Source: Buchnera aphidicola (Hyperomyzus lactucae)
GTDB lineage: Bacteria > Pseudomonadota > Gammaproteobacteria > Enterobacterales > Enterobacteriaceae
Assembly: GCF_005081705.1 (NCBI RefSeq)
Contig: NZ_CP034876.1
Span: 164,803 to 228,802, forward strand
Reading direction: 5' to 3'
Length of the DNA stretch: 64,000 nucleotides
The position numbers and the translations under genes were made by a program. This document shows, one piece after another, positions 1 through 64,000 of the stretch. How positions within the stretch are numbered: position 1 is the stretch's first letter; each line of letters starts with the position of its first letter. Below the pieces are notes generated by a model. The model ran no database searches. It was given only the letters and a program-made list of their open reading frames with translations, and was not told where the DNA came from.

Positions 1-1
1 A

Positions 2-313
2 GGATTTTGTTTTTTTATGCTTTTTTTAAGTTCGATCATGGGAGGTAGATCTTTTTCTAGGTACAAAAATACTCCTTTTGAATCTGGTATTATATCAACT
101 GAAAACGCTTGTCTTAATTTTTCTGTTAAATTTTATTTAATCGCTATGTTTTTTGTTATTTTCGATGTTGAAGCACTTTATTTGTATGCTTGGTCTATTA
201 GTATATGTGAATCAGGATGGATTGGATTTAGTGAGGCTTTTACTTTTATAATTTCTCTTTTATTGGGATTATTTTATTTAATTCGTATTCAAGCGCTAAA
301 TTGGGCATCTTAA
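2..313 (+). CDS. nuoA: NADH-quinone oxidoreductase subunit A (5' partial)
   Basis: Membrane-arm subunit of respiratory complex I, sitting next to NuoH/J/K near the quinone cavity. The frame is open back to the first complete codon at base 2, so the start lies outside the window; the ATG at 17 is internal. The family signature [17 protein letters not shown] is visible near the left end, followed by two hydrophobic segments with the acidic [11 protein letters not shown] motif between them. About 103 of roughly 147 residues are present and the C-terminus is complete. It is the first gene of the nuo operon and is followed by nuoB after a spacer of about 78 nt. Identification is firm; only the N-terminus is unknown. 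Confidence 0.95.
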
Positions 314-391
314 TATTATTAAACTCTTAAAAAAAAGATGTTGTTAAATGTTTTTATATATCAAATTTAATTTACGTTAATGAGACATAAT

Positions 392-1057
392 ATGAATTAT
401 ACTTTAACTAAAATAGATACTAATCAAAATAATAAAAAATATCCAAAACAAACTATTCAATCTGTTTCAGATCCCATTGAAGAATATATAAGAAAAAATA
501 TCTTTATGGGAAAAATTACTCAAATATTACATAAACTAGTAAATTGGGGAAGAAAAAATTCTCTTTGGCCTTATAATTTTGGATTGTCTTGTTGTTATGT
601 AGAAATGGTTTCTGCCTTTACTTCCGTGCATGATGTCGCACGTTTTGGTTCAGAAGTATTACGTGCATCTCCTAGACAAGCTGATGTTATGGTGATTGCT
701 GGTACGCCATTTATAAAAATGGCTCCTGTTATTCAAAGATTATATGATCAAATGTTAGAACCAAAATGGGTTATTTCTATGGGTGCATGTGCTAATTCTG
801 GAGGTATGTATGATATTTATTCTGTTGTTCAAGGAGTAGATAAATTTTTGCCGGTAGACATTTATATTCCTGGTTGTCCACCTCGTCCTGAAGCCTATAT
901 GCAAGCTTTAATATTATTGCAAAAATTAATTCATGAGGAAAGAAGACCATTGTCTTGGGTTGTTGGGGAACAAGGTATATATCAAAAAAAAATGTTATCT
1001 GAAAAAATTGAAAAAAGAGAGAAAAGAATAAAAATTATAAATCTTCCCAATGCATAA
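392..1057 (+). CDS. nuoB: NADH-quinone oxidoreductase subunit B
   Basis: Peripheral-arm subunit carrying the terminal 4Fe-4S cluster N2, which reduces quinone in complex I. The motif GLSCCYVEM supplies the paired cysteines, and the other ligands are in [10 protein letters not shown] and the IPGCPPRPE stretch. I chose the ATG at 392 (MNYTLTKID), because it aligns with the E. coli start MDYTLTRID and has a GAG element a few bases upstream. An in-frame ATG at 380 would add only four residues. At 221 codons it matches the usual length of about 220. The tail is Lys-rich, as is common in this genome. It lies inside the nuo operon, with about 100 nt before nuoCD. Confidence 0.96.
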
Positions 1058-1157
1058 AGAATTTTATTACAAAAATATAAATTTCTTTAAAATTACTAAT
1101 ATTTTTTTAAATGATAGTATTATTATATTTTTTTAAACCAAGTATAATGAGAAATTT

Positions 1158-2960
1158 ATGATAAATTCAACTCAACAAGAAAATAAATTTTTATTGAAGG
1201 ATAATTCTGAAAAAAAATCAACAGATTCAATAATTACAACTTTATTTAATGTTTTTGGTAAAGAATTTTTTTTTCATCAAATTACTTTAACTGGTTTTCC
1301 TATTATATGGATTAATAGAGTTTTATTAATAAAAGTAGGAAAATTTTTATGTAATTTATCTCAACCTTATATCATGCTTTATGATTTACATGGTATAGAT
1401 GAACGTCTCAGATTGCATCGTGAAAATTTACCTAAAGCAGATTTTTCAGTTTTTTATCATTTAATATCTATTGAACGAAATTCTGATATTATGCTTAAAG
1501 TACCACTATTAGAAAATGATTTAATTTTACCAACATTTACTAATTTGTTTCCTAATGCTAATTGGTATGAACGTGAAACTTGGGATATGTTTGGTATTTT
1601 TTTTGATAAACATCCTAATTTAACTCGTATTCTTATGCCTAGTACATGGGAAGGACATCCATTAAGAAAAAATTATTCTGCAAGAGCCACTGAGTACAAA
1701 CCTTTTTTTTTAAATGAACAAAAAGAAGATTTTGAAATGGAAGGGTTAAAATTTAAACCTGAATTATGGGGTATGAAGCGTCAAAATGATAATGTAGAAT
1801 TTATGTTTTTAAATTTAGGACCAAATCATCCTTCAGCTCATGGTGCTTTTAGAATCGTTTTACAATTAGATGGTGAAAATATTGTAGATTGTGTACCAGA
1901 TATTGGATATCATCATCGTGGGGCTGAAAAAATGGCAGAACGTCAGTCATGGCATAGTTATATTCCATATACTGACCGGATTGAATATCTTGGTGGTTGT
2001 GTTAATGAAATGCCTTATATTTTGGCAGTTGAAAAATTAGCTAAAATTTCAATTCCAGAAAAAGCAGAAGTAATTAGAGTAATGATGTCAGAATTATTTA
2101 GAATAAACAGTCACTTGTTATATATTTCTACTTTTATTCAAGATGTAGGTTGTATGAGTCCCGTGTTTTTTGCTTTTACTGATCGTCAAAAAATATATGA
2201 TTTAATTGAAGCAATTACTGGTGCACGCATGCATCCCGCTTGGTTTCGCATTGGAGGAGTAGCTAATGATCTTCCGAAAGGATGGAATATTTTATTAAAA
2301 GAATTTCTTGATTGGATGCCAAAAAGACTAAAATATTATGTAACAAGCGCTTTAAAGAATAGTATTTTAATTAAGCGTTCTAAAGGAGTTGCTCAATATA
2401 ATAAACAAGAAGCGTTAAAATGGGGTATTACAGGAGCAGGTTTACGTGCTACGGGATTAAATTTTGATGTAAGAAAATGGAGGCCTTATTCTGGATATGA
2501 AAACTATACTTTTGAAGTTCCTATAGGAACAGGAAAAAGTGATTGCTATTCAAGAGTAATGATAAAAGTCGAAGAAATTTATCAAAGTCTTATTATTTTA
2601 AAACAGTGTTTAAATAATATGCCAGAAGGTTCTTTTAAATCCGAGCATCCATTAGCCACCCCTCCTTCTAAAGAATGTGTTTTGCAAAATATTGAAACTA
2701 TGATTACTCATTTTTTACAAGTATCTTGGGGTCCAGTAATTCCAGAAAATGAAAGTTTTCAAATGATTGAAGCAACAAAAGGAATTAATAGTTATTACTT
2801 AATTAGTGACGGTGGTACGATGAGTTATCGTACAAGAATACGTACACCCAGTTTTCCACATTTACAACAAATACCTTCAGTAATTCGTGGAAGTTTAATA
2901 TCAGATTTAATTGTATACTTGGGTAGTATAGATTTTGTTATGTCTGACGTGGATAGATAA
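1158..2960 (+). CDS. nuoC: NADH-quinone oxidoreductase subunit C/D (fused)
   Basis: Fused NuoC-NuoD polypeptide (600 aa), the arrangement found in enterobacteria. The N-terminal part up to about residue 190 is the 30-kDa NuoC module, ending in the [12 protein letters not shown] and HPLRKNY segments. The 49-kDa NuoD module follows with [15 protein letters not shown] and [12 protein letters not shown], which line the quinone-binding cavity, and ends in the conserved DFVMSDVDR. Length and motif order are normal. The gene is followed within 2 nt by the nuoE start, so the two are probably translationally coupled. Often named nuoCD. Confidence 0.96.
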
Positions 2961-2962
2961 TT

Positions 2963-3471
2963 ATGCATAAAAAAAAAGTAAATTTCGAGAAATTTCTATA
3001 AAATTTCAATTAACTAATGAAGAAATAAATGAAATAGAAAAACACAAAAAAGACTATGAAAATTTTCGAGCTATTTCTATAGAAGCATTGAAAATTGTTC
3101 AAAAGAAACGGGGATGGATTTCTGATCAAGCGATTTATGCTATTGCCGAAATACTAAAAATTAATCCAAGTGAAGTTGAAGGAGTTGCTACTTTTTATAG
3201 TCAAATTTTTCGTCAACCTGTTGGTCGTAATATTATTCGTTATTGTGATAGTGTCGTGTGTTTTTTGACTGGTTATAAAGCAATAAAAATTGCTTTAGAA
3301 GATTTTTTAAAAATAAAAATAGGAGAAACCACTCAAGATAATCGATTTACTTTATTACCGGTGTGCTGTTTAGGAAATTGCGATAAAGCTCCAACAATTA
3401 TGATTAATGAAGATACATATTCTTTTTTAACTCCAGAATCTATACCCTGTTTACTGGAATCATATAAATGA
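2963..3471 (+). CDS. nuoE: NADH-quinone oxidoreductase subunit E, frameshifted at an A9 tract
   Basis: 24-kDa-type subunit with a 2Fe-2S cluster near the NADH site. The main frame is open from 2971 and encodes the family sequence from [15 protein letters not shown] onward, with cluster ligands in CDSVVC and CCLGNC, ending at 3471. That frame has no start codon upstream: a TAA sits at 2968-2970. An ATG at 2963, 2 nt after nuoCD, begins MHKKK in another frame and hits a stop after 12 codons. Adding one A to the nine-A run 2969-2977 joins the two and gives 169 residues, close to the usual 166. Transcript slippage or a -1 ribosomal shift on the A tract could rescue it. The alternative is an internal start at 3088, losing about 40 conserved residues. 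It overlaps nuoF by 4 nt. Confidence 0.85.
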
Positions 3472-4793
3472 ACAAATTTTTGCGTATTGCAGAAACACAT
3501 CCACTTACTTGGCGCTTAAGAGATGACGAACAAACTATTTGGATTAAGGAATATTGTAATAAAGATGGTTATAAAGCTTTAAAAAAAGCATTAAAAGAAA
3601 TGCTTCCAGAAGATATCATTAACACAATAAAAGAATCGGGTTTAAAAGGAAGAGGGGGGGCAGGATTTCCTACTGGTTTAAAATGGAGTTTAATGTCTCA
3701 AAATAAACTTTCTATAAATCGTCGTTATTTAGTATGTAATGCTGACGAAATGGAACCAGGCACATATAAAGATAGATTATTAATTGAAAAGATTCCTCAT
3801 CAATTAATTGAAGGGATGGTGCTGGCAGCATATGCATTAAATGTTTCTCGTGGATATATTTTTTTAAGAGGTGAGTATATTCAAGCAGAAAATATTTTAA
3901 AAAAATCTATACAAGAAGCAATTAATTTTGGTTACGTTGGATCAAATATTTTAGGAAGTAATTTTAATTTTACAATAATTTTACATACTGGAGCTGGTCG
4001 TTATATTTGTGGGGAAGAAACAGCATTAATTAACTCATTAGAAGGTCGCAGACCTAATCCTAGATCTAAGCCACCATTTCCAGCAGTATTTGGTTTGTGG
4101 GGAAAACCGACCTGTGTAAACAATGTTGAAACATTATCTAATATACCTTATATCTTATTACACGGTATCAATTGGTATAAAAATTTATCTAAAAGCGTTG
4201 ATGCTGGTACTAAATTGATGGGGTTTTCGGGAAAAGTAAAAAACCCTGGTGTTTGGGAATTACCCTTTGGTACAACTGCTCGTGAAATATTAGAAGATTA
4301 TGCTTGTGGAATGAAATCTGGATTTTTTTTAAAAGCCTGGCAACCAGGTGGTGCAGGAACGGATTTCCTTACTCCAGCAGATTTAGATATTCCTATGGAT
4401 TTTAATAATATTAGCAAAGCAGGAAGTCGTTTAGGAACTGCTCTTGCCATGGCTGTTGATAATAAAACTAATATAGTATCTCTTGTGCATAATATAGAAA
4501 AATTTTTTGCTCGAGAGTCATGTGGTTTATGTACTCCATGTAGAGATGGATTACCATGGATCGTAAAAATATTGAAAAGTTTAGAAAAAAGACAAGGACA
4601 TAAAGATGATGTATACACGTTGGAGCGATTATGTATCCATTTAAGTCCAGGGAAAACTTTTTGTGCTCATGCACCTGGAGCAATAGAACCCTTACAAAGT
4701 GCGATAAAATATTTTCGTTCTGAATTTGAAGCTGGAATTAGCAAAAAAAACATAGATATAAATAAGAAAATTATTGGGATTCAATCGAATTAG
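3468..4793 (+). CDS. nuoF: NADH-quinone oxidoreductase subunit F (NADH/FMN binding)
   Basis: 51-kDa subunit of complex I that binds NADH, FMN and cluster N3. [13 protein letters not shown] (about residues 60-72) is the dinucleotide/FMN glycine motif, [14 protein letters not shown] follows, and [12 protein letters not shown] near residue 350 carries three of the 4Fe-4S ligands, with the fourth in the [10 protein letters not shown] segment. At 441 aa it is close to the usual 445. The ATG overlaps the nuoE stop by 4 nt, so its translation probably depends on ribosomes finishing nuoE. That is a reason to think nuoE is still being read in its main frame. Confidence 0.96.
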
Positions 4794-4876
4794 ATTTGAT
4801 TGCAGCATTGAAATATTTATTTTAAATAATTTTTATAAAAATTTATCTAAATAGAAGTTTTTGGAATTATTCTCTT

Positions 4877-7612
4877 ATGACTAAAATTTATATAGATAGT
4901 AAAACATACGATGTTAATCAATCAGATAATTTATTACAAGCTTGTTTATCAGTGGGTATTAATATTCCTTATTTTTGTTGGCATCCTTTATTAGGAAGCG
5001 TAGGTGCATGTCGTCAATGTGCTGTTATGCAATACAGTAATTTTGAAGATCGGAAAGGACGATTAATCATGTCTTGTATGACTCCTGTAACAGAAGGAGC
5101 GATAATATCTATAAAAAATACTGAATCAGAAATTTTTAGAAGTACTATTATAGAACTATTGTTAACAAATCATCCGCATGATTGTCCTGTATGTGAAGAA
5201 GGTGGGCACTGTCATTTACAAGATATGACTGTAATGACTAAACACAACATGCGCAATTACAGATTTAAAAAAAGAACACATAAAAATCAATATTTAGGAT
5301 CTTTTATTAAACATGAAATGAATCGCTGTATTACTTGCTATAGGTGTGTTAGGTATTATAATGATTATTCAGATGGGACTGATTTTGGCGTTTATGGTGC
5401 CAATAATAACATTTATTTTGGTCGTGTAGAGGATGGTGTTTTAGAAAGCGAACATTCTGGTAATTTAATAGAATTATGTCCTACTGGAGTATTTACTGAT
5501 AAAATTCATTCTCAAAGATATAGTCGTAAGTGGGATATGCAATATGCTCCAAGCATATGTCAAAATTGTAGTGTGGGTTGTAATATTAGTATTGGAGAAC
5601 GTTATGGTGAAATACGCCGAATAGAGAATAGATATCATGAAAATATTAATCATTATTTAATTTGTGATCTAGGACGTTTTGGATATTTACATAATAATTT
5701 AAAAAATCGTCCGCAACAACCTACTTATTTGAATATTAATAATAACATTACTATATTAAATTTTGATGAAGCCATAAAACTAGGAGTAGATTTTTTTCAA
5801 AGATACAAACGTATTATTGGAGTTGGTTCCACTAGATCAAGCATAGAAAATAATTTTTCATTACAGGAATTAGTAGGAAAAGAAAACTTTTCTAATGGAA
5901 TGTCTAATAAAGAACAGATATGTATCAGATTGATTTTAGACGTCTTGAAAAATAACTATATATATACTCCATCTTTAAAAGAAATTGAAAGTTATGATGT
6001 TATATTAGTAATAGGAGAAGATTTAACTAAAACATCTCCTCGAGTTGCTTTAGCAGTACGTCAAGCAATTAAAAAAAAGGCAGAAGATATAGCAAATTTA
6101 CGTGGAATACCAAGATGGAATTCTTCTTCTATAGTTCATATTTCAGAAAATATTAAAAATTTCCTTTATATCATACATACACACGAGAGTAAATTAGACG
6201 ACGTTTCTGAGTGGTGTTATTATGCTTCTATCGACGAACAAGTAAATTTCGCTCGTGCTATTGCATATGAATTAGATAATAGTTTACCAATAGTTTCAAA
6301 CTTAAATATTTTATTAAAAAAACAAGCTTTGTTAATCGCTCATCGATTAAAAAAATCCAAAAAAGCATTAATTATCTCAGGTTCTAATTCTTTTAGTGGT
6401 TCCATTATAAAATCTGCTATAAATATAGCTAAAGCTATTAAAATTAACAGCATTAATCATCATGTTGGTATTACTCTTCTAACATCTTCTTCTAATTCTT
6501 TAGGTGTTGGATTAATTGGAGGGATGTCTATAGAATCTGCATTAGAAGCATTTAAACAAGAACAAGCAAATGCCATAATTTTTATGGAATACGATTTATA
6601 TCGTTTTGCATCTCAATATGATTGTGATTTGTTTTTAAAAAACAAAGAAAAAATTATTACTGTAGACCATCAGTATACAAAAACCTATAAAAAATCTGGA
6701 TTAACTTTATCTTCTACTAATTTTGCTGAAAGTTCTGGAACTGTAATAAATTTTGAAGGTAGGGCACAACGTTTTTTCCAAGTTTATGATCCTACTTTTT
6801 ATTATAAGAATAATTGTCTTATCGAAAGCTGGAAATGGTTTCATTTTCTTAAATCTAAAATTTATAATACAGAAATTTCTTGGTTTAATTTAGATGACGT
6901 AATTAATGCATATACGAAAACATATCCTATTTTAGAAAATATTAAAATAGAAGAATTAAATGCTAATTTTCGCATTCATGGGCAAAAAATTGCTCGATCT
7001 CCTATTAGATCTAGTGGAAGAACATCTTTACGTGCTGATATTGACGTTCATGAACCTTGTCAACCTGAAGATAATAATACTATGTTTGCATTTTCTATGG
7101 AAGGATATAGTCAACCCAATAAGTCCGTATCTCATATTCCTTTTGCTTGGTTTCCTGGATGGAATTCACCTCAAGCATGGAATAAATTTCAGAAAGAAAT
7201 AGGTAGAAAGTTAATTTCAGGTGATTCGGGAACACATGTTTTTAAAACAAATAAAAATAAAATAGATATTTATTTTGATTTTGCTTCTAAAGATGATACA
7301 AAAGAAAAATATTGGTCTATTATTCCTTATTATGATCTTTTTGGTAATGAAGAATTAACTCAGTATTCATCTGTTATACAAGAAAATATTCCTGTAGAAT
7401 ATGCTTTAATTGGTTTATTAGACGGTAGTAAATTGGGATTGCGAAAAGACTCTATATTAGTATTTAATTGTTTAAATAAAGATTATCGTTTAGCAATACG
7501 ATTTTCTAAATATCTTAATCAAAAACAGATAGGTTTGCCTATAGGAAGAAAAGGTTTTCCTATTGATCTGATTGGTAAAAAAATTAAATATTTACAGGAA
7601 TTTACTAAATGA
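4877..7612 (+). CDS. nuoG: NADH-quinone oxidoreductase subunit G
   Basis: Largest peripheral subunit (911 aa, usual about 908), carrying several FeS clusters that link NuoF to NuoI/B. The N-terminal 2Fe-2S ferredoxin fold shows [19 protein letters not shown]. It is followed by [14 protein letters not shown] with its histidine ligand, [14 protein letters not shown], and [13 protein letters not shown] for the extra N7-type cluster. The rest is a molybdopterin-oxidoreductase-like domain without evident catalytic function. The last third is conserved, including FSMEG and the [16 protein letters not shown] segment. Its stop overlaps the nuoH start by 4 nt. Confidence 0.96.
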
Positions 7613-8577
7613 TTTTATCAGAAATCAAGATAATTGAAATATTTTTTTCTTTTTTAAAAGTCGTTTTTCTTTTGTTATTTGTTATTTTTTCTGGTGCTTT
7701 TTTGAGTGTTCTTGAAAGAAGATTGTTAGCTTTGTTTCAGAATAGATATGGACCCAACCGAGTTGGTTGGATGGGTAGTTTGCAATTATTCTCTGATATG
7801 ATTAAAATTTTATTTAAAGAAGATTGGATTCCTCCATTTAGTAGAAAATTTATTTTTGTTTTATCACCAATAATAGCTTTTATTTCTTTATTATGTGTAA
7901 TTCCTATTATTCCATTTGGTCCTAATTTTGTTATTATTGATTTAAATATAGGCATATTATTTTTTTTAATGATGGCAAGTTTATCTGTTTATGCTGTATT
8001 ATTTGCGGGTTGGTCTAGTAACAATAAGTATGCGTTATTAGGAGCTATGCGTGCCTGTGTTCAAACTTTAAGCTACGAAGTATTTTTAGGATTGTCTCTC
8101 ATGGGCGTTGTCGCTCAAGCAGGATCTTTTAAAATATCAGATATTGTAATTGCTCAAAAAGATATTTGGAATATTTTCCCTCAGTTTTTTGGTTTTTTAA
8201 CTTTTTTTATAGCAGGTTTAGCTGTTTGCCATAGACATCCTTTTGATCAACCTGAATCTGAACAAGAATTAGCTGATGGTTATCATATTGAATATTCAGG
8301 GATGAAATTTGGTTTATTTTTTATTGGAGAATATATTTCTATTATTACAATTTCATCATTAATAGTAACATTTTTTTTTGGTGGTTGGCTCGGTCCTTGG
8401 TTGCCCGGTTTTATTTGGTTTTTTTTAAAAACATTTTTTTTTATTTTTATGTTTATTTTAATTCGAGCCTCTTTGCCAAGACCTAGATACGATCAAGTGT
8501 TATCATTTGGATGGAAATTTTGTTTACCATTAACATTATTTAATTTGTTTTTAACTGCTTTTTTTCTATTGTTATAA
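7609..8577 (+). CDS. nuoH: NADH-quinone oxidoreductase subunit H
   Basis: Membrane subunit (322 aa, usual about 325) forming much of the quinone chamber and the link between the peripheral and membrane arms. Eight or so hydrophobic segments are visible. Conserved elements are [18 protein letters not shown] near residue 37 and the acidic loop [19 protein letters not shown] at about 210-228, whose glutamates are implicated in coupling. The [11 protein letters not shown] motif is close to the C-terminus. The ATG overlaps the nuoG stop (ATGA), and nuoI begins 23 nt downstream. Confidence 0.96.
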
Positions 8578-8600
8578 TTTTTCTAAGAGATTTTTTATTT

Positions 8601-9143
8601 ATGATTTTTAAAAATATTATTATTGGGTTTTTTACGCAAATAAGAAGCATTTTAATGATTGGTGCAAATATTTTTTCAAAAGTTGAAACTAAATCATACC
8701 CAGAAGAAAAAGTCAATCTTTCTCCTCGTTATCGAGGACGTATTATATTAACTCGTAATATAGATGGAAAAGAGCGCTGTGTGGCTTGTAATTTATGTGC
8801 AGCAGTTTGTCCTGTTGATTGTATTTCTTTGCAAAAATCTGAAAAAACTGATGGTCGTTGGTATCCAGAGTTTTTTAGAATTAATTTTTCTCGTTGTATA
8901 TTTTGCGGTTTTTGTGAAGAAGCATGTCCTACAGCGGCTATTCAATTAATGCCTGATTTTGAATTAGCTGATTTTAAAAGAAAAGATTTAGTATATGAAA
9001 AGAAAGATTTATTAATTTCCGGTCCAGGTAAATATCCAGATTATGATTTTTATAATTTTTCTGGGGTAGTTCTTCAAGGTAAAAAAACGGGTCACTTAGA
9101 TATAGAAGAAGAACCTGTTAATGTAAAAAATTTATTGCCATAA
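8601..9143 (+). CDS. nuoI: NADH-quinone oxidoreductase subunit I
   Basis: Peripheral 23-kDa-type subunit (180 aa, the usual length) with two 4Fe-4S clusters passing electrons towards NuoB. The two ferredoxin repeats are clear: [15 protein letters not shown] (about residues 60-74) and [15 protein letters not shown] (about 99-113). The N-terminal amphipathic region and the conserved [12 protein letters not shown] stretch are present. It lies between nuoH and nuoJ in the operon, 10 nt before the nuoJ start. Confidence 0.96.
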
Positions 9144-9153
9144 GGGGGGTTTT

Positions 9154-9663
9154 GTGGAATTGGTTTTTTATATATGTTCATGTGTAGCAGTAATTTCTAC
9201 TTTATGTGTAGTTTTACAAAGAAATGCAGTATACGCGTTATTATATTTAATTATTTCTCTTTTATCAATAGCAGGTGTTTTTTTTTCTCTTGGTGCTTTT
9301 TTTGCTGGTTCTTTAGAAGTTATTATTTACGCTGGAGCCATTATAGTATTGTTTGTTTTTGTTATTATGATGCTTAATCTTAGTGATAAATATTATATAC
9401 AAGAAAATAATTATTTAAAATCCATTTTTTGGATCGGTCCTATCATTTTATCATTAATATTATTCTTATCAATGACTTATGCAATATTTTTTTTAAAAGA
9501 AAAACAAATAGAAGGATTGTTAATAGATACAAAAATGATAGGAATTAATCTGTTTGGTCCTTATGTACTATTAGTTGAATTATCTTCAATGCTTTTATTA
9601 TCTGCTTTAGTGGTTGTTTTTCATATTGGTACGGAAAAAAATATTACACATAAAAATAAATAA
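9154..9663 (+). CDS. nuoJ: NADH-quinone oxidoreductase subunit J
   Basis: Membrane subunit of complex I (169 aa, against about 184 in E. coli) with five hydrophobic segments. The third, around YAGAIIVLFVFVIMMLNL, contains the unusual pi-bulge helix motif of the family. The start is GTG at 9154. It has a six-G run (9144-9149) as a Shine-Dalgarno site 4 nt upstream, an unusually strong G tract for so AT-rich a genome. That run overlaps the last bases of the spacer after nuoI. The C-terminal tail after the last helix is short and basic. Confidence 0.94.
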   Translation: MELVFYICSCVAVISTLCVVLQRNAVYALLYLIISLLSIAGVFFSLGAFFAGSLEVIIYAGAIIVLFVFVIMMLNLSDKYYIQENNYLKSIFWIGPIILSLILFLSMTYAIFFLKEKQIEGLLIDTKMIGINLFGPYVLLVELSSMLLLSALVVVFHIGTEKNITHKNK

Positions 9664-9695
9664 TTATAAATAAAATTTATTAAGGATCATAATAC

Positions 9696-9998
9696 ATGGT
9701 TTCTTTATTTCACGGATTATTTCTATCGCTGATATTATTTATTTTAGGTTTAACATCTTTAATTATTAGACGTAACATATTATTTATATTAATTAGTTTA
9801 GAAATAATGATGAATGCTGCTGCATTGGCATTAATAGTAGTAGGTAGTTACTGGCATCAAGTCGATGGTCAAATCATGTATATATTTTCCATTACTTTAG
9901 CTGCATCAGAAGCGAGTATAGCCTTAGCATTATTACTTCAAATTTATAGACGCTATAAAACGTTAAATATTGATATATTAAGTGAGATGCATGGATGA
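9696..9998 (+). CDS. nuoK: NADH-quinone oxidoreductase subunit K
   Basis: Small three-helix membrane subunit (100 aa, exactly the usual length) homologous to MrpC. The two buried glutamates of the family can be seen in [11 protein letters not shown] (helix 2) and [13 protein letters not shown] (helix 3). They take part in the proton path. An AAGGAT ribosome-binding site precedes the ATG by about 8 nt. The stop overlaps the nuoL start by 4 nt. Confidence 0.96.
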
Positions 9999-11839
9999 AC
10001 ATTATTTTCTTGATCATTTTATCTCCACTAATTGGATTTTTGTTGTTATCTTTTACACAAGATTTTATTTCTAAAAAAAATATTTCAAAAATAGGTATTC
10101 TTTCAATATTTATATCATTTATTATAACTTCTTGGTATGGTCTAAGCTTTATAAAAAATACTAATCAAGTTTTTACTCAGAGACTATGGAACTGGTTATC
10201 TATTAATGAATTAAAAATTGATTTTACTGTTTTTTTAGATGGATTATCGTTAAGTATGTTATTTGTAGTAACAGGTATTGGATTACTAATACATGTTTTT
10301 TCTTCTTGGTATATGAAAGGTAAAGAAGGTTATTCACGTTTTTTTGGATATACTAATTTATTTATAGCAAGTATGTCTATTTTAGTATTAGCTGATAATT
10401 TTTTATTTATGTATTTAGGGTGGGAAGGAGTTAGTGTATGTTCTTATCTACTTATTAGTTTTTATTATACTGAAAATAAGAATTGTTATTCAGCTTTTAA
10501 AGCTTTTATTTTCACTAGAATTTCTGATGTTTTTTTGATAATCGGAATATTTTTAGTATACAAAGAATATGGCACTTTAAACTTTCAAGAAATTAAGTTT
10601 TTATCAACTTTTTTAAATGTAGAAAATTTTTACGATCTAAATTTTATTACTTTTTTTTTATTAGTAGGTGTTATTGGAAAGTCGGCGCAATTACCATTAC
10701 AAACTTGGTTATCTGATGCGATGGTAGGCCCAACTCCTGTTTCAGCTTTGATACATGCAGCGACCATGGTAACAGCTGGAGTTTATTTAGTATCAAGAAC
10801 ATATTTTTTATTTTTATTGACTCCGGATATATTATATTTTATAGGTTTTATTGGTACATTCACAATATTAATTTCTAGTTTTTCTGCTTTAGTTCAAACA
10901 GATATAAAACGTATTTTAGCTTATTCTACTATGAGTCAAATAGGATATATGTTTTTAGCTTTAGGTGTACAAGCATGGACTGCAGCAATTACGCATTTAA
11001 TTGTACATGCAATTTTTAAGGCATTATTATTTTTATCTGCAGGTTCATTAATTATATCATGTAAAAATGAAAAAAATATATTTAAAATGGGTGGTTTGCG
11101 TAAAAAATTACCTTTTTTATATATTAATTTTATAGTTGGAGGTGCATCATTAATCTCTTTTCCTGTAGTTACATCCGGATTTTATAGTAAAGGTAATATT
11201 TTATTTAGTGTTTTACAAAGTGGTTATATTAATTTATTTTTAATTGCATTATTTTGTTCTTTTTTAACAGCTCTATATACATTTAGAATGATTTTTGTTG
11301 TTTTTCATGGAAATAATGTGCATAAAGTAGTTTCTGCTAATCAATTAGCACATAATATTCCATTACTAGTTCTTTTGTTTTTTTCTACTGTATTCGGTTC
11401 ATATATATCTCCGCCATTATTAAATATATTTCCTCCATCTAATCTATTGAATAATGATAAGTTTATATTTGAAATAATATGCAGTATATTATCTATCTCT
11501 GGAATATGTTTTTCTTATTATTTTTGGATTAAAAATTCGTATTGGATTGATGAAATATTTAAATTTAAACTAATAAGAGATATACATTATTTTTTTTTAA
11601 CGGGATGGGGTTTTGATTGGTTTTACAATATATTTTTTATAAAATTTTATTTATTTTTATCTAAAATGATATCTCGTGATCCATTTAATAAAATTATTAA
11701 TTATTTCTTACACATTATTCAAATAATGAATATTTATTTATTAAAAACTAGCAATGGCTATATAAGATGGTATGTGACTTCAATGATATTAGGTATTAAT
11801 TCTATTTTTATTTTGATTTATTGGTTGAATGTAAAATAG
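9995..11839 (+). CDS. nuoL: NADH-quinone oxidoreductase subunit L
   Basis: Distal proton-pumping antiporter-like subunit (614 aa, usual about 613). [14 protein letters not shown] near residue 140 contains the essential helix-5 glutamate. The stretch [21 protein letters not shown] at about 243-263 is the discontinuous helix, and [17 protein letters not shown] follows. The C-terminal quarter is rich in aromatic and Ile/Lys residues and would form the long lateral helix and last transmembrane anchor. Start codon overlaps the nuoK stop, ATGA. Confidence 0.96.
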
Positions 11840-11931
11840 TTTTTATATAATTCAATTTATCTTTTTCTAAATTTAAAAACATCATTTCATTGATTAAAAT
11901 AGTTGTAGTAAATAATAGGAATATACATGCA

Positions 11932-13416
11932 ATGTTACTTTCTTTATTAATTATCATTCCATTTTTTAGTGGTTTTTTTTCTTTTTTTTCTTGTAGATTT
12001 AATAAAAATTTTCCTCGTTGGATTGCATTAATAGGAATATTTTGCATATTATTAGTTGTCATGCAAATATTAATTCAAGATAATTATTATTTTTTTCAAA
12101 CAGGATGTCATCCTAATTGGGATCGTCAATTAATTGTACCTTGGATACCAAGATTTGGTATTGAGTTCAACATTGCCGTAGATGGTTTTTCAATTGTTAT
12201 GCTTATTTTTTCTTCTTTTTTATCTATTATAGCAGTTTTATGTTCGTGGAATGACATTAAAAAAAATACAGGTTTTTTTTATTTGAATTTTATGCTTGTT
12301 TTGAGTGGAGTAATAGGTGTTTTTATTTCAATTGATCTATTTTTGTTTTTTTGTTTTTGGGAATTAATGTTAGTTCCAATGTATTTTTTAATTACTTTAT
12401 GGAGTGATCAATCTGAAAAAAAGAAAATTATTTTTGCTGCTAATAAATTTTTTATATATGCACAGACTTCTGGTTTAATATTATTATCTTCTATTTTATT
12501 ATTAGTTTTTAGTTATTATCACGTTACTAACATATTAACGTTTAATTATAACTCATTACTTACGCAACCCATTAATAAACACATAGAATATGTTGTTATG
12601 ATAGGTTTTTTTTTGGCATTTGCTATAAAAATGCCAATTGTTCCATTTCACGGTTGGTTACCAGATACTCATGCTCAATCTATATCTTGTGGTACTATTG
12701 AAATTATTGGTTTATTAATAAAAACTGCTCCTTATTCTCTTTTACGATATAATTTAGTTCTCTTTCCTTTTTCAACAAAAGATTTTGCGCCAATTGCTAT
12801 TGTTTTAGGTGTTATAAGTATATTTTATGGGGCTTTTTTAGCTTTTTCTCAAACAAATATTAAAAAACTAATTGCCTATTCTTCTCTTTCTCATATGGGG
12901 CTAATTTTAATTGGTATTTATAGCAATAATGAAATAGCACTTCAAGGAGTAATCATTCAAATATTATCTAATAGTGTATCTACAACGGCTCTGTGTATTT
13001 TATCCGGACAACTTTATAGACGCTTTAAAACTCAAGATATGAATAAATTGGGGGGGTTGTGGTCTTGCGTTTATTGGATTCCGGGTTTTTCTTTATTTTT
13101 TTCTCTTGCAAATTTAGGTATTCCTGGTACAGGAAATTTTATTGGTGAGTTTTTAATTTTATTTGGTACTTTTCAACAGTTTCCTTTTATATGTATGTTG
13201 GTAACAACAGGTATCATTTTTTCTGCTATTTATTCTTTAAATATAATTCAAAAAATTTTCTATGGTGCATATAAGAAAAATTTTACGATTTTTTTTATTA
13301 ATAAACAAGAACTATGGACAATACTGGCCTTAGTTTTTGTATTGATTTTTTTAGGAATTAATCCTCAGAAAATTATCGATCTTTCATATCCTTCTATACA
13401 TAATTTTCAAAAATAA
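11932..13416 (+). CDS. nuoM: NADH-quinone oxidoreductase subunit M
   Basis: Antiporter-like proton-pumping membrane subunit. I start it at ATG 11932 (MLLSLLIIIPF), which aligns with the E. coli start MLLPWLILIPF and follows AGGA. The upstream TTG at 11890 would add 14 residues that are not family-like. At 494 aa it is slightly shorter than the usual 509. The helix-5 glutamate in CFWELMLVPMYF and the lysines in AIKMPIVPFHGWLPD and LIKTAPYSLLRY are kept. Two normally invariant patches have drifted: the AP-TAGS loop after the DAHSQ motif reads SISCGT here, and the His of the MIAHG segment is Asn at about residue 347. Confidence 0.94.
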   Translation: MLLSLLIIIPFFSGFFSFFSCRFNKNFPRWIALIGIFCILLVVMQILIQDNYYFFQTGCHPNWDRQLIVPWIPRFGIEFNIAVDGFSIVMLIFSSFLSIIAVLCSWNDIKKNTGFFYLNFMLVLSGVIGVFISIDLFLFFCFWELMLVPMYFLITLWSDQSEKKKIIFAANKFFIYAQTSGLILLSSILLLVFSYYHVTNILTFNYNSLLTQPINKHIEYVVMIGFFLAFAIKMPIVPFHGWLPDTHAQSISCGTIEIIGLLIKTAPYSLLRYNLVLFPFSTKDFAPIAIVLGVISIFYGAFLAFSQTNIKKLIAYSSLSHMGLILIGIYSNNEIALQGVIIQILSNSVSTTALCILSGQLYRRFKTQDMNKLGGLWSCVYWIPGFSLFFSLANLGIPGTGNFIGEFLILFGTFQQFPFICMLVTTGIIFSAIYSLNIIQKIFYGAYKKNFTIFFINKQELWTILALVFVLIFLGINPQKIIDLSYPSIHNFQK

Positions 13417-13455
13417 TGTAAAAATTCTATTTTCAAGATAAGGTTTTAATTAATA

Positions 13456-14922
13456 ATGACAATAAATTTACAACAATTAACAGCTTTGCTGCCTTTGTTG
13501 ATAGTAATGTTCACTGCAATTACAGTCATATTATCTATTTCTTATAATCGAAATCATTTTTTTATTGCTGTTTTTAGCATATTAGGTTTTATATCTTCAT
13601 TTTTTTCACTATACTTGTTAACTAGCATTGTTCCCATAGACATTACGGGTTTATTTCATATTGACAGTTATGCTATCTTATATATTGGAATGATTATAAT
13701 TTCTAGTATTAGCACATGTATTTTTGCATATCCATGGTTAGTGAAATATCGTTTTAATAAAGAGGAATTTTATTTATTGATAATATTTTCAACTTTAGGT
13801 GCGATATCGTTAATTATTTCAAATCATATGGCATCATTTTTTATTAATATTGAACTAATATCTTTACCAATTTTTGGTTTAATTGCTTATTCTAATAATG
13901 AGAAATATTCCTTAGAAGCTTCATTTAAATATATTATCTTATCTGGTATTGCATCCAGTTTTTTTTTACTTGGTACTGCATGGGTTTATTCTGTTTCTGG
14001 AAATCTTGGTTTTATATCTTTAACTCAAATATTAAAAATAGCATCTGAAAATGAACAATTACTAGTATTATTTGGGATTATCATGATGCTCTTTTCTTTA
14101 TTTTTTAAATTATCTATTGTACCTTTTCATTTATGGACTCCAGATATTTATCAAGGTACTCCTCTTCCAGTATTATCTTTTTTTTCTACTGTCGGTAAAA
14201 TTTCTATTTTTACTGCATTGTTACATTTTTTATCACATATTGCTGATTCAAATAATAGAATATTGTACTTTATATTATCTGCAATGACTGTTCTTTCTAT
14301 ATTAATTGGTAATTTTATGGCTCTTTTCCAAGATAATATTAAAAGATTTTTTGGGTATTCATCTATATCTCAACTAGGATATGTTTTAATAGTATTACTT
14401 GCGTCAGATAAGAACTATACATTTTCTTTAGAAGCTTCAGGAATATATTTATCTAGCTATTTATTTAGTAATATAGCATTTTTTGGTATTATCCATTTGA
14501 TTTCAAATACCAATAACAAAAAGTTTGATCATTCCATTTCTTCATATAAAGGATTGTTTTGGTTGCAACCAATTTTATCTAGTATATTGACGATTGTCTT
14601 TCTTTCTTTAGCAGGAATTCCAATGACTATGGGATTTATTGGAAAATTTTATATATTATCAATTATTATAAAAGAAAATTTATGGATAATGGGTATTACT
14701 TTTTTTATTGGAACTATATTAGGTTTTTATTCTTACTTAAGAATTATTTTGAACTTATATTTAAATCCATCACGATCTTTAAAAAAAGATTTGAATATAC
14801 AAAATTATTGGTTTTACACTCCTTCTGGAATAGTTATATTTATTTCGGGAGTAATATTATTAATACTAGGTGTATATCCAAATCCTTTAATTACTTTAGT
14901 TAGATTATCTGAATTGTGTTAG
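13456..14922 (+). CDS. nuoN: NADH-quinone oxidoreductase subunit N
   Basis: Third antiporter-like proton-pumping subunit (488 aa, usual about 485) and last gene of the complex I operon. The helix-5 region reads FINIELISLPIFGLIAY with the functional glutamate. The discontinuous helix region is KLSIVPFHLWTPDIYQGTPLPVLSFFSTVGK, both parts conserved, and DNIKRFFGYSSISQLGYVL follows. The gene lies 39 nt after nuoM. Downstream is one of the longest empty spacers in the window. Confidence 0.95.
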   Translation: MTINLQQLTALLPLLIVMFTAITVILSISYNRNHFFIAVFSILGFISSFFSLYLLTSIVPIDITGLFHIDSYAILYIGMIIISSISTCIFAYPWLVKYRFNKEEFYLLIIFSTLGAISLIISNHMASFFINIELISLPIFGLIAYSNNEKYSLEASFKYIILSGIASSFFLLGTAWVYSVSGNLGFISLTQILKIASENEQLLVLFGIIMMLFSLFFKLSIVPFHLWTPDIYQGTPLPVLSFFSTVGKISIFTALLHFLSHIADSNNRILYFILSAMTVLSILIGNFMALFQDNIKRFFGYSSISQLGYVLIVLLASDKNYTFSLEASGIYLSSYLFSNIAFFGIIHLISNTNNKKFDHSISSYKGLFWLQPILSSILTIVFLSLAGIPMTMGFIGKFYILSIIIKENLWIMGITFFIGTILGFYSYLRIILNLYLNPSRSLKKDLNIQNYWFYTPSGIVIFISGVILLILGVYPNPLITLVRLSELC

Positions 14923-15446
14923 CATTAAAAATTTGTTTATTTTTTACAATATTTGAAAAATAAATTTGTTAGGAAAACAATAAATTATATTATAGTTTTT
15001 TATAATTTTGAAATATCTAAAGTTTGTATAAAAATGTATGAGTAGATTTACTCTTAATAAAGATTTTTTTAATTTTTTCTTTTCAAAAAATTAAAATTTA
15101 ATAGAACATTCTACCTTTAGAAAAATATTATTGCTATTTTTTATTTTTAAGTTTATCAAACTATCTTATTATTCAATATAAATGATAAGCTTTCTAATTT
15201 TTATTAAGTTTTAAAAAGTTTCTATTGCTTAAAATATTACTTTTTTAAAAATATTTATACTTTCTTTTTTTATATATCATTAATAGCGTTTAATGCTGTA
15301 AAAAACATTGAATGTAATTATTAAAAAATTCTTGAAAATTAACATAGTAAAATATATATAATTTTTATATTTTTTTATTTTAGACTATAACAATCTATTA
15401 ATTGTAATTTTGCATATTACATTCTATTAAAAATTATAAAAGAGAT
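14923..15446 (+). other. 524-nt spacer between nuoN and folC with no recognisable gene
   Basis: This stretch is almost pure A+T, with stops in all frames and no open reading frame resembling a known protein. A weak inverted repeat (TTTATTTTT at 14937-14945 against AAAAATAAA at 14956-14964) just after nuoN could be a terminator, but pairings of this kind are cheap in such sequence. In E. coli folC sits beside accD and dedD, so the spacer may be the trace of a deleted neighbour, yet I see no residual similarity. The folC promoter is presumably here, but I cannot point to it. Confidence 0.5.
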
Positions 15447-16691
15447 ATGATTAATACAAATTATTCTTTTTCTATGTGGCTTAAATATTTAGAAAATTTA
15501 GATAAAAAAATTATACTCAATTTGAATGAACTAAAATTTATTGCAAAAAAATTAGATTTATTAAATTTGGAAGCTTTTATTTTTACTGTCGGAGGAACTA
15601 ATGGTAAAGGTACAACTTGTGCAATGTTAGAAAGATTATTATTAAATTCAGGTTATAAAGTAGGATTGTATACTTCTCCTCATCTTATTAATTATGTCGA
15701 AAGAGTTCGAATTAATGGTCATGTACTTGATGAAAATGAACATATTTTTGCTTTTCAGAATGTAGAATTAGCAAGAGATTCAATTTTTCTAACTTATTTT
15801 GAATTTATTACACTTTCAGCATTGATCTTGTTTAAAAAATATTCATTAGATGTAATAATACTAGAAGTCGGTTTGGGGGGAAGATTAGATGCTACTAATA
15901 TTGTAAATTCTAATTTATCTATAATAACTAATATAGGTTTAGATCATACTTCTATATTAGGAAAAGATCGTCTAAGTATTGCACGTGAAAAATCTGGTAT
16001 TTTTAGAAAAAATAGAATTGCCGTAATCGGAGATATAGATCTTCCAGACTCTATAAACCAGGTGGCTAGAGAAAAAAAAACGATATTAAAAAAAATTAAT
16101 GTAGATTGGTCGTGGCAAAGAAAAGAAAATTATTGGAATTTTTTTCATTCAGATCTTCAATTATATAATTTACCTATAACTTACATACCATTATCTAATG
16201 CAGCTATTGCATTGGCTTCTTTATATTATACAAAATTTAAAATCAATGAAAATATTATAAGAAAATCTATTGCTAGTGTGCAATTACCAGGTAGATTTCA
16301 AATATTTTCTATTCATCCTTACGTTATTGTTGATGTAGCACATAATCTCGATTCATCTTTGTATTTGTCTAAAAAAATAAACGAAATAGATATACGAGGA
16401 AAAATATATGCAGTGGTGGGTGTACTAAAAGATAAAGATATTGAGGGAATAATTTATCCTTTAAAAGATAAAATCTATTATTGGTATGTTGCGCCTTTAC
16501 AAACATCTCGAACTGCTAGTAAAGATCAATTGAAAAACGCTTTTCCAGCATCTAATACATCTTTATTAGATAATATTGAAAAAGCTTATGAAAAAGCATT
16601 TATGTCAGCAAAAAAAGAGGATGCCATTTTGATTTTTGGTTCTTTTTTTACTGTTTCAGAATTTCTTATTTCTAATATACAAAAAAAATGA
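15447..16691 (+). CDS. folC: Bifunctional folylpolyglutamate synthase / dihydrofolate synthase
   Basis: Adds glutamate to dihydropteroate and to folates, making dihydrofolate and its polyglutamate forms; cytosolic Mur-ligase family enzyme. The ATP-binding loop GGTNGKGTTC is at about residues 49-58, followed by GLYTSPHL, EVGLGGRLDATN and DHTSILG. The C-terminal domain shows LPGRFQIF and DVAHN. At 414 aa it is close to the E. coli length of 422. The ATG at 15447 follows an AGAGAT site. It is followed directly by the damaged cvpA, as in the E. coli folC-dedD-cvpA neighbourhood with dedD missing. Confidence 0.95.
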   Translation: MINTNYSFSMWLKYLENLDKKIILNLNELKFIAKKLDLLNLEAFIFTVGGTNGKGTTCAMLERLLLNSGYKVGLYTSPHLINYVERVRINGHVLDENEHIFAFQNVELARDSIFLTYFEFITLSALILFKKYSLDVIILEVGLGGRLDATNIVNSNLSIITNIGLDHTSILGKDRLSIAREKSGIFRKNRIAVIGDIDLPDSINQVAREKKTILKKINVDWSWQRKENYWNFFHSDLQLYNLPITYIPLSNAAIALASLYYTKFKINENIIRKSIASVQLPGRFQIFSIHPYVIVDVAHNLDSSLYLSKKINEIDIRGKIYAVVGVLKDKDIEGIIYPLKDKIYYWYVAPLQTSRTASKDQLKNAFPASNTSLLDNIEKAYEKAFMSAKKEDAILIFGSFFTVSEFLISNIQKK

Positions 16692-16725
16692 TAAGCATGT
16701 AAAAAAATATAATTCTGGTAAATTT

Positions 16726-17192
16726 ATGTTTCTAATAGATTATATTATAATATTTACTATTATTACTTCAGTTTTATTAGGTTTATTACGTGGTTTTTAT
16801 CAAGAATTAGTTTCAACTTGTTTTTGGTTTTTTAATTTTTATTTTTTTAATGAATATTATTATTTTAGTTCTTTTTATGTAGATGCTATGCCAAATTTTT
16901 TTTTAAAAAATAATATACTTATATTAGTTATGATCATTTTTTTTTTATTATAAAAAAAATATTGCATTTTTCTTTAGAAAAAATTATTAAAAAAATTAAA
17001 CTTTCTTATTATAATATTATATTAGGAGGTTTATTTGGAATCTTTCGTAGTGTAATATTAGTCTTGTTGTTTCTTTTCGTTTTTAGTCTTATAAGCAAGA
17101 ATAATTATAATTTTTATATAAGTCATTCAATATTAATTTCTATTTTTTTTAAAACAATTAAATATTTTTTATTGATTTTTGATGATTTTTAA
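16726..17192 (+). pseudogene. cvpA: cvpA, split by a frameshift at a T10 tract
   Basis: Homologue of the inner-membrane protein CvpA (colicin V production / envelope maintenance). Reading starts at ATG 16726 with MFLIDYIIIFTIITS and LLRGFYQELVS, matching the E. coli N-terminus VWIDYAIIAVIA and LIRGFVREALS. The frame ends at TAA 16951-16953 right after a ten-T run at 16937-16946. The following frame continues the family without a gap (IIKKIKLSYYNIILGGLFGIFRS) to a stop at 17190-17192. Adding one T in the run gives about 155 residues, near the usual 162. Both halves remain protein-like. So the break is either recent or tolerated through polymerase slippage or a -1 shift on T TTT TTA. No other stops are seen. 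Confidence 0.8.
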
Positions 17193-17243
17193 AAAAACTA
17201 AGCACATTATTGATATTTTCATAAACAATTATAGTGTGCTTAG
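17191..17243 (-). terminator. Rho-independent terminator of prsA
   Basis: Arms 17198-17210 (CTAAGCACATTAT) and 17231-17243 (ATAGTGTGCTTAG) pair over 13 bp with one G-T wobble around a 20-nt loop. Read on the - strand the stem is followed by a run of seven T (17197-17191), as expected for termination of prsA. On the + strand there is no T run, so it is not a good terminator for cvpA. Confidence 0.65.
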
Positions 17244-17275
17244 AATTACGGATTGAAAACTACAATAAAAAATAT

Positions 17276-18241
<966 letters not shown>

Positions 18242-18346
18242 TTATATTTTAAATTAAGAGTATTTTTTCTGTATGTAAGCATAATATTTCTTTATTATAA
18301 ATTTTTTTAAAATATTTAAATAAATTGACATAAATATACTTGTTTT

Positions 18347-19225
18347 TTAATTAAGAAATAGATGTTGTCTTTTATAAAGAGTTTTATGTAATGGTGAAAT
18401 ATTAACACTTTTTGCTATAAATCCTTGCATATTTTTGGGTAGTAAAGAAAATATTTTTTGTGCAGAACGTTTATCATTAAATTCAGAAAAAACACAAGAT
18501 CCTGTACCAGTCATCCGTGATGGTGCATGTGAAGAAAGCATTAAAATCAATTGTTTTATTTCAATAAACTTTTTTTTTGCTATTTTTTCAAAATCGTTAG
18601 TAAAAGGTAACATTAAAAGTTTTTTAAGAGATTTTTTGGAAGTATTACTCATTAAAAAAGGGCTTGAAAACATATTTTCTGTAGATATTTGTATATTAGG
18701 ATATACAACTAAATACCATTTTTTATGTCTTTTTATGGGATGTAGTATATTTCCTATTCCTTCAATAACAGCTGTTTTTCCAAGAATAAAACCAGGTATA
18801 TCTGTTCCTATTTTAAGACTAAATGAAGCCAGTTCTTGTAACGTAAATTGTGTATTCCATAACTTGTTTAAAACAACTAAAGTAGTTGCAGCATTAGAAG
18901 AACCTCCTCCCAATCCACTTCCTATTGGTATTTTTTTATTCAAAAATATCTTTGCTCCGTAATGAAATGTAGATATCTTACCATAAGATAGTGCTTTTTC
19001 TTTTAATAGTTCAGCGGAAGAAATAATACTATTATTTTCATTAATAAGAATCTTTTTTTTGGTAAATAATTGAATCTTACCTGTTTTATTGGGAATTATT
19101 TTTAATGTATCACCATAATTAAGAAATTGGAATAAAGTCTGTATCTCGTGATATTTATCTGGACGAATACCAGTAACATATAGAAATAGATTAATTTTTG
19201 CAGGAGATGGCCATGTATAAATCAT
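18347..19225 (-). CDS. ispE: 4-diphosphocytidyl-2-C-methyl-D-erythritol kinase
   Basis: GHMP-family kinase of the methylerythritol phosphate (non-mevalonate) isoprenoid pathway. It phosphorylates CDP-methylerythritol. The N-terminus WPSPAKINLFLYVTG has the conserved catalytic lysine. The ATP-binding loop IPIGSGLGGGSSNAATTL lies at about residues 99-116, and APSRMTGTGSCVF near the C-terminus is the third GHMP motif. At 292 aa it is slightly longer than E. coli (283), with a short extension at the C-terminus. It is upstream of prsA on the same strand, as ispE and prs are neighbours in E. coli. Older name ipk. Confidence 0.95.
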   Translation of the reverse strand: MIYTWPSPAKINLFLYVTGIRPDKYHEIQTLFQFLNYGDTLKIIPNKTGKIQLFTKKKILINENNSIISSAELLKEKALSYGKISTFHYGAKIFLNKKIPIGSGLGGGSSNAATTLVVLNKLWNTQFTLQELASFSLKIGTDIPGFILGKTAVIEGIGNILHPIKRHKKWYLVVYPNIQISTENMFSSPFLMSNTSKKSLKKLLMLPFTNDFEKIAKKKFIEIKQLILMLSSHAPSRMTGTGSCVFSEFNDKRSAQKIFSLLPKNMQGFIAKSVNISPLHKTLYKRQHLFLN

Positions 19226-19445
19226 TTTTATTTTTTCTATTTTAATTTAAATATTTTTATATTAGTGTTTATTAAAATTACAATGAAAACACTTAAAATG
19301 ATATAATCATTGTAGTTAGATGTTATAAATTCATGATTTTTTTAAATAATTTAAAATATATTTTAATTTTTTTCATTATATTGATAATGCAATATTCTAT
19401 ACTAGAAAAATGTCTTTAAAAAATACTGATCAGTAGAAGGATTTT

Positions 19446-20531
19446 ATGAATAATTCCATCTTAAATAAATTAAAATCTTTACGAAATCGCTATCAAGAAA
19501 TAGAAATTATGCTTACTCAGAAAGATATTCTATCAAATCAAGACAATTTAAAAAAATTATCTCAAGAATATTTAAAACTTTCTAAAATTATTAAATTTTT
19601 TATAGAATGGGAACAATTAGAAATTGATATTAAAAATATTAATTCTTTATTGCATGACATAGAAATGCGAGATATGGTAGAAGAGGAATTACATCTTTTT
19701 AACAAAAAAAAGCAAAAATTAGAAAAAAAAATTCATCAATTATTATTACCTGAAGATCCTAATGATAAACATAGTTGCTTTATTGAAATCAGAGCTGCAA
19801 CAGGTGGAGATGAATCTTCAATTTTTGCTGGTGAATTATTTAGAATGTATACGCGGTATGCTGAATCTCATTTGTGGAAAATGGAAGTAATGAATACTAG
19901 CGAAAGCGAAAAAGGAGGTTTTAAAGAAATAATTTCAAAAATTACGGGAAGAGGTGCTTGTGGTCGTTTAAAATTTGAATCTGGTGGACATCGTGTGCAA
20001 CGAGTTCCGGAAACAGAATCACAAGGAAGAATTCATACATCTACTTGTACTGTTGCTGTTATGCCAGTTACCCCTGAAACTGAAAAAGAAGAAATTAATT
20101 TATCTGATTTAAAAATTGATACTTTTCGTTCTTCTGGTGCTGGTGGACAGCACGTGAATACTACCGATTCTGCTATTCGTATTACTCATATTCCCACTGG
20201 AAATGTAGTAGAATGTCAAGATGAAAGATCACAGCATAAAAATAAAGCTAAAGCTTTATCTATTTTATCAGCACGTGTTTATGCGGCTAAATTAGAAAAA
20301 AATCATCAAGAAAATTCTTCTATGAGAAGAATTTTATTAGGTAGTGGTCAACGATCAGATAGAATTAGAACGTATAATTTTCCCCAAAATAGAATTACAG
20401 ATCATAGGATTAATCTTACTATATATAAATTAGATGAAGTATTAGAAGGAAAATTAGACTTACTTATTGATCCTATTACTCAAGAATATCAAGCAGATAT
20501 GCTTTCTTCTTTATCTAAATCAGAACTATGA
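19446..20531 (+). CDS. prfA: Peptide chain release factor 1
   Basis: RF1 terminates translation at UAA and UAG. Domain order is normal: an N-terminal coiled coil (residues 1-105), the codon-recognition PxT tripeptide as PET in [14 protein letters not shown], then the [13 protein letters not shown] loop whose GGQ is modified by PrmC and triggers peptide release. At 361 aa the length is normal (E. coli 360). An AAGGA site lies 6-7 nt before the ATG. The gene overlaps prmC by 4 nt. The hemA gene that precedes prfA in E. coli is absent here. Confidence 0.97.
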
Positions 20532-21355
20532 ATATTCAACAGTGGATAAAAAGATCTATCAAAAAATTATCAAATGTAGATAATCCTCAATATGAAGCTG
20601 AGTTGTTGCTAAGTTATGTATCACGATGCGATCGTAGTTTTATTATAACATCTGATAATATTGAATTAAGTCATGAACAAAATGAACATTTAAATGATTT
20701 AATTTATCGTAGATCTTTAGGGGAACCTATAGCTTATATAATAGAAGAAAAAGAATTTTGGTCTTTGTCTTTACGTGTCTCATATGATACTCTTATTCCA
20801 AGGCCTGATACAGAAATTCTAGTAGAATGTGTATTATCTAAAATTCATAGTAAATCGACTTCTATCCTCGATTTAGGTACTGGATGTGGAGCTATTTCTC
20901 TAGCTTTAGCTAGCACTTGTTCTGATTGGAATATTATTGGCATTGATAAATCAGAAAAAGCTCTTAATATAGCCAATATTAATGCAATTAAGTTAAATTT
21001 AAAAAACGTTTCTTTCTTTTTTAGTAACTGGTTTTCACATATTAATCAAAAATTTAATATTATTGTCAGTAATCCACCTTATATTAGTAAAAAAGAATTG
21101 GATTTTTTAAAAAAAGATATTTTTTTTGAGCCATGGGATGCTTTAATTTCAAATAATAATGGATTATCAGATATTGAAAATATCATAAAACAATCAAATC
21201 ACTATTTATTTATAGGGGGATGGTTATTAATCGAGCACGGATGGAAGCAAAAATCACAAGTACAATCTTTATTTAAGAAATATAATTTTTTTGAAATAGA
21301 ATCTTATCAAGACTATGGAGGTAACGATCGTGTGACAGTTGGAAAAAAAATATAA
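20528..21355 (+). CDS. prmC: Release-factor glutamine methyltransferase
   Basis: SAM-dependent enzyme that methylates the Gln of the GGQ motif in RF1 and RF2. The SAM-binding motif [16 protein letters not shown] and the signature NPPYIS, which contacts the target glutamine, are both visible; the N-terminal helical domain contains [12 protein letters not shown]. At 275 aa it fits the family (277). The start codon overlaps the prfA stop (ATGA), coupling the enzyme to its substrate. Formerly called hemK. Confidence 0.96.
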
Positions 21356-21521
21356 TATATATATAAAATTTATAATATTTTAATGATTTCTAGTAAACAT
21401 AAAAAATATTATATTAAAAATAATTAAAAAATTTATATATTAATATAAAAAATATTAATCATATAACCACTCATATAATTTAAATTTTTAACTATTTAAA
21501 AATATTGCTATTACTAATAAC

Positions 21522-22331
21522 ATGAAATCTCTTTCTAATATTGATTTTTCTAAATTATCACTTTTTGAATCTATTATTATTGCTTTTCAAGCGATTCGAA
21601 AAGATTTTCCTACAAATCTTGTTCTATCTGAATTACAAAATAGAACAAAAGAAGCTAAATCTTATATTGCATCTGAACATGAACCAAAGAAAAAGCTAGA
21701 AAAATTATTAAAATTATTTTATACGCATTGGAATTTTGGTGGTGCAAGCGGTATTTATAATCTTTCAGATGCACTATGGATTGATAATGTATTAAAAACA
21801 CATCAAGGTACTGCAGCATCTTTAGGAATTATTATTCTTCATATTGCTCAAGAATTAAAATTGCCATTAAATCCAGTAGTATTTCCTACTCAACTTATTT
21901 TAAGAGCAGATTGGATTAATAAAAAAAAATGGCTTATTAATCCCTTTAATGGAGATATACTAGATCGACATACATTAGAAGTCTGGATAAAAGGCAATAT
22001 CAGTCCAACAGCAGAATTGTACGAAAATGATTTATATACAGCTGAACCTATTACTGTAATTCGAAAAATGTTAGATACTTTAAAATCTGCATTAATGGAA
22101 GAAAAGAAAATGGAATTAGCATTAAATGTCACTAATGTTATACTGCATATTGATCCTAATGATCCGTACGAAATTCGTGATAGAGGACTAATATATGCGC
22201 AATTAGAATGTAATCATGTTGCTCTAACAGATTTAATTTATTTTGTAGAACATTGTCCTGAAGATCCAATTAGTGAAATTATTAAAGTTCAAATTCATTC
22301 TATTGAACAAAAAAAAATTATTTTACATTAA
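21522..22331 (+). CDS. sirB1: SirB1/YchA family protein (transglutaminase-like, TPR)
   Basis: Conserved gammaproteobacterial protein of uncertain role, 269 aa, the same length as its E. coli homologue. The first two thirds form a transglutaminase-like fold around NFGGASGIYNLSDALWIDNVL and GTAASLGIIILHIAQEL. The last third resembles tetratricopeptide repeats (DPNDPYEIRDRGLIYAQLECN). In E. coli it closes the prfA-prmC-sirB2-sirB1 cluster; sirB2 is absent here. Its retention in so small a genome is notable because no biochemical activity is firmly established. Confidence 0.9.
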   Translation: MKSLSNIDFSKLSLFESIIIAFQAIRKDFPTNLVLSELQNRTKEAKSYIASEHEPKKKLEKLLKLFYTHWNFGGASGIYNLSDALWIDNVLKTHQGTAASLGIIILHIAQELKLPLNPVVFPTQLILRADWINKKKWLINPFNGDILDRHTLEVWIKGNISPTAELYENDLYTAEPITVIRKMLDTLKSALMEEKKMELALNVTNVILHIDPNDPYEIRDRGLIYAQLECNHVALTDLIYFVEHCPEDPISEIIKVQIHSIEQKKIILH

Positions 22332-22342
22332 AATATATTGTT

Positions 22343-23149
22343 TTATTGTGTAACTGGTAGATTTCGTTTATGTAATGTTTTTAAATATAATTGTTCAATA
22401 ATTTTTTGACTTTTAATATCTATTTTTTCTCCTTCTAAATAAGCATCAATTATATTGTATGTTACGCCTAAAATAGATTCGTCTTCTTGTTGTGGTTTTT
22501 CGTCCTCTAGATCTGCCATGGGTTTTTTTAGATATAGATGTTTAGGACAATTTAATTTTTGTAATAATAATCGACCCTGTTTTTTGTTCAGTTTAGAAAT
22601 GGGATTAATATCTGTTCCGTTATCTCCATATTTTGTAAAAAATCCAGTTATATTTTCCGCTGCATTTCCTGTTCCAACTACAAGACCGTTTTTTACAGCA
22701 GCAACACTATATTGTACTTTCATTCTTTCTCTGGCTTTTTCGTTACCTCTAATATAATCCGAAATAGTAATACCTGATTTTTTTAAAGATTCTTCGCTTT
22801 TTAAAATTGCCGGTTTGATATTAATATTAAAAACTTGATCTGGACGTATAAAATCAATAACATCTTGACAATCTTCTTCATCATATTGCACTCCATATGG
22901 TAGTCGTAATGCAATAAATTTGTAATTTTTTTCCTTTGTTTCATTTCTTATTTTTTCTGCAGTTATTTGACATAATTTTCCAGTTAATGTGGAGTCTTGT
23001 CCTCCACTAATCGCAACTATTAAAGTTTTTAAATGGAGATGATTTAGCAAATACGTTTTTAAAAAATCAATACAATTTTTAATTTCTACTTCTGGTATAA
23101 TTACTGGTCTTACCCCCAATAACTTAATAATTTTTTTTTGCGTGCTCAT
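22343..23149 (-). CDS. nadE: NH3-dependent NAD+ synthetase
   Basis: Last step of NAD synthesis: amidation of deamido-NAD with ammonia and ATP. The PP-loop [12 protein letters not shown] is at about residues 48-59, and the substrate-binding stretch [17 protein letters not shown] is present. At 268 aa (usual about 275) and without a glutaminase domain, it is the ammonia-using type. It is convergent with sirB1 (11-nt gap) and divergent from ackA. Together with nadK further on it shows NAD and NADP are completed in the symbiont. Confidence 0.96.
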
Positions 23150-23250
23150 ATATTTTCCTGATTTTTTTTAAATTATAAATTTTTCATATATATTAGATGC
23201 TGAATGTATTTTGTATAATTAATTTTATAAGATATTATTGACTATAAAAA

Positions 23251-24465
23251 ATGGATAAAAAATTGAATAATTTGATTCTTGTATTAAATTGTGGTAGTTC
23301 TTCTATAAAATTTGCGATATTAAATCCTGATAATGAAAAAAAATATTTATCGGGCTTAGTAGAATGTTTATTTTTATCAGAAACATATATTAAATGGGAG
23401 TGTTTAGGAATAAAGTATAAAAAGAAAATAGGTTCGCATATAGGCCATGAAAACGCTTTAAACTTTATTATAGATCAAGTATTATCGGAACAACAAGATA
23501 TTTTAAAAAATGTAATAGGAATAGGACATAGAGTAGTTCATGGTGGAATAAAAATAAAAAAATCTATGTTAATTGATAAAAATGTTATTAAAAATATTCA
23601 AGATGCGGTTTCTTTTGCCCCGTTACATAATCCAGTAAATTTAATTGGGATTAAAATACTTATAGAAAACTATACTAGTTTATCTAAAAAAAATGTAGCA
23701 GTTTTTGATACATCTTTTTATCAAAAGATGCCTGAAACTTCTTTTTTATATGCAATACCATATAATTTTTATACAAAACATGGTATTAGACGTTACGGTG
23801 CTCATGGTACTAGTCATCAATATGTAGCACATAAGATTTCTGTTATTTTGAATAAAAAATTTAGCTCTTTAAATATAATAACATGTCATTTAGGAAATGG
23901 AGCATCTATTTCTGCAATCTGCAAAGGAATATGTGTAGATACTTCTATGGGATTGACTCCTTTAGAAGGACTCGTAATGGGCACAAGAAGTGGAGATATA
24001 GATCCTTCCATTATTTTTTTTATGAATAAACAACTCAATATGAGCATTGACGAAATTCAAATGATTTTAACAAAAAAATCTGGATTATTAGGTTTAAGTG
24101 GAATTAGCAGTGATTTTCGTTATTTTGAAAAAAATTATAATTTTAAAAATAATGCTAAAAGATCTGTAGATATTTTTTGCCATCGACTATCTAAATATAT
24201 TGCAGCTTATACAACATTGATGGAAAATCGTCTAGATGCTTTGATTTTTACAGGAGGTATTGGTGAAAATGTACCTTTAATTAGAGAATTAACTCTTGAT
24301 CGATTGTCTTTATTAAATTTTAAAATTAATATCGAATTGAATTTTTCAACTATAGGTGGTCGATCTGGATTGATTAGTACATGTACTTCTCGTCCAGTAT
24401 TTGTTATTGCAACAGATGAAGAATTAGCGATAGCCAAAGAAACAATAAATATTATTAGAAAATAG
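23251..24465 (+). CDS. ackA: Acetate kinase
   Basis: Interconverts acetate + ATP and acetyl-phosphate + ADP. The phosphate-binding element LNCGSSSIKFAI is at residues 13-24. The active-site histidines and the catalytic region HRVVHGGI, FDTSFYQKMP, RRYGAHGTSH and HLGNGASI are intact, followed by TGGIGENVPLIRE. At 404 aa the length is normal. It is the first gene of an ackA-pta operon, 45 nt before pta. Confidence 0.97.
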   Translation: MDKKLNNLILVLNCGSSSIKFAILNPDNEKKYLSGLVECLFLSETYIKWECLGIKYKKKIGSHIGHENALNFIIDQVLSEQQDILKNVIGIGHRVVHGGIKIKKSMLIDKNVIKNIQDAVSFAPLHNPVNLIGIKILIENYTSLSKKNVAVFDTSFYQKMPETSFLYAIPYNFYTKHGIRRYGAHGTSHQYVAHKISVILNKKFSSLNIITCHLGNGASISAICKGICVDTSMGLTPLEGLVMGTRSGDIDPSIIFFMNKQLNMSIDEIQMILTKKSGLLGLSGISSDFRYFEKNYNFKNNAKRSVDIFCHRLSKYIAAYTTLMENRLDALIFTGGIGENVPLIRELTLDRLSLLNFKINIELNFSTIGGRSGLISTCTSRPVFVIATDEELAIAKETINIIRK

Positions 24466-24510
24466 TTATTTTAGTACATTACATTGATATATCATCATAA
24501 TAAGGTAATT

Positions 24511-26643
24511 ATGTCACGTATTATAATGTTGATTCCTTTAGATAAAGATGTTGGTTTAACTGCTATTAGTTTAAGTACGATTTATTTTTTTAATCAAAAT
24601 AAATTTAAAAATAAATTTCCTCAATCTATACTATATTTTTCTTGTATAAAAAATTTTTTAGATGATACAGAGTTGATTATTAAAAAATATTTTTCAAAAG
24701 TAATTCATGTATTAGATAACATAGATTTTTCTAAAGTTTTTTTTAAGTCTCATGAATATTTTTCTTTATTAAATAAAGTGATTGAAGAATGTAATAATAA
24801 AAAGATTATACATGATTTAATTCTAATTGAAGGCATAAACAATCAGGATAGTATTAATTTTGAACAAATCAATTATGATATTTCTCAAAATTTAAGTGCA
24901 GAAGTAATATTTATAGCAAATTTAAAAAATAGTTCTTTGGAATTTTTTAAAAAAAAAGAAGAAAAAATAAAATTATTTTTAGAAAATAAACAATATAAAA
25001 ACGTTTTAGGAGTAATTTTTAATCAAATTGATTCTCCTTTTATAGACAAAAAATATAATTTTACAAAAAAGCTAGATCTTTTAAAAAAGATACAAAAAAA
25101 TACAAAAAAAGTCATTATTCGAAAAGAAATATTTAAAAATAATTTTTTTTCAATTATAGCCTGTATTCCTTGGAGTAAAAAAATTACTAAAACAAACACA
25201 GTTGATCTTTATAATTTTTTAAATATTAAATGTCTTGATTTAATAGAAAAAAAATCTCATTTTATAGAAAAAATTTTTATATTTGATGAAAGTTATTTGG
25301 ATATGTTGAATAAAAATTATTTTAATAGTTTAATAATAGTGTCTTTTAGTCGTATAGATATTTTTGTAGAAACATTCAATTCAAATATTAGAATGAATAA
25401 AATTAAAGGTATTATATTTACTGGAGTGTTAAAATTAAGAAGCAATTTTATTCTTTTATGTCGTGTATTTTTAACAAAGTGCATTTCTGTTTTTTTTACA
25501 GAAAAAGATACAATAGAGATCTTATCAAAACTGCAAACTTTTAACTTTAATATTAATGTGAAAGATAAACGGTATATTAATAAAGTTCAGAAATATATTT
25601 CTAGTTTTTTTTGTTTTTCTTCTATGAAGGTTATAAAGAAAGATTGTAGTCATAGTATAAAATATTCTCCAAGAGAATTTTGTTATCATTTAAAATTATT
25701 ATCAAGAAAAAAAAATAAGCGTATTATATTGCCGGAATCATATGAAAATAGAATATTAGAAGCTGCTTCTATATGTCATGCTGATAATATTGCTCAATGT
25801 GTATTATTGGGAGATCCAGTAAAAATTTATAAAATTGCACATAATTCAGGTATTAAATTAAGCGAAAATATTGAAATAATAAATCCTATTTTAATAAGAA
25901 AAAATTATATTTCTCGTCTTCTAGAGATTCGAAAAACAAAAGGTATGAACGAATTATCTGCTCGAAAACAATTAGAAGATAATATTGTTTTAGCTACTTT
26001 AATATTAGAATCAGGAAAAGTTGATGGATTAGTTTCTGGATCAGTCAATACTACTTCTGATACTATACGTCCAGCTTTGCAAATTATTAAAACTAATTCT
26101 CATAGTTTGTTAGTTTCATCTATTTTTTTTATGCTTTTACCTAATACAGTTTTAATTTACGGTGATTGTGCTATTAATATTAATCCTACTGCAGAAGAAT
26201 TAGCAGAAATTGCAATTCAATCTGCAGATTCAGCAAAAACTTTTGGAATAGAACCACGTATTGCTATGTTATCTTATTCAACTGGTTATTCCGGTGTTGG
26301 ATGTCAAGTAGAAAAAGTAAGAAGTGCTACTACCATTGTAAAAAAAAGAAGACCTGATTTAATTATTGATGGTCCCATTCAATACGATGCAGCAGTTTCG
26401 GAAATAGTGTGTAAATTAAAATCTCCTAACTCACCAATTTTAGGATCTGCTAGTATATTCATTTTTCCAGATTTGAATTCTGGTAATATTGCTTATAAAG
26501 CTGTTCAACGCTCTTCTAATAATATAGTTTCTATTGGTCCTATGTTGCAAGGATTAAAAAGACCAGTAAATGATTTATCTCGAGGTGCTTCAGTAGAAGA
26601 TATAATTTATACTATTGCACTAACATCTATTCAATCTATATAA
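24511..26643 (+). CDS. pta: Phosphate acetyltransferase
   Basis: Converts acetyl-CoA and phosphate to acetyl-phosphate and CoA; partner of AckA. I start at ATG 24511 (MSRIIMLIPLDKDVGL), which aligns with the E. coli start MSRIIMLIP and follows TAAGGT at about 7 nt. An upstream in-frame start at 24484 adds nine unlikely residues. The protein has 710 aa (usual 714). The catalytic domain from about residue 385 is well conserved (RIILPES, DGLVSGSVNTTSDTIRPALQ, GDCAINI, SYSTGYSGVG). The N-terminal P-loop-like and DRTGG domains are strongly diverged and Lys/Phe/Asn-rich, and the N-terminal nucleotide-binding loop is poor. Confidence 0.95.
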   Translation: MSRIIMLIPLDKDVGLTAISLSTIYFFNQNKFKNKFPQSILYFSCIKNFLDDTELIIKKYFSKVIHVLDNIDFSKVFFKSHEYFSLLNKVIEECNNKKIIHDLILIEGINNQDSINFEQINYDISQNLSAEVIFIANLKNSSLEFFKKKEEKIKLFLENKQYKNVLGVIFNQIDSPFIDKKYNFTKKLDLLKKIQKNTKKVIIRKEIFKNNFFSIIACIPWSKKITKTNTVDLYNFLNIKCLDLIEKKSHFIEKIFIFDESYLDMLNKNYFNSLIIVSFSRIDIFVETFNSNIRMNKIKGIIFTGVLKLRSNFILLCRVFLTKCISVFFTEKDTIEILSKLQTFNFNINVKDKRYINKVQKYISSFFCFSSMKVIKKDCSHSIKYSPREFCYHLKLLSRKKNKRIILPESYENRILEAASICHADNIAQCVLLGDPVKIYKIAHNSGIKLSENIEIINPILIRKNYISRLLEIRKTKGMNELSARKQLEDNIVLATLILESGKVDGLVSGSVNTTSDTIRPALQIIKTNSHSLLVSSIFFMLLPNTVLIYGDCAININPTAEELAEIAIQSADSAKTFGIEPRIAMLSYSTGYSGVGCQVEKVRSATTIVKKRRPDLIIDGPIQYDAAVSEIVCKLKSPNSPILGSASIFIFPDLNSGNIAYKAVQRSSNNIVSIGPMLQGLKRPVNDLSRGASVEDIIYTIALTSIQSI

Positions 26644-26676
26644 AAAATATATTTATTTCATAAAAAAATATTTTTT
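26642..26676. terminator. Possible A+T-only bidirectional terminator between pta and yfaE
   Basis: AAAAAATAT (26642-26650) and ATATTTTTT (26668-26676) are perfect complements around a 17-nt loop in the 34-nt gap between two convergent genes. The position is right and each strand ends in a T run. The arms are pure A/T, so this could be chance. Confidence 0.3.
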
Positions 26677-26677
26677 C

Positions 26678-26941
26678 TTAAATTTTTATTGTAATATTTC
26701 CATTCGGATGACAACAGCACGGGAAAATTTCTCCTTTTTTACACACAGCAGCCATGGGTTTTTTTTCTGGATAGAATATTTTTCCTTGAATTAGTTCGAT
26801 ACGACATATACCACAGTATCCAGATTGACATTGGTATTCTATATTAATATTATTTAGTTTCAATATAAGTAATAGTGAACATTGTTCTTGATAAATAATA
26901 TTTTTTTTGATGTTGATTACTCTAATAATAGAAATGCTCAT
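26678..26941 (-). CDS. yfaE: 2Fe-2S ferredoxin for ribonucleotide reductase cofactor maintenance
   Basis: Small ferredoxin (87 aa; E. coli YfaE 84) thought to reduce the di-iron centre of NrdB so that the tyrosyl radical can be regenerated. Cluster ligands are visible in CQSGYCGICRIEL and the terminal CCCHP. I take the ATG at 26941 (MSISIIRV). The stop of nrdB ends 1 nt before it, so the two are translationally coupled. A longer frame starting inside nrdB has no family support. Its retention beside nrdAB fits a dedicated maintenance role. Confidence 0.93.
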   Translation of the reverse strand: MSISIIRVINIKKNIIYQEQCSLLLILKLNNINIEYQCQSGYCGICRIELIQGKIFYPEKKPMAAVCKKGEIFPCCCHPNGNITIKI

Positions 26942-26942
26942 T

Positions 26943-28073
26943 TTACAGTTTAAATTTTTTAAATTCGTGATCAGATACTTCTGAATCAATTTGTCCAACT
27001 AAATAAGAGCTGATTTCTGTTTCTTGAGGTGCAGTTTGTATATTATCAGAAGTTAACCAGTTATTAATCCAAGGAATAGGATTAGACTGTTTTTTGAATG
27101 GCATTGTAAAACCTATTGCATGCATACGAGTATTAGTTATATATTCTATATATTGACAAATAATATCTTTATTTAATCCCAGCATTGAACCATTTTGGAA
27201 TAAATATTCTGCCCACTTTTTTTCTTGTTCTGCAGCTAATATAAATATATTTATCGCTTCTTTTTTACATTCCCGAACTATATCTTCCATATTTTCATTG
27301 TTGTTTATATTACTTAAAAGATTTAAAATGTGTTGAGTGCCTGTTAAATGTAAAGATTCATCGCGTGCTATTAGTCTAATAATTTTTGCGTTACCTTCCA
27401 TTAGTTCTCTTTCTGCAAATGCAAATGAGCAAGCAAAACTTACATAAAATCTAATTGCTTCTAAAACATTTACACTTATTAAACATAAATACAATCTTTT
27501 TTTTAATAAATTTAAATTAATGTTAATTTTATTTCCATTGACTACATGAACCCCTTCTCCTAGCAAATGCCAATAACTAGTCATTTTTATTAATTCATCA
27601 TAGTATATTGAAATATTTTGAGCTCGAGCATTAATATGTTTATTTGAAATAATATCATCAAATATTAGTGATGGGGAATTAACAATATTTCTGATTATAT
27701 GAGTATAAGAACGTGAATGAATAGTTTCTGAAAAAGACCATGTTTCAATCCAAGTTTCTAGTTCAGGAATAGAGATAATAGGCAAAAAGGCTATATTGGG
27801 ACTTCTTCCTTGAATCGAATCAAGTAGTGTTTGATATTTTAAGTTGCTAATAAAGATATGTTTTTCATGATCCGGTAGATTTTGAAAATCTATTCGATCT
27901 CTAGAAAGATCTACTTCTTCAGGTCTCCAAAAAAATGATAATTGTTTTTCAATTAATTGTTCAAATATACTATATTTTTGTTGATCATATCGAGCAATAT
28001 TTACAGATTGTCCAAAAAACATAGGTTCTTTAAGCTGATTATTTTTTTTTTTAGAAAATATTGTATAAGACAT
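26943..28073 (-). CDS. nrdB: Ribonucleoside-diphosphate reductase 1, beta subunit
   Basis: Small subunit of class Ia aerobic ribonucleotide reductase (376 aa, as in E. coli). It holds the di-iron centre and tyrosyl radical. Carboxylate and histidine ligands can be seen in [26 protein letters not shown] and [14 protein letters not shown]. The C-terminal tail [17 protein letters not shown] is the peptide that docks on NrdA. It lies between nrdA (64-nt gap) and yfaE in a three-gene unit on the - strand. Confidence 0.97.
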
Positions 28074-28137
28074 AATATTATACCTAATAATTAATGTAAT
28101 ATTTTAGTATATATTCTGTAAAAGATATATATATATT

Positions 28138-30423
28138 TTATATAATACATGAACCACTTTCACAAATGTTTTCTTCTATTACTTCAGATGTAAGATTTTG
28201 ATGATCTTCAGAACCATCTCGAGTATTTTGATAATATAATGTTTTCAAACCAAGTTTATAAGATAGAAGAAGATCATATAAAAGTTGTTTCATCGGAATT
28301 TTATTTTGTAAAAATCTTTTAGGATCATAATGAGTATTTACTGAAATAGATTGATCAATAAACTTTTGCATGATACCAGCTAATTCTAGATATCCTTTAT
28401 TGTTTGGTATATCCCAAAGCAATTCATATTGTGACTTTAATTTTTTATAGTCGGGGACTACTTGACGCAAGATTCCATCTTTTGAAACTTTGATACTAAT
28501 AAAACCTCTTGGTGGTTCGATACCATTGGTTGCATTTGATATTTGAGAAGATGTTTCCGAAGGCATTAAAGCAGATAATGTTGAATTTCTCAATCCATAT
28601 TTTTTAATTTTTTTCCGTAATAAATTCCAGTTTAAATGGAGTGGTTCATTACATATTTTATCAATATCTTTTTTATATGTATCTATAGGTAATTTTCCTA
28701 AATAGTAATTAGTATGATGAAATAAAGAGCATGCTCCTTTTTCTTGTGCTAATTCACACGATGCATATAATAAATAATATTGAATTGCTTCAAAAGTTCT
28801 ATGTGTTAAGTTCTTAGCACTTCCATCTGAATAACGTACTTTGTTTTTAGCTAAATAATATGCAAAATTAATTACACCAATTCCTAAAGAACGTCTAGAG
28901 ATAGCTGATTTTTCAGCAGCTAATATTGGATAATTTTGATATTCTAATATTTCGTCAAGGGCACGTACAGATAATATAGCTAATTCTTTAAGTTCATCAA
29001 GGTTATTAATAGCACCCAAATTAAAAGCGGATAATGTACAGAGTGCAATTTCTCCATTTTTATCAAAAATATCATTTAGAGCTTTAGTTGGTAATGTAAT
29101 TTCTAAACATAAATTAGATTGTCTTATTGGAGATAACTTAGGATTAAATGAACTATGTGAATTACAATGATCTACATTTTGTATATAAATACGTCCAGTA
29201 GAAGTTCTCTCTTGCATCATTAATGAAAAAAGATCTAGTGCCTTAATTCTTTTTTTTCTTATGTTTTTATTTTTTTCATATTTAATATATATTTCTTCAA
29301 ATTTTTTTTGATCTGAAAAAAACACTTCATATAATTGAGGGACATCTGAAGGACTAAATAATGTTATTTTTTCTCCTGATAACATTCTTTGATACATTAA
29401 TTTGTTAATTTGAACTGCATAGTCGATATGACGTACTCTATTTTCTTCAACTCCTCTATTATTTTTTAAAACTAATAAACTTTCAATCTCAAAATGCCAT
29501 ATTGGGTAAAAAACAGTTGCAGCTCCACCTCTAACCCCCCCTTGAGAACAGGATTTTACGGCACTTTGAAAGTGTTTATAAAAAGGTATACAACCAGTAT
29601 GAAATGCTTCACCGTTTCTAATAGGACTACCTAATGCGCGAATTTGTCCGGCATTGATGCCGATTCCAGCACGTTGAGATACGTATTTAACAATAGAGCT
29701 AGTAGTTGCATTAATAGAGTTTAAATTATCAGCACATTCAATTAGAACACAAGAACTAAACTGACGAGTAGGGGTTCGTACTCCAGACATAATTGGTGTT
29801 GGTAATGAAATCTTAAAAGTAGATATAGCATCATAAAAACGCTTAACATAACTCATTCGAATAGATTTCGAATATTGAGAAAATAAGCATGCAGATATTA
29901 GAACATATAAAAATTGTGCACTTTCATATATTTTTCCACTAATGCGATTTTGTATTAAATATTTTCCTTCTAATTGTTTTACAGCTGCATATGAAAAATT
30001 CATATCCCTCCAATGATTAATAAAACCATCCATTTGCAAGTATTCTTCAAAAGAATAATTTTTTAATAAATTTTCATCATATTTTCCTAAAATAACCATT
30101 TTTTTTACATGATCATAGAGTGCAGGTGGTTTAAATTTTCCATAAGCTTTTTTTCTAAGATGAAAAATAGCTAATCTTGCAGCCATATATTGATAATCTG
30201 GTGTTTCTTGTGAAATTAAATCAGCTGCAGCTTTAATAATAGTTTCATGAATGTTAATAGTAGTAATATTATTATAAAATTGAATCCGTGAGCATAATTC
30301 AACTTGAGAAACAGATACATCATCTAGTCCTTCTGCTGCCCAATTTAATACTTTGTGAATTTTATCTAAATTTATTTTCTCTTTTTGTCCATTTCGTTTT
30401 GTAACAAATAAACTATTTTTCAT
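28138..30423 (-). CDS. nrdA: Ribonucleoside-diphosphate reductase 1, alpha subunit
   Basis: Large catalytic subunit of class Ia ribonucleotide reductase, reducing NDPs to dNDPs. I start at ATG 30423 (MKNSLFVTKRNGQ), giving 761 aa as in E. coli. A longer frame to 30531 would run into gyrA and is Lys/Tyr-rich filler. The N-terminal ATP-cone (VTKRNGQKEKINLDKIHKVL) for allosteric control is kept. The catalytic cysteines lie in SSCVLIE and the NLCLEI region. The radical-path tyrosines in the YYQNTRDG segment and the C-terminal redox pair CESGSC are intact. Confidence 0.96.
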   Translation of the reverse strand: MKNSLFVTKRNGQKEKINLDKIHKVLNWAAEGLDDVSVSQVELCSRIQFYNNITTINIHETIIKAAADLISQETPDYQYMAARLAIFHLRKKAYGKFKPPALYDHVKKMVILGKYDENLLKNYSFEEYLQMDGFINHWRDMNFSYAAVKQLEGKYLIQNRISGKIYESAQFLYVLISACLFSQYSKSIRMSYVKRFYDAISTFKISLPTPIMSGVRTPTRQFSSCVLIECADNLNSINATTSSIVKYVSQRAGIGINAGQIRALGSPIRNGEAFHTGCIPFYKHFQSAVKSCSQGGVRGGAATVFYPIWHFEIESLLVLKNNRGVEENRVRHIDYAVQINKLMYQRMLSGEKITLFSPSDVPQLYEVFFSDQKKFEEIYIKYEKNKNIRKKRIKALDLFSLMMQERTSTGRIYIQNVDHCNSHSSFNPKLSPIRQSNLCLEITLPTKALNDIFDKNGEIALCTLSAFNLGAINNLDELKELAILSVRALDEILEYQNYPILAAEKSAISRRSLGIGVINFAYYLAKNKVRYSDGSAKNLTHRTFEAIQYYLLYASCELAQEKGACSLFHHTNYYLGKLPIDTYKKDIDKICNEPLHLNWNLLRKKIKKYGLRNSTLSALMPSETSSQISNATNGIEPPRGFISIKVSKDGILRQVVPDYKKLKSQYELLWDIPNNKGYLELAGIMQKFIDQSISVNTHYDPKRFLQNKIPMKQLLYDLLLSYKLGLKTLYYQNTRDGSEDHQNLTSEVIEENICESGSCII

Positions 30424-30487
30424 ATTAATCTGACTTATTATAAAGAGTAAAAAAATGTATTTTTTTATTAAACATAAATAATATTTT

Positions 30488-33001
30488 TTATATTGGTTCA
30501 ACAATTTTTTGTAAAGCAACAACTTTTTCATTCTTAGATGTTCTTATTAAAATTACACCTTGTGTATTTCTTCCTAATATTCCGACTTCAGAAACTCTAA
30601 TTCTAACTAAAGTTCCTGCATTAGTAATCATCATTATTTGATCTTTTTCTACAACTTGTATTGCTCCAATAATTTTTCCATTTTTTTTTGTTATCTTTAT
30701 AGAAATTACACCTTGAGTAGCACGTGATTTTATAGGAAAATCAGTAATTTTAGTACGTTTTCCGTATCCATTTTTCGTCGCTATTAAAATACTCCCTCTA
30801 TTTTTAGGTACAATCAAAGAAACAACTTTATCGTTTTTTTTAATTTTGATACCTTTCACTCCAGATGCTGTTCTACCCATAGTTCGAACGCTATTTTCTA
30901 AAAACTGAACTACTTTTCCATTTTGTGTAAATAACATAATGTTATTATTTCCATCTGTTAAAGCAACTCCAATTAATTCATCATTTGCATGTAAGTTGAT
31001 TGCAATAATTCCTGCAAATCTAGGTTTTTTAAATTGGCTTAAAGAACTTTTTTTGACTATCCCGTAAGAAGTAGTCATAAAAATGTTAAGATTATCTTTA
31101 TATTCATGCACTGGCAATATGGCTGTAATTCTCTCTTTAGCACTTAAAGGTAACAAATTTACTATGGGTCTTCCTCGTGCATGTCTACTAGATTCTGGTA
31201 ATTGATAAACTTTCATCCAATATAAAATTCCTCTACTGGAAAAGCATAATATCGTGTCATGTGTGTTGGCTATGACTAAACTTTCTATAAAATCTTCTTC
31301 TTTTATTTTTGCTGCTGATTTTCCTTTTCCTCCACGTCTTTGAGCATTATAATCAGAAAGTGGTTGATATTTTACATATCCTGAATGAGACAGTGTTACT
31401 ACAACATCTTCTTGATTAATCAAATCTTCAATATTAATATTAGTATGATTTTCAATAATTTCAGTACGTCTTTTATCACTAAAACTATTTTTTATTGATA
31501 ATAGTTCTTCTTTGATAACTTCAAACATACAATGCGGATTGTCAAGTATTTTTTGTAGTTCTTTAGTTTTTTTTATCAAATCATTCTTTTCTGTGATAAT
31601 TTTATTTTGTTCTAAATTAGTTAGTTTTTGTAAACGTAAATCTAAAATAGCTTGTACTTGTTTTTCAGTAAAATAATATTCATTATTTTTTTGAAAGGGT
31701 ATTTTTTTATTTTCTTTTTTATCAGTAATACTAAAGTTTTTGATATTTTTAGATGACCATTTTTTCTTAATTATTAAATTTTTTGCATCTGTTGAATTTC
31801 CTGAGTTTTTTATAAGAGTAATTATTAAATTAATATTTATTAGAGCAATATTTAATCCTTCAAGAATATGAATCCGATTACGCATTTTTTTTAATTCAAA
31901 GAGACTTCGTCTTGTTATTATTTCTTGTCTATGTGATAAAAAATTTTTTAATATTTCTTTCAGAGATAAAATTTTTGGTTGTCCTTGACATAAAGCAACC
32001 ATGTTAATTCCAAAAGAAATTTGTAATTGGGTTAAAGAATAGAGTTGATTTAAAATTATTTCAGATATTGCTTCTTTTTTAATTTCAATAACAATTCTCA
32101 TTCCATCTTTGTCAGACTCATCACGTAAAGCAGTAATTCCATCAATTCTTTTGTCTTTTACTAATTCTGCTATTTTTTCAATCAAACGTGACTTATTTAC
32201 TTGATAAGGTATTTCATCGAAAATAATTGATTCTTTTTTATTTTTCTTATTTCTTTCGATTTTGTTACGTGCTCGAATATAAATTTTCCCTTTTCCTGTG
32301 CTATAAGCTTCTTCAATTCCTGATTTTCCGTTGATCAATCCAGCGGTAGGAAAATCTGGTCCTGGGATATGTTTAATTAGTTCTTGCAACGTAATATCAT
32401 TGTTGTCAATATAAGCTAAACAACCATTAATTACTTCGTTTAAATTATGAGGGGGGATATTTGTTGCCATACCTACAGCTATACCTGATGAACCATTTAT
32501 TAAAAGATTAGGTATTCTTGCCGGGAGTATTTCTGGGATCTCTTCAGTTCCATCATAATTCGGTAAAAATTCAACAGTATTTTTTTCTAAATCAGTTAGT
32601 AGTTCATGGGCTATTCGAGACATGCGAATTTCTGTATATCTCATTGCTGCAGCAGAATCCCCATCTACAGAGCCAAAGTTTCCTTGACCATCTATGAGCA
32701 TATAACGTAATGAAAATTTTTGAGCCATGCGTACTATCGCATCATATACAGCCGAATCTCCATGAGGATGATATTTTCCTATAACATCACCTACTACTCG
32801 AGCAGATTTTTTGTATGTTTTGTTCCAATCATTATTTAATACATACATAGCAAAAAGTATTCTTCGATGAACAGGTTTTAATCCATCTCGAACATCCGGT
32901 AAAGCTCGGCCAACTATTACAGACATAGAATAGTCTAAGTAAGAGCTTTTTAACTCTTCTTCAATATTGACCTGTATAATTTCTCGTGCAGGGTCTTTCA
33001 T
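30488..33001 (-). CDS. gyrA: DNA gyrase subunit A
   Basis: Breakage-reunion subunit of gyrase (837 aa; E. coli 875). The catalytic tyrosine is in [18 protein letters not shown] at about residue 122. The quinolone-resistance region [17 protein letters not shown] has the sensitive-type Ser-Ala-Asp context. The C-terminal beta-pinwheel is recognisable with the GyrA box QRRGGKGK. The missing length is mainly at the end: the protein stops soon after the last blade ([12 protein letters not shown]) and lacks the acidic tail of the E. coli enzyme. ATG at 33001 is followed by [18 protein letters not shown]. Confidence 0.97.
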
Positions 33002-33290
33002 GGGAACTATTATCTCTTTATCAAAACAATCAAATTAAGTAGAAAAGTATAACATAATTAAACTACTAGATGCATATAAAGAAAGCTATTCTTATTGATA
33101 AATCTTTGTATAAATAATATTTATATAATAAAAAATATTTTTTTATATTGTTTATTTGAAATGAAAGTATTATTATAAAATAATAATTGTTATTTTATGT
33201 TAAAAAATATTAATAACTAATTATTACTATAATAGTTTATTAATTTGACTTTAAGTTTATTAATTTGACTTTAAAATGAGATCTCAATAT
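33002..33290. promoter_or_regulatory. Divergent spacer between gyrA and the DUF2076 gene
   Basis: About 290 nt of A/T-rich sequence must hold promoters for both directions. The only clear structure is a perfect tandem duplication at its right end (listed separately). I see no open frame with protein character and no convincing pair of -35/-10 boxes for gyrA. Confidence 0.4.
33235..33274 (+). repeat. Perfect 20-bp tandem direct repeat
   Basis: GTTTATTAATTTGACTTTAA occurs twice back to back (33235-33254 and 33255-33274), ending 1-2 nt before the first possible ATG of the DUF2076 gene. Each copy contains TTGACT, which resembles a sigma-70 -35 box. The copies are identical, so the duplication is recent or maintained. 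Confidence 0.9.
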
Positions 33291-34037
33291 ATGAAAGATG
33301 AAGAAAAAAATTTAATAGAAAATTTATTTCATCGTTTAAAAAGTACTGAATTAAATTCTTCTGAAAAAGATATTTCAGCCGATGAATTAATTCAAAAATT
33401 AGTCAAAAAGCAACCATCTTCTTCATATTATATGGCACAGACAATATTGATACAAGAAACAGCCATAAAAAAAATGAGTGCAAAAATTGAAGAATTAAAG
33501 AAAAGAATAAACATATTAAATAATATAGAAGGACAAAATAAAAAACCAAGTTTCTTATCAAATTTTTTTAAGAAAAATTCGGATACTCAAAAAGTATCTC
33601 ATGATAATAATTTATGGAAATACAAAGAAAATCCTTCAAACTTAAATAATTCTATTCATCCACATACTATGTCTTCAACAACGCAAACACTTCCCGCAGC
33701 TAATAATAGTATTAGTAGTAGAAGTAGTGGGTTTCTTAGTAATGCTTTACAAACAGCAACAGGTGTAGCTGGGGGTATGATTTTAGGCAATATGTTAATG
33801 AATGTTTTTAATCATTCTAAACCAGAAGAAGAGATATTTGATACTATTCATCACGAATCTACAGACAATTTTACTAATGTAGAAGAAAATATGTTTAATC
33901 ATTCTGCCAACAATAATTTAGTTGATTATGAATACAGTGAATCAGATATCAATTCAAATGAATTAAATTCAGATTATATAGATAATGATATTTATAATGC
34001 AGATAATGACGAAAGCAATGATGATAATTTTATTTAA
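33291..34037 (+). CDS. DUF2076 family protein, function unknown
   Basis: The N-terminus (MKDEEKNLIENLFHRL, then SSSYYMAQTILIQETAIKKMSAKIEELKKRI) matches the DUF2076 pattern: an alpha-helical start with a coiled-coil stretch to about residue 85. A low-complexity Asn/Ser linker follows. Then comes a Gly-rich hydrophobic segment RSSGFLSNALQTATGVAGGMILGNML (about 145-170, long enough to associate with a membrane), and last an acidic Asn/Asp/Glu-rich tail of about 70 residues. I start at ATG 33291 because it aligns with the family start and has GAG about 8 nt upstream; ATG 33276 would add five residues. The function is not known. It is odd for such a protein to survive in a genome this small. Confidence 0.8.
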   Translation: MKDEEKNLIENLFHRLKSTELNSSEKDISADELIQKLVKKQPSSSYYMAQTILIQETAIKKMSAKIEELKKRINILNNIEGQNKKPSFLSNFFKKNSDTQKVSHDNNLWKYKENPSNLNNSIHPHTMSSTTQTLPAANNSISSRSSGFLSNALQTATGVAGGMILGNMLMNVFNHSKPEEEIFDTIHHESTDNFTNVEENMFNHSANNNLVDYEYSESDINSNELNSDYIDNDIYNADNDESNDDNFI

Positions 34038-34088
34038 AAATATATCATTATCGATAATCATATAATAGATGTTGAAATCATTACAAAA

Positions 34089-34131
34089 TAAAGCCAGCAT
34101 AATTTTTTTTGCTGACTTTAAATTTTTTTTT
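34089..34131. terminator. Bidirectional terminator between DUF2076 gene and ahpC
   Basis: AAAGCCAGCA (34090-34099) pairs with TGCTGACTTT (34110-34119). One position is C-A on the + strand but G-T on the - strand. A run of nine T follows on the + strand (34123-34131), and TTTATTTTG follows on the - strand. It sits exactly between two convergent genes and overlaps the ahpC stop codon. Confidence 0.65.
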
Positions 34132-34723
34132 AGCAATTCTTACTTAAATATTCAGAAACACCTTCTAAAGAAGGTTTCATGCCTTTTTTTCCTTTTTCCC
34201 AATTAGCTGGACATACTTCTCCGTATTTATTATGAAAATTTATAGCATCTACCATACGTATCATTTCTTTTATATTGCGTCCAAATGGTAGATCATTTAT
34301 GACTTGATGACGTATGATCCAATCAGAATCAATTAAAAATGAAGCTCGTAGTGCTACTCCAAGATCTGGATGTTCAATACCATAAGATTTTTGAATACTA
34401 TGTTTTATATCAGATACCATGGGAAAATTTATTTTTCCAATACCACCATTTTTAGGCAAAGTTTTTTGCCATGCTTGATGAACAAAAACACTATCAATTG
34501 ATACACCTACAATTTTTACATTTCTTTTTTGAAATTCTGAATAAAGTTTATTAAATTCTATGATTTCAGATGGACATACAAAAGTAAAATCCATCGGCCA
34601 GAAAAATAGTATAATTGATTGACCATTAGAATATTTTTTAAGATCAAATTTTTCAACAATTTTATTATTTTCTAAAACTGCTGGGGCTATAAAATTGGGT
34701 GCATTTTGAGTGACTAAAACCAT
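34130..34723 (-). CDS. ahpC: 2-Cys peroxiredoxin (AhpC/TSA family)
   Basis: Thiol peroxidase that reduces hydrogen peroxide and organic peroxides. The peroxidatic cysteine is in DFTFVCPSEIIEF near residue 50. The resolving cysteine is in GEVCPANWEKG near residue 171, so it is a typical 2-Cys enzyme of 197 aa. The Buchnera gene is sometimes annotated tsa or ahpC. No ahpF reductase is seen in this window. With sodA it forms the oxidative-stress defence visible here. Confidence 0.92.
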   Translation of the reverse strand: MVLVTQNAPNFIAPAVLENNKIVEKFDLKKYSNGQSIILFFWPMDFTFVCPSEIIEFNKLYSEFQKRNVKIVGVSIDSVFVHQAWQKTLPKNGGIGKINFPMVSDIKHSIQKSYGIEHPDLGVALRASFLIDSDWIIRHQVINDLPFGRNIKEMIRMVDAINFHNKYGEVCPANWEKGKKGMKPSLEGVSEYLSKNC

Positions 34724-34813
34724 TTTTTTTCCTATAATCGTATACTTAGTTATTTAATAAGAATAAAAAATTTTTATTCTTTATTGCAATTTTGTTAAAA
34801 ATGGAAGTGGACA

Positions 34814-35480
34814 ATGAATATAATTTTATCTTGGAAAGATGTTTTATCTCAAGAAAAAAAAAAGATATTTTATTAATATAATTAAATTTATTAAAAAAAG
34901 TCGCTTAAAAAAAACCATTTATCCTAATCAAAAAGATATATTTAATGCTTTTTTATTAACTAAGTTTAATGATATTAAAGTAGTTATTATCGGACAAGAT
35001 CCATATTTTTCTAAAAATCAAGCGCATGGTTTGTCATTTTCTGTACCTAAAGGTGTTACTATACCACCTTCTTTAAAGAATATATATAAAGAGTTAAATG
35101 CTGATTTTAAAAAAAAATATAAATTTAATCATGGATGTCTTGAAAGTTGGGCTTGTCAAGGTGTTTTTTTATTAAATACTATTCTAACAGTAGAATCAGG
35201 AAAACCAAGATCACATAGTAGTATAGGATGGAACATTTTTACTGACAAAGTCATTTCTCTTATTGACTCATATAGACATGCAATTATTTTTTTATTGTGG
35301 GGAAATGATGCTAAAAAAAAATCTAATTTGATTAATATCAATAATCATTATATTTTACAAGCATCGCATCCTTCTCCATTATCAGCACATCGAGGGTTTT
35401 TTGGATGTAAACATTTTTCTTTAACTAATGAGATTTTACTTAAAAATAAAAAAAAACCAATTGATTGGTTTTTGATTTAA
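34814..35480 (+). CDS. ung: Uracil-DNA glycosylase, frameshifted at an A10 tract
   Basis: Removes uracil from DNA in base-excision repair. The main frame encodes IYPNQKDIFNAF, the catalytic GQDPYFSKNQAHGLSFSV, LLNTILTVESGKPRSH and HPSPLSAHRGFFGC, all intact. The family N-terminus lies in another frame: ATG 34814, with GGAAGTGGA just upstream, reads MNIILSWKDVLSQEKK, matching E. coli MANELTWHDVLAEEKQQ. Removing one A from the ten-A run 34854-34863 joins it to RYFINIIKFIKK and gives about 221 aa (usual 229). Without that the first frame stops after 20 codons. An ATG at 34839 is in the main frame but lacks a ribosome-binding site. So expression needs slippage or inefficient internal initiation. 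Confidence 0.85.
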
Positions 35481-35508
35481 AAATAGAAAAAAATTTTCTA
35501 TTTTTAAA
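35476..35508. terminator. Bidirectional A/T hairpin between ung and grpE
   Basis: A perfect 15-bp inverted repeat (35476-35490 against 35494-35508, three-base loop) begins at the ung stop codon and lies between two convergent genes. It contains TAGAAAA/TTTTCTA in the inner part. Both strands end in T-rich sequence. A 15-bp arm with a tight loop at this position is unlikely to be chance, though it has few G-C pairs. Confidence 0.55.
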
Positions 35509-35562
35509 TACTATAAAACATAATTTCAATTAATATAATTATATTTAAGGGATATAAAAATA

Positions 35563-36141
35563 TTATTCTTTAGGAATTGTAACAATTGCTTTTCTTAATA
35601 ATATTTTATTAAAAGTAAATCCTTTTTTTATTACAGAAATAATATGATTGGGTGATGTTTTTTCAGATGATTCTGTGAAAATAGGAGTATGAGTTTCAGG
35701 ATTAAAAATTTGATTTTTTTTACCTTCAATTTTTACTCCTAATTTAAATAAAATATTTAACAAAGATTGTAATGTTAGTTCAATTCCTTGTATTAGAGGT
35801 TGATCTTTTATATTCAATTCGTTAGATGATGTTAAGATATCTTCTAATGAATCTATTATTGGAATCGTTTTTTTTAAAAAGTTTTCAACTTCTATATTTT
35901 TTATTGTTTTTATTTTTTCTTCTGTATTTTTTTTTATATTTTCTATATTAGCTAATTTTCTTAATTCAATATCATGTATTCTTTTTTGATTGCGTAGTAA
36001 TTGCAATTTTAAATCTTCTATTTTATTATTTTGAACTGTAATTAAATCATTTATATTTTCTGATTTTTCTTCTATATTATTTTTTTTTGAAAAGTTTTTA
36101 TCACACATTTGGTTTTCTTGATTATTCATAAATTTTTCCAT
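35563..36141 (-). CDS. grpE: Nucleotide exchange factor GrpE
   Basis: Cochaperone that releases ADP from DnaK. The 192-aa protein shows the usual plan: a charged, disordered N-terminus, a long coiled coil (about 35-85), a four-helix dimer region with IIDSLEDILTSSNEL and GIELTLQSLLNILFKLGV, and a C-terminal beta-wing ending IISVIKKGFTFNKILLRKAIVTIPKE. Identity is lower than for most genes here. A start at 36129 (MNNQENQ), four residues in, is equally possible, as GGA then lies at suitable distance. Buchnera genomes are known to carry two grpE copies; this may be one of them. Confidence 0.92.
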   Translation of the reverse strand: MEKFMNNQENQMCDKNFSKKNNIEEKSENINDLITVQNNKIEDLKLQLLRNQKRIHDIELRKLANIENIKKNTEEKIKTIKNIEVENFLKKTIPIIDSLEDILTSSNELNIKDQPLIQGIELTLQSLLNILFKLGVKIEGKKNQIFNPETHTPIFTESSEKTSPNHIISVIKKGFTFNKILLRKAIVTIPKE

Positions 36142-36240
36142 TTTACATATTAATTATTGAGTTATCATAAAGTTTTTCATTAATTTTTTAAGACTATTAA
36201 TGATTATATAATATACATTATTTTTTAGGAGTTTTTATGC

Positions 36241-37119
36241 ATGAAGCAACATTTCACTTGTATTGGTATTGTTGGACGTCCGCGTTATGAAAGTGCTTTG
36301 ATAACACATAAGATACTTTATAAGTGGTTAATAAAAAATGGTTATAAGGTTTTCATTGAACACTCTATTGCTAGAGAATTAAAATTGAATAATCCCAATA
36401 CTGCAACATTAATAGAAATTGGTCAATCTTGTGATCTAGCCATCGTTATAGGAGGAGATGGAAATTTGCTATGTACAGCTCGTATTTTATCGTTCTATAA
36501 TGTTAAAATTATTGGAATTAATCGAGGCAACTTAGGTTTTTTAACTGATTTAAATCCTGATACTAGTTTAAAAAAATTATCAGAAGTTTTATCAGGACAA
36601 TATTTATTAGAAAATCGTTTTTTATTAGATGCTCAAGTCTGTCAAAAAAAAATAATTTCTAGATCTAGCATAGCTATCAATGAAGTAGTTTTACATGCCA
36701 AACATTTAGCTCATATGATAGAATTTGAGGTATATATTGATAATAAATTCTCTTTTGCTCAGCGTGCAGATGGATTAATTGTATCAACTCCTACTGGTTC
36801 TACTGGTTATTCACTTTCAGCTGGTGGGCCAATTATAGCAACATCTTTAGATGCTATTGTACTAGTACCCATGTTTCCACACAGTTTATCTGCTCGCCCC
36901 TTAGTAATTCATAGCGATAGTATAATTTGTTTAAAATTTTCTAACATTCAAGATAACTTAAAAATAAGTTGTGACAGTCAAAAGGTTTTAAAAATCGAAA
37001 AAAATGAATGTGTATTTATCCGAAAGAGTTGTTATTATTTAAATCTTATTCATCCTAAAAGTTATAATTATTTTGAGACTTTAACTTCTAAACTTAATTG
37101 GTCAAAAAAATTTTTTTAG
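36241..37119 (+). CDS. nadK: NAD+ kinase
   Basis: Phosphorylates NAD to NADP. The signature [13 protein letters not shown] (about residues 71-83), the [11 protein letters not shown] loop, and the glycine-rich active-site segment [17 protein letters not shown] are intact. At 292 aa it equals the E. coli enzyme. The ATG at 36241 ([15 protein letters not shown]) follows TTAGGAG at 9 nt. An overlapping ATG at 36237 is in another frame. It follows grpE divergently, as in E. coli. Confidence 0.97.
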
Positions 37120-37233
37120 ATGTTTAAAACATCACTAAATTAAAATATATTAAAAATAAAAACTTTCTCTTTAATAGAGGAAGATATTAGTAAAATTTAT
37201 TCACTTTTACGTAAACTGTAATAGGGAAGTATA

Positions 37234-37535
37234 ATGAATAATTATATAAAAATACTATTAATAGTGATTTTTTTTCCAATTGTTCATGTTTAGATAAAAA
37301 AACATATCGTTCTATTTCTTTACAAGAAATATATTTTAATCAAAATTTTTTTGAACAAAAATTATGTTGATATGACAAGAAAACAAATAATTTTTATTTT
37401 TGGCATGCCCATTATTGAGGATTTTTTTGATGATGTATATCATTACTATTTATATGATTATATAGGTAACGATTTTTCTCGAAAAAAATCTTAAACATAT
37501 ATTTTAAAAAAAATAAAGTTTCACGTTTTAATATC
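37234..37535 (+). pseudogene. bamE: bamE (smpA) pseudogene with at least two frameshifts
   Basis: Relic of the outer-membrane assembly lipoprotein BamE. ATG 37234 (after GGGAAG) starts MNNYIKILLIVIFF, a signal-peptide-like segment, then runs into a stop at 37291-37293. Shifting one base at the eight-T run 37268-37275 gives [20 protein letters not shown], matching the lipoprotein cysteine and CSTLERVVYRP of E. coli, until a stop at 37368. A third frame from 37366 gives [20 protein letters not shown], matching [23 protein letters not shown], then stops at 37494. The final part (KVSRFNIK) is in a further frame. The position between nadK and ssrA is that of bamE in relatives. No single-event rescue restores it. 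Confidence 0.8.
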
Positions 37536-37538
37536 AAA

Positions 37539-37555
37539 TAGTTTTTATAAAACTA
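37539..37555 (-). terminator. Weak hairpin after tmRNA
   Basis: TAGTTTT and AAAACTA pair over 7 bp around a three-base loop, 8 nt beyond the tmRNA 3' end on the - strand, and are followed by TTTGATATT. It is suitably placed to end ssrA transcription but is weak, with one G-C pair per arm. Confidence 0.3.
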
Positions 37556-37562
37556 ATTTTTT

Positions 37563-37925
37563 TGGAGCTGGCGGGATTTGAACCCGCGTCCAAAATTTCT
37601 AGAAATAAAGTACTACATGCGTAGTTTTTTCTTTTTTTATTCATTTCCTAATTTGAAAAAACACATTTTAGGAACATAGTTTGAAAATTTATTCCGTGTC
37701 ATCATCAAACTTGATTTTCACGTTTTTCTCTTTTTTAACCTTCCTGTATTCTCGTCCTAAGAGAAAAAGGCTAAGAAGGAAGGGCTTTATACAGTTTTTT
37801 AAGCTGCTAAAGCGTAGTTCTGTTTATTATTTGCAGCTATTTTTTTACGGCTTTTATCGAGGCAAACCGTTCCTCGGCATGCACTTTATTTTTTTGATAA
37901 TTTTGTCAAATCCAAAAACAGCCCC
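37563..37925 (-). ncRNA. ssrA: Transfer-messenger RNA (tmRNA)
   Basis: Rescues stalled ribosomes. Read on the - strand, the 5' end GGGGCUG pairs with CAGCUCC at the 3' end, including the G3-U pair recognised by alanyl-tRNA synthetase. The T-arm GCGGGTTCAAATCCCGC is complete. The tag frame, preceded by AATAGCT, reads GCA AAT AAT AAA CAG AAC TAC GCT TTA GCA GCT TAA. The tag peptide is therefore ANNKQNYALAA, ending in the protease signal LAA. Several pseudoknot stems can be recognised, for example CCTTCCTTCTTAGCC with its partner. After the discriminator A (37563) the genome reads AAAA, so the CCA end is not encoded. The length of 363 is typical. An open frame on the opposite strand here is spurious. 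Confidence 0.95.
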
Positions 37926-38012
37926 TTTTTTATACTGAGATTCTAGTATACAAAAAAAAATAAAATTGTCTATTAATTATTTAAACATAAACTTTACACA
38001 TGGAGATTCATT

Positions 38013-38336
38013 GTGAGTATTATTAAAAAAATAGAACAGCAAATTAAAAATAATATTATTTTAATTTACATGAAAGGTACGCCTCAGTCTCCTAGTTGTG
38101 GTTTTTCTGCACAGGCAGTACAAGCTTTATCTGTTTGTGGAGAAAAATTTGCTTATATAGATGTTTTAGAAAATATAGACATTAGAAATGAATTACCAAA
38201 ATATGCAAATTGGCCAACATTCCCTCAATTGTGGATAGATGGTGAGTTGATCGGTGGTTGTAGTATTATACTTGAAATGTTAGAAAATGGTGAATTACAA
38301 AAATTAATATCTAATACAATGAAAAAATATAAATAG
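38013..38336 (+). CDS. grxD: Monothiol glutaredoxin Grx4
   Basis: CGFS-type monothiol glutaredoxin that binds and transfers 2Fe-2S clusters, relevant to complex I and other FeS proteins encoded here. The CGFS motif is at residues 29-32 in SPSCGFSAQAVQAL. The glutathione-binding WPTFPQLWIDGELIGGCSII is intact. At 107 aa it is a little shorter than the E. coli 115. The start is GTG, with GGAG about 9 nt upstream. Older name ydhD. Confidence 0.96.
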   Translation: MSIIKKIEQQIKNNIILIYMKGTPQSPSCGFSAQAVQALSVCGEKFAYIDVLENIDIRNELPKYANWPTFPQLWIDGELIGGCSIILEMLENGELQKLISNTMKKYK

Positions 38337-38378
38337 TTTTAAAAACTTTTAAACATAAATAATTTTTATAGAAAAATG

Positions 38379-38444
38379 GATATGACAGTTTATCTAAGAA
38401 TATAAAATTCTTACTTTTTTTATTCTTAATGTCATATCTTTTTT
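38379..38444. terminator. Bidirectional terminator between grxD and rnt
   Basis: GATATGACA (38379-38387) and TGTCATATC (38430-38438) are perfect complements, followed by six T on the + strand and by CATTTTTC on the - strand. A smaller nested repeat, AAGAAT/ATTCTT, lies in the loop. It is placed between two convergent genes. Confidence 0.6.
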
Positions 38445-38462
38445 CTTATATTTAATATAAAT

Positions 38463-39116
38463 TTAAATGTGTTTTTTTTTTTTTATATTTACAGGCCATC
38501 CGCCCAAACGTTTCCATCGATTTACTAATTCACAAAAAAGATCAGCAGTTTGTAAACTATCATAAAGTGCGGAATGAGCTTGATTGTTGTCAAATGATAA
38601 ACCAATGGCTTTGCACGCTTTAGCTAGCACCGTTTGACCAACTACTAATCCACTTAATGCTGCTGTATCAAATGTAACAAAGGGATGAAAGGGATTGTTT
38701 TGTATTTTTTCTCGTTGTATTAGAGCCATTAAAAAATTATGATCAAAATTAGCATTATGTGCTACAACAATTCCTCGACTACATCCTTTTATTTTAATTC
38801 CTTTACGTACCATATCTAATATTGATTCAATTGCTATTTTTTCACTAATAGCACCACGTAATGGATTAAAAGGATCTATTTTATTAAATGCTATTGCATC
38901 AGAGTTGATTATAGAACCTTTAAATGGTTCTACATGAAAATGTAATTTATCTTCTTTATGTAACCATCCTAATTCATCCATTTTTAATGTTATTATTGCA
39001 ATTTCTAATACTGCATCAGTTTTTGGATTGAATCCCGCTGTTTCAATATCTATAACAACTGGATAAAAAGTACGAAACCGATCGCTTAATAAATTTAACT
39101 CTTGAGTTATAGACAT
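38463..39116 (-). CDS. rnt: Ribonuclease T
   Basis: DEDDh 3'-5' exoribonuclease that trims tRNA and stable-RNA ends. Catalytic acids are in [10 protein letters not shown] (Exo I), [11 protein letters not shown] (Exo II) and [12 protein letters not shown] (Exo III, with the catalytic His and Asp). I use ATG 39116 (MSITQELN; 217 aa, usual 215). A TTG directly upstream would add one residue. It is relevant here because the tmRNA in this window lacks an encoded CCA and needs 3' processing. Confidence 0.95.
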
Positions 39117-39471
39117 CAAAATCTCATTTTTAAAACGCGTTGTGTTTGATTTAGTTAGTTTTTATTTTTTAATTTTAATATTTTATCAAAAATTAAAAGT
39201 AAATTAATATATAGAGAATTTTTTTATTGTGATATTTTTAGAAACATAAAATACTTATAAAAATAGAGTATTTTAATATAAAAAAAGACTACTTTTTATA
39301 TTTATGATAATTTTAATTTTGAATACTTGTTGAATATATATTATGATTTTTCTTAATTATTTGACAAGTGTACTATAATTTATAAGAATATTTAAGATTA
39401 AATTATTAATTTAATCTCTTAACAACAATTTATACTACAATATTAGTATTATATTATATTAGGAAAATAAA
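39117..39471 (+). promoter_or_regulatory. Spacer upstream of sodA: candidate promoter and palindromic leader
   Basis: About 355 nt without a gene between the divergent rnt and sodA. TTGACA at 39361-39366 is a perfect -35 consensus. A TATAAT at 39374-39379 is too close (7 nt), while TAAGAA at 39383-39388 has a spacing of 16. Beyond it, 39395-39417 is a perfect 23-nt palindrome (11-bp arms, one-base centre). AGGAAA at about 39460 is the sodA ribosome-binding site. Nothing else is recognisable. Confidence 0.45.
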
Positions 39472-40083
39472 ATGAGTTATATTCTTCCTTCTTTACCTTA
39501 TTCATATAATGCTTTAGAACCTTTTTTTGATGAAAAAACTATGATTATTCATCATACTAAACATCATCAAAATTACGTTAACAACACTAATGCTATTTTA
39601 AAAAATACTGCTTTTTCTTCATTATCTATTGAAGAATTAATGTCCATTTTTAATGAAATTATTTTAGAAAATAAAAATGCATTACGTAATAATGCAGGGG
39701 GACATATAAATCATAGTTTTTTTTGGAACAGTTTAAAATTAGGTACAATATTAACAAACGATATAAAAAGAGAAATAGAAAAACAATTTAGTACTATTGA
39801 ACATTTCAAAGAAAAATTTGAAGAAGTAGCACTGAATCATTTTGGATCTGGTTGGGTATGGTTAGTCAATCAAAACGGTGTCTTATCTATAGTATCTACT
39901 GTTAATCAAGATAATCCTTTAATGGGAAAATCAATATCTAATACTTATGGTTATCCTATTATTGGTTTAGATATTTGGGAACATGCTTATTATTTAAAAT
40001 ATCAAAATAGAAGATTAGATTATATTAAATCTTTTTGGAATGTTGTAGATTGGGAAAAAGCAACTAATCGTTTACAAAAATAA
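39472..40083 (+). CDS. sodA: Superoxide dismutase (Mn type)
   Basis: Converts superoxide to peroxide and oxygen. The four metal ligands are in [22 protein letters not shown] and [17 protein letters not shown]. The glutamine in [11 protein letters not shown] is the position that marks manganese enzymes. At 203 aa it is nearly full length (206). The product peroxide would be handled by the AhpC-type peroxidase also present here. Confidence 0.97.
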
Positions 40084-40232
40084 TTAATCATTAATTATAT
40101 ATGTAAAAATTTTTTATATTTTTAATTTTCATAAAAAAATACTTTCATTTTTAAAAACATATAATTTATATTATATGTTTTTAATATATTTTATTAAACT
40201 AGAATGATTATTTTAAGAACAAAGGATTTTGT

Positions 40233-40784
40233 TTGAATATAATTAAAATGATTGTCGGATTATCTAATCCTCAAAAAGAATATTATAATACTCGTCATAA
40301 CGTGGGTTCTTGGTATATACATTCTTTAGCAAAACGTTTTTTTGTAACTTTAAAAGAAGAAAAAAAATTTTTTGGTTTTACCTCTTCTTTTATGAGAGAT
40401 TCTCATTATATTAGATTACTTGTACCTAATATATTTATGAACATAAACGGTAATTCAGTACTAAAAATGGCATCTTTTTATAATATTCATTTAAGTGAAA
40501 TATTAATAATTCATGATGATTTAGAACTAAAACCCGGAGTATCAAAATTAAAATATAGTTACGGACATAGCGGACATAATGGATTAAGAAATGTTATTAA
40601 TGTATTTAATACAAAAATCAATTTTCATCGGTTTAGAATTGGTATTGGTCGTCCAATCAACAAAGATCAAGTATCTTCTTTTGTATTATCCCCTCCTACA
40701 AAAATAGAGAAAATTTTGATCAAAAAATCTATTTTAGATGCTATAGAGAAAACTTGTACGCTATATATTTTTAATCGTAATTAA
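40233..40784 (+). CDS. pth: Peptidyl-tRNA hydrolase
   Basis: Releases tRNA from peptidyl-tRNA that has dropped off ribosomes. [20 protein letters not shown] contains the catalytic His and an Asn contact, [11 protein letters not shown] the catalytic Asp, and [11 protein letters not shown] is conserved. The start is TTG at 40233 with AAGGA about 7 nt upstream; ATG 40248 would cut the first strand. At 183 aa it is about 11 shorter than E. coli, missing the C-terminus. It lies 36 nt before ychF, as in E. coli. Confidence 0.94.
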
Positions 40785-40820
40785 GTAAAAAGTTCTTCTA
40801 TTTCTCAAGGTATATAAGAC

Positions 40821-41912
40821 ATGAGTTTCAAATGTGGTATTATAGGATTGCCCAATGTTGGTAAATCTACTTTATTCAATATTTTAACTAAAGGAAATTC
40901 AGCAGTTGCTAATTTTCCTTTTTGCACTATTAAACCAAACGTAGGAATTGTTTCAGTTATTGATATACGTATCGATAATTTAGCTAAAATTATTTCTCCA
41001 AAAAAAATAATAAATGCATTTATAGAATTTATAGATATTGCAGGTTTGGTCAAAGGAGCATCTAAAGGTGAGGGATTAGGTAATCAATTTTTAAATAATA
41101 TACGAGAAACAGATGCGATAGTCCATGTTGTTCGTTGTTTTAAAAATGATAATATTACTCATGTTTATAATCAAGTTCAACCCTCTTCAGATGTAGATAT
41201 TATTAATACTGAACTTATATTATCTGATTTTGATCTTTGTGAAAAAACTATAGTACAATTACAAAAAAAAATGAAATTAACAGATGTAAAAGAAATAGAA
41301 AAAAAAATAGATGTTTTAAAAAAATGTATCAATCATTTAACACAGTGTTTAATGTTAAAAACTCTTTATTTAAATGCAGATGAGAAAAAAACCATTAGTT
41401 ATTTACGTTTTTTGACTTTAAAACCAACAATGTATGTTGCAAATATTAACGATACAAAAGAATCTTATTATTTTTTAAATGAATTAAATAAAATTGCTGA
41501 TAAAGAAGACTCTATAGTTGTGCCAATTGATGCAAATCTAGAATTAGATCTAGTAAAAATGAAAGATGAAGAACAAAAATCTTTCATGAAAGCTTTTAAT
41601 ATAAAAAATTTAGGTTTGCAGAGTATTATTTCTTCTGGATACAAGTTACTTAATTTGATAACTTTTTTTACTGTTGGTGTGAAAGAAATTCATGCTTGGC
41701 CGATTCCCCAAGGCAGTACTAGTATTCAAGCAGCTCATAAAATACATAGTGATTTTAGTAAAGGTTTTATTAGAGCTGAAATTATTACGTATAAAGACTT
41801 TATTAAGTATAAAAGTGAATCTAAAATTAAAGAAATGGGAAAACTTAGAATAGAAGGAAAAAATTATTGCATTCAAGACGGTGATATTGTTCATTTTTTA
41901 TTTCACATTTAA
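40821..41912 (+). CDS. ychF: Ribosome-binding ATPase YchF (OLA1 family)
   Basis: Obg-related P-loop NTPase that prefers ATP and binds ribosomes. The G1 motif GLPNVGKSTLFN is at residues 8-19. DIAGLVKGASKGEGLGNQFL carries G3. The usual G4 NKxD is replaced, as in this family, here by NIND within YVANINDTKES. A coiled coil fills about residues 125-200, and the C-terminal TGS-like domain ends with IQDGDIVHFLFHI. At 363 aa it equals the E. coli protein. Confidence 0.96.
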   Translation: MSFKCGIIGLPNVGKSTLFNILTKGNSAVANFPFCTIKPNVGIVSVIDIRIDNLAKIISPKKIINAFIEFIDIAGLVKGASKGEGLGNQFLNNIRETDAIVHVVRCFKNDNITHVYNQVQPSSDVDIINTELILSDFDLCEKTIVQLQKKMKLTDVKEIEKKIDVLKKCINHLTQCLMLKTLYLNADEKKTISYLRFLTLKPTMYVANINDTKESYYFLNELNKIADKEDSIVVPIDANLELDLVKMKDEEQKSFMKAFNIKNLGLQSIISSGYKLLNLITFFTVGVKEIHAWPIPQGSTSIQAAHKIHSDFSKGFIRAEIITYKDFIKYKSESKIKEMGKLRIEGKNYCIQDGDIVHFLFHI

Positions 41913-41954
41913 AAAATAATTGATTTTTGAAAAATTATTATATATATTGTTTTT

Positions 41955-41986
41955 TTAGAGAGGAAAATACCGTTCATCCTCTCTAA
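41955..41986. terminator. Stem-loop between ychF and thrC
   Basis: TTAGAGAGGA (41955-41964) and TCCTCTCTAA (41977-41986) form a perfect 10-bp stem around a 12-nt loop between convergent genes. The stem has five G-C pairs, strong for this genome, but neither strand has a good T run (CTTTAATTT on the +). It may act as a 3' stabilising element as well as a terminator. Confidence 0.5.
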
Positions 41987-41993
41987 CTTTAAT

Positions 41994-43283
41994 TTATCTT
42001 TCTAATAAAATTTGTTTTAATTTACTAAAAACAGGATTGATATTATAAGACAATAATGGCAAATCAATTCTTCTTTTTAGCTCATCAGGTAATGAAATAT
42101 GATTTTTTAGTATTCTTTCTACAGTATTTTTAAACTTAGCCGGATGTGCTGTGCCTAAGAATAAACCAAATTCATCTTCTTGTAATTGATCTTTTAATAA
42201 TCGATATGCTATTGCAGCATGTGGTTCAGAAACGTATCCTAATTTCAACAGTTCCTTAAGTGTTTCTTCGGTTGAGTAATCTGATACACTGCCAAATCTG
42301 AGTTCTTTCAAATTCCAACTTTTTCGATAAAATAATTCTTCAATACGACTCCAATTGTTAGGTTGACTAATATCCATAGCATTAGAAATTGTAGAAACAG
42401 TTTTTTTAGGATACCATTTTCCATTATCAAGAAATCTTGGAACTGTATCATTGGCATTAGTGCATGCTATAAATGATTTAATTGGTAAACCAAGAGATTT
42501 AGATAATAATCCGGCAGTTAGATTGCCAAAATTACCACATGGAACTGCTATAACTAAGTTTTTTCTTTGTTTTTCTGAAATCAAAGAAAAAGCCTCGAAA
42601 TAATAACATATTTGTGCTAATAGTCTACTTATATTAATAGAATTGGCAGAATTTAATCCTATTGATTCTTTAAGAATTTTGTCATTAAAAGCTTCTTTTA
42701 CTAATTTTTGACAATCATCAAAACTACCATTGATTGATACAGTTTTAATATTTTTACCTAAAGTACAAAATAGTTTTTCTTGTAATTCGCTAATTTTTCC
42801 TTTTGGATATAAAATAATTACTTGAACATTTTTCATTCCATAAAATGCATGCGCTACTGCAGCTCCTGTATCACCTGATGTGGCGGTTAAAATAGTAACA
42901 GATTCGTTTTTTTTGTTAAATAATAGTATCATTTGAGCCATGAAACGCGCTCCAAAATCTTTAAAAGCCAATGTCGGACCGTGAAATAGTTCGAAACAGT
43001 GTATATTTTCCGTAATTTTAACTGTTAACGGATGTTTAAAATAAAATGCTTTTTTAACATGTTCATGTAGTTTTTCTTTAGATATTTCATTATGAATAAA
43101 TTTAGAGAGTATTTCAGTACTACGAGTAATAAAATCCATTTTTAATATTTTTGACAATTCTGTAGGTGTAATTACAGGTAATTCTACTGGAAAAAATAAT
43201 CCTTGTTGTTTTCCTAAACCTAATTTTACAGCTGTTTCGAAGTTTACTTGTTCGCTATTATCTTTTAAGTTATAAAGTTTCAT
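41994..43283 (-). CDS. thrC: Threonine synthase
   Basis: PLP enzyme making threonine from phosphohomoserine, the last step of the pathway. The PLP lysine is in FHGPTLAFKDFGARFM at about residue 107, with the phosphate-binding ATSGDTGAAVAHAF and VPCGNFGNLTAG also clear. At 429 aa it is full length (428). It is the last gene of thrABC, 4 nt after thrB. Threonine is an essential amino acid for the aphid host, so the operon is part of nutritional provisioning. Confidence 0.97.
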   Translation of the reverse strand: MKLYNLKDNSEQVNFETAVKLGLGKQQGLFFPVELPVITPTELSKILKMDFITRSTEILSKFIHNEISKEKLHEHVKKAFYFKHPLTVKITENIHCFELFHGPTLAFKDFGARFMAQMILLFNKKNESVTILTATSGDTGAAVAHAFYGMKNVQVIILYPKGKISELQEKLFCTLGKNIKTVSINGSFDDCQKLVKEAFNDKILKESIGLNSANSINISRLLAQICYYFEAFSLISEKQRKNLVIAVPCGNFGNLTAGLLSKSLGLPIKSFIACTNANDTVPRFLDNGKWYPKKTVSTISNAMDISQPNNWSRIEELFYRKSWNLKELRFGSVSDYSTEETLKELLKLGYVSEPHAAIAYRLLKDQLQEDEFGLFLGTAHPAKFKNTVERILKNHISLPDELKRRIDLPLLSYNINPVFSKLKQILLER

Positions 43284-43287
43284 TGTT

Positions 43288-44217
43288 TTATCCTATTTTA
43301 CGTGCACCTTGTAAATCTAAAAAACAAATATGAACAAATCCTGTTTTATTTTGTAAATAATTTTCTTTTAACCATAAAGATACTTTTTTAGCAATACTTA
43401 TATTATCGGAAATAGCAAAAATAGCTGGTCCTGAACCAGATATTCCACAGCTTATAGCCCCCATTTTCTTAATTATTTCTTTAGCTTTTAAAAATTTAGG
43501 TAATAATTTAATACGATATGGTTCTGCAATAAAATCTTTCATTAATCTTGCTGCTAAATGAGGTTGTTGACTATATGAGGCATGAATAAAACCAGCTAAA
43601 TAACGACTATGTTTAATACAAATTTCTTTCTTATATGTTTTCGGTAGTATATTTCTTGCTTCTGCAGTAGAAACTTTAATACCTGGCCAAGCTATTATCC
43701 AAAACCAATTTTTAAAAATAGGAATATTTTGGCTTATTACATCAGATTCTTCTAATATTAATTGCAATCCCCCAAGATATGAGGGAGCAACATTATCATA
43801 GTGTATACTTCCTGATATTTCGCCCTCTATTTCCCCCATAAGAAATAATAATTCTTTTTTATTAAAAGGTTTTTTACAAAATTCATTCATAGCAACTAAA
43901 GTGGCGACGACTGAACAAGCACTAGAACCTAATCCTGAACCAATAGGCATATTTTTTTCTAGAATAATAGAAACTGGAATATTTTTTTTTATAGCTTTAC
44001 AAAACTTTAACCAACACTTCCAAATAATATTTTGTTCAGTGTTTTTAGGTAATTTATCCGCAAAAACACCTTTGTTGATCAATTCAAATTCTTTTGATAA
44101 TTTTACTGTGACAAAATCTCCTAATAAGGTGCCATTTATAGGTATAATTGCCGCACCTAAAATATCAAATCCAACTCCAACGTTACCAATAGAAGCTGGT
44201 GCATAAATTTTAATCAT
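43288..44217 (-). CDS. thrB: Homoserine kinase
   Basis: GHMP kinase that phosphorylates homoserine. The ATP-binding loop [20 protein letters not shown] (about residues 89-108), the N-terminal [16 protein letters not shown], and the C-terminal [15 protein letters not shown] are intact. Length is 309 aa (E. coli 310). It sits 17 nt after thrA and 4 nt before thrC, consistent with one transcript. Confidence 0.97.
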
Positions 44218-44234
44218 TACTATGCTCCTGACGT

Positions 44235-46685
44235 TTATGATAGTGTGCGCAGCAAGTCAGAAAATACTCCAGACGCCGTAACATTGTTTCCGGCACCATA
44301 ACCTCTTAATACAAGGGGAATTGGTTGATAATAATTAGTATAAAATGCTAGTGCATTTTCACCATTTTTAACTTTATACAATGGATCATTAATATTAACG
44401 TCTTCAAGTTTTATAAAACATTTTCCATCCCGTTCTATTGTCGCAATAAATCTTAGTACATTTCCTACATCACGTGCTTTATTAATTCTTTTTAAAAAAT
44501 ACGAATCTAATTCTTTTAGTTTTAATAAAAATATGTCAAAGTTTTTATATTGTTTAAATATTTCTGGTAATAAAGGTTCAATTTTAATATCTTTTAATTC
44601 TATATTATATCCCGATTCACGTGCCAAAATTAGTAATTTTCTAGCAACATCTATCCCGGATAGATCATCACAAGGATTGGGTTCCGTAAAACCTAATTCT
44701 TTAGCTTCTCTAGTAGCCTCTGATAATAAAATACCTTCTTCTAGTCTACCAAAAATAAAAGATAAAGAACCAGATAATATACCTTTAAAACGTAGCAAGG
44801 TATCACCTGTTCTAAATAGATTTTGTAGTGTTTCTATAACTGGTAATCCAGCTCCTACGTTAGTTTCATATAGAAATTTTTTATTTGTTTGAGAAATAGC
44901 ACTTCTAATTTTTTTATAGTAAGTCCATTCACTAGTATTGGCTTTTTTATTTGAAGTGACTACATGAAAATCATGATAAAGAAAGTTTATATATTGATCT
45001 GATAATAGTTGATCAGATGTACAATCTACAATTACTGAATTTGAAAAACAATTTTTTTTGATTAAGTTGTTTAATATTTCATAATTGAATTCTTTACCTA
45101 ATTTTTGAAAATTATTTTTCCAATTAGATAAATTAATAATTTCATTAAAAAATAGTATTTTTTTAGAATTAGCAATAGCACAAATTCTAATTTCTATGTT
45201 TTTTTTATCTAAAAATTCTTTTTGTCTTAATATTTGATTTAGTAGTGTAGTACCAACTCCACCTATTCCAATTAAAAAAACATGAATAATTTTTTTATTG
45301 CAAAATAATCTGTTATGAACATTGCGAACAGCTTGTAAAATATTTTTCGTATCTATAACTAGTGAAATAGAATGTTCTGAAGATCCTTGTGCTATAGCAA
45401 GAATATTAATTTTTGATCTACCTAAAGAAGAAAAAATTTTTGATGCTATATTATGTTTTTTATAAATATTGGAGCCAACTACTGAAAGAATAGATAAACG
45501 ATTTGTTATTCTAAAGGGGTTTAATAACGAATCTTTTAATTCCAATTGAAATTCTTTATTCAATAAATATAGAATTTTTTCAATTTTATTTTCTAAAACA
45601 CAAAAATTAATTTTGTTTTCTGAAGATGATTGAGTAATTAATAATATTTTAATATTATCTCTTGATAATACAGTAAATATGCGTGGAATTATATTGCCTA
45701 CATCTTTTATATAATATCCGGATATATTAAACATTGCTATATTATCAAGATGAGTGACACCTTTTAAAAATTTTTTTTCAGAATTATTTTTTTGACAAAT
45801 TAAAGTTCCGATGGATTGAATATTTTCAGTATTCTTAATAAAACACGGAATATTAAATTGAGAAATGGGTTCTATAGTGCGAGGGTGTAAAACTTTAGCT
45901 CCAAAATAAGATAGTTCCATAGCTTCTTGATATGATATCGATTTTAATAAATGAGCATTAGAAACTTGTCTTGGATCACAAGTAAAAACTCCATCAACAT
46001 CTGTCCAAATTTCACAGCAATTTGCATTTAAACAAGCAGCTAATACTGCAGCAGAATAGTCAGAACCATTACGTCCTAACACTACTAATTCTTTTTCTTC
46101 GTTACCACAAATAAAACCAGCCATTAAAATAATAGAATCTTTATCAAAATGTATATTATTAATGCGTTTTTTAGATGCGGATATATCAACACTAGAATCT
46201 AGGTAATTGTCACCTATGGATAAAAAAGTTTCAACGGGATTAATAACAGTAACTTTATGATTTTTTGATTGTAAAATACTTTTCATTATAAAAACTGAAA
46301 GTATTTCTCCACGAGAAATTATAATGGCACGGATACTATCCGGACATTGTTTTAATAATGCTATTCCATGTACTATATTTTTCAATTCATCAAACTCTGT
46401 TTTTATTTTTTTTTCTATTTTTTGATAAGGAAAATTAGATTGTATATTTGAAAGATCGTTTATTAATTGAATGAATATAGTTTCTGCAATTTTTATTGTT
46501 TCTAAAATTTCATCGTTTTTAATTGTTTTTTCTATAATAGTAACTAAATAATTAGTAATTTTAGCAGGTGCAGAAAGTACTACTGCAATTTGATCAGTTT
46601 GAATATTTTTTTCTATAATATTTGATACGTGCAAAAATTTTTCTGCATTAGCTAGTGAAGTACCACCAAACTTTAATAGTTTCAT
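44235..46685 (-). CDS. thrA: Bifunctional aspartokinase I / homoserine dehydrogenase I
   Basis: Catalyses the first and third steps from aspartate towards threonine. The N-terminal aspartokinase shows [15 protein letters not shown] at residue 3 onward and [15 protein letters not shown] near 208. A central regulatory part (about 310-460) carries ACT-like segments. The homoserine dehydrogenase domain begins at about 470 with [16 protein letters not shown] and includes TNKKANTS and the [12 protein letters not shown] region. At 816 aa it is nearly full length (820). A GAGGA site (46697-46701) lies 11 nt upstream, and immediately above that is the attenuator-like leader. Confidence 0.97.
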
Positions 46686-46714
46686 ACTTTATAATTCCTC
46701 ATATTTATGTCATA

Positions 46715-46750
46715 AAAAACCCGCCCTAAGTTTATGAGCGGGTTTTTTTA
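46715..46750 (-). terminator. Attenuator-type terminator in the thr leader
   Basis: On the - strand a stem with core CCCGC (46743-46739) / GCGGG (46725-46721), extended by an A/T run, is followed by six T and lies only 30 nt before the thrA start. The gene further upstream (hpt) points away, so the only transcript it could stop is the thr operon's own. Five G-C pairs make it the most G+C-rich hairpin of the intergenic regions. The same position is held by the thrL attenuator in E. coli. Confidence 0.7.
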
Positions 46751-46777
46751 AAAAAAATAATTTTTGCCCACATCATG
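46735..46777 (-). promoter_or_regulatory. Candidate antiterminator pairing in the thr leader
   Basis: AUGAUGUGGG (46777-46768) can pair with CCCGCUCAU (46743-46735): nine base pairs including one G-U, with a single bulged U (46773). The second segment includes the 5' arm of the terminator, so the two structures exclude each other. This is the arrangement expected for transcription attenuation. Confidence 0.5.
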
Positions 46778-46832
46778 ACTAGTTATAATAATTAGAATAG
46801 CTATTCTAGTGAAGAGGCTATAAATAGACATT
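46749..46832 (-). CDS. thrL: Candidate thr leader peptide (27 aa)
   Basis: A small frame from ATG 46832 to TAA at 46751-46749 encodes 27 residues including RIAILIIIT, so six Ile and two Thr codons are clustered just upstream of the antiterminator segment. Isoleucine and threonine are the two amino acids that control the E. coli thr leader. Against it: no clear ribosome-binding site is seen, Ile codons are favoured by A+T richness, and the peptide itself does not resemble E. coli ThrL. The stop codon is close to the terminator, unlike the classic layout. The symbol is by analogy only. Confidence 0.35.
46794..46809. repeat. Perfect 16-nt palindrome in the thr leader
   Basis: TAGAATAGCTATTCTA is its own reverse complement. 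It lies inside the candidate leader ORF, over its first Ile codons. It could form a small RNA hairpin, or be an operator-like dyad for a DNA-binding protein. Confidence 0.6.
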
Positions 46833-46879
46833 AATATTTTTTATCAAAATACTTTAAAGTAATAATTTTGTTGATTTTA

Positions 46880-46910
46880 TCATAAATTAGGTATATTTAT
46901 ATTTCTCAAA
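46880..46910 (-). promoter_or_regulatory. Possible thr operon promoter
   Basis: On the - strand TTGAGA (46910-46905) and TATGAT (46885-46880) are separated by 19 nt, giving a transcript starting about 40 nt before the candidate leader ORF. The match is weak and the spacing long, so this is a suggestion only. Confidence 0.25.
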
Positions 46911-47105
46911 ATGATTATTAATTTTCAATCAATTAATTTTTATAACATAATGATCATTATTAGTGCAATAGCAAAAAAAATAAATATTTTTTTTATTGTA
47001 TATTAGAATGTAGTTCTTAACTATACTGTATATTTTTAAAAAAGATCAGTTTATTATTTTAAATTTTAATATTGTTTAATTAACATGAAGCATCTAGATA
47101 ATATT

Positions 47106-47642
47106 ATGAATCATACTATTAAAGCTATCATTTCTGAACAAGAACTTGATACCCGTGTTCGAGAATTAGGTCAAGAAATTACTCAAAAATATAAAAACAG
47201 TAAAAATAAAATGATATTAGTTGCTTTACTACGTGGTTCTTTTGTTTTTATAGCAGATTTATGTCGTAGAATTGAAATTAAACATGAAGTAGATTTTATG
47301 ACTACTTCGAGTTATGGAAGGGGTATAATATCTAGTGGTGATGTAAAAATTATAAAAGATTTAGATGTAGATATTTATAATAAAAATGTTTTAATCGTAG
47401 AAGATATCATTGATTCAGGGAAAACCTTAAGTAAGGTATTGGGGATTTTAAAACTTAGAAACCCAAAGTCATTATCAATTTGTACTCTTCTAGATAAACC
47501 AGAGTGTCGTGAAGTTGATATTAGTGTTGATTTTATAGGATTTTCTATTTCAGATGATTTTTTTATAGTAGGTTATGGTATTGATTATGCTCAATCTTAT
47601 CGATATTTACCATATATAGGAAAAGTGATTTTTAAGAAATAA
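47106..47642 (+). CDS. hpt: Hypoxanthine phosphoribosyltransferase
   Basis: Purine salvage: hypoxanthine (and guanine) plus PRPP to the nucleotide, using the PRPP supplied by PrsA. The PRPP motif [14 protein letters not shown] is at about residues 97-110, and [12 protein letters not shown] and the TTSSYG flexible loop are also present. I prefer the ATG at 47106 ([14 protein letters not shown]): it aligns with the E. coli start MKHTVEVMIPEAEI and gives exactly 178 aa, the same length. An ATG at 47085 would add seven residues. Neither has a strong ribosome-binding site. Confidence 0.94.
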
Positions 47643-47648
47643 AATGTT

Positions 47649-48509
47649 TTATATGGTTGAAAATATTTTTTTATTATCAAGTAAACGAGTTTTTCCTAAC
47701 CATACAGATGCAATAAGAATTATGTTTTTACTATTTTTAGATGGAGTTTTTAATGTACGACAATCATATATATTAAATATGTCAATAGAAAATCCTTTTT
47801 TTATTAATAAATTTTTAGATAAATTAATAATTTCTTGTCTAATACTATTATCTTCTTTAATCAGGTTTTCACATGTTTTTTTTATAATTTTATATAAATA
47901 AGGTGCTATTTTCTTTTCTTTAGAATTTAAATTGTTATTTCTTGAACTTAGAGCAAGTCCATTTTTTAGTCTTATTGTAGGTAAACTGATTATTTGTATC
48001 ATATAATTTAATTCTTTCACAAGAATTTTGATTATTAATAGTTGTTGATAATCTTTTTCTCCAAAAAAAGAAAAATCTGGTTGTATTAAGTTAAATAATT
48101 TCGAAATAATTGTTGTAACACCTTTAAAATGTCCAGGTCTTGCTGCTCCTTCTAAAATATTGGATAATTTTGGTACTTCAACAAATGTTTGATTTTTTAT
48201 ATCGTTCGGATAAATATCATTAATATTAGGAGAAAAAACAATATCTACATTATATTGTTTTAATATTTCACAATCTTCCTTGAAAGTTCTAGGGTATTTT
48301 TTTAGATCCAATAAGCAATTAAATTGCATTGGATTAACAAAAATACTTACTATGACGATATCTGAATATTTTTGTGCTAATAAAATTAGTTTTATATGGC
48401 CATCATGTAAATTCCCCATTGTTGGTACTAGCCCTATTTTTTTATCAGTTTTTTTGATAAGTATTATTTCTTTTCGTAAAATATGAATTTTGTTAATTAT
48501 ATACACCAT
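47649..48509 (-). CDS. panC: Pantothenate synthetase
   Basis: Joins pantoate and beta-alanine with ATP to make pantothenate. VPTMGNLHDGHIKL carries the HxGH nucleotide motif, and VSIFVNPMQFN, GEKDYQQL and ALSSRNNNL follow; length about 286 aa (283). The start is uncertain. ATG 48509 is only 2 nt from the GGAG site, while GTG 48506 is 5 nt from it and gives MYIINKIHILR, which aligns residue for residue with E. coli MLIIETLPLLR. It is convergent with hpt (6-nt gap) and follows panB by 13-14 nt. panD is not in the window. Confidence 0.94.
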   Translation of the reverse strand: MVYIINKIHILRKEIILIKKTDKKIGLVPTMGNLHDGHIKLILLAQKYSDIVIVSIFVNPMQFNCLLDLKKYPRTFKEDCEILKQYNVDIVFSPNINDIYPNDIKNQTFVEVPKLSNILEGAARPGHFKGVTTIISKLFNLIQPDFSFFGEKDYQQLLIIKILVKELNYMIQIISLPTIRLKNGLALSSRNNNLNSKEKKIAPYLYKIIKKTCENLIKEDNSIRQEIINLSKNLLIKKGFSIDIFNIYDCRTLKTPSKNSKNIILIASVWLGKTRLLDNKKIFSTI

Positions 48510-48522
48510 CACTCCAATAATT

Positions 48523-49314
48523 TTAAAAACAATGTTTCATGTGAGGATAAATACCTTGTTTAACCTCATTTATGTATTTTTGAACAGCTTCTTGAATACT
48601 ATTGCTTTCAGCAAGAAAGTTTTTTACAAAAGTGGGTTTTTCTCCTTCGGTAATACCCAATAAATCTTGCATAACAAGAATTTGTCCATCAGTGTATTTA
48701 CCTGCTCCTATTCCAATAACTGGAATAGATAAATTTTCAGTTATTTTTTTTGCTAATTTTTCTGGGATACATTCTACTACAAGCATTTTAATCCCGGCTT
48801 CTTCTAATAACAATGCTTCATCTATTAATTTATTTGCTTCATTATCATTCTTTCCTTGAATTTTGTAACCGCTTAAATAATTAACAGATTGAGGCGTCAA
48901 ACCTATATGACCACACACTAGTATAGATCTGCTAGATAATTCTTTAATAATGGGAATCAACCATTTACCACCTTCTAATTTTACCATATTTGCACCAGAT
49001 CTCATAACTTTTGCTGTATTTTTAAGCGTTGTTATAGTGTCAAAATAAGACATAAAAGGTAAATCAGATACTAAAAAGGTATTTGGAGCTCCTTTTCTAA
49101 CTGATTTAGTGTGATATTCAATATCTTTAATTTTTACTGGTATTGTAGAGCTATGACCTTGTATAGTCATACCAAGAGAATCCCCTACAAGAATAACAGG
49201 AATACCTTGATTGAAAAATAGTCTAGCAAAGCTAAAATCATAAGCTGTAATAGCTGCGATTTTTTTTTTGTTTTTTTTCCAATCTTCTAATTGAGCAATA
49301 GTTATATCTGGCAT
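48523..49314 (-). CDS. panB: 3-methyl-2-oxobutanoate hydroxymethyltransferase
   Basis: First committed step of pantothenate synthesis, using 5,10-methylene-tetrahydrofolate. Conserved elements are [24 protein letters not shown] (metal and substrate binding), [21 protein letters not shown] and [22 protein letters not shown]. The length is 263 aa (264). It is upstream of panC on the - strand and presumably cotranscribed. Confidence 0.97.
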
Positions 49315-49361
49315 ATTTACCTCAAGTAATTTTACTATTAAAATAATATATTAAAATAAGA

Positions 49362-49404
49362 AAGGATACTCGAAGTAATTTTTTTGAATTCATCGAATAT
49401 CCTT
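49362..49404 (-). terminator. Terminator downstream of dksA
   Basis: AAGGATACTCGA (49362-49373) and TCGAATATCCTT (49393-49404) form a 12-bp stem. The single mismatch is C-A on the + strand but an allowed G-U on the - strand, so the - strand transcript (dksA) folds better. TCTTATTTT follows on that strand. Confidence 0.55.
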
Positions 49405-49428
49405 ATTTAAGAATTTTAATCTATAAAA

Positions 49429-49884
49429 CTAACCAGTCATTTGTTTTTCTCTAATTTCTGCTAACGTTTTACAATCAATACAGAGATTAGCAGTAGGTCT
49501 AGCTTCTAGACGACGAATCCCAATTTCAATCCCACAAGAATTACAGTAACCAAATTTTTTTTCTTGAATTTTTTTTAAAGTTATTTCAATTTTTTTAATT
49601 AATTTACGACTTCTATCACGATTTCTTAATTCTAAACTAAATTCCTCTTCTTGAGTGGCTCTATCAATAGGATCTGGAAAATTAGTAGCTTTCTCTTGCA
49701 TATAGAGTAAAGTATGATTGATTTCATTTTTTAATTGATTCTTCCATGTCTTGAGAATTTTGTGAAAATGTAATATTTGATCGTGATTCATGTATTTTTC
49801 ATCTATTTTCTTTTGATAAGGTTTTAGACCGGCAATAGCAAGAACGTTTAAAGATGAAGTTTTTTTATTTTTTTCCTTTTCCAT
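49429..49884 (-). CDS. dksA: RNA polymerase-binding transcription factor DksA
   Basis: Binds the RNA polymerase secondary channel and, with ppGpp, adjusts rRNA and amino-acid promoters. The start at ATG 49884 (MEKEKNKK) has GGAGA 6 nt upstream and gives 151 aa, as in E. coli. The coiled coil with the [11 protein letters not shown] tip is followed by the zinc finger [25 protein letters not shown], whose four cysteines are intact (given here only as family evidence at about residues 114-138). It is one of few global regulators left in such genomes, and it could act on the thr promoter nearby. Confidence 0.96.
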
Positions 49885-50186
49885 ATATATCTCCAAAATC
49901 ACATTATGTCTAAATCTTTAATAAAAAGACATTTATTATGTTTTTGTATAATTGTAAATTTAGAAAAATATTTTAAGATAAATTATATTAATATTTTTAA
50001 AAAATTTTTATACTTAAATAAAAAATTTTAGATAATTTTTATCAAGAATAATTTATATATATATATATATCATATATGTGATGTTTTTTTATTTCAAACA
50101 CAAGGCAATTATTATAGTAAATAATTTTAACATAAACTATAGTTAAATATATTTTTTATCAATATCTACAATAGGATTCTTATGAA
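49885..50186. other. Divergent spacer dksA/truA with a TA microsatellite
   Basis: About 300 nt without a gene. A (TA)n run of about 17 nt at 50053-50070 is the only regular feature. AGGA at 50173-50176 is the truA ribosome-binding site. I cannot assign promoters with confidence. Confidence 0.5.
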
Positions 50187-50996
50187 ATGGTAAAAAAAGA
50201 CATTAAAAGATTTGCTTTAGGAATTGAATACGATGGAAGTTTTTATCATGGATGGCAACGTCAAAAAAAAGTACCTAGTATTCAAGAGGAAATAGAAAAA
50301 GCTTTATCTATAATTGCAAATCATAGTATTAATATAACATGTGCAGGTCGAACTGATGCTGGAGTGCATAGTATAGGACAAGTAGTTCATTTTAATACTA
50401 CAGCAGTACGAACAAAATTATCTTGGACAATGGGAACTAATAGTTATTTGTCTCAATATATTTCTGTAATATGGGTAAAAAAAGTTCCGCAATCTTTTCA
50501 TGCTCGATACAGCGCTATAGCTCGTTCTTATCGTTATATTATATATAATAATAGTATTCGTTCTGCTATTTTTCAGAACAAAACAAATCATGTTTATAAA
50601 AAATTAGACGTGAGTAAAATGCAATTTGAAGCTCAATTTCTATTAGGAGAACATGATTTTACATCCTTTCGAGCGCTTGGTTGTCAATCTCATTCTCCTT
50701 GGAGAAAAATTACAAAATTGAATATTTTTCGTTTCAAGCATTGGGTAATAATTGATATTGTTGCTAACTCTTTTTTACATCATATGGTCAGAAATATTGT
50801 TGGATCTTTAATTGAAATTGGGGTTTCTAAAAAAAAAGAATTTTGGATTCAAGAATTATTACAAAAAAAAGATAGAAATTATGCAGGGGCTACTGCTCCA
50901 GCTAAAGGTTTGTATTTAATATTTGTAGAATATCCCTTGCACTTTAATTTACCTAATAAAAATATAGTTCTTTTTTCAAAAAACAGTAAAAATTAA
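50187..50996 (+). CDS. truA: tRNA pseudouridine(38-40) synthase
   Basis: Modifies U38-U40 in the anticodon stem of many tRNAs. The catalytic aspartate is in [15 protein letters not shown] at about residue 60. [28 protein letters not shown] and [13 protein letters not shown] are the other family motifs. Length is 269 aa (270). It is followed by the mrcB pseudogene rather than by the dedA/accD neighbours seen in E. coli. Confidence 0.97.
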
Positions 50997-51043
50997 ATTG
51001 TTTTTTATAAGTCAAATTGATTAAAAAAATTATAGGTTTTTAA

Positions 51044-53197
51044 ATATATATAAACATAAAAAACAATATTTATAAAAATATTTTTTTAATTCTTTTTTAT
51101 AGACTTTATTTATATATTAAGATAGATCAGTTAATTGATGGTAAAGTATGCAATTTTCCTACTTCAATATATAGACGTATAATAAACTTAGAACTAGGTA
51201 ATTTGTATTCCCCGAAAAAAATGTCAAGACTTTTAGAAAATACAATGTGTAAAAAATTAGATACTATCATGTTAATTAGAGAATCTAATATAAAAGATAA
51301 TAGTATAGAGTTTGCAGGACGTTCTTTTGATTTTTCTGATATTAAAGAAAGTGAATTTTATACACGATTATTTTTTAAGAAAAATATTTTAAGAGAAATT
51401 AAAAATATTGAAAATAATCGCAATTTTAGTTTTTTTCGTTTAAAACCTAAATTAATTACTATATTAAAATCTCCTGAAGGAAAAAACGTTTGTTTGTTTT
51501 TCGTAATAGATATTCAGAAATTTTAGTCAAAACACTATTAGCAATTGAAGACAAGTATTTTTATCAACATAATGGTATTAATATATCTTCTATATGTAGA
51601 GATTTTTTAAAAAATATAATAGCTGGTCGCACAATTCAAGGTGGGAGTATCCTTGCTCAGCAATTAGTAAAAAATCTTTTTTTAACACAGACTTGTTCAA
51701 TTTTAAGAAAAATTTATGAAATATACATCGCTTTAATTTTGAATTGGTTTTATATAAAAGATCGTATTCTAGAATTATATTTAAATGAAGTTTATTTAAG
51801 ACAAGATAGTAATAAACAAACTCGAGGATTTCCACTTGCTAGTATTTATTATTTTTGTCGACCAATAGATGAATTAAATTTAGAACAATACGCTTTATTA
51901 GTTAGAATGGTAAAGGGAGCGTTTTTATATAATTCTTGGACATATCCTATAACTGCATTAAAAAGAAGAAATATAGTTTTATGGTCACTATACCATCAAA
52001 AATATATTACAGAAAAAACATATCAAGATTTATACAATTGTTTTTTAAATATACTACCCAAAGGTAATTTTATTACATCTCATCCTTCCTTTGTAGAACT
52101 TGTATGTAAAGAATTAAAAAAAATAGTTAGTAATAAAATGAAATACTTTTCAGGTATAAAGGTATTTACAACTCTTAATCCTATCTCAGAAAAATCAGTA
52201 GAAAAAGCTGTAGAAATAAGTATATCTATATCAAAAAAACAAAAAATATTTAGAAATTTCTATGATAGTAGTAGATAGATCTACTGGGGAGATTCGAGCT
52301 CTTATTGGAAGTGCTAAAACTAAATTTAATAGTGATAATCGTTCTTTAAAAGTTTGTCGTTCTATTGATTCTTTATCTAAACCAGTAACATATTTAACTG
52401 CTTTATCACAACCAAATCAATATTATTTAAATACGTGGATTTCTGATGAACCTATTTCAACTAAATTAAATAATGGTAAATATTGGATAACTCAGAATAA
52501 CAATTATCATTTTAGCGGAAAAGCAGTGTTATTAGATTCTTCAATGCAATTAATTAATATATCAACAGTTAATTTAAGCATGAAAATAGGTATAAAAAAA
52601 CTAGTTAATATTTGGAAACATTTCGATATATATAAAAATCAGCTTGCTCTTTTTCTATCAATCTCTTTAGGAGATATTAATTTAATACAGATTAAAACGG
52701 TAGAAGTATTTCAAACTATTGCTAGCAGTGGTTATAAAACATTATTAAAGTCAGTTAGATCAATGGTTTCTAATAAAGGTAAGATTTTGCATCAAAACGT
52801 GCCTCAATCACAATATTTAGAATCCCTAAAAGCTTCTTATTTCACATTATATGTCATGTAAAAACTAGTAAATTGTGGAATAGTAAAATCATTAGGAGAA
52901 ATTTTTAAAAATTTTTATTTGGCTAGCAAGATTGGCACAATAAATAATTTAGTTAATAATTGGTTCGTAGGTATTGATAGTAAACAAATTATTATTATTT
53001 GGATAGGAAGAGATAGTAATCAAACAACTAAGTTATACACTGCTTCTGGTGCCATGCAAATATATCGAAGATATCTTGAATGTAATAATCCTACACCGCT
53101 ATTATTAATGCCTCCAAAAAATATTAATATATTTTATGCCGATAAAGTAGGAAGATTATTTTGTGAAAAAACGATAAATATAATCGAGTATTACTAA
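51044..53197 (+). pseudogene. mrcB: mrcB (penicillin-binding protein 1B) pseudogene
   Basis: Relic of the bifunctional peptidoglycan synthase PBP1B. Four pieces are visible. Piece 1 (51044-51526) begins without any start codon but contains a hydrophobic segment and IDQLIDGKVCNFPTSIY. Piece 2 (51490-52278) holds the glycosyltransferase part with LLAIEDKYFYQHNGI and AQQLVKNLFL. Piece 3 (52262-52861) starts the transpeptidase, with RSIDSLSKPV (SxxK) intact. A stop TAA at 52859-52861 stands where relatives have Gln. Piece 4 (52919-53197) continues in that same frame. The SxN motif is SMQ and the KTG motif is KIG (SKIGTINN), so the transpeptidase would be dead even if read through. The C-terminal tail is lost. 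Two frameshifts lie near A/T homopolymers (about 51485-51505 and 52233-52246). Confidence 0.9.
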
Positions 53198-53269
53198 AAT
53201 AGTCTATAAAAAATCAAAAAATTTGCAATTATATTAGATTACGGAGATATAATTTAGCATTACTTAAAA

Positions 53270-53293
53270 AAAATAAAAAAGCTTTTTTATTTT
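53270..53293 (+). terminator. A/T palindromic terminator after the mrcB relic
   Basis: A 24-nt perfect palindrome with a central GC (AAAATAAAAAAGC and its complement) lies 73 nt after the end of the mrcB relic. It is followed by GTTTG. It could have ended mrcB transcription and may now separate the relic from secA. Confidence 0.45.
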
Positions 53294-53478
53294 GTTTGAG
53301 AAAAATTTTTAAAATAAAAAATTAATTTTAATTATATATTATTAAGACTAATTATAGAAAATTTGTTTTATATGAATTTTATATTTTGACATTTAAGATT
53401 AACCTAATAAAAATATATTCATAATATTTTATCAATTCATTCAAATAATATAAAAATTTTAAATGTGAGAATTATACT

Positions 53479-56103
53479 ATGTTAATTAAATTTTTAACTA
53501 AAATATTTGGCAATCGTAATAGTCGTATTTTAAATAATCTAAAAAAAATAGTGTGTTCTATTAACCAATTAGAAGAACGTTTTGAACAATTATCAGATAA
53601 AAATTTAAAGGAACAAAAAAACCTTTTTCGTTCAAGATTGAGAAATGGTGAAACTTTAGATAATTTATTACCAGAAGCTTTTGCCACAGTTAGAGAAGCA
53701 AGTAAACGTGTTTTTAGCATGCGTCATTTTGATGTTCAAATTCTAGGGGGGATAGTTTTAAACAAACAATGTATTGCAGAAATGCGTACAGGTGAAGGAA
53801 AAACCTTAACATCGACTTTACCGGCTTATTTGAATGCATTAAGTGGAAAAGGTGTTCATATAGTAACTATGAATGATTATTTAGCTCGTAGAGATGCAGA
53901 GAAAAATACTCCATTGTTTGAATTTCTTGGTTTAACAGTAGGTTTAAATTTACCGGAAATGTCTTTTTTATCTAAACAAGAAGCTTATTTGGCTGATATT
54001 ACTTATGGTACAAACAACGAATATGGATTTGATTATTTACGTGATAACATGGTTTCTTCTCCTAAAGAAAGAGTTCAAAGAGAATTAAATTATGCTCTAG
54101 TAGATGAAGTAGATTCTATTTTAATCGATGAAGCCAGAACACCTTTAATTATTTCAGGACCTTCAGAAGATAGTTCTGAATTATATAAAGAAATTAATAA
54201 AATTGTTCCGTTTTTAATTTCCCAAAAAAAAGAAGATTCAGATGTTTTTCGTGGAACAGGACATTTTTCTATTGATGAAAAATCTAAACAGGTGTATTTA
54301 ACAGAAAGAGGATTGATTACAGTTGAAAAAATATTGTTTGATAAAAAATTAATGAATACAGGAGAATCTTTATATTCTTCAAATAACATTATTTTAATGC
54401 ATCATATTCTATCCGCTCTTCGTGCTCACACTTTGTTTATGCGAGATGTGGATTATATTGTTAAGGATAATAGTGTAATTATTGTTGATGAACACACAGG
54501 TCGAACTATGCCCGGACGGAGATGGTCTGATGGATTACACCAAGCCATTGAAGCAAAAGAGAATGTTACAATAAAAAATGAAAATCAAACGCTAGCATCT
54601 ATTACTTTTCAAAATTATTTTCGTTTATATAACAAAATAGCAGGTATGACAGGTACTGCTATAACTGAATCATTTGAATTTAGTTCTATCTACAACCTTG
54701 ATACTGTTGTAATCCCAACAAATAGACCAATGATCCGAAAGGATATGTCTGATTTAGTATATATTACTAAAAAAGAAAAATTTAATGCTATTATCAAAGA
54801 TATACAAGAATGTCTAAAATTAAATCAACCCGTTTTAGTTGGTACAGTTTCTATTGAAAAATCAGAGATCATTTCGAAAAAATTAGTACAATTAAATATT
54901 AATCATAGTGTTTTAAATGCTAAATTTCATGCTAAAGAAGCTGAAATTATAGCCCAGGCAGGAAAGTCTCGATCAATTACAATTGCGACTAATATGGCCG
55001 GTCGTGGTACAGATATAGTATTGGGTGGTAACTTAGAGGTAGAATTAAATAGAAGTAAAAATTTAACTTTAAAAGAACTCGAAAAAATTAAAAAAAAATG
55101 GCAAAAAGAACATGATTTTGTCGTTTCTATTGGAGGATTACACATAATTGGTACTGAACGTCATGAATCACGTCGTATTGATAATCAATTGAGAGGACGT
55201 GCCGGTCGTCAAGGAGATAGCGGTTCTTCACGTTTTTATCTTTCGATGGAAGATTCTTTAATGCGAATTTTTGCCTCTGATAAAATAATCAATATCATGA
55301 GGAAATTAGGACTTTCTTCAAATCAAGCGATTGAGCATCCTTGGGTAACAAAAGCTATAGAAAACGCTCAAAAAAAAGTAGAAAATCGAAACTTTGATAT
55401 TAGAAAACAGTTATTAGAATATGATGACGTTATTGATGAACAGCGTCGTGCAATTTATTTTCAAAGAAATAAAATACTTGATGCAAAAAATATTAAAATA
55501 ATCATTGATGAAATATTAAAAGATGTTGTAACAAAAACTATTTTGTTATATATACCTAAGGGTACAATCAAAGATAAGTGGAATATTATTGATTTAGAAA
55601 AAAAATTAAATCTTGATTTTTATTTAAACATACCTATTTTACATTGGTTAAACAAAGAACCTAATTTAAAGGATACAGAACTTATAAAAAAAATTATTAA
55701 GTTCACAGAAATTAATTATGAAAGTAAAGAACGTTTGATTGGTGTAAATAACATGCGGGTAATTGAAAAATCAATTATGTTGCAAACATTAGATTCTCTA
55801 TGGAAAGAACATTTATCTTCTATAGACTATTTAAGACAAGGTATTCATTTAAGAGGTTATGCTCAAAAAGATCCTAAACAAGAATATAAACGAGAATCTT
55901 TTAATATGTTTTCTAACATGTTAGAATTACTGAAATATGAAGTGATATCATTCCTGAGTAAGATTAATTTATCTTATGCAAAAAAATATATAGATTTTAA
56001 TAAAAACTCAATACTTGCACATAGTAATATTAAAATAAGTCGGAATCAAGTTTGTATATGTGGTTCAGGAAAAAAATACAAGCACTGTCATGGTAGTTTC
56101 TAA
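53479..56103 (+). CDS. secA: Protein translocase subunit SecA
   Basis: ATPase motor for preprotein export through SecYEG (874 aa; E. coli 901). The Walker A motif [18 protein letters not shown] is near residue 102. [20 protein letters not shown] carries Walker B, and [19 protein letters not shown] and [15 protein letters not shown] are the second RecA-like domain. [15 protein letters not shown] precedes a short linker. The C-terminal zinc-binding tail [14 protein letters not shown] is kept, so SecB or phospholipid contact is likely preserved. The spacer before it (about 280 nt) carries the mrcB terminator and presumably its own promoter. Confidence 0.97.
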
Positions 56104-56128
56104 CAAGTTTTTATTAGGAGTTGTTTTC

Positions 56129-56515
56129 ATGAATTATAAAGCAGCTATTGGGATTCTAATAAAAAAAAATGAAGTTTATATCACTAGAGGAAAATATAAA
56201 ACAAATACATGGGAATTTCCAGGTGGAAAGGTTAAAAAAAATGAAACCATAGTAGAAGCATTGAAAAGAGAATTATTAGAAGAAGTTGGGATTATAGTCT
56301 TAAAATGTATATTTTTCAAATATGTTGAACATATTGATTGTAATAAAAAAATAAAATTATATTTTTTTTTGATAAAAAAATGGAAAGGTCGACCTTATAG
56401 CAAAGAGGGATATTTTTATGTTTGGAAATTTTTATATGATTTGAAATCATCCGACTTTCCATCTGCGAATTTAAATATTATAAATGATCTTAAAAAGATC
56501 AGTTTAAAAATGTGA
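56129..56515 (+). CDS. mutT: 8-oxo-dGTP diphosphatase MutT
   Basis: Nudix hydrolase that removes oxidised dGTP from the pool, preventing A-to-C transversions. The Nudix box is complete: G, five residues, E, seven residues, RELLEEVGI (the second half of GKVKKNETIVEALKRELL). The ATG at 56129 follows TTAGGAG at 8 nt and gives 128 aa (usual 129). It follows secA by 25 nt, as in E. coli. Its intact state contrasts with the damaged ung. Confidence 0.96.
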   Translation: MNYKAAIGILIKKNEVYITRGKYKTNTWEFPGGKVKKNETIVEALKRELLEEVGIIVLKCIFFKYVEHIDCNKKIKLYFFLIKKWKGRPYSKEGYFYVWKFLYDLKSSDFPSANLNIINDLKKISLKM

Positions 56516-56564
56516 GTTTTAGGAAAATTTTAAAATGAAAAATGAATTAAACATAGAGTTTATA

Positions 56565-57218
56565 TTAATAAAATTTTGTTAAATAGTTCTTTTTCATATT
56601 CTTTATTTTTTTCTTTTGATGTTCTTTTGCTAAAAATGAATAAAAAATATTGAAATAATGAACGTATAAATCTATTTTTTTTATTTCTTTTTTATTATAA
56701 ATGATATCATCTGATATAGAAATTCTTTTTTCTCTAGTGGCTTGTAATGTAATAATCTTGCTAGCTTCTTCGAAGTTAATTTGATCTCTTTTGATGATTC
56801 TTTGAATTTGATTTTTTACAGGTGTATCAATTAGAAGAATACGATTTGCGTGTTTTTCTAATTTTTTTTCAACGAGTAATGGTACTACCCATATACACCA
56901 AGAAGATTTTATTAGTTTGATATGATTTATAGTTTCTTTGTGAATTTTAGGATGTAATAAATTTTCCAACCATAAACGGTATTCCCTGTTGTTAAAAATA
57001 TATTTTCGCAGTAACGGTAGATTAATTGATTTGTCTATATTGAATATTTTTTCTCCAAATTTTTTTTTAATAGAAAATGATATTCGATCATCATACTTGA
57101 TTATTTTTTTTGCGATTATATCACTATCAATAACATTAATACCTATTTTTTTGAAACCATTAGAAACAGTAGTTTTTCCACTACCAATGCCACCAGTAAG
57201 CGCTACAATATAAGTCAT
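56565..57218 (-). CDS. coaE: Dephospho-CoA kinase
   Basis: Last step of CoA synthesis. The P-loop ALTGGIGSGKTTVSNGF is at the N-terminus, with DSDIIAKKI following. I use ATG 57218 (MTYIVALTGG), which aligns with E. coli MRYIVALTGG; a preceding ATG adds one residue. At 217 aa it is about 11 longer than the E. coli protein, with a Lys/Asn-rich C-terminal extension (KKKIKNMKKNYLTKFY) of low-complexity character. It is convergent with mutT and complements the pantothenate genes panB and panC in supplying CoA. Confidence 0.95.
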   Translation of the reverse strand: MTYIVALTGGIGSGKTTVSNGFKKIGINVIDSDIIAKKIIKYDDRISFSIKKKFGEKIFNIDKSINLPLLRKYIFNNREYRLWLENLLHPKIHKETINHIKLIKSSWCIWVVPLLVEKKLEKHANRILLIDTPVKNQIQRIIKRDQINFEEASKIITLQATREKRISISDDIIYNKKEIKKIDLYVHYFNIFYSFLAKEHQKKKIKNMKKNYLTKFY

Positions 57219-57328
57219 CATGTTTATTTTTTATACTATTTTTTCAGTAATATTTCAATGAAATATAAAATACTATTTTTTTGAATTTCTATATCTGTAT
57301 TATATATTTAAAACAGGATAATAACTTC

Positions 57329-58375
57329 ATGCGAATTGAAGAAGACATTAAATTAGGTTTTAAAGATGTATTAATTAGACCAAAACGTTCTACATTAAAA
57401 AGTCGTTCTCAAGTTGATCTTATTCGTAGTTTTTCTTTTAAACATTCTTCTAGTTTTTGGTCTGGCATTCCTATTATTGCAGCAAACATGGATACAATAG
57501 GAACATTTCGAATGGTACAGTCTTTATCAACATTTAATATACTTACAGCAGTTCATAAATATTATTCTTTTCAAGAATGGAAAAGTTTTATTAATTCATC
57601 TTCTCAAGATGTATTAAATCATGTAATTGTATCAATTGGAACTTCTAATGCAGATTTTTTGAAGATTAAAAAGATTTTTTCATTATCTTCTGATCTAAAA
57701 TTTATTTGTATTGATGTTGCAAATGGTTATTCTGAACACGTTGTTTCTTTTTTAAAGTCAGTAAGATTTTTTTTTCCAGACAAAATCATTTGTACTGGTA
57801 ATGTGGTAACCGGAGAAATGGTTGAGGAATTAATACTAGCCGGAGCAGATATAGTTAAAGTTGGTATTGGACCAGGATCAGTATGTACTACACGAGTTAA
57901 AACTGGAGTTGGTTATCCTCAACTGTCAGCTATCATAGAGTGTGCCGATGCAGCACATGGATTAGGTGGACAGATTATCAGTGATGGAGGATGCACCGTT
58001 TCAGGAGATATTGCAAAAGCTTTTGGGGGGGGAGCAGACTTTGTTATGTTAGGGGGGATGCTTTCAGGTCATAATGAGTGTGAAGGAGAGATAATAGAAG
58101 AAAAATCAAAAAAGTACATGTTGTTTTATGGAATGAGTTCTATTTCTGCAATGAATCGTTATACGGGGCACATTGCAAGGTATCGTGCATCTGAAGGAAA
58201 GACAGTTAAAATACCTTTTCGTGGAAGTATAGATGCCACTATACGTGATATTTTAGGGGGATTGCGTTCTTCATGTACGTATGTGGGAGCGGAAAAATTA
58301 AAAGAGTTAACTAAAAGAACTACATTTATTCGTGTGACTGAACAAGAAAACTGTATCTTTAATACCTTTAAATAA
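57329..58375 (+). CDS. guaC: GMP reductase
   Basis: Converts GMP to IMP with NADPH, linking the guanine and adenine pools. The catalytic cysteine is in [18 protein letters not shown], with [12 protein letters not shown] at the N-terminus and [26 protein letters not shown] after. I choose ATG 57329 ([15 protein letters not shown]), identical in start to the E. coli protein and preceded by AGGAT; an upstream start at 57281 is unsupported. Length is 348 aa (347). The GGGAD codons form an eight-G run at 58025-58032. Confidence 0.97.
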
Positions 58376-58401
58376 TAGACAATTATTATATTTTTTTTGA
58401 T

Positions 58402-58449
58402 AAAATCAATAAAATTAAGTATATATACTTAATTTTATTGATTTTTTTT
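58402..58449 (+). terminator. Terminator of guaC: 44-nt perfect palindrome plus T run
   Basis: Bases 58402-58423 and 58424-58445 are exact reverse complements (22-bp arms, no separate loop; a real hairpin would leave an ATAT loop). The right arm ends in a T run that continues to 58449. It begins 27 nt after the guaC stop, with aceE in the same direction further on. It is the longest perfect inverted repeat I found in the window. Confidence 0.65.
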
Positions 58450-58584
58450 AGATGTTTATGATTAATATTTTAATACTGACTATAATATATATATTTATTA
58501 AAAAATAAATAAATTATAAAAATTTTTTCAGGTTGAATGTTAATTTAATCATTAAATACTTATAATATATAAGGAATTTTTGCC

Positions 58585-61248
58585 ATGTCAGAACGCTCAT
58601 ATGATGACGTGGATCCAATTGAAACTAGTGATTGGATGCAAGCTATTGAATCTGTTATTCTTAAAGAAGGTCGTGAAAGAGCTTATTTTTTAATCGAACA
58701 AATTTTAAAAAAATCTAAAATAAATAAAGTAGAATTTTTTAGGTGTTTTTTTTCTAGTGATTATATTAATACTATTTGCAGTGAAGATGAGGTTGAATAT
58801 CCTGGAAATCTTGTTTTAGAAAAACGCATACGTTCAGCTATTCGTTGGAATGCTATAATGATGGTATTACGTGCGTCAAAAAAAAATCTAGAATTAGGGG
58901 GTCATTTATCATCTTTCCAATCATCTGCCACAATATACGAAGTTTGTTTTAATCATTTTTTTCGAGCTAGTAATAATCAAGATGGAGGTGATTTAGTTTA
59001 TTTTCAAGGTCATATTTCTCCAGGTATTTATGCTAGATCTTTTTTGGAAGGGCGCTTATCTGAAGAACAGATTGATAATTTTAGACAAGAAGTTGATGGA
59101 AAAGGTTTATCTTCTTATCCTCATCCTAAATTAATGCCAAATTTTTGGCAGTTTCCGACTGTATCTATGGGTCTCGGTCCTCTTTGTGCTATTTACCAAG
59201 CAAAATTTTTAAAATATTTACAAAATAGAGAATTAAAAAATACTTCAAAACAAATAGTTTATGCTTTTTTAGGTGATGGTGAAATGGATGAACCCGAATC
59301 GAAAGGTGCAATTTCTATAGCTGTACGTGAAAAACTAGATAATTTAATATTTGTTATTAACTGTAATTTACAAAGATTAGATGGACCAGTAGTAGGAAAT
59401 GGGAAAATTGTAAATGAATTAGAAAGCTTTTTTTATGGTGCGGGATGGAAAGTAATCAAAGTAATATGGGGAAGTAGATGGGATTATTTATTGAAAAAAG
59501 ATAAAACTGGAAAATTAATTCAGTTGATGAATGAAACAATTGATGGTGATTATCAAACGTTTAAGTCTAAAGATGGTGCATATGTTCGTAAATATTTTTT
59601 TGGTAAATATCAAGAAACATTAGAATTAGTAAAAAATATGACAGATGAAGAAATATGGCAATTAAATAGAGGAGGACACGATCCAAAAAAAATGTTTAAT
59701 GCTTTAAAAAAAGCAAAAGAAACAAAAGATAAACCTACAGTTATTTTGGCACACACCGTTAAAGGATACGGGATGGGGATTATTGCAGAAGGTAAAAATA
59801 TTGCTCATCAAATAAAAAAAATTAACATTAATGGCATAATACATATTCGAGATCGTTTTAATATTCCTGTATCAGATGATGATATACACAAATTACCATA
59901 TGTTACTTTTAAAAAAAATTCTGAAGAATATTGCTATATACATTCACAACGAAAAAAATTAGGTGGTTATATTCCTTTCCGGTTATCTAATTTTACTGAT
60001 AAATTAACTTTACCGAAGTTAATAGATTTTAAATCACTTTTAGAAAAGCAAAGTAAAGAAATTTCTACAACTATGGCTTTTGTGCGTGTTTTAAATATAA
60101 TTTTAAAAAATAATTCCATAAAAAGATTGATAGTTCCTATCATTGCAGATGAAGCGCGTACTTTTGGAATGGAAGGATTATTTAGAAAAATAGGCATTTA
60201 TAGTTCTAGTGGTCAAAAATATATTCCTCAGGATCGAGAACAATTAGCATATTATAAAGAAGAAAAAAGTGGTCAAATATTACAAGAGGGAATCAATGAA
60301 CTTGGTGCAGCTTCATCTTGGTTAGCTGCTGCTACATCCTATAGTACTAATAATTTTCCAATGATTCCTTTTTATATTTATTATTCAATATTTGGTTTTC
60401 AAAGAATAGGAGATTTATTTTGGGCGGCCGGTGATCAGCAAGCAAGAGGTTTTTTAATCGGGGGGACTTCTGGAAGAACTACTTTAAATGGTGAAGGATT
60501 ACAGCATGAGGATGGACATAGTCATATACAATCTTTAACCGTTCCTAACTGTATATCTTATGATCCTTCTTTTGCATATGAGGTGGCTGTAATTATACAA
60601 GATGGATTGAGACGCATGTATGGTCCATCTCAAGAAAACATATATTATTATATTACTACAATTAATGAAAATTATCATATGCCTTCTATGCCTCAAGGTG
60701 TAGAAGAAGGTATTTGCAAAGGCATTTACAAATTAAAAACCTTGCATAGTTCTGGACCTAAAGTACAATTAATGGGTTCTGGTGCCATTTTACGTTCTAT
60801 TTGTGAAGCAGCAGAAATTTTGCTAAAAGATTATTTTATTACAACAGATATATATAGTGTTACTTCTTTTACAGAGTTAGCTAGAAATGGTGAAGATTGT
60901 GAACGTTGGAATATGCTAAATCCTAATAAAAAAAATAAAATAGCATATATCAAACAAGTCATGAATAGCAATCCTGCTGTTGCTGCTACTGATTATATGA
61001 AATTATTTGCAGAACAAATTCGTCATTACATTCCATCGAAAGAATATTATGTATTAGGAACAGATGGTTTTGGTCGGTCAGATAGTCGTGATAAACTACG
61101 TAATCATTTTGAAGTAAGTGCTCATTATATTGTGATAGCCACTTTAAGCTTATTAGTAAAATTAAATCATATTAAGACAAAAGTAGTAGAAGATGCAATT
61201 ATTAAATTTAATATAAATGTTGATAAAATTAATCCGCGCTTAGCTTGA
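58585..61248 (+). CDS. aceE: Pyruvate dehydrogenase E1 component (homodimeric)
   Basis: Thiamine-diphosphate enzyme that decarboxylates pyruvate and acetylates lipoyl-E2. At 887 aa it has the same length as in E. coli. The ThDP/Mg motif GDGEMDEPESKGAI is followed by NLIFVINCNLQRLDGPVVG, and the pyrimidine region includes DEARTFGMEGLFRKIGIY. FGRSDSRDKLRNHFEV is near the C-terminus. It begins the aceE-aceF-lpdA operon, with AAGGA about 10 nt before ATG. No pdhR regulator is in the window; it precedes aceE in E. coli. Confidence 0.97.
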   Translation: MSERSYDDVDPIETSDWMQAIESVILKEGRERAYFLIEQILKKSKINKVEFFRCFFSSDYINTICSEDEVEYPGNLVLEKRIRSAIRWNAIMMVLRASKKNLELGGHLSSFQSSATIYEVCFNHFFRASNNQDGGDLVYFQGHISPGIYARSFLEGRLSEEQIDNFRQEVDGKGLSSYPHPKLMPNFWQFPTVSMGLGPLCAIYQAKFLKYLQNRELKNTSKQIVYAFLGDGEMDEPESKGAISIAVREKLDNLIFVINCNLQRLDGPVVGNGKIVNELESFFYGAGWKVIKVIWGSRWDYLLKKDKTGKLIQLMNETIDGDYQTFKSKDGAYVRKYFFGKYQETLELVKNMTDEEIWQLNRGGHDPKKMFNALKKAKETKDKPTVILAHTVKGYGMGIIAEGKNIAHQIKKININGIIHIRDRFNIPVSDDDIHKLPYVTFKKNSEEYCYIHSQRKKLGGYIPFRLSNFTDKLTLPKLIDFKSLLEKQSKEISTTMAFVRVLNIILKNNSIKRLIVPIIADEARTFGMEGLFRKIGIYSSSGQKYIPQDREQLAYYKEEKSGQILQEGINELGAASSWLAAATSYSTNNFPMIPFYIYYSIFGFQRIGDLFWAAGDQQARGFLIGGTSGRTTLNGEGLQHEDGHSHIQSLTVPNCISYDPSFAYEVAVIIQDGLRRMYGPSQENIYYYITTINENYHMPSMPQGVEEGICKGIYKLKTLHSSGPKVQLMGSGAILRSICEAAEILLKDYFITTDIYSVTSFTELARNGEDCERWNMLNPNKKNKIAYIKQVMNSNPAVAATDYMKLFAEQIRHYIPSKEYYVLGTDGFGRSDSRDKLRNHFEVSAHYIVIATLSLLVKLNHIKTKVVEDAIIKFNINVDKINPRLA

Positions 61249-61263
61249 GAGGTAAAAAAAAAA

Positions 61264-62454
61264 GTGGATATTGAAGTAAAAATGCCTGATATTGGTTTAG
61301 ATGAAGTAGAAGTAATAGAAATATTAGTAAAAGTTAATCAGAAAGTAGATTCAGAACAAGAACTAATAACTGTAGAAGGAGATAAAGCTTCTATGGAAAT
61401 ACCATCACCTATATCAGGTACTGTAAAAGATATTTATATAAAAATTGGTGATAAGATTAAATCTTTTAGTTTAATCATGCTTTTAGAAGCAGAGAAAAAT
61501 TTTTTAAAAGAAGAAACTAAAAATATAGATAATATTAATTTCGAACAAGATTGTAAAAAAAATATTCTTGTTCATGCGACCCCACTTGTAAGACGTTTAG
61601 CAAGAAAACTAAATATTGATTTATCTAAAGTTATAGGTACTGGTCGTAAAAATAGAATTTTAAAAGAAGATTTAGAATTGCATCAAAGTACTAATACAAT
61701 ATGTGTTCTAGAAGAAACTGATAAAATTAACATACGTTCTTCTAATAAAGAAAAAGTAGAAGAAATGAAATTAAGTACTCTTCAAAAAATTACTGGTAAT
61801 AATTTATATCAAAATTGGATCAATATACCTCATGTTACACAGTTCGATGAAGTAGATATTACTATATTAGAAAAATTTCGTCAAAAATACAATCGCGAAA
61901 ACAAAAATCAAACAAACACAAGTAATAATATTACAATATTAATTTTTGTAATAAAAGTAGTTGCGTATGCATTAGAAAAATTTCCTATTTTTAATAGTTC
62001 ATTAAGCCTTGACAAGAAAAAAATCATTTTAAAAAATTATATTAATATAGGATTTGCCGTAGATGTACACAATGCTTTATTTGTACCTGTATTAAAAAAT
62101 GTAAATAAAAAAAATATTGAACAATTATCTTCTGAATTAATATTACTATCAGAAAAAGCACGAAAAAAGAAGCTCAATGCATTAGATATGACAGATGGAT
62201 GTTTTACAATATCTAATCTAGGTGGAATTGGAGGTAGTTGGTTTTCTCCAATTATTAATTCACCTGAAGTTGCAATTCTTGGTATCTCAAAATCTCAGGT
62301 AAAACCATTATGGAATGGAAAAGAATTTATTCCATCTCTTATGTTACCACTATCTTTATCTTATGATCATAGAGTAATTAATGGCGCTGATGGAGCACGT
62401 TTTATTACATTAATTAAAAAATTACTATCAGATATACATTTTTTAATTATGTAA
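61264..62454 (+). CDS. aceF: Pyruvate dehydrogenase E2, dihydrolipoyl acetyltransferase (single lipoyl domain)
   Basis: Core of the pyruvate dehydrogenase complex. One lipoyl domain is seen, with the lipoylated lysine in VEGDKASMEIPSP at about residue 41. An E1/E3-binding domain follows (HATPLVRRLARKLNIDLSKV, about 101-120), then the catalytic domain ending with LSYDHRVINGADGARF, which contains the active-site His and Asp. The total is 396 aa against 630 in E. coli, because two of three lipoyl domains and their linkers are missing. The start is GTG at 61264 with GAGAGGT upstream, 15 nt after aceE. Confidence 0.96.
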   Translation: MDIEVKMPDIGLDEVEVIEILVKVNQKVDSEQELITVEGDKASMEIPSPISGTVKDIYIKIGDKIKSFSLIMLLEAEKNFLKEETKNIDNINFEQDCKKNILVHATPLVRRLARKLNIDLSKVIGTGRKNRILKEDLELHQSTNTICVLEETDKINIRSSNKEKVEEMKLSTLQKITGNNLYQNWINIPHVTQFDEVDITILEKFRQKYNRENKNQTNTSNNITILIFVIKVVAYALEKFPIFNSSLSLDKKKIILKNYINIGFAVDVHNALFVPVLKNVNKKNIEQLSSELILLSEKARKKKLNALDMTDGCFTISNLGGIGGSWFSPIINSPEVAILGISKSQVKPLWNGKEFIPSLMLPLSLSYDHRVINGADGARFITLIKKLLSDIHFLIM

Positions 62455-62521
62455 TTTTTATATATTCAATGTTAATTATGCAAATACATTTTTATTTAAG
62501 TGGAGTTTACTAGAGGTTATA

Positions 62522-63943
62522 ATGTATCAAAAAATTCATGCACAAGTTGTAATTATTGGATCAGGTCCAGCAGGTTATTCCGCAGCTTTTCGTTCCGCCG
62601 ATCTAGGTTTAGATACTGTTTTAATAGAACGTTATGATAAATTAGGTGGTGTTTGTTTAAATGTAGGTTGTATTCCTTCAAAAGCATTGTTACACATAGC
62701 GAAAGTAATTAAAGAAGCAAAAGAATTAGATATAACAGGTGTTTCATTCAATCAACCACTGATTGATATAGAAAAAATTAAACTTTGGAAAGAAAATATC
62801 ATAAATAAACTAACTAATAGTTTATCTAATATGAGAAAAAAAAGAAAAATAAGAATTTTCCAAGGAAATGCTATTTTTGATACTGATAAAAGTATTATAG
62901 TTCAGAGTAAAGAAGATAAATTTACTGTTTTTTTCGACAACGCAATTATTGCAACGGGTTCTAAACCAATTAAAATCCCTTCTATACCTTATGATGATCA
63001 AAGAATTTGGGATTCAAGTGATGCTTTATCATTAAGAATGATACCAAATCGCTTTTTAATTGTTGGAGGTGGTATTATTGGTTTAGAAATGGCAACAATA
63101 TATAGTGCTTTAGGTTCTAAAGTAGATATCATTGATCGATTTAAACATTTCATGCCTGCATTAGATAAAGATATTACTGATCTATACATAAAATCTATTA
63201 ATCAAAGATTTAATTTAATGTTAAATACTCATATAGATAATATTGAATCAAGAGAAACTGGATTACTAGTAAACATGATAACAAATGATTTTGATAAAAA
63301 AAATATATCTTATGATGCCATATTAGTAGCAATAGGAAGAACTCCTAACCTTGATTTATTAGGATTGGAAAAAATAGGATTAAAAATAAATAATTTTGGT
63401 TTTATTCAAGTAGATGATCAGTTGAGAACTAATATTCCTCATATTTATGCTATTGGTGATGTTACTGGGACTCCTATGTTAGCTCATAAAGGTGTACATG
63501 AAGGTCACATTGCAGCAGAAGTTATATTTGGTAAAAAACACTATTTTGAACCTAAGGTAATTCCGTCAATAGCATACACTGAACCGGAAATTGCTTGGGT
63601 TGGTTTAAATGAAAAACAAGCTAAGAAAGAAAAAATAGATTATGAAATAGCTATTTTCCCTTGGAGCGCATCTGGTAGAGCCATTGTTTCAAATTGTCAA
63701 ATAGGAATGACAAAGTTACTTTTTAATAAAAAAGATAGTAAGATTATTGGTGGTTCTATAATAGGAACAAATGCTGGTGAGTTAATTGGTGAAGTTGCAC
63801 TTGCGATTGAAATGGGATGCGACGCTGAAGATCTTGCACTAACTATTCATGCTCATCCTACTTTGTATGAATCAATTGGTCTATCTGCAGAAATTTTTCA
63901 AGGTACAGTAACAGATTTATTAAATGTTAAATGTAATAAATAA
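62522..63943 (+). CDS. lpdA: Dihydrolipoyl dehydrogenase (E3)
   Basis: Flavoprotein that reoxidises lipoyl groups of pyruvate and 2-oxoglutarate dehydrogenases. The FAD motif IIGSGPAGYSAAFRSADLG is at the N-terminus. The redox disulfide is in GGVCLNVGCIPSKALL (about residues 41-56), the NAD motif VGGGIIGLEMATIYSALG is near 181, and HAHPTLYES carries the C-terminal catalytic His. Length is 473 aa (474). ATG 62522 follows TAGAGGT. It closes the operon 67 nt after aceF. The last 57 nt of the window beyond it hold nothing recognisable. Confidence 0.97.
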   Translation: MYQKIHAQVVIIGSGPAGYSAAFRSADLGLDTVLIERYDKLGGVCLNVGCIPSKALLHIAKVIKEAKELDITGVSFNQPLIDIEKIKLWKENIINKLTNSLSNMRKKRKIRIFQGNAIFDTDKSIIVQSKEDKFTVFFDNAIIATGSKPIKIPSIPYDDQRIWDSSDALSLRMIPNRFLIVGGGIIGLEMATIYSALGSKVDIIDRFKHFMPALDKDITDLYIKSINQRFNLMLNTHIDNIESRETGLLVNMITNDFDKKNISYDAILVAIGRTPNLDLLGLEKIGLKINNFGFIQVDDQLRTNIPHIYAIGDVTGTPMLAHKGVHEGHIAAEVIFGKKHYFEPKVIPSIAYTEPEIAWVGLNEKQAKKEKIDYEIAIFPWSASGRAIVSNCQIGMTKLLFNKKDSKIIGGSIIGTNAGELIGEVALAIEMGCDAEDLALTIHAHPTLYESIGLSAEIFQGTVTDLLNVKCNK

Positions 63944-64000
63944 TTTTGGATTGTTTTAAAAAATGTTGTTTTAATTCAATTAATAAAATATTCTTAGAAC

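Follow-up and report, generated by a model that had tools for sequence, protein, structure and literature searches.

Whether a symbiont with a genome of 652,809 bases in three contigs can still carry an attenuator ahead of thrABC is the question raised by this locus of Buchnera aphidicola (Hyperomyzus lactucae), as the operon makes an amino acid needed by the aphid. In two papers, Buchnera is described as being without leader sequences or attenuators and attenuation is denied (PMC3091783, citing its reference 10; PMC3229713), and the first reports terminators predicted in none of 83 divergent regions, the type of region that holds the terminator described below. No paper on a Buchnera thr leader was among the matches listed in a literature search that fell short of most subscription journals, and such a leader is not mentioned in the accessible parts of PMC6867890, PMC8557413, PMC3571970, and PMC11109978. 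For a beetle symbiont, attenuation has been speculated on (PMC12508126).

The DNA analysed was a stretch of 64,000 nt, referred to here as the window. An earlier note had described on its minus strand, in this order, a short reading frame, a segment 2, a terminator with six T, GAGGA, and thrA. All of these parts were found; the layout stood as described, and the coordinates proved to be one base off, including those of the reading frame and the gap between GAGGA and the gene. We take this gene to be thrA, the name used in the earlier note. The parts of the leader are the following:

46748..46831, minus strand: thrL-derived open reading frame (ORF) from ATG to TAA, 27 codons with six Ile and two Thr, MSIYSLFTRIAILIIITSHDVGKNYFF plus TAA; its start is in register with Pantoea and Erwinia thrL and its stop has moved 3' to the terminator edge.
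46766..46845, minus strand: conserved leader block, made up of a 5' A/T-rich element AAAAATATTAATRTCTATT, a core AGCCTCTTCACTAGAATARCTATTCTAATTATTATAACTAG, and segment 2.
46767..46780, minus strand: segment 2, the 5' strand of the antiterminator, AGUCAUGAUGUGGG; RNA AGU-C-AUGA-U-GUGGG.
46730..46744, minus strand: segment 3, the terminator 5' arm and part of its loop, which doubles as the antiterminator 3' strand.
46714..46744, minus strand: intrinsic terminator, a 9-bp stem AACCCGCUC/GGGCGGGUU and U6.
46696..46700, minus strand: Shine-Dalgarno-like GAGGA of thrA, 10 nt ahead of the thrA ATG at 46685.
44235..46685, minus strand: thrA (aspartokinase-homoserine dehydrogenase), followed by thrB and thrC.
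46937..46970, minus strand: candidate promoter-like island TATTGCACTAATAATGATCATTATGTTATAAAAA, with an extended -10-like TGT-TATAAA towards thrA.

The terminator hairpin (46744-46718, with T6 at 46719-46714) had a folding energy of -13.7 kcal/mol, equalled by none of 40 dinucleotide shuffles. Across the nine divergent spacers of the window, with 18 upstream flanks in all, no other hairpin was as strong, the next reaching -9.3. Segment 2 paired with 46742-46734 (CCCGCUCAU) over 9 bp, or 12 bp counting loop pairs, and this antiterminator duplex was equalled by 3 of 500 shuffles. Folding of the 181-nt leader gave a z of -2.58. The claim that the hairpin has no other transcript to stop was borne out: hpt is divergent from thrA (47085, plus strand) and points away, for which reason the hairpin was rejected as an hpt terminator, and no other sense transcript was evident. 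The promoter-like island, which lies between hpt and thrA and holds the palindrome ATAATGATCATTAT, showed few changes in all 12 aligned macrosiphine-type spacers, and one of two patterns for it was matched in 27 of 36 genus loci. The sole Rfam match above cut-off in the window was tmRNA (37560-37925).

The case for homology with the enterobacterial thr leader rests on position and ORF register rather than on an Rfam score. The window leader sits directly ahead of thrA on the same strand, and its ORF, segment 2, and terminator all align with free-living thr leaders, the thrL sequence of Pantoea and Erwinia being MRNHSLNTTIIITTTITTGNGAG and similar. Aligned to Pantoea thrL from the start codon to GGC, the window ORF scored 39, a value that none of 2000 shuffles matched (maximum 21), and the maximum of Pantoea thrL against 3000 random 66-mers of the window was 35; with Escherichia thrL, 1 of 2000 shuffles was equally good. 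The codon content was rejected as proof of a thr leader, since six Ile in 27 codons is not above chance at 26% G+C (P = 0.13), and the register with Pantoea thrL carries the evidence instead. Rfam alone was also rejected as proof. RF00506 (Thr_leader) aligned across the window leader at 33.6 bits, under the gathering cut-off of 55, while the unrelated family csRNA reached 36.9 bits on the opposite strand. Thr_leader was over the cut-off in 92 of the 149 genomes searched in the family and in none of the 36 genus genomes; ten of the latter gave a weak match (E 0.001), which lay ahead of thrA in four (G000, G014, G023, and G027) and only elsewhere, at 28-30.5 bits, in six. Judged by sequence comparison, the window leader is a thr attenuator by descent, homologous to the enterobacterial thr leader, and in this sense the identity first proposed for it was upheld.

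The further proposal that the attenuator is complete failed at the peptide gene. Leaders of 36 genus genomes were read, and 18 of macrosiphine type, the window included, were aligned (set A1); the names macrosiphine-, Aphis-, and Sg-type are tentative clade labels based on genome lengths and clustering. The A1 start codon was ATG in eight leaders, ATA in eight, ATT in one, and ACA in one, with four changes from ATG to ATA along the tree, and two more leaders beyond the ten without ATG were frameshifted (L003 and L016). Inspection by eye showed an intact frame up to and including GGC in 16 of the 18 leaders, and of the six ORF indels four had lengths divisible by three; the frame scan left L009 and L030 unanchored and misplaced the anchor of L019, and the frames of L009 and L019 were taken by eye from A1. 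Parsimony on the ThrA tree placed 40 substitutions in 66 nt, six of them in the start codon. Synonymous changes were not favoured among the remaining 34 (10, with 9.54 expected, P = 0.50). The Ile and Thr codons gave no sign of selection, although the changes are few: of the 24 non-synonymous ones, 10 fell in these codons, which make up 9 of the 21.

The position of the stop codon also bears on the peptide. None of the 18 A1 leaders combined an ATG, an unbroken frame, and a stop at least 10 nt before the terminator. In the window, 3 nt separate the stop from the hairpin, compared with 22 nt in Pantoea (L067). Six leaders have an ATG with an intact frame: in L001 the stop ends 3 nt short of the hairpin, in L011 and L017 it overlaps the hairpin, in L015 it falls in the loop, and in L007 and L010 there is none before thrA. 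The footprint of a ribosome at a stop 3 nt from the hairpin would cover the 5' arm of the terminator. A ribosome finishing the window peptide would cover this arm instead of freeing it, so that the classical Ile/Thr read-out looks broken in the window. Classical ribosome-mediated Ile/Thr attenuation might nevertheless still work, at least in the window species and the other ATG lineages, and the window ATG, the open frame with its Ile and Thr codons, the frame-keeping indels and intact frames of A1, and the conserved A/T-rich stretch directly 5' of the start are consistent with it, as is the finding by eye that free-living thrL genes likewise have no clear Shine-Dalgarno sequence. However, with ATG in only 8 of 18 leaders and repeatedly lost, with synonymous changes at the expected number, with the Ile and Thr codons hit, and with stops just before, across, or inside the hairpin or absent before thrA in all six candidates, we find this rather improbable. 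On these counts, the peptide gene is decayed and is not the conserved part of the leader.

The two RNA helices fared better than the peptide. Terminator and antiterminator share segment 3 and therefore exclude each other, as had been claimed, and both were conserved in relatives. In A1, the nine antiterminator pairs were formed in 96.3% of cells, and 11 of 500 shuffles covaried as strongly. With the three loop pairs added, the 12 pairs were formed in 93.1%; covariation was 0.131 against 0.092 and six cells were compensatory against 2.2, and 0 of 500 shuffles reached either value; this covariation was carried by two pairs, and the number of covarying pairs was reached by 227 of 500. Sliding the partners by one column gave a score of 0.121, near 0.131, but 38% pairing. 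The terminator was 97.2% paired, and its own covariation was reached by 74 of 500 shuffles.

Computed folds agreed with these pairings in most leaders. Without the 3' arm, at least five pairs between segments 2 and 3 formed in 17 of 18 sequences, 11 in the 9-pair register and six in another, with none in L004, a leader in which a change to U-A is kept in both helices. At full length, at least five terminator pairs formed in 17 of 18; the exception was L019, whose terminator is weak (-4.9, 2 of 40 shuffles). On A1, RNAalifold proposed another outer helix that covaried little, and on 25 sequences it returned the terminator only; neither output was adopted. A 1:2 helix (AGCC:GGCU plus ACUAG:CUAGU) was 90.7% paired with zero covariation support, and the palindrome TAGAATAGCTATTCTA, taken as a hairpin, was 99% paired with no compensatory change. 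By pairing and conservation, a terminator and an antiterminator that are mutually exclusive are conserved in the macrosiphine-type clade.

Conservation extended over the whole block. Identity of the A1 block to the window was 0.81-0.99 in the other 17 leaders (at least 0.90 in 14, 81-86% in three), and the fourfold sites of thrA gave 0.51-0.69 in the same comparisons. Among 12 macrosiphine-type genomes, mean pairwise identity of the block was 0.83-0.97 per 20 nt against 0.67 at fourfold sites, and the 20-nt intervals peaked in the thrL core, at 0.94-0.97 compared with 0.76-0.86 in the terminator. Alignment of the 12 whole spacers picked out two islands, one promoter-like and the other comprising the block and the terminator. 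In close relatives, where both the G+C-rich stem and the mini-ORF had been expected to be conserved, the stem was and the ORF was not. A non-functional relic would account for the decaying peptide gene and for the 21 of 62 leaders that lack a terminator by the criterion used, but the block lies far above fourfold sites and most of the remaining spacer in conservation, and A+T mutation pressure would be expected to erode a G+C stem, which makes a relic scarcely credible. From these identities, the whole leader unit appears to be under selection as nucleic acid in the macrosiphine-type clade.

The block could instead act mainly as a DNA element, a promoter of thrA with the hairpin riding along. 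In eight Aphis-type genomes without a terminator (8 of 9 rows used), ATTAATATCTATTTATAAT is the best-conserved part of the block, at 0.95 against 0.77-0.88 for the rest and 0.75 at fourfold sites, and its region holds TATAAT. However, the spacing to -35-like and -10-like boxes differs among clades (by eye), another promoter-like island stands further upstream, and conservation continues into segment 2. In L024, which lies inside the macrosiphine-type clade, the terminator is lost and the core has decayed with it (0.71 identity). The promoter reading is accordingly very unlikely.

Outside the macrosiphine-type clade the terminator is more widespread than its partner. Counting hairpins with G-C pairs and a T-run, a terminator was found at the same place in 25 of the 36 genus leaders and, with the deeper genera of the Buchnera lineage, in 41 of 62, a figure that is biased upward because further genomes were added only for the three deep genera in which the first one carried the hairpin (g45 11 of 11, g91 4 of 4, g19 1 of 2; others 0 of 9). 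A+T-only hairpins in L168 and L172 were left uncounted, although they were reached by 1 and 0 of 40 shuffles. Outside genus g1, 50 family genomes gave no Thr_leader match, and the deep scan took in 47 of them together with three that did. Of the 26 leaders read, 14 belonged to other lineages and were left out; the remaining 12 were assigned to the Buchnera lineage, ten on the strength of an adjacent gene (hpt, dksA, or truA) placed as in Buchnera and two (L163 and L166) on map position alone; the lineage tree was a quick one in which long branches meet, and it holds no other symbionts. A duplex between leader and terminator arm was within the best 5% of shuffles in 15 of 41 leaders (13 of 18 in A1) and within 10% in 22 (18 of 18 in A1, 4 of 23 outside). 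With a longer arm, it was reached by 194 of 2000 shuffles in L152, 14 in L155, and 86 in L159.

Near the deep hairpins, a further structure was noted by eye. About 80-130 nt before thrA in L190-L192, a hairpin CACCUGAA..UUCAGGUU (L190) occupies the site expected for the CCUG/CAGG pairing of the ancestral thrL, with a compensated variant ACCUAAA/UUUAGGU in L192; segment 2 is gone there.

These counts bear on the possibility that the hairpin alone matters, as a bare terminator or a 5' mRNA element, that is, a fixed brake or mRNA stabiliser with no switching anywhere. Hairpins without segment 2 at the 10% level (L018, L020, L022, L023, L034, 9 of 11 in g45, and L190-L192 of g91) would fit this, and so would the g45 hairpins, of which 11 of 11 gained 2.8-7 kcal/mol in stability on the thr strand relative to the opposite one. 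This asymmetry is not general, however: over all 41 hairpins, which had been picked on the thr strand, that strand was the more stable in 25 and the less stable in 16, the four of g91 among the latter. In addition, the macrosiphine-type segment 2 and the terminator loop that partners it are conserved and partly covary, L155 has changed both helices together (CGAGCU/AGCUCG/GAGCU versus CGGGCU/AGCCCG/GGGCU in free-living leaders, one change kept in both), and the conserved core is left unexplained. A hairpin acting alone throughout is possible, although we consider it unlikely.

The reading that we favour, and hold to be on balance probable from the comparative sequence data, is a thr leader from a free-living enterobacterial ancestor that has been reduced to its RNA core and ends a fraction of transcripts before thrABC. 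Transcription would start upstream of the leader block, and the nascent leader would first pair segment 2 with segment 3 as the antiterminator. After synthesis of segment 4, its pairing with segment 3 could produce the intrinsic terminator, and the RNA would end near 46714, before thrA. The balance of the two structures would set the level of thrABC transcription; termination would be partial, and in most lineages the balance would be independent of ribosomes on the Ile and Thr codons. Other lineages retain the terminator alone, which may act as a fixed-level brake, and in some it is gone; a possible order of loss is peptide gene, then antiterminator, then terminator. Against the reduced RNA core stands the finding that the most constrained stretch, the thrL core, lies 5' of what both helices need. 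A more speculative proposal, which we put forward only tentatively, is that a translation-driven attenuator turned into a translation-independent RNA switch, in which the former thrL coding sequence would be a conserved non-coding sensor or folding-timer deciding between antiterminator and terminator.

For thrABC, the sequences contradict the published denial of leaders and attenuators in Buchnera, and the thr leader offers a testable case of gene control retained under extreme genome decay. Other operons were also inspected. No G+C-rich leader terminator was found ahead of pheA (30 of 36 genomes) or plasmid trpE, and a leuA-like gene on a plasmid contig (L254) has an A+T-rich palindromic hairpin (-9.5 kcal/mol) with a T-run starting 75 nt upstream. 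Ahead of hisG, a hairpin with a CCC/GGG stem and a T-run lies 66-106 nt upstream in all 30 genus loci examined (36 genomes); in G000 it is at L215:1276-1310, with a same-strand gene upstream at L215:365-904. Rfam gave no his leader match in the hisG leader.

Compared with known systems, the hisG hairpin resembles the thr leader in placing a hairpin and a T-run ahead of an amino-acid operon, with no leader peptide seen, but unlike that of thr it could belong to the upstream same-strand gene; it may be what is left of a his attenuator, or it may terminate that gene. A thr leader has also decayed in another insect symbiont, Serratia symbiotica, where the leader and its peptide are reported to be eroded or split from thrABC by an IS element (PMC4122931); in contrast to that description, the Buchnera RNA core is still in place and looks selected. 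With the thrL-thrABC attenuator of E. coli and Pantoea (RF00506), the Buchnera leader shares a homologous position, ORF register, segment 2, terminator, and U-run, and it differs in that the start and stop of the peptide are lost or displaced, whereas the core is conserved as nucleic acid.
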